In this document: one piece after another, positions 1-5,887 of the stretch
How the letters are laid out: every line of letters begins with the position of its first letter
How positions within the stretch are numbered: position 1 is the stretch's first letter
NCBI GenBank assembly: GCA_001797815.1
Contig: MGQK01000092.1
Coordinates: 49,038 to 54,924 of the forward strand
Direction of reading: 5' to 3'
Length of the DNA stretch: 5,887 bases
Origin: Deltaproteobacteria bacterium RBG_13_61_14
Lineage (GTDB): Bacteria > RBG-13-61-14
Notes under the pieces: model-generated
Told to the model about the DNA's origin: nothing
The model's input: the letters and a program-made list of their open reading frames with translations, nothing else
Databases searched by the model: none
Made by a program: the position numbers and the translations under genes

Positions 1-1
1 G

Positions 2-415
2 CTCGCCTGCAAGCTGGCCGCGAAATGGGCCTATGAGAAGGCCGGGATCACCAACCCCCGGAAAGAAATTGACTACGCGGAGATCTACGAACCCTTTGCC
101 CACCAGGAGATGATGTGGAGCGAGCGCCTGGGCCTGTTCGACGAGAACCAGGGGCCGGAGGCGCTGAAGAGCGGCCGGACCCAGATTGACGGGGATCTCC
201 CCATCAATGCCTCGGGCGGGGTGATCTCGACCAACGCCATCGGGGCCACGGCCATGATCCGGGTGGGCGAGGCGGCGCTCCAGATCATGGGCAAGGCCGG
301 CGAGCACCAGGTGCCGAAGAAAGTCAACCGGACGGTCTCGCACGGCTGGGGCGGCCTGTTCCAGTATGTGTGCGTGACCGTGCTCGGTTCGGAGCCGAGG
401 CATCGGGAAAAATAG
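2..415 (+). CDS. Thiolase-like (SCP-x type) protein, C-terminal part; 5' end outside window
   Basis: This is the last 137 residues of a thiolase-fold protein; the reading frame is open from base 2 to the TAG at 413-415. The C-terminal thiolase core is recognisable: an EPFAHQE segment at the place of the NEAF/HDCF loop, then INASGGVIS (residues 68-76), then IGAT (80-83), then SHGWGG (113-118) before the last beta strand. Canonical thiolases carry GHP before the GAT motif; here it reads TNA, with Asn78 at the catalytic histidine position. His114 stands where biosynthetic thiolases have the CxG cysteine. The nucleophile region is not in the window. The protein shares blocks such as FAHQE and AGEHQV with the thiolase-like gene at 1011, so they are paralogues. 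A DUF35 gene follows 46 bases downstream, the usual partner of this thiolase type (for example BbsA/BbsB of anaerobic toluene degradation). The substrate cannot be told; a C-C bond cleaving or forming acyl-CoA role is inferred. Confidence 0.85.
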   Translation, partial: LACKLAAKWAYEKAGITNPRKEIDYAEIYEPFAHQEMMWSERLGLFDENQGPEALKSGRTQIDGDLPINASGGVISTNAIGATAMIRVGEAALQIMGKAGEHQVPKKVNRTVSHGWGGLFQYVCVTVLGSEPRHREK

Positions 416-445
416 TGCACAGTGGACAGTGCCCAGTGCACAGTG
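414..445. repeat. 11-bp direct repeat AGTGCACAGTG, two copies 21 bp apart
   Basis: AGTGCACAGTG occurs at 414-424 and again at 435-445, with a partial GACAGTG between them. The first copy overlaps the TAG stop codon of the upstream thiolase-like gene, and the second ends just before the Shine-Dalgarno sequence of the next gene. It fills almost the whole intergenic gap. Function unknown. Confidence 0.8.
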
Positions 446-461
446 AAAGGAGAAAGACGCG

Positions 462-920
462 ATGAGCGAGAAGAAATTTTTCCGGGTCCCCAGTCTGGTG
501 ACCATGCCCTGCGCCTGGTCGGTGGGGCCGTTCCTGGACCGGTTTTACGCCGAGCTGGGCCAGAAGAAGATCGTGGGCACCCGCTGTCCGAAATGCCGGA
601 CCGTGTTCGTGCCGCCGCGCTCGGTGTGCGGCGCTTGCTGGAAGCCGCTGACCAAGTGGGTGGAGCTCAAGGACCAGGGCGAGCTCGTGAACTACACCGT
701 GGCCCACGTGGACATGCGCGGCGCCGCTTTGCAAACGCCCCGGATTCTGGGCATGGTCAAGCTCAAGGGCGGGGGGGCCAAGGTCACGGCCATCTACGGC
801 GAGATCAAGGGGGTAGCGCCGGACCGGGTCAAGGTGGGGATGAAGCTGGCCGCGGTCTGGGCCGATGAACCCAAGGGCGAGCTCACGGACTTGAGCTATT
901 TTCAGCCGGTGAGCAAATGA
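462..920 (+). CDS. DUF35 zinc-ribbon/OB-fold protein, partner of the upstream thiolase-like protein
   Basis: The 152-residue protein has the DUF35 architecture: an N-terminal helical stretch (about residues 20-37), a rubredoxin-like zinc ribbon with Cys42, Cys45, Cys56 and Cys59 (CPKC and CGAC), then an OB-fold from about residue 65 onward, with the VKVGMKL turn and a DLSYFQP tail. Members of this family bind thiolase-like enzymes and, in characterised complexes (BbsA with BbsB, ChsH2 with Ltp2, the archaeal thiolase/HMG-CoA synthase bridge), help hold the acyl-CoA or dock the partner. It has no catalytic motif of its own. AAGGAG at 447-452 lies 9 bases before the ATG, supporting this start. 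It is presumably cotranscribed with the thiolase-like gene 46 bases upstream. It resembles the second DUF35 protein at 2201 but is shorter at the N-terminus. The family is clear; the substrate is unknown. Confidence 0.9.
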   Translation: MSEKKFFRVPSLVTMPCAWSVGPFLDRFYAELGQKKIVGTRCPKCRTVFVPPRSVCGACWKPLTKWVELKDQGELVNYTVAHVDMRGAALQTPRILGMVKLKGGGAKVTAIYGEIKGVAPDRVKVGMKLAAVWADEPKGELTDLSYFQPVSK

Positions 921-945
921 CCCACCCTTGCGGAACAAGGGTGGG
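921..945. repeat. Stop-abutting hairpin repeat, copy 1 (CCCACCCTT / AAGGGTGGG)
   Basis: A perfect 9-bp inverted repeat (arms 921-929 and 937-945, 7-base loop) begins at the base directly after the TGA of the DUF35 gene and is followed by CTACAA. The same arms and the same GGGCTACAA flank recur after the rubrerythrin gene at 3542-3569. No T-tract follows, so it is not a typical intrinsic terminator. Confidence 0.85.
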
Positions 946-952
946 CTACAAA

Positions 953-978
953 GGGCGCGGGTGGGGGCACCCGCGCCC
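953..978. repeat. GC-rich perfect hairpin, 11-bp stem
   Basis: The arms GGGCGCGGGTG (953-963) and CACCCGCGCCC (968-978) are perfect complements around a 4-base GGGG loop. It lies directly after the first hairpin and before a further copy of the right arm (ACCCGCGCCCC at 984-994). It could attenuate transcription or protect the mRNA between the two thiolase/DUF35 pairs; no T-run follows. Confidence 0.85.
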
Positions 979-980
979 CT

Positions 981-1001
981 GTCACCCGCGCCCCGAAAGA
1001 G
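981..1001 (+). repeat. CCGCGCCCCGAAAG repeat unit upstream of the second thiolase-like gene
   Basis: The unit contains GTCACCCGCGCCCC followed by GAAAG and runs into the Shine-Dalgarno sequence AGAGGAG (998-1004) of the gene at 1011. Near-identical units occur at 4071-4091 and 4104-4124, with a diverged one at 4125-4142, upstream of the HEAT-repeat gene. Confidence 0.75.
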
Positions 1002-1010
1002 GAGAAAAAG

Positions 1011-2159
1011 ATGTTTGAACGCAAGGTGGCGATAGTGGGTTATGCCATGTCGGACCAGGCCGACCGGATTGAAGACACCCGGGAAGGCATGATCTTCGAC
1101 ACGGTGCGGGCGGCGCTCCTGCAGGCCGGCATCACCCGGGACCAGATCGGCACGGTGGTGATGTGCAGCAATGACTTTTACGACGGGCATACCATTTCCA
1201 ACGCGTTCACGGTGGAGCCGGCCGCGGCCTATGCCAAGGACGAGACCAAGGTGGAGCAGGACGGAATGCACGCGCTGCTCTACGCGGCGATGCGGCTGGC
1301 CTCGGGCAATTACGACGTGGCGCTGGTGGTGGCCCACAGCAAAGGCTCGGAGTTCGAGGCCCAGGTGGCGCTGTCCGCCCAGCTCGACCCGACCTACGAC
1401 CGGCAGTTCGGGTGGTTCAATGATATCTCCATGGCCGCGTTCCAGGCCCGGGCCTTTCTGGACAAGAAGAAGCTGCCGGAAGAGGTCCTGGCCCAGGTGG
1501 CGGCCAAGAACTTCGCCAACGCCCGGAAGAACCCCAAGGCCAAGGCCCGGGACTACTCGGCCGCGGCCGAGGCGATTGCCCGGTCCAAGCCGCTCTTCAC
1601 GCCCCTGCGGGAACAGACGGTGTATCCGGTGACCGACGGCTGCTGCGTGGCGGTGCTGGCGGCCGAGCCCAAGGCCAGGAAGATGAAGAACAAGCCGATC
1701 TGGATCAAGGGCATCGGTCACTGGCAGGAGGCCTATGCGCTCTCTGAGCGCGACCTGACCAAGATGGAATCGGCCAAGAAGGCGGCCAAGCGGGCCTACA
1801 AGATGGCGGGGGTGACCCAGCCGGCCGCGGAGATCAAGGTGGCGGAGCTCTCCGAGCATTTCGCCCACCAGGAGCTCCAGCTGGCCGAGGCGCTGGGATT
1901 GTGCGAGGGGACCTCTGCGGCCAAGAACCTGGAGGCCGGCCGCTTTGGTCTCAAGGGCAAGTTGCCGATCAACCCTTCGGGCGGGGCGCTCTCGGCCTGC
2001 GCGCTGGGCACGGTCGGGCTGGTCCGGGCGGTGGAAGCGGCCCAGCAGGTTTTGGGAGAAGCGGGGGAACACCAGGTCAAGGGCGTGAAGCTGGCCCTGG
2101 CCCATGGGCAATGTGGACCGGCTGCGCAAAATAATGTTGTTGCAGTCTTTGGAAAATGA
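1011..2159 (+). CDS. Thiolase-like protein lacking the canonical catalytic residues
   Basis: The 382-residue protein is full length for an SCP-x type thiolase. An N-terminal KVAIVGYA strand is followed by the nucleophile-loop region at about 80-99, a linker, and the C-terminal core with INPSGGALS (320-328) and the AHGQCG segment (364-369). Aligned by eye with acetoacetyl-CoA thiolases, where the nucleophile sits in a V-C-x-S-G-M motif 17 residues before the xGxxDV glycine, this protein reads V-E-Q-D-G-M, so Glu82 replaces the cysteine. The GHP histidine is Cys330 (ACALG), the CxG cysteine is His365, and the NEAF asparagine is Ser281. It is therefore unlikely to run normal thiolysis. A retro-aldol activity, or a structural or CoA-binding subunit of a hetero-complex, are alternatives. 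AGAGGAG (998-1004) six bases before ATG fixes the start. A DUF35 gene follows 41 bases later. The fold is sure; the reaction is not known. Confidence 0.88.
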   Translation: MFERKVAIVGYAMSDQADRIEDTREGMIFDTVRAALLQAGITRDQIGTVVMCSNDFYDGHTISNAFTVEPAAAYAKDETKVEQDGMHALLYAAMRLASGNYDVALVVAHSKGSEFEAQVALSAQLDPTYDRQFGWFNDISMAAFQARAFLDKKKLPEEVLAQVAAKNFANARKNPKAKARDYSAAAEAIARSKPLFTPLREQTVYPVTDGCCVAVLAAEPKARKMKNKPIWIKGIGHWQEAYALSERDLTKMESAKKAAKRAYKMAGVTQPAAEIKVAELSEHFAHQELQLAEALGLCEGTSAAKNLEAGRFGLKGKLPINPSGGALSACALGTVGLVRAVEAAQQVLGEAGEHQVKGVKLALAHGQCGPAAQNNVVAVFGK

Positions 2160-2160
2160 T

Positions 2161-2184
2161 GGAACAGACAAGAATGTCTGTTCC
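2161..2184. repeat. Perfect 10-bp inverted repeat (GGAACAGACA / TGTCTGTTCC)
   Basis: The arms at 2161-2170 and 2175-2184 are perfectly complementary around an AGAA loop. The repeat starts one base after the thiolase stop codon and ends five bases before the AGGAGG of the next gene. CCCTTG follows rather than a T-tract, so it is not a standard terminator. It could be a dispersed palindrome, a translational modulator or an mRNA stabiliser. Confidence 0.85.
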
Positions 2185-2200
2185 CCTTGAGGAGGAAAAC

Positions 2201-2671
2201 ATGGCTGAGGAAGAAAAGAAAGCGGCTGGCGAGACCAAGTCGGTCAAGGGCGCCTGGGACGTGAAATACCGGTGGACCTTCCGGCAGGACTTGATGGACC
2301 GCTATGTGGCCGGGCTTAAGGAGAAAAAGCTCTGGGGTACCAAGTGCCACCGGTGCGGCCGGGTCTATGTGCCGCCCAAGGACATCTGCGGCAAGTGCTT
2401 TGAGGAGATTGACGAGAACTGGGTGGAGGTGAAAGATCGGGCGGAGCTGGTCACGTACACGGTGGGCTATACCTCGATCACCGGTCAGCCTTACCCGGAG
2501 CCCCAGATCACCGGGACCGTCCGCTTCGAGGGTTCGGACTCCTGGGCCCTGGGTCCGATCCGGGGGCTCAAGCCCGAGGACATCAAGGTGGGGATGAAGT
2601 TGAAGGTGGTCTGGCGGGAGGAGACCAAGGGCCAGCTCAGCGACATCGAACATTACGCGCCGGCGGAGTGA
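2201..2671 (+). CDS. DUF35 zinc-ribbon/OB-fold protein, second copy
   Basis: The 156-residue protein has a charged N-terminal extension (residues 1-17), a helical segment (about 24-43), a zinc ribbon with Cys49, Cys52, Cys63 and Cys66 (CHRC and CGKC), and an OB-fold to the end with IKVGMKL and DIEHYAP matching the first DUF35 protein. Such proteins form a complex with thiolase-fold partners, here most likely the product of the gene ending 41 bases upstream. The start at 2201 is chosen because AGGAGG (2190-2195) lies 5 bases before it. An in-frame ATG at 2156 would overlap the upstream stop as ATGA, but it has no good ribosome site and would translate through the palindrome at 2161-2184. It is a paralogue of the DUF35 gene at 462, which supports duplication of a thiolase/DUF35 pair. 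Substrate unknown. Confidence 0.9.
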   Translation: MAEEEKKAAGETKSVKGAWDVKYRWTFRQDLMDRYVAGLKEKKLWGTKCHRCGRVYVPPKDICGKCFEEIDENWVEVKDRAELVTYTVGYTSITGQPYPEPQITGTVRFEGSDSWALGPIRGLKPEDIKVGMKLKVVWREETKGQLSDIEHYAPAE

Positions 2672-2821
2672 GAGAGGCTTGAGGCGTTAGGCCCCAGGCT
2701 TTAGGCTGAAGAGAATTCCTTGATTGTAACCGGGATTGTGAACGTGAACCTGAACGTGAACGAAGAAATGTAGCGGGATAAAGCGGCTCTCCGAAGGCGG
2801 GATCTCCCCTTTTCGCAAAAA
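2672..2821. other. Intergenic region with short repeats, no gene seen
   Basis: This is the upstream half of the 296-base gap before rubrerythrin. It holds an imperfect repeated 11-mer (AGGCGTTAGGC at 2682-2692, AGGCTTTAGGC at 2696-2706) and a hexamer array at 2738-2761. It is visibly more AT-rich than the flanking genes. I see no credible coding frame and no convincing terminator; the GGGATCTCCCC before CTTTT at 2800-2815 gives only a very short stem. Confidence 0.6.
2738..2761. repeat. Tandem hexamer array, GTGAAC/CTGAAC x4
   Basis: Four consecutive hexamers read GTGAAC, GTGAAC, CTGAAC, GTGAAC. The array is non-coding and lies about 60 bases upstream of the promoter of rubrerythrin. It may be a replication-slippage repeat or a small dispersed family. 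Confidence 0.8.
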
Positions 2822-2850
2822 TTGACAACCCTGCTTTTACTCGTTATCTT
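2822..2850 (+). promoter_or_regulatory. Candidate sigma70-type promoter of the rubrerythrin gene
   Basis: A perfect -35 hexamer TTGACA (2822-2827) is followed after 17 bases by TATCTT (2845-2850), which matches 4 of 6 positions of the -10 consensus. It lies in a local AT-rich island within GC-rich surroundings and would start a leader of roughly 110 bases before the ATG at 2968. It is the best promoter-like sequence I noticed in the window. Transcription start not shown. Confidence 0.6.
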
Positions 2851-2859
2851 CAAGGATAA
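2844..2859. promoter_or_regulatory. Possible operator: TTATC-N6-GATAA palindrome overlapping the -10
   Basis: TTATC (2844-2848) and GATAA (2855-2859) are perfect inverted half-sites; they overlap the candidate -10 and the expected start of transcription. GATAAT-like half-sites are typical of Fur and PerR family repressors, and rubrerythrin genes are classic PerR targets. The spacing and arrangement are not a full match to either consensus, so this is a suggestion. Confidence 0.35.
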
Positions 2860-2883
2860 TTATGCGTTGCCAATTTTACGCCC

Positions 2884-2935
2884 GGATCGCGCCGGCAAGC
2901 GCTTCGATCCAGCCAGGCAGACACCCGGGTCTGCC
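2884..2935 (+). promoter_or_regulatory. Two potential hairpins in the rubrerythrin 5' leader
   Basis: The first hairpin pairs GGATCG (2884-2889) with CGATCC (2905-2910). The second pairs GGCAGAC (2916-2922) with GTCTGCC (2929-2935) around a 6-base loop. Both are perfect and sit back to back between the promoter and the ribosome site. They match no riboswitch I recognise; they may stabilise or control the mRNA. Confidence 0.45.
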
Positions 2936-2967
2936 CATACCAATTCTTTACGAAAGGATGGAAAGAA

Positions 2968-3540
2968 ATGGCACTGAAGGGAAGTAAGACCGAGAGGAAT
3001 CTTTTGACCGCGTTCGCCGGCGAGTCGCAGGCGCGGAACCGCTACACCTTTTTTGCGAGCGCGGCGCGCAAGGAGGGCTTGGAGCAGATCGGGCAGATCT
3101 TCGAGGAGACCGCGACCCAGGAAAAGGAGCATGCCAAGCGGTTCTTCAAATTGCTCGAAGGCGGGATGCTCGAGATCACCGGGACTTTCCCGGCCGGGGT
3201 GACCGGCAAGACCGCGGACAACTTGAAAGCGGCCGCGGAGGGCGAGAACCACGAGTGGGGCAAGATGTATCCGGACTTTGCCGAGGTCGCGGAGAAAGAG
3301 GGCTTCAAAGACGTGGCCCGGCTGTTCCGCGCCATCGCGGTGGCGGAGAAACAGCACGCCCGGCGCTACGAGGGCCTGCTCGCCAACGTGGAAAAGGGCA
3401 CGGTCTTCAAGAAGAAGGACCAGGTGAAGTGGCGGTGCCTGAACTGCGGCTACGTCCACGAGGGGGTGGAAGCGCCGAAAGTGTGTCCGGCCTGCGATCA
3501 TCCCCAGGCGTATTACGAGCTGTTGGCAGAGAATTGGTGA
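2968..3540 (+). CDS. rbr: Rubrerythrin
   Basis: Rubrerythrin is a cytoplasmic non-haem diiron peroxidase that reduces hydrogen peroxide to water with electrons from rubredoxin-type donors. The 190-residue protein has the standard length and order: a four-helix ferritin-like domain (about 1-145) and a C-terminal rubredoxin domain. The diiron ligands are all present: Glu19, Glu52 and His55 (EKEH), Glu93 and Glu96 (ENHE), Glu127 and His130 (EKQH). The rubredoxin iron is held by Cys157, Cys160, Cys173 and Cys176. AAGGA at 2954-2958 lies 9 bases before the ATG. The gene has its own promoter-like sequence at 2822-2850 and is followed by desulfoferrodoxin in the same direction, so peroxide and superoxide removal are probably co-expressed, with a possible PerR/Fur-type site at the promoter. 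Nothing is missing or truncated. Confidence 0.97.
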
Positions 3541-3541
3541 A

Positions 3542-3569
3542 CCCACCCTTCCCAAGGCTGAAGGGTGGG
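3542..3569. repeat. Stop-abutting hairpin repeat, copy 2 (CCCACCCTT / AAGGGTGGG)
   Basis: The arms at 3542-3550 and 3561-3569 are identical to those at 921-929 and 937-945. The loop differs (10 bases here). It begins one base after the rubrerythrin TGA and shares the GGGCTACAA right flank with copy 1. The two host genes are unrelated, so the similarity is not due to gene duplication. Confidence 0.85.
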
Positions 3570-3578
3570 CTACAAGTC

Positions 3579-3632
3579 CCCTTCGTAAAGCCGAAGGGCG
3601 GGCGACCCCTTCCGCGGCTGGGGTCAGCCGCG
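3579..3632. repeat. Two further hairpins in the rbr-dfx spacer
   Basis: CCCTTCG (3579-3585) pairs with CGAAGGG (3592-3598) around a 6-base loop. CGCGGCTG (3613-3620) pairs with CAGCCGCG (3625-3632) around GGGT. With the hairpin at 3542-3569 this makes three perfect stem-loops in about 90 bases between rubrerythrin and desulfoferrodoxin. None is followed by a T-tract, so read-through into dfx is plausible. Confidence 0.75.
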
Positions 3633-3670
3633 CCCCCGCCGAGAGGAGAGATCGCAAAGGAGAGGAAGAG

Positions 3671-4045
3671 ATGACGGAAAGACTGCAAATCTACAAGTGC
3701 GAGGTCTGCGGCAACATCGTGGAGCTGATGCACGAGGGCAAGGGCGAGTTGGTCTGCTGCGGCCAGCCGATGAAGCTGTTCCAGGAGAACACGGTGGACG
3801 CGACCAAGGAGAAGCACGTGCCGGTGCTCGAGAAGACCGCCAAGGGCTTCAAGGTGAAAGTCGGGAGCGTGGCGCACCCGATGGAAGAGAAGCATTACAT
3901 CGAGTGGGTGCAGGTGATCGCGGACGGCAAGGTTTACCGGCAGTTCTTGAAGCCGGGGGGGAAGCCGGAGGCGGAGTTCTGCATCCAGGCGGATCAGGTC
4001 GCGGCCCGGGAGTATTGCAATTTGCACGGGTTGTGGAAGGCATAA
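3671..4045 (+). CDS. dfx: Desulfoferrodoxin (superoxide reductase, 2Fe type)
   Basis: This cytoplasmic enzyme reduces superoxide to hydrogen peroxide without making oxygen, protecting anaerobes. The 124-residue protein is full length for the two-iron class. The N-terminal desulforedoxin domain binds centre I through Cys10, Cys13, Cys29 and Cys30. The catalytic centre II ligands are His49, His69, His75, Cys116 and His119, with the conserved Glu47-Lys48 pair before His49. These positions match those I know for the Desulfovibrio enzyme. AAGGAG at 3657-3662 lies 8 bases before the ATG. The peroxide produced would be the substrate of the rubrerythrin encoded 130 bases upstream, so the two genes form a functional pair, probably transcribed from the promoter at 2822-2850. 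I see no separate promoter in the hairpin-rich spacer. Confidence 0.97.
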
Positions 4046-4059
4046 TCAGTGCGCGGATC

Positions 4060-4081
4060 GCGCGGATGAGGTCATCCGCGC
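4060..4081. repeat. Perfect 10-bp inverted repeat in the dfx downstream spacer
   Basis: GCGCGGATGA (4060-4069) is perfectly complementary to TCATCCGCGC (4072-4081) with only two bases between them, so the real loop is probably four bases. The right arm is part of the CCGCGCCCC repeat unit. No T-tract follows. Confidence 0.8.
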
Positions 4082-4142
4082 CCCTAAAGCGCCCGCGCTC
4101 CAGGTCATCCGCGCCCCGAAAGTCTAATCGCACCCCGAAAGG
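4071..4142 (+). repeat. Three CCGCGCCCCGAAAG-type repeat units before the HEAT-repeat gene
   Basis: GTCATCCGCGCCCC begins at 4071 (followed by TAAAG) and again at 4104 (followed by GAAAG). A diverged unit, TAATCGCACCCCGAAAGG, lies at 4125-4142 and runs directly into the ATG at 4143. The closest relative in the window is at 981-1001, before the second thiolase-like gene. The units seem to supply or extend purine-rich ribosome-binding sequence. Confidence 0.75.
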
Positions 4143-4778
4143 ATGAGTGCGTCTGCGAAAGTTCGAGAGCTGCTCTCTGCTCGCGATCTGGCCGGGATCG
4201 AGACCTGGGCCAGGGAGGACGGTCGCGCCCTGCGGGAGTTAAGCGGGCTGCTGTTCGAGGAAGACGAGCTCTTGCGCTGGCGGGCGATCGAGGCCCTGGG
4301 CCGGGCGGCGGCAATCAAGGCGGAGGCGGACCTGGAGCCGGTGCGCAACCTGCTCCGCCGCCTGTTCTTCAGCATGAACGAGGACTCGGGGAGCATTGGC
4401 TGGCATGCGCCGGAGGCGATCGGCGAGGTGCTGGCCCGGGTGCCGGCGCTCCTGGACGAATACGGGGTCATCCTGGCCGGATTCCTCCACCAGCCTCCCT
4501 TTGAGCAGGGCACGCACTGGGCGCTGGCGCGGCTGGCCCCGCTCCGGCCGGAGTTGTTCCAGGAACAGGTTCCAGCCCTCCGGGCCTCGCTGGGCTCGCC
4601 GGACCCGTTCTTGCGCGGCCATGCGGCGGCGGCGCTGCGGGCGCTGGAGCCCGGGGCGGAAGAAGCGATCCGGCCGCTGGAAACGGACCCGGCTCAGCTC
4701 AGGGTTTACGATTTTGCTTCCGGGACCATACAAGAAACCAGTGTGGCCGCGTTGGCTCGAGGCCTAACCGAGCGGTGA
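4143..4778 (+). CDS. HEAT-repeat protein resembling the DVU0298 family
   Basis: The 211-residue protein is soluble, helical and rich in Leu, Ala and Arg, with no signal peptide or membrane segment. HEAT-like helix pairs are visible at about 43-57 (LLRWRAIEALGRAAA), 100-131 and 154-170 (DPFLRGHAAAALRAL). The strongly patterned centre NEDSGSIGWHAPEAIGE (79-95) is what I recall of the DVU0298-like family from Desulfovibrio and relatives; the function of that family is not known to me. HEAT solenoids usually bind other proteins. The ATG at 4143 is the only one available after an in-frame TAA at 4125-4127, but the purine-rich GAAAGG ends directly at the start codon, which is too close for a normal ribosome site. 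Initiation may rely on upstream translation or another signal. The gene follows dfx by 97 bases in the same direction, hinting at a link to oxygen stress or redox metabolism. Confidence 0.75.
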   Translation: MSASAKVRELLSARDLAGIETWAREDGRALRELSGLLFEEDELLRWRAIEALGRAAAIKAEADLEPVRNLLRRLFFSMNEDSGSIGWHAPEAIGEVLARVPALLDEYGVILAGFLHQPPFEQGTHWALARLAPLRPELFQEQVPALRASLGSPDPFLRGHAAAALRALEPGAEEAIRPLETDPAQLRVYDFASGTIQETSVAALARGLTER

Positions 4779-4807
4779 GCGGCCCGGGTTAAGGAAAGGG
4801 ACAGGAC

Positions 4808-5014
4808 TTGGAAGAAAAAACCGTTCGCGTTCCCGCCATCAACTGCGGGCATTGCGTGGCCGCGATTGCGCGGGAGATCGAGAAATTGGACGGCGTCGAG
4901 AGCGTGGCCAGCGACGCCAAAACCAAAAAGGTGACCGTGCGCTGGCAGGCGCCGGCGAACTGGAAGGCCATCGCCGACAAGCTGAAGCAACTCGGCTATC
5001 CGCCGGCGGAATAA
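4808..5014 (+). CDS. Small heavy-metal-associated (HMA) domain protein, copper-chaperone-like
   Basis: The 68-residue protein is one HMA ferredoxin-like domain, about the length of CopZ-type chaperones. The metal-binding motif is INCGHC with Cys13 and Cys16. It is followed by the typical helix (VAAIAREIEKL), the GVESVASDAKTKKVTVRW beta hairpin and the second helix ending LKQLGYPPAE, which places the usual loop-5 position at Gly-Tyr. Such proteins carry Cu(I), or sometimes other soft metals, to P-type ATPases or regulators; none of these partners is in the window. The start is TTG at 4808: an in-frame TAA at 4790-4792 leaves no upstream ATG or GTG, and AAGGAAAGGG lies at 4791-4800. The gene begins 29 bases after the HEAT-repeat gene, so the two are probably cotranscribed. 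The TTG start may keep its expression low. Confidence 0.88.
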   Translation: MEEKTVRVPAINCGHCVAAIAREIEKLDGVESVASDAKTKKVTVRWQAPANWKAIADKLKQLGYPPAE

Positions 5015-5060
5015 GAGGCGGCGGTTGTTCACGGCGTAAAGCCAGCCTTATCCAAACCCA

Positions 5061-5098
5061 AGAAAAAGGCCGTGGCTCCCGGGAAGGGCCACGGCCTT
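5061..5098 (-). terminator. Intrinsic terminator of the minus-strand cytochrome gene
   Basis: A perfect 11-bp stem (arms 5066-5076 and 5088-5098, 11-base loop) is followed, read on the minus strand, by a T-rich CCTTTTTCTTGGG. It lies 18 bases beyond the cytochrome stop codon. On the plus strand only ATGGTTT follows, so it would be a weaker stop for the HMA operon, though it sits between convergent genes and may serve both. Confidence 0.85.
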
Positions 5099-5115
5099 AT
5101 GGTTTAAGGGAAGGA

Positions 5116-5886
5116 TCAGGGAGGGCAGGGGTCGCCGGGCCGGAGGTTGCAATCGCTTAAGAGCCACTCTTGAGCCCGGGTCAGGGTTTCCCCGGTCAAC
5201 AGGGAGGGCAAAGCAGCCGCCACCGAGTTGTTCTGGGGAGTCGCCAAGGTGCCATTGTCCAGCCAGTCAATGGAGTCATAGATCAGGCGCTTGGCGTAAA
5301 CACTGTTATGAGCAAAACAACCCGGCTCGTTCCTCAGCATGTTCCAGTTAAACGCGGCGCCCATATTGTTCCTGCCAATGGAAGCGTTGCTCGCGCCATT
5401 GGTCCAGTCCCCCGCAGCAAAGTAAGGATACCCGCCCAGGTAAGGATGCCCGTTCAGGGCCAATTGAGCGGCCAGCGCCTCTAAACCCGCCTCAAAGCCT
5501 TCTTCCTCCTCGGTCAATTTCGCCACCGTCATCTCGCCGTGTTCCGGGGTATGGCAGAGAGCGCAGGCGGTGCTGGTGATGGCAGTGATGGTCTCACCCT
5601 CTGCGCTCACCGGCGAGAGGAGGTGTTCCTCGGGATTGGTGCTCAGGTGGCAGCCCACGCAGGGGCCGTTGGTGCCGGTGTCGGCAACCGTGCCCGAGCC
5701 GATTTCATCATGCTCGAAATAAAACACGTTGTTGTAATTCGCATCGGGACGATACTGATAGCCGATCTTCCGGAAGAGCACTCCGGCCGCGGCCAAGTAG
5801 TGGGCGTCCTGGAAACCCAGGTCGGTGAAGGGATCGGCCAGGTTCTGAATATAGCCGCCGCTGATCCGGCCGGCATGGCAGGTGAC
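5116..5886 (-). CDS. Multihaem c-type cytochrome, C-terminal part; 5' end outside window
   Basis: The frame is open from base 5886 to the TGA at 5118-5116, giving 256 residues of a larger exported protein. Two complete haem-binding motifs are CVGCH (76-80) and CALCH (108-112). The first residues, VTCH, look like the end of a third CxxCH cut by the window edge. His29, His59 and His88 are candidate distal ligands. The segment DAHYLAAAGVLFRKIGYQY (27-45) resembles linkers seen between haem sites in large deltaproteobacterial cytochromes. After the last haem come about 140 haem-free residues ending in CNLRPGDPCPP, where two further cysteines (not in CxxCH) may pair. Such proteins carry electrons in the periplasm or at the cell surface. 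TTG or ATG codons within this frame (such as the TTG at 5796) are not real starts, since coding continues upstream. The gene is convergent with the plus-strand genes. The partner and electron acceptor are unknown. Confidence 0.88.
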   Translation of the reverse strand, partial: VTCHAGRISGGYIQNLADPFTDLGFQDAHYLAAAGVLFRKIGYQYRPDANYNNVFYFEHDEIGSGTVADTGTNGPCVGCHLSTNPEEHLLSPVSAEGETITAITSTACALCHTPEHGEMTVAKLTEEEEGFEAGLEALAAQLALNGHPYLGGYPYFAAGDWTNGASNASIGRNNMGAAFNWNMLRNEPGCFAHNSVYAKRLIYDSIDWLDNGTLATPQNNSVAAALPSLLTGETLTRAQEWLLSDCNLRPGDPCPP

Positions 5887-5887
5887 G

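Follow-up and report, generated by a model that had tools for sequence, protein, structure and literature searches.

The DNA analysed here, to which we refer as the window (5,887 nucleotides; G000:C92:49038-54924), encodes a protein that resembles a thiolase throughout its length and carries none of the canonical catalytic residues. We sought to determine what such a protein does. An earlier note on this DNA had offered three options: a retro-aldolase like Ltp2, a glutamate-dependent enzyme, or a non-catalytic subunit that binds CoA. The gene, which we call beta, is one of five beta genes in the host genome (4.74 Mb, 132 contigs); the phylum of the host is represented by three members in the collection that was searched.

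The beta protein and its setting in the window

Beta is part of a four-gene module on the + strand with the order alpha-DUF35-beta-DUF35. The window opens with the 3' end (2..415, 137 aa) of a second thiolase-fold gene, alpha, the full gene of which lies on the same contig (G000:C92, locus L009:10230-11453). It is followed by a gene for a DUF35 protein with a zinc ribbon and an OB fold (462..920), by beta itself (1011..2159, 382 aa), and by a second DUF35 gene (2201..2671), whose frame is open from 2156 and whose ATG at 2201 is preceded by GGAGG. Both DUF35 assignments come from Pfam and from a tree that separates two types: the first protein is of the type usual upstream of beta, and the second of the type usual downstream of alpha. 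Upstream of the module are divergent genes that we take, from their sequence starts, to be rpsB, tsf, pyrH and frr-like. No BKACE or acyl-CoA synthetase neighbours were found within the window.

The remainder of the window holds several unrelated features. Downstream of the module are genes for rubrerythrin (2968-3540) and a two-domain desulfoferrodoxin (3671-4045), which together make up a defence against oxygen that is typically found in anaerobes. A palindromic intergenic repeat (CCACCCTT..AAGGGTGGGCTACAA) occurs at 919-955 and 3540-3577; it is dispersed over the genome in 17 copies, as against 0 for a reversed control pattern. An open frame on the - strand that runs off the window edge (5116-5886) contains two CxxCH motifs (CVGCH, CALCH), by which its product is possibly a multihaem cytochrome-like protein. 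A 615-codon frame antisense to beta (324-2171, -) is read as a by-product of high third-position GC.

The beta reading frame is intact. Its Pfam match to Thiolase_C_1 is strong (E 2.7e-31 over residues 242-381) and that to Thiolase_N is weak. The structure predicted by AlphaFold2 with 44 relatives is a full-length thiolase fold (mean pLDDT 91.8, pTM 0.93), and its best VIA match is the archaeal thiolase 6esq (Z 54.4, rmsd 1.6 Å, 374 residues), followed by BbsB (Z 48), Sal (45.8) and Ltp2 (45.1). Alpha and beta alike also match PhlC and MucABC closely in fold. At the level of curated families, beta scores 214.6 bits against NCBIfam PRK07937 (cut-off 419), the family of the plasmid Ltp4-type protein described below, and 70.6 bits against the BbsB family NF053628 (cut-off 750). 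The intact frame and, in the predicted model, the complete fold claimed earlier are borne out, as is the absence of every canonical catalytic residue. Canonical and SCP2-type thiolases have a nucleophilic Cys at the N-terminus of the third helix; the elbow of beta has no Cys, and SEHF (S281-E-H283 codons, 1851..1859) and SACAL (Cys330 codon, 1998..2000) stand in place of the HDCF/NEAF and GHP motifs. Neither does beta have the Tyr that occupies the HDCF His position in the Ltp2 and Sal aldolases, since Ser281 is found there. By its predicted structure, beta has the whole of the thiolase fold, but the active site of a thiolase is missing from it.

The earlier note had placed Glu82 (codon 1254-1256) at the nucleophilic cysteine, and this placement depends on how the elbow (E78-G85, 1242..1265) is aligned. 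From C85 to D105 in 6esq and from E82 to D102 in beta there are 20 residues each, so that the spacing from the helix to the xGxxDV motif is kept, as claimed, and in this ungapped helix register Glu82 equals the Cys. HMMER and MAFFT instead open a gap of three residues at the elbow, and E82 then pairs with the Glu of 'VEAAC', three before the Cys. The elbow of beta is three residues shorter, and Cys is absent at column 82 in 116/117 betas. The models have strand 77-81 and helix 85-97 in beta, and strand 78-81 and helix 84-100 in the partner alpha, which agrees with a nucleophile helix in beta that lacks its first turn. Asp84 (codon 1260-1262) immediately precedes the shortened helix in the predicted model, and would occupy the N-cap position, the usual helix-capping site.

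Conservation in beta and in its partner alpha

A total of 117 beta relatives were collected, 81 through degenerate motifs and 36 by other routes. One of these motifs, KDE(S/T)KVE, was derived from five sequences; since it favours Glu82, the Glu82 statistics were repeated on the 36 betas found otherwise. In this motif-unbiased set the Glu82 column is mixed (E16/A12/S5), Glu being kept in one subclade. The Cys330 column is N23/H6/C2, most relatives having Asn, Asp or His, and the Ser281 column is S11/Y8/H6. His365 is retained in 26/36 unbiased betas and in 87/117 overall. When the 381 columns were ranked by conservation among the 117 betas, the residues singled out earlier came far down: His365 100th, Glu82 108th, Cys330 247th, Ser281 261st and His283 380th. 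Because of these low ranks, they mostly do not form a conserved catalytic set.

A different polar set is nearly invariant in beta: Asp84 (10th; 36/36 unbiased betas, 116/117 overall), Gln373 (11th), Asp55 (13th; 35/36 and 116/117), Arg247 (16th) and Gln346 (18th). Asp55 belongs to a signature, D55-xx-D58-G-H-T-I-S63 (1173..1199), in which D58 is kept in 104/117 and S63 in 106/117 betas, and which lies, by DSSP of the model, in the beta2-alpha2 loop after the second strand. The protein is therefore not in random decay, in agreement with the earlier note. Of the individual placements, Cys330 does sit at the GHP histidine but is peculiar to very few sequences. His365 does lie at the CxG cysteine, where a His is unexceptional, for the SCP2-type thiolase 6hsj has 'ALQHN' at this position. 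Ser281 had been matched to the NEAF asparagine; the relevant motif is the SCP2-type HDCF, whose His and Cys are replaced by S281 and H283. The orthologues to which the earlier note had looked for a check have other residues largely at Cys330 and Ser281 and partly at Glu82, and not at His365. Cys52 was also considered as the nucleophile and rejected: its column is A/C/V/S/T and lies 30 residues ahead of the elbow.

The site of alpha is of another kind. All 106 alpha sequences have Gly at the nucleophile position, preceded by an invariant Thr82 (the window gene reads TTGGTTGG, in its part upstream of the window). The HDCF His is replaced by Tyr in 106/106 (EIYEPF in the window alpha), and the GHP His by Asn in all 105 readable sequences (STNAIG). 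Thus T82, G84, Y299 and N348 are invariant in alpha, whereas the matching columns of beta are variable. Alpha resembles the steroid aldolases Sal and Ltp2 in this: in Sal, Gly takes the place of the Cys and Tyr302 of YDCY is used, and Ltp2 uses Tyr294 of YDHF together with Tyr344 (PMC12329534). Counting residues from the motif puts Ltp2 Tyr344 and Sal Gln352 at the GHP His position, where alpha has Asn348. The column of the Sal acid Cys304 holds Pro, Gly or Ala in alpha, which leaves alpha alone without an obvious acid. The suggestion of an Ltp2-like retro-aldolase therefore suits the partner alpha, and not beta.

Pairing, distribution and known relatives

An alpha gene adjoins beta on the same strand in 103/117 cases, with a median gap of 3 bases. 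Of the remaining 14 betas, ten either are interrupted by the end of a contig or adjoin a mere fragment of alpha. One more is a truncated Rhodococcus gene with an adjacent alpha, and three are genuine exceptions (L106 and L107 in Leptospirales, and L011 in the host genome). The truncated protein, 304 aa on a Rhodococcus qingshengii plasmid, keeps D55xxDGR and D84; HDCF, NPSGG and the C-terminal motif could not be aligned in it. Its gene is adjoined by an intact alpha gene and by MaoC and acyl-CoA dehydrogenase genes. A shortened beta beside an intact alpha is as expected if alpha works and beta supports. The distance matrices of alpha and beta are correlated at r 0.908, with a maximum of 0.084 in 500 permutations, although shared descent would be expected to give much of this value. 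The pairing of alpha with beta, and the contrast between their conservation, are solid.

Two DUF35 proteins are encoded in most modules, the one in the window among them. The most frequent module orders are DUF35-beta-alpha-DUF35 (56) and beta-alpha-DUF35-DUF35 (23), and the window is the only case of alpha-DUF35-beta-DUF35 among the modules seen. Of 120 DUF35 proteins, 104 follow a division into two types, one upstream and one downstream. The 16 unsorted ones are downstream copies that belong to other modules, and both types are represented in the window by one protein each. The Sal complex is a DUF35-Sal-Sal-DUF35 tetramer, and by analogy two DUF35 types are the anatomy expected if each unlike subunit binds its own DUF35.

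Modules occur in metagenome-assembled genomes (MAGs) labelled Dehalococcoidia, Anaerolineae, Actinobacteria, Deltaproteobacteria, Spirochaetes, Leptospirales, Elusimicrobia, Archaeoglobi, Asgard archaea and Methanolliviera. At a strict cut-off they were found in 13/386 broadly sampled genomes. Methanolliviera has twelve alpha/beta-type matches, six of which are strong betas. A divergent pair with the same anatomy is present in an Archaeoglobus MAG (L148:1040-3395, -), one member with the three-residue elbow deletion and the other with GGG and EPYDPF. It branches outside the alpha and beta clades, and is possibly an early form of the alpha/beta split.

The closest known kin are the actinobacterial Ltp3-Ltp4 proteins, which likewise combine two adjacent Cys-less thiolase-fold genes with DUF35. 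Ltp3 and Ltp4 of R. rhodochrous have been studied. A Tsukamurella plasmid carries, in order, a double-DUF35 gene, a gene for a 359-aa protein that scores 593 bits to the lipid-transfer protein family PRK07937 (cut-off 419) and a gene for a 390-aa protein that scores 734 bits to PRK08313 (cut-off 514). Their naming as Ltp4-type and Ltp3-type rests on these NCBIfam families, on gene order and on the M. tuberculosis locus Rv3521-Rv3523, which we take as a guide. In an IQ-TREE phylogeny the Ltp4-type protein nests in the beta clade and the Ltp3-type protein in the alpha clade (UFBoot: alpha 100, alpha plus beta 96, beta a moderate 74). The systems nevertheless differ. The window and related modules have two separate DUF35 genes in place of one double gene; beta and an alpha relative (371 bits against the PRK08313 cut-off) score below the family cut-offs; and no steroid genes were seen near the modules, whose hosts are mostly anaerobes and archaea. 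In a published account, Ltp3-Ltp4 is a heteromeric aldol-lyase that acts on C24-branched sterol side chains, and the carboxylate must then be converted back to a thioester (PMC6678751). In M. neoaurum, ltp3 and ltp4 deletions left one C22-sterol route running.

Other relatives share only parts of this anatomy. Ltp2-ChsH2 and Sal-Shy, in which ChsH2 and Shy are the DUF35 partners, have the thiolase fold, no nucleophilic Cys and, like alpha, a Tyr at the base position (PMC12329534), but they are homodimers of one active subunit, whereas the module has two unlike subunits. Moreover, most betas have no Tyr, and alpha has Asn for Tyr344/Gln352 and Pro or Gly for Cys304/His296. BbsAB, the benzoylsuccinyl-CoA thiolase, and 6esq belong to the fold clade with DUF35 and are closest in overall fold (Z 48-54), yet 6esq retains Cys85, HDCF and GHA, and beta falls far below the BbsB family cut-off. 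No description of the four-gene module was found in the literature on thiolase, DUF35 and Archaeoglobus or on Ltp3/Ltp4 and DUF35, a body that included few subscription papers.

A proposed supporting subunit and its alternatives

On balance, we favour a reading in which beta is the non-catalytic partner of alpha in a heteromeric complex that binds DUF35 and resembles the retro-aldolases. Of the three options offered, a non-catalytic subunit fits best. An inactive thiolase-fold partner with DUF35 would have a precedent in PhlABC, an acyltransferase of two thiolase-superfamily proteins, one of which is described as inactive (PMC2954200). This precedent also feeds a competing view, in which the module would carry out condensation or acyl transfer in the manner of PhlABC/MucABC, or decarboxylation, in place of retro-aldol cleavage. 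PhlC and MucABC match both subunits closely in fold, and weak decarboxylation of malonyl-CoA is known from the Cys-less relative TbSLP (PMC12329534). However, PhlC, the active protein of its system, is an enzyme with a Cys (the PDB includes a C88S variant of the close homologue CsATase), both alpha and beta are without the nucleophilic Cys, and the alpha site equals that of Ltp2 and Sal at the Tyr position. We consider this view unlikely, though the least unlikely of the alternatives. Beta might also be catalytic itself, or both subunits might have different working sites, through Asp84 and Asp55 instead of Glu82. These residues are as conserved as the alpha site, and Arg247, Gln346 and Gln373 are nearly invariant too. 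Asp84, on the other hand, directly precedes the helix start at 85, a usual capping position, and the HDCF and GHP columns, which hold acid-base groups across the thiolase superfamily, are variable in beta and invariant in alpha. A catalytic beta is accordingly somewhat less probable still.

A stand-alone enzyme with Glu82, Cys330 and His365 as a new catalytic set would be consistent with the intact frame and complete fold, with Glu82 being kept in one subclade and with the frequency of His365. With Glu82 in 16/36 and Cys330 in 2/36 unbiased betas, Ser281 and His283 variable, and an alpha gene nearly always adjoining, this proposal of a Glu-dependent enzyme is very improbable and is not supported by the comparison. 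An ordinary thiolase that lost its residues through sequencing or assembly error could be imagined from the fragmented assembly and from a short N run in the neighbouring alpha; it is refuted by the 117 relatives from many independent genomes that likewise have no Cys.

The favoured non-catalytic partner could have arisen as follows. The ancestor would have been a thiolase-like homodimer bound to DUF35, its nucleophilic Cys already gone, and a duplication would have given rise to alpha and beta. Alpha would have retained the aldolase-like site, in which Gly in place of the Cys would leave an open pocket, Tyr299 is the proposed base, and Asn348 stands where Ltp2 has the acid Tyr344 and Sal has Gln352. 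Beta would have lost one turn of the nucleophile helix while its own pocket drifted, keeping D55, D58, D84, E78 and K80 in segments at or near the subunit interface of thiolase-fold dimers. Two different DUF35 proteins would then cap the two unlike subunits, and the complex would most likely perform retro-aldol cleavage of a beta-hydroxyacyl-CoA, as reported for Ltp3-Ltp4. The four-gene module probably cuts carbon chains that are beyond the reach of ordinary thiolases.

Beta may also contribute to the alpha site in trans. In Sal, the beta2-alpha2 loops of both protomers part the two pockets at the dimer centre, and OleA Glu117 and FabH Phe87, each some 25 residues ahead of the Cys, presumably extend into the site of the opposite subunit; D55 of beta lies at the same distance. 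Given this loop position and spacing, a contribution in trans by D55xxD58 of beta is plausible. Our certainty is greatest for the physical complex, lower for the aldolase chemistry and lowest for this contribution.

The neighbour genes suggest what might happen to the product. Acyl-CoA synthetase genes were found beside modules at 25 loci and unfused BKACE genes at 19, archaeal and bacterial. In ten genomes, 4/21 BKACE genes lie less than 5 kb from a module, whereas about 0.2-0.3 would be expected by our estimate from the fraction of the sequence that is covered. Beta-keto acids are the compounds that BKACE enzymes cleave, and together with acyl-CoA synthetase such neighbours suggest that a free acid is made or used beside the complex. 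DUF35 domains are also fused to BKACE (L154:8103-9512, directly downstream of a beta-alpha-DUF35 module in a Spirochaetes MAG, G066), to AMP-binding enzymes (L109, L114, L160) and to SCP2 domains (L154, L155, L159, L160). One such gene adjoining an alpha-beta pair (L160:624-3386, -) encodes a 921-aa protein that combines an acyl-CoA synthetase, two SCP2-like domains and DUF35. A route that starts with carboxylation of the branch, as for sitosterol, was ruled out as general, because the carboxyltransferase PF01039 (E 1e-20) was not found in 4/10 module-bearing genomes. More speculatively, the site could be a composite one: the Asp55/Asp58 loop of beta would extend across the dimer and supply the acid-base group missing from alpha, an HMG-CoA-lyase-like reaction would release an acyl-CoA and a free beta-keto acid, and the thioester would be restored by the BKACE or acyl-CoA synthetase encoded nearby, in some cases tethered by a DUF35 fusion. 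Taken as a whole, this composite scheme has a rather low probability.

Genes of this kind are annotated only as 'thiolase domain-containing protein' and would normally be grouped with the thiolases of beta-oxidation. Should they encode heteromeric aldolases in which one subunit is dead, several genes in each genome would be misassigned when pathways are reconstructed for Asgard archaea and for anaerobes that degrade alkanes and fatty acids; the host genome has five beta genes and Methanolliviera six strong beta-type matches. The composite site, if real, would mean a separate branched-chain route in anaerobic bacteria and also in archaea, among them the Asgard archaea and Methanolliviera. The module is a defined four-gene set for expression and assay and, if our reading is true, would show how a homodimeric enzyme splits into a catalytic and a supporting subunit.
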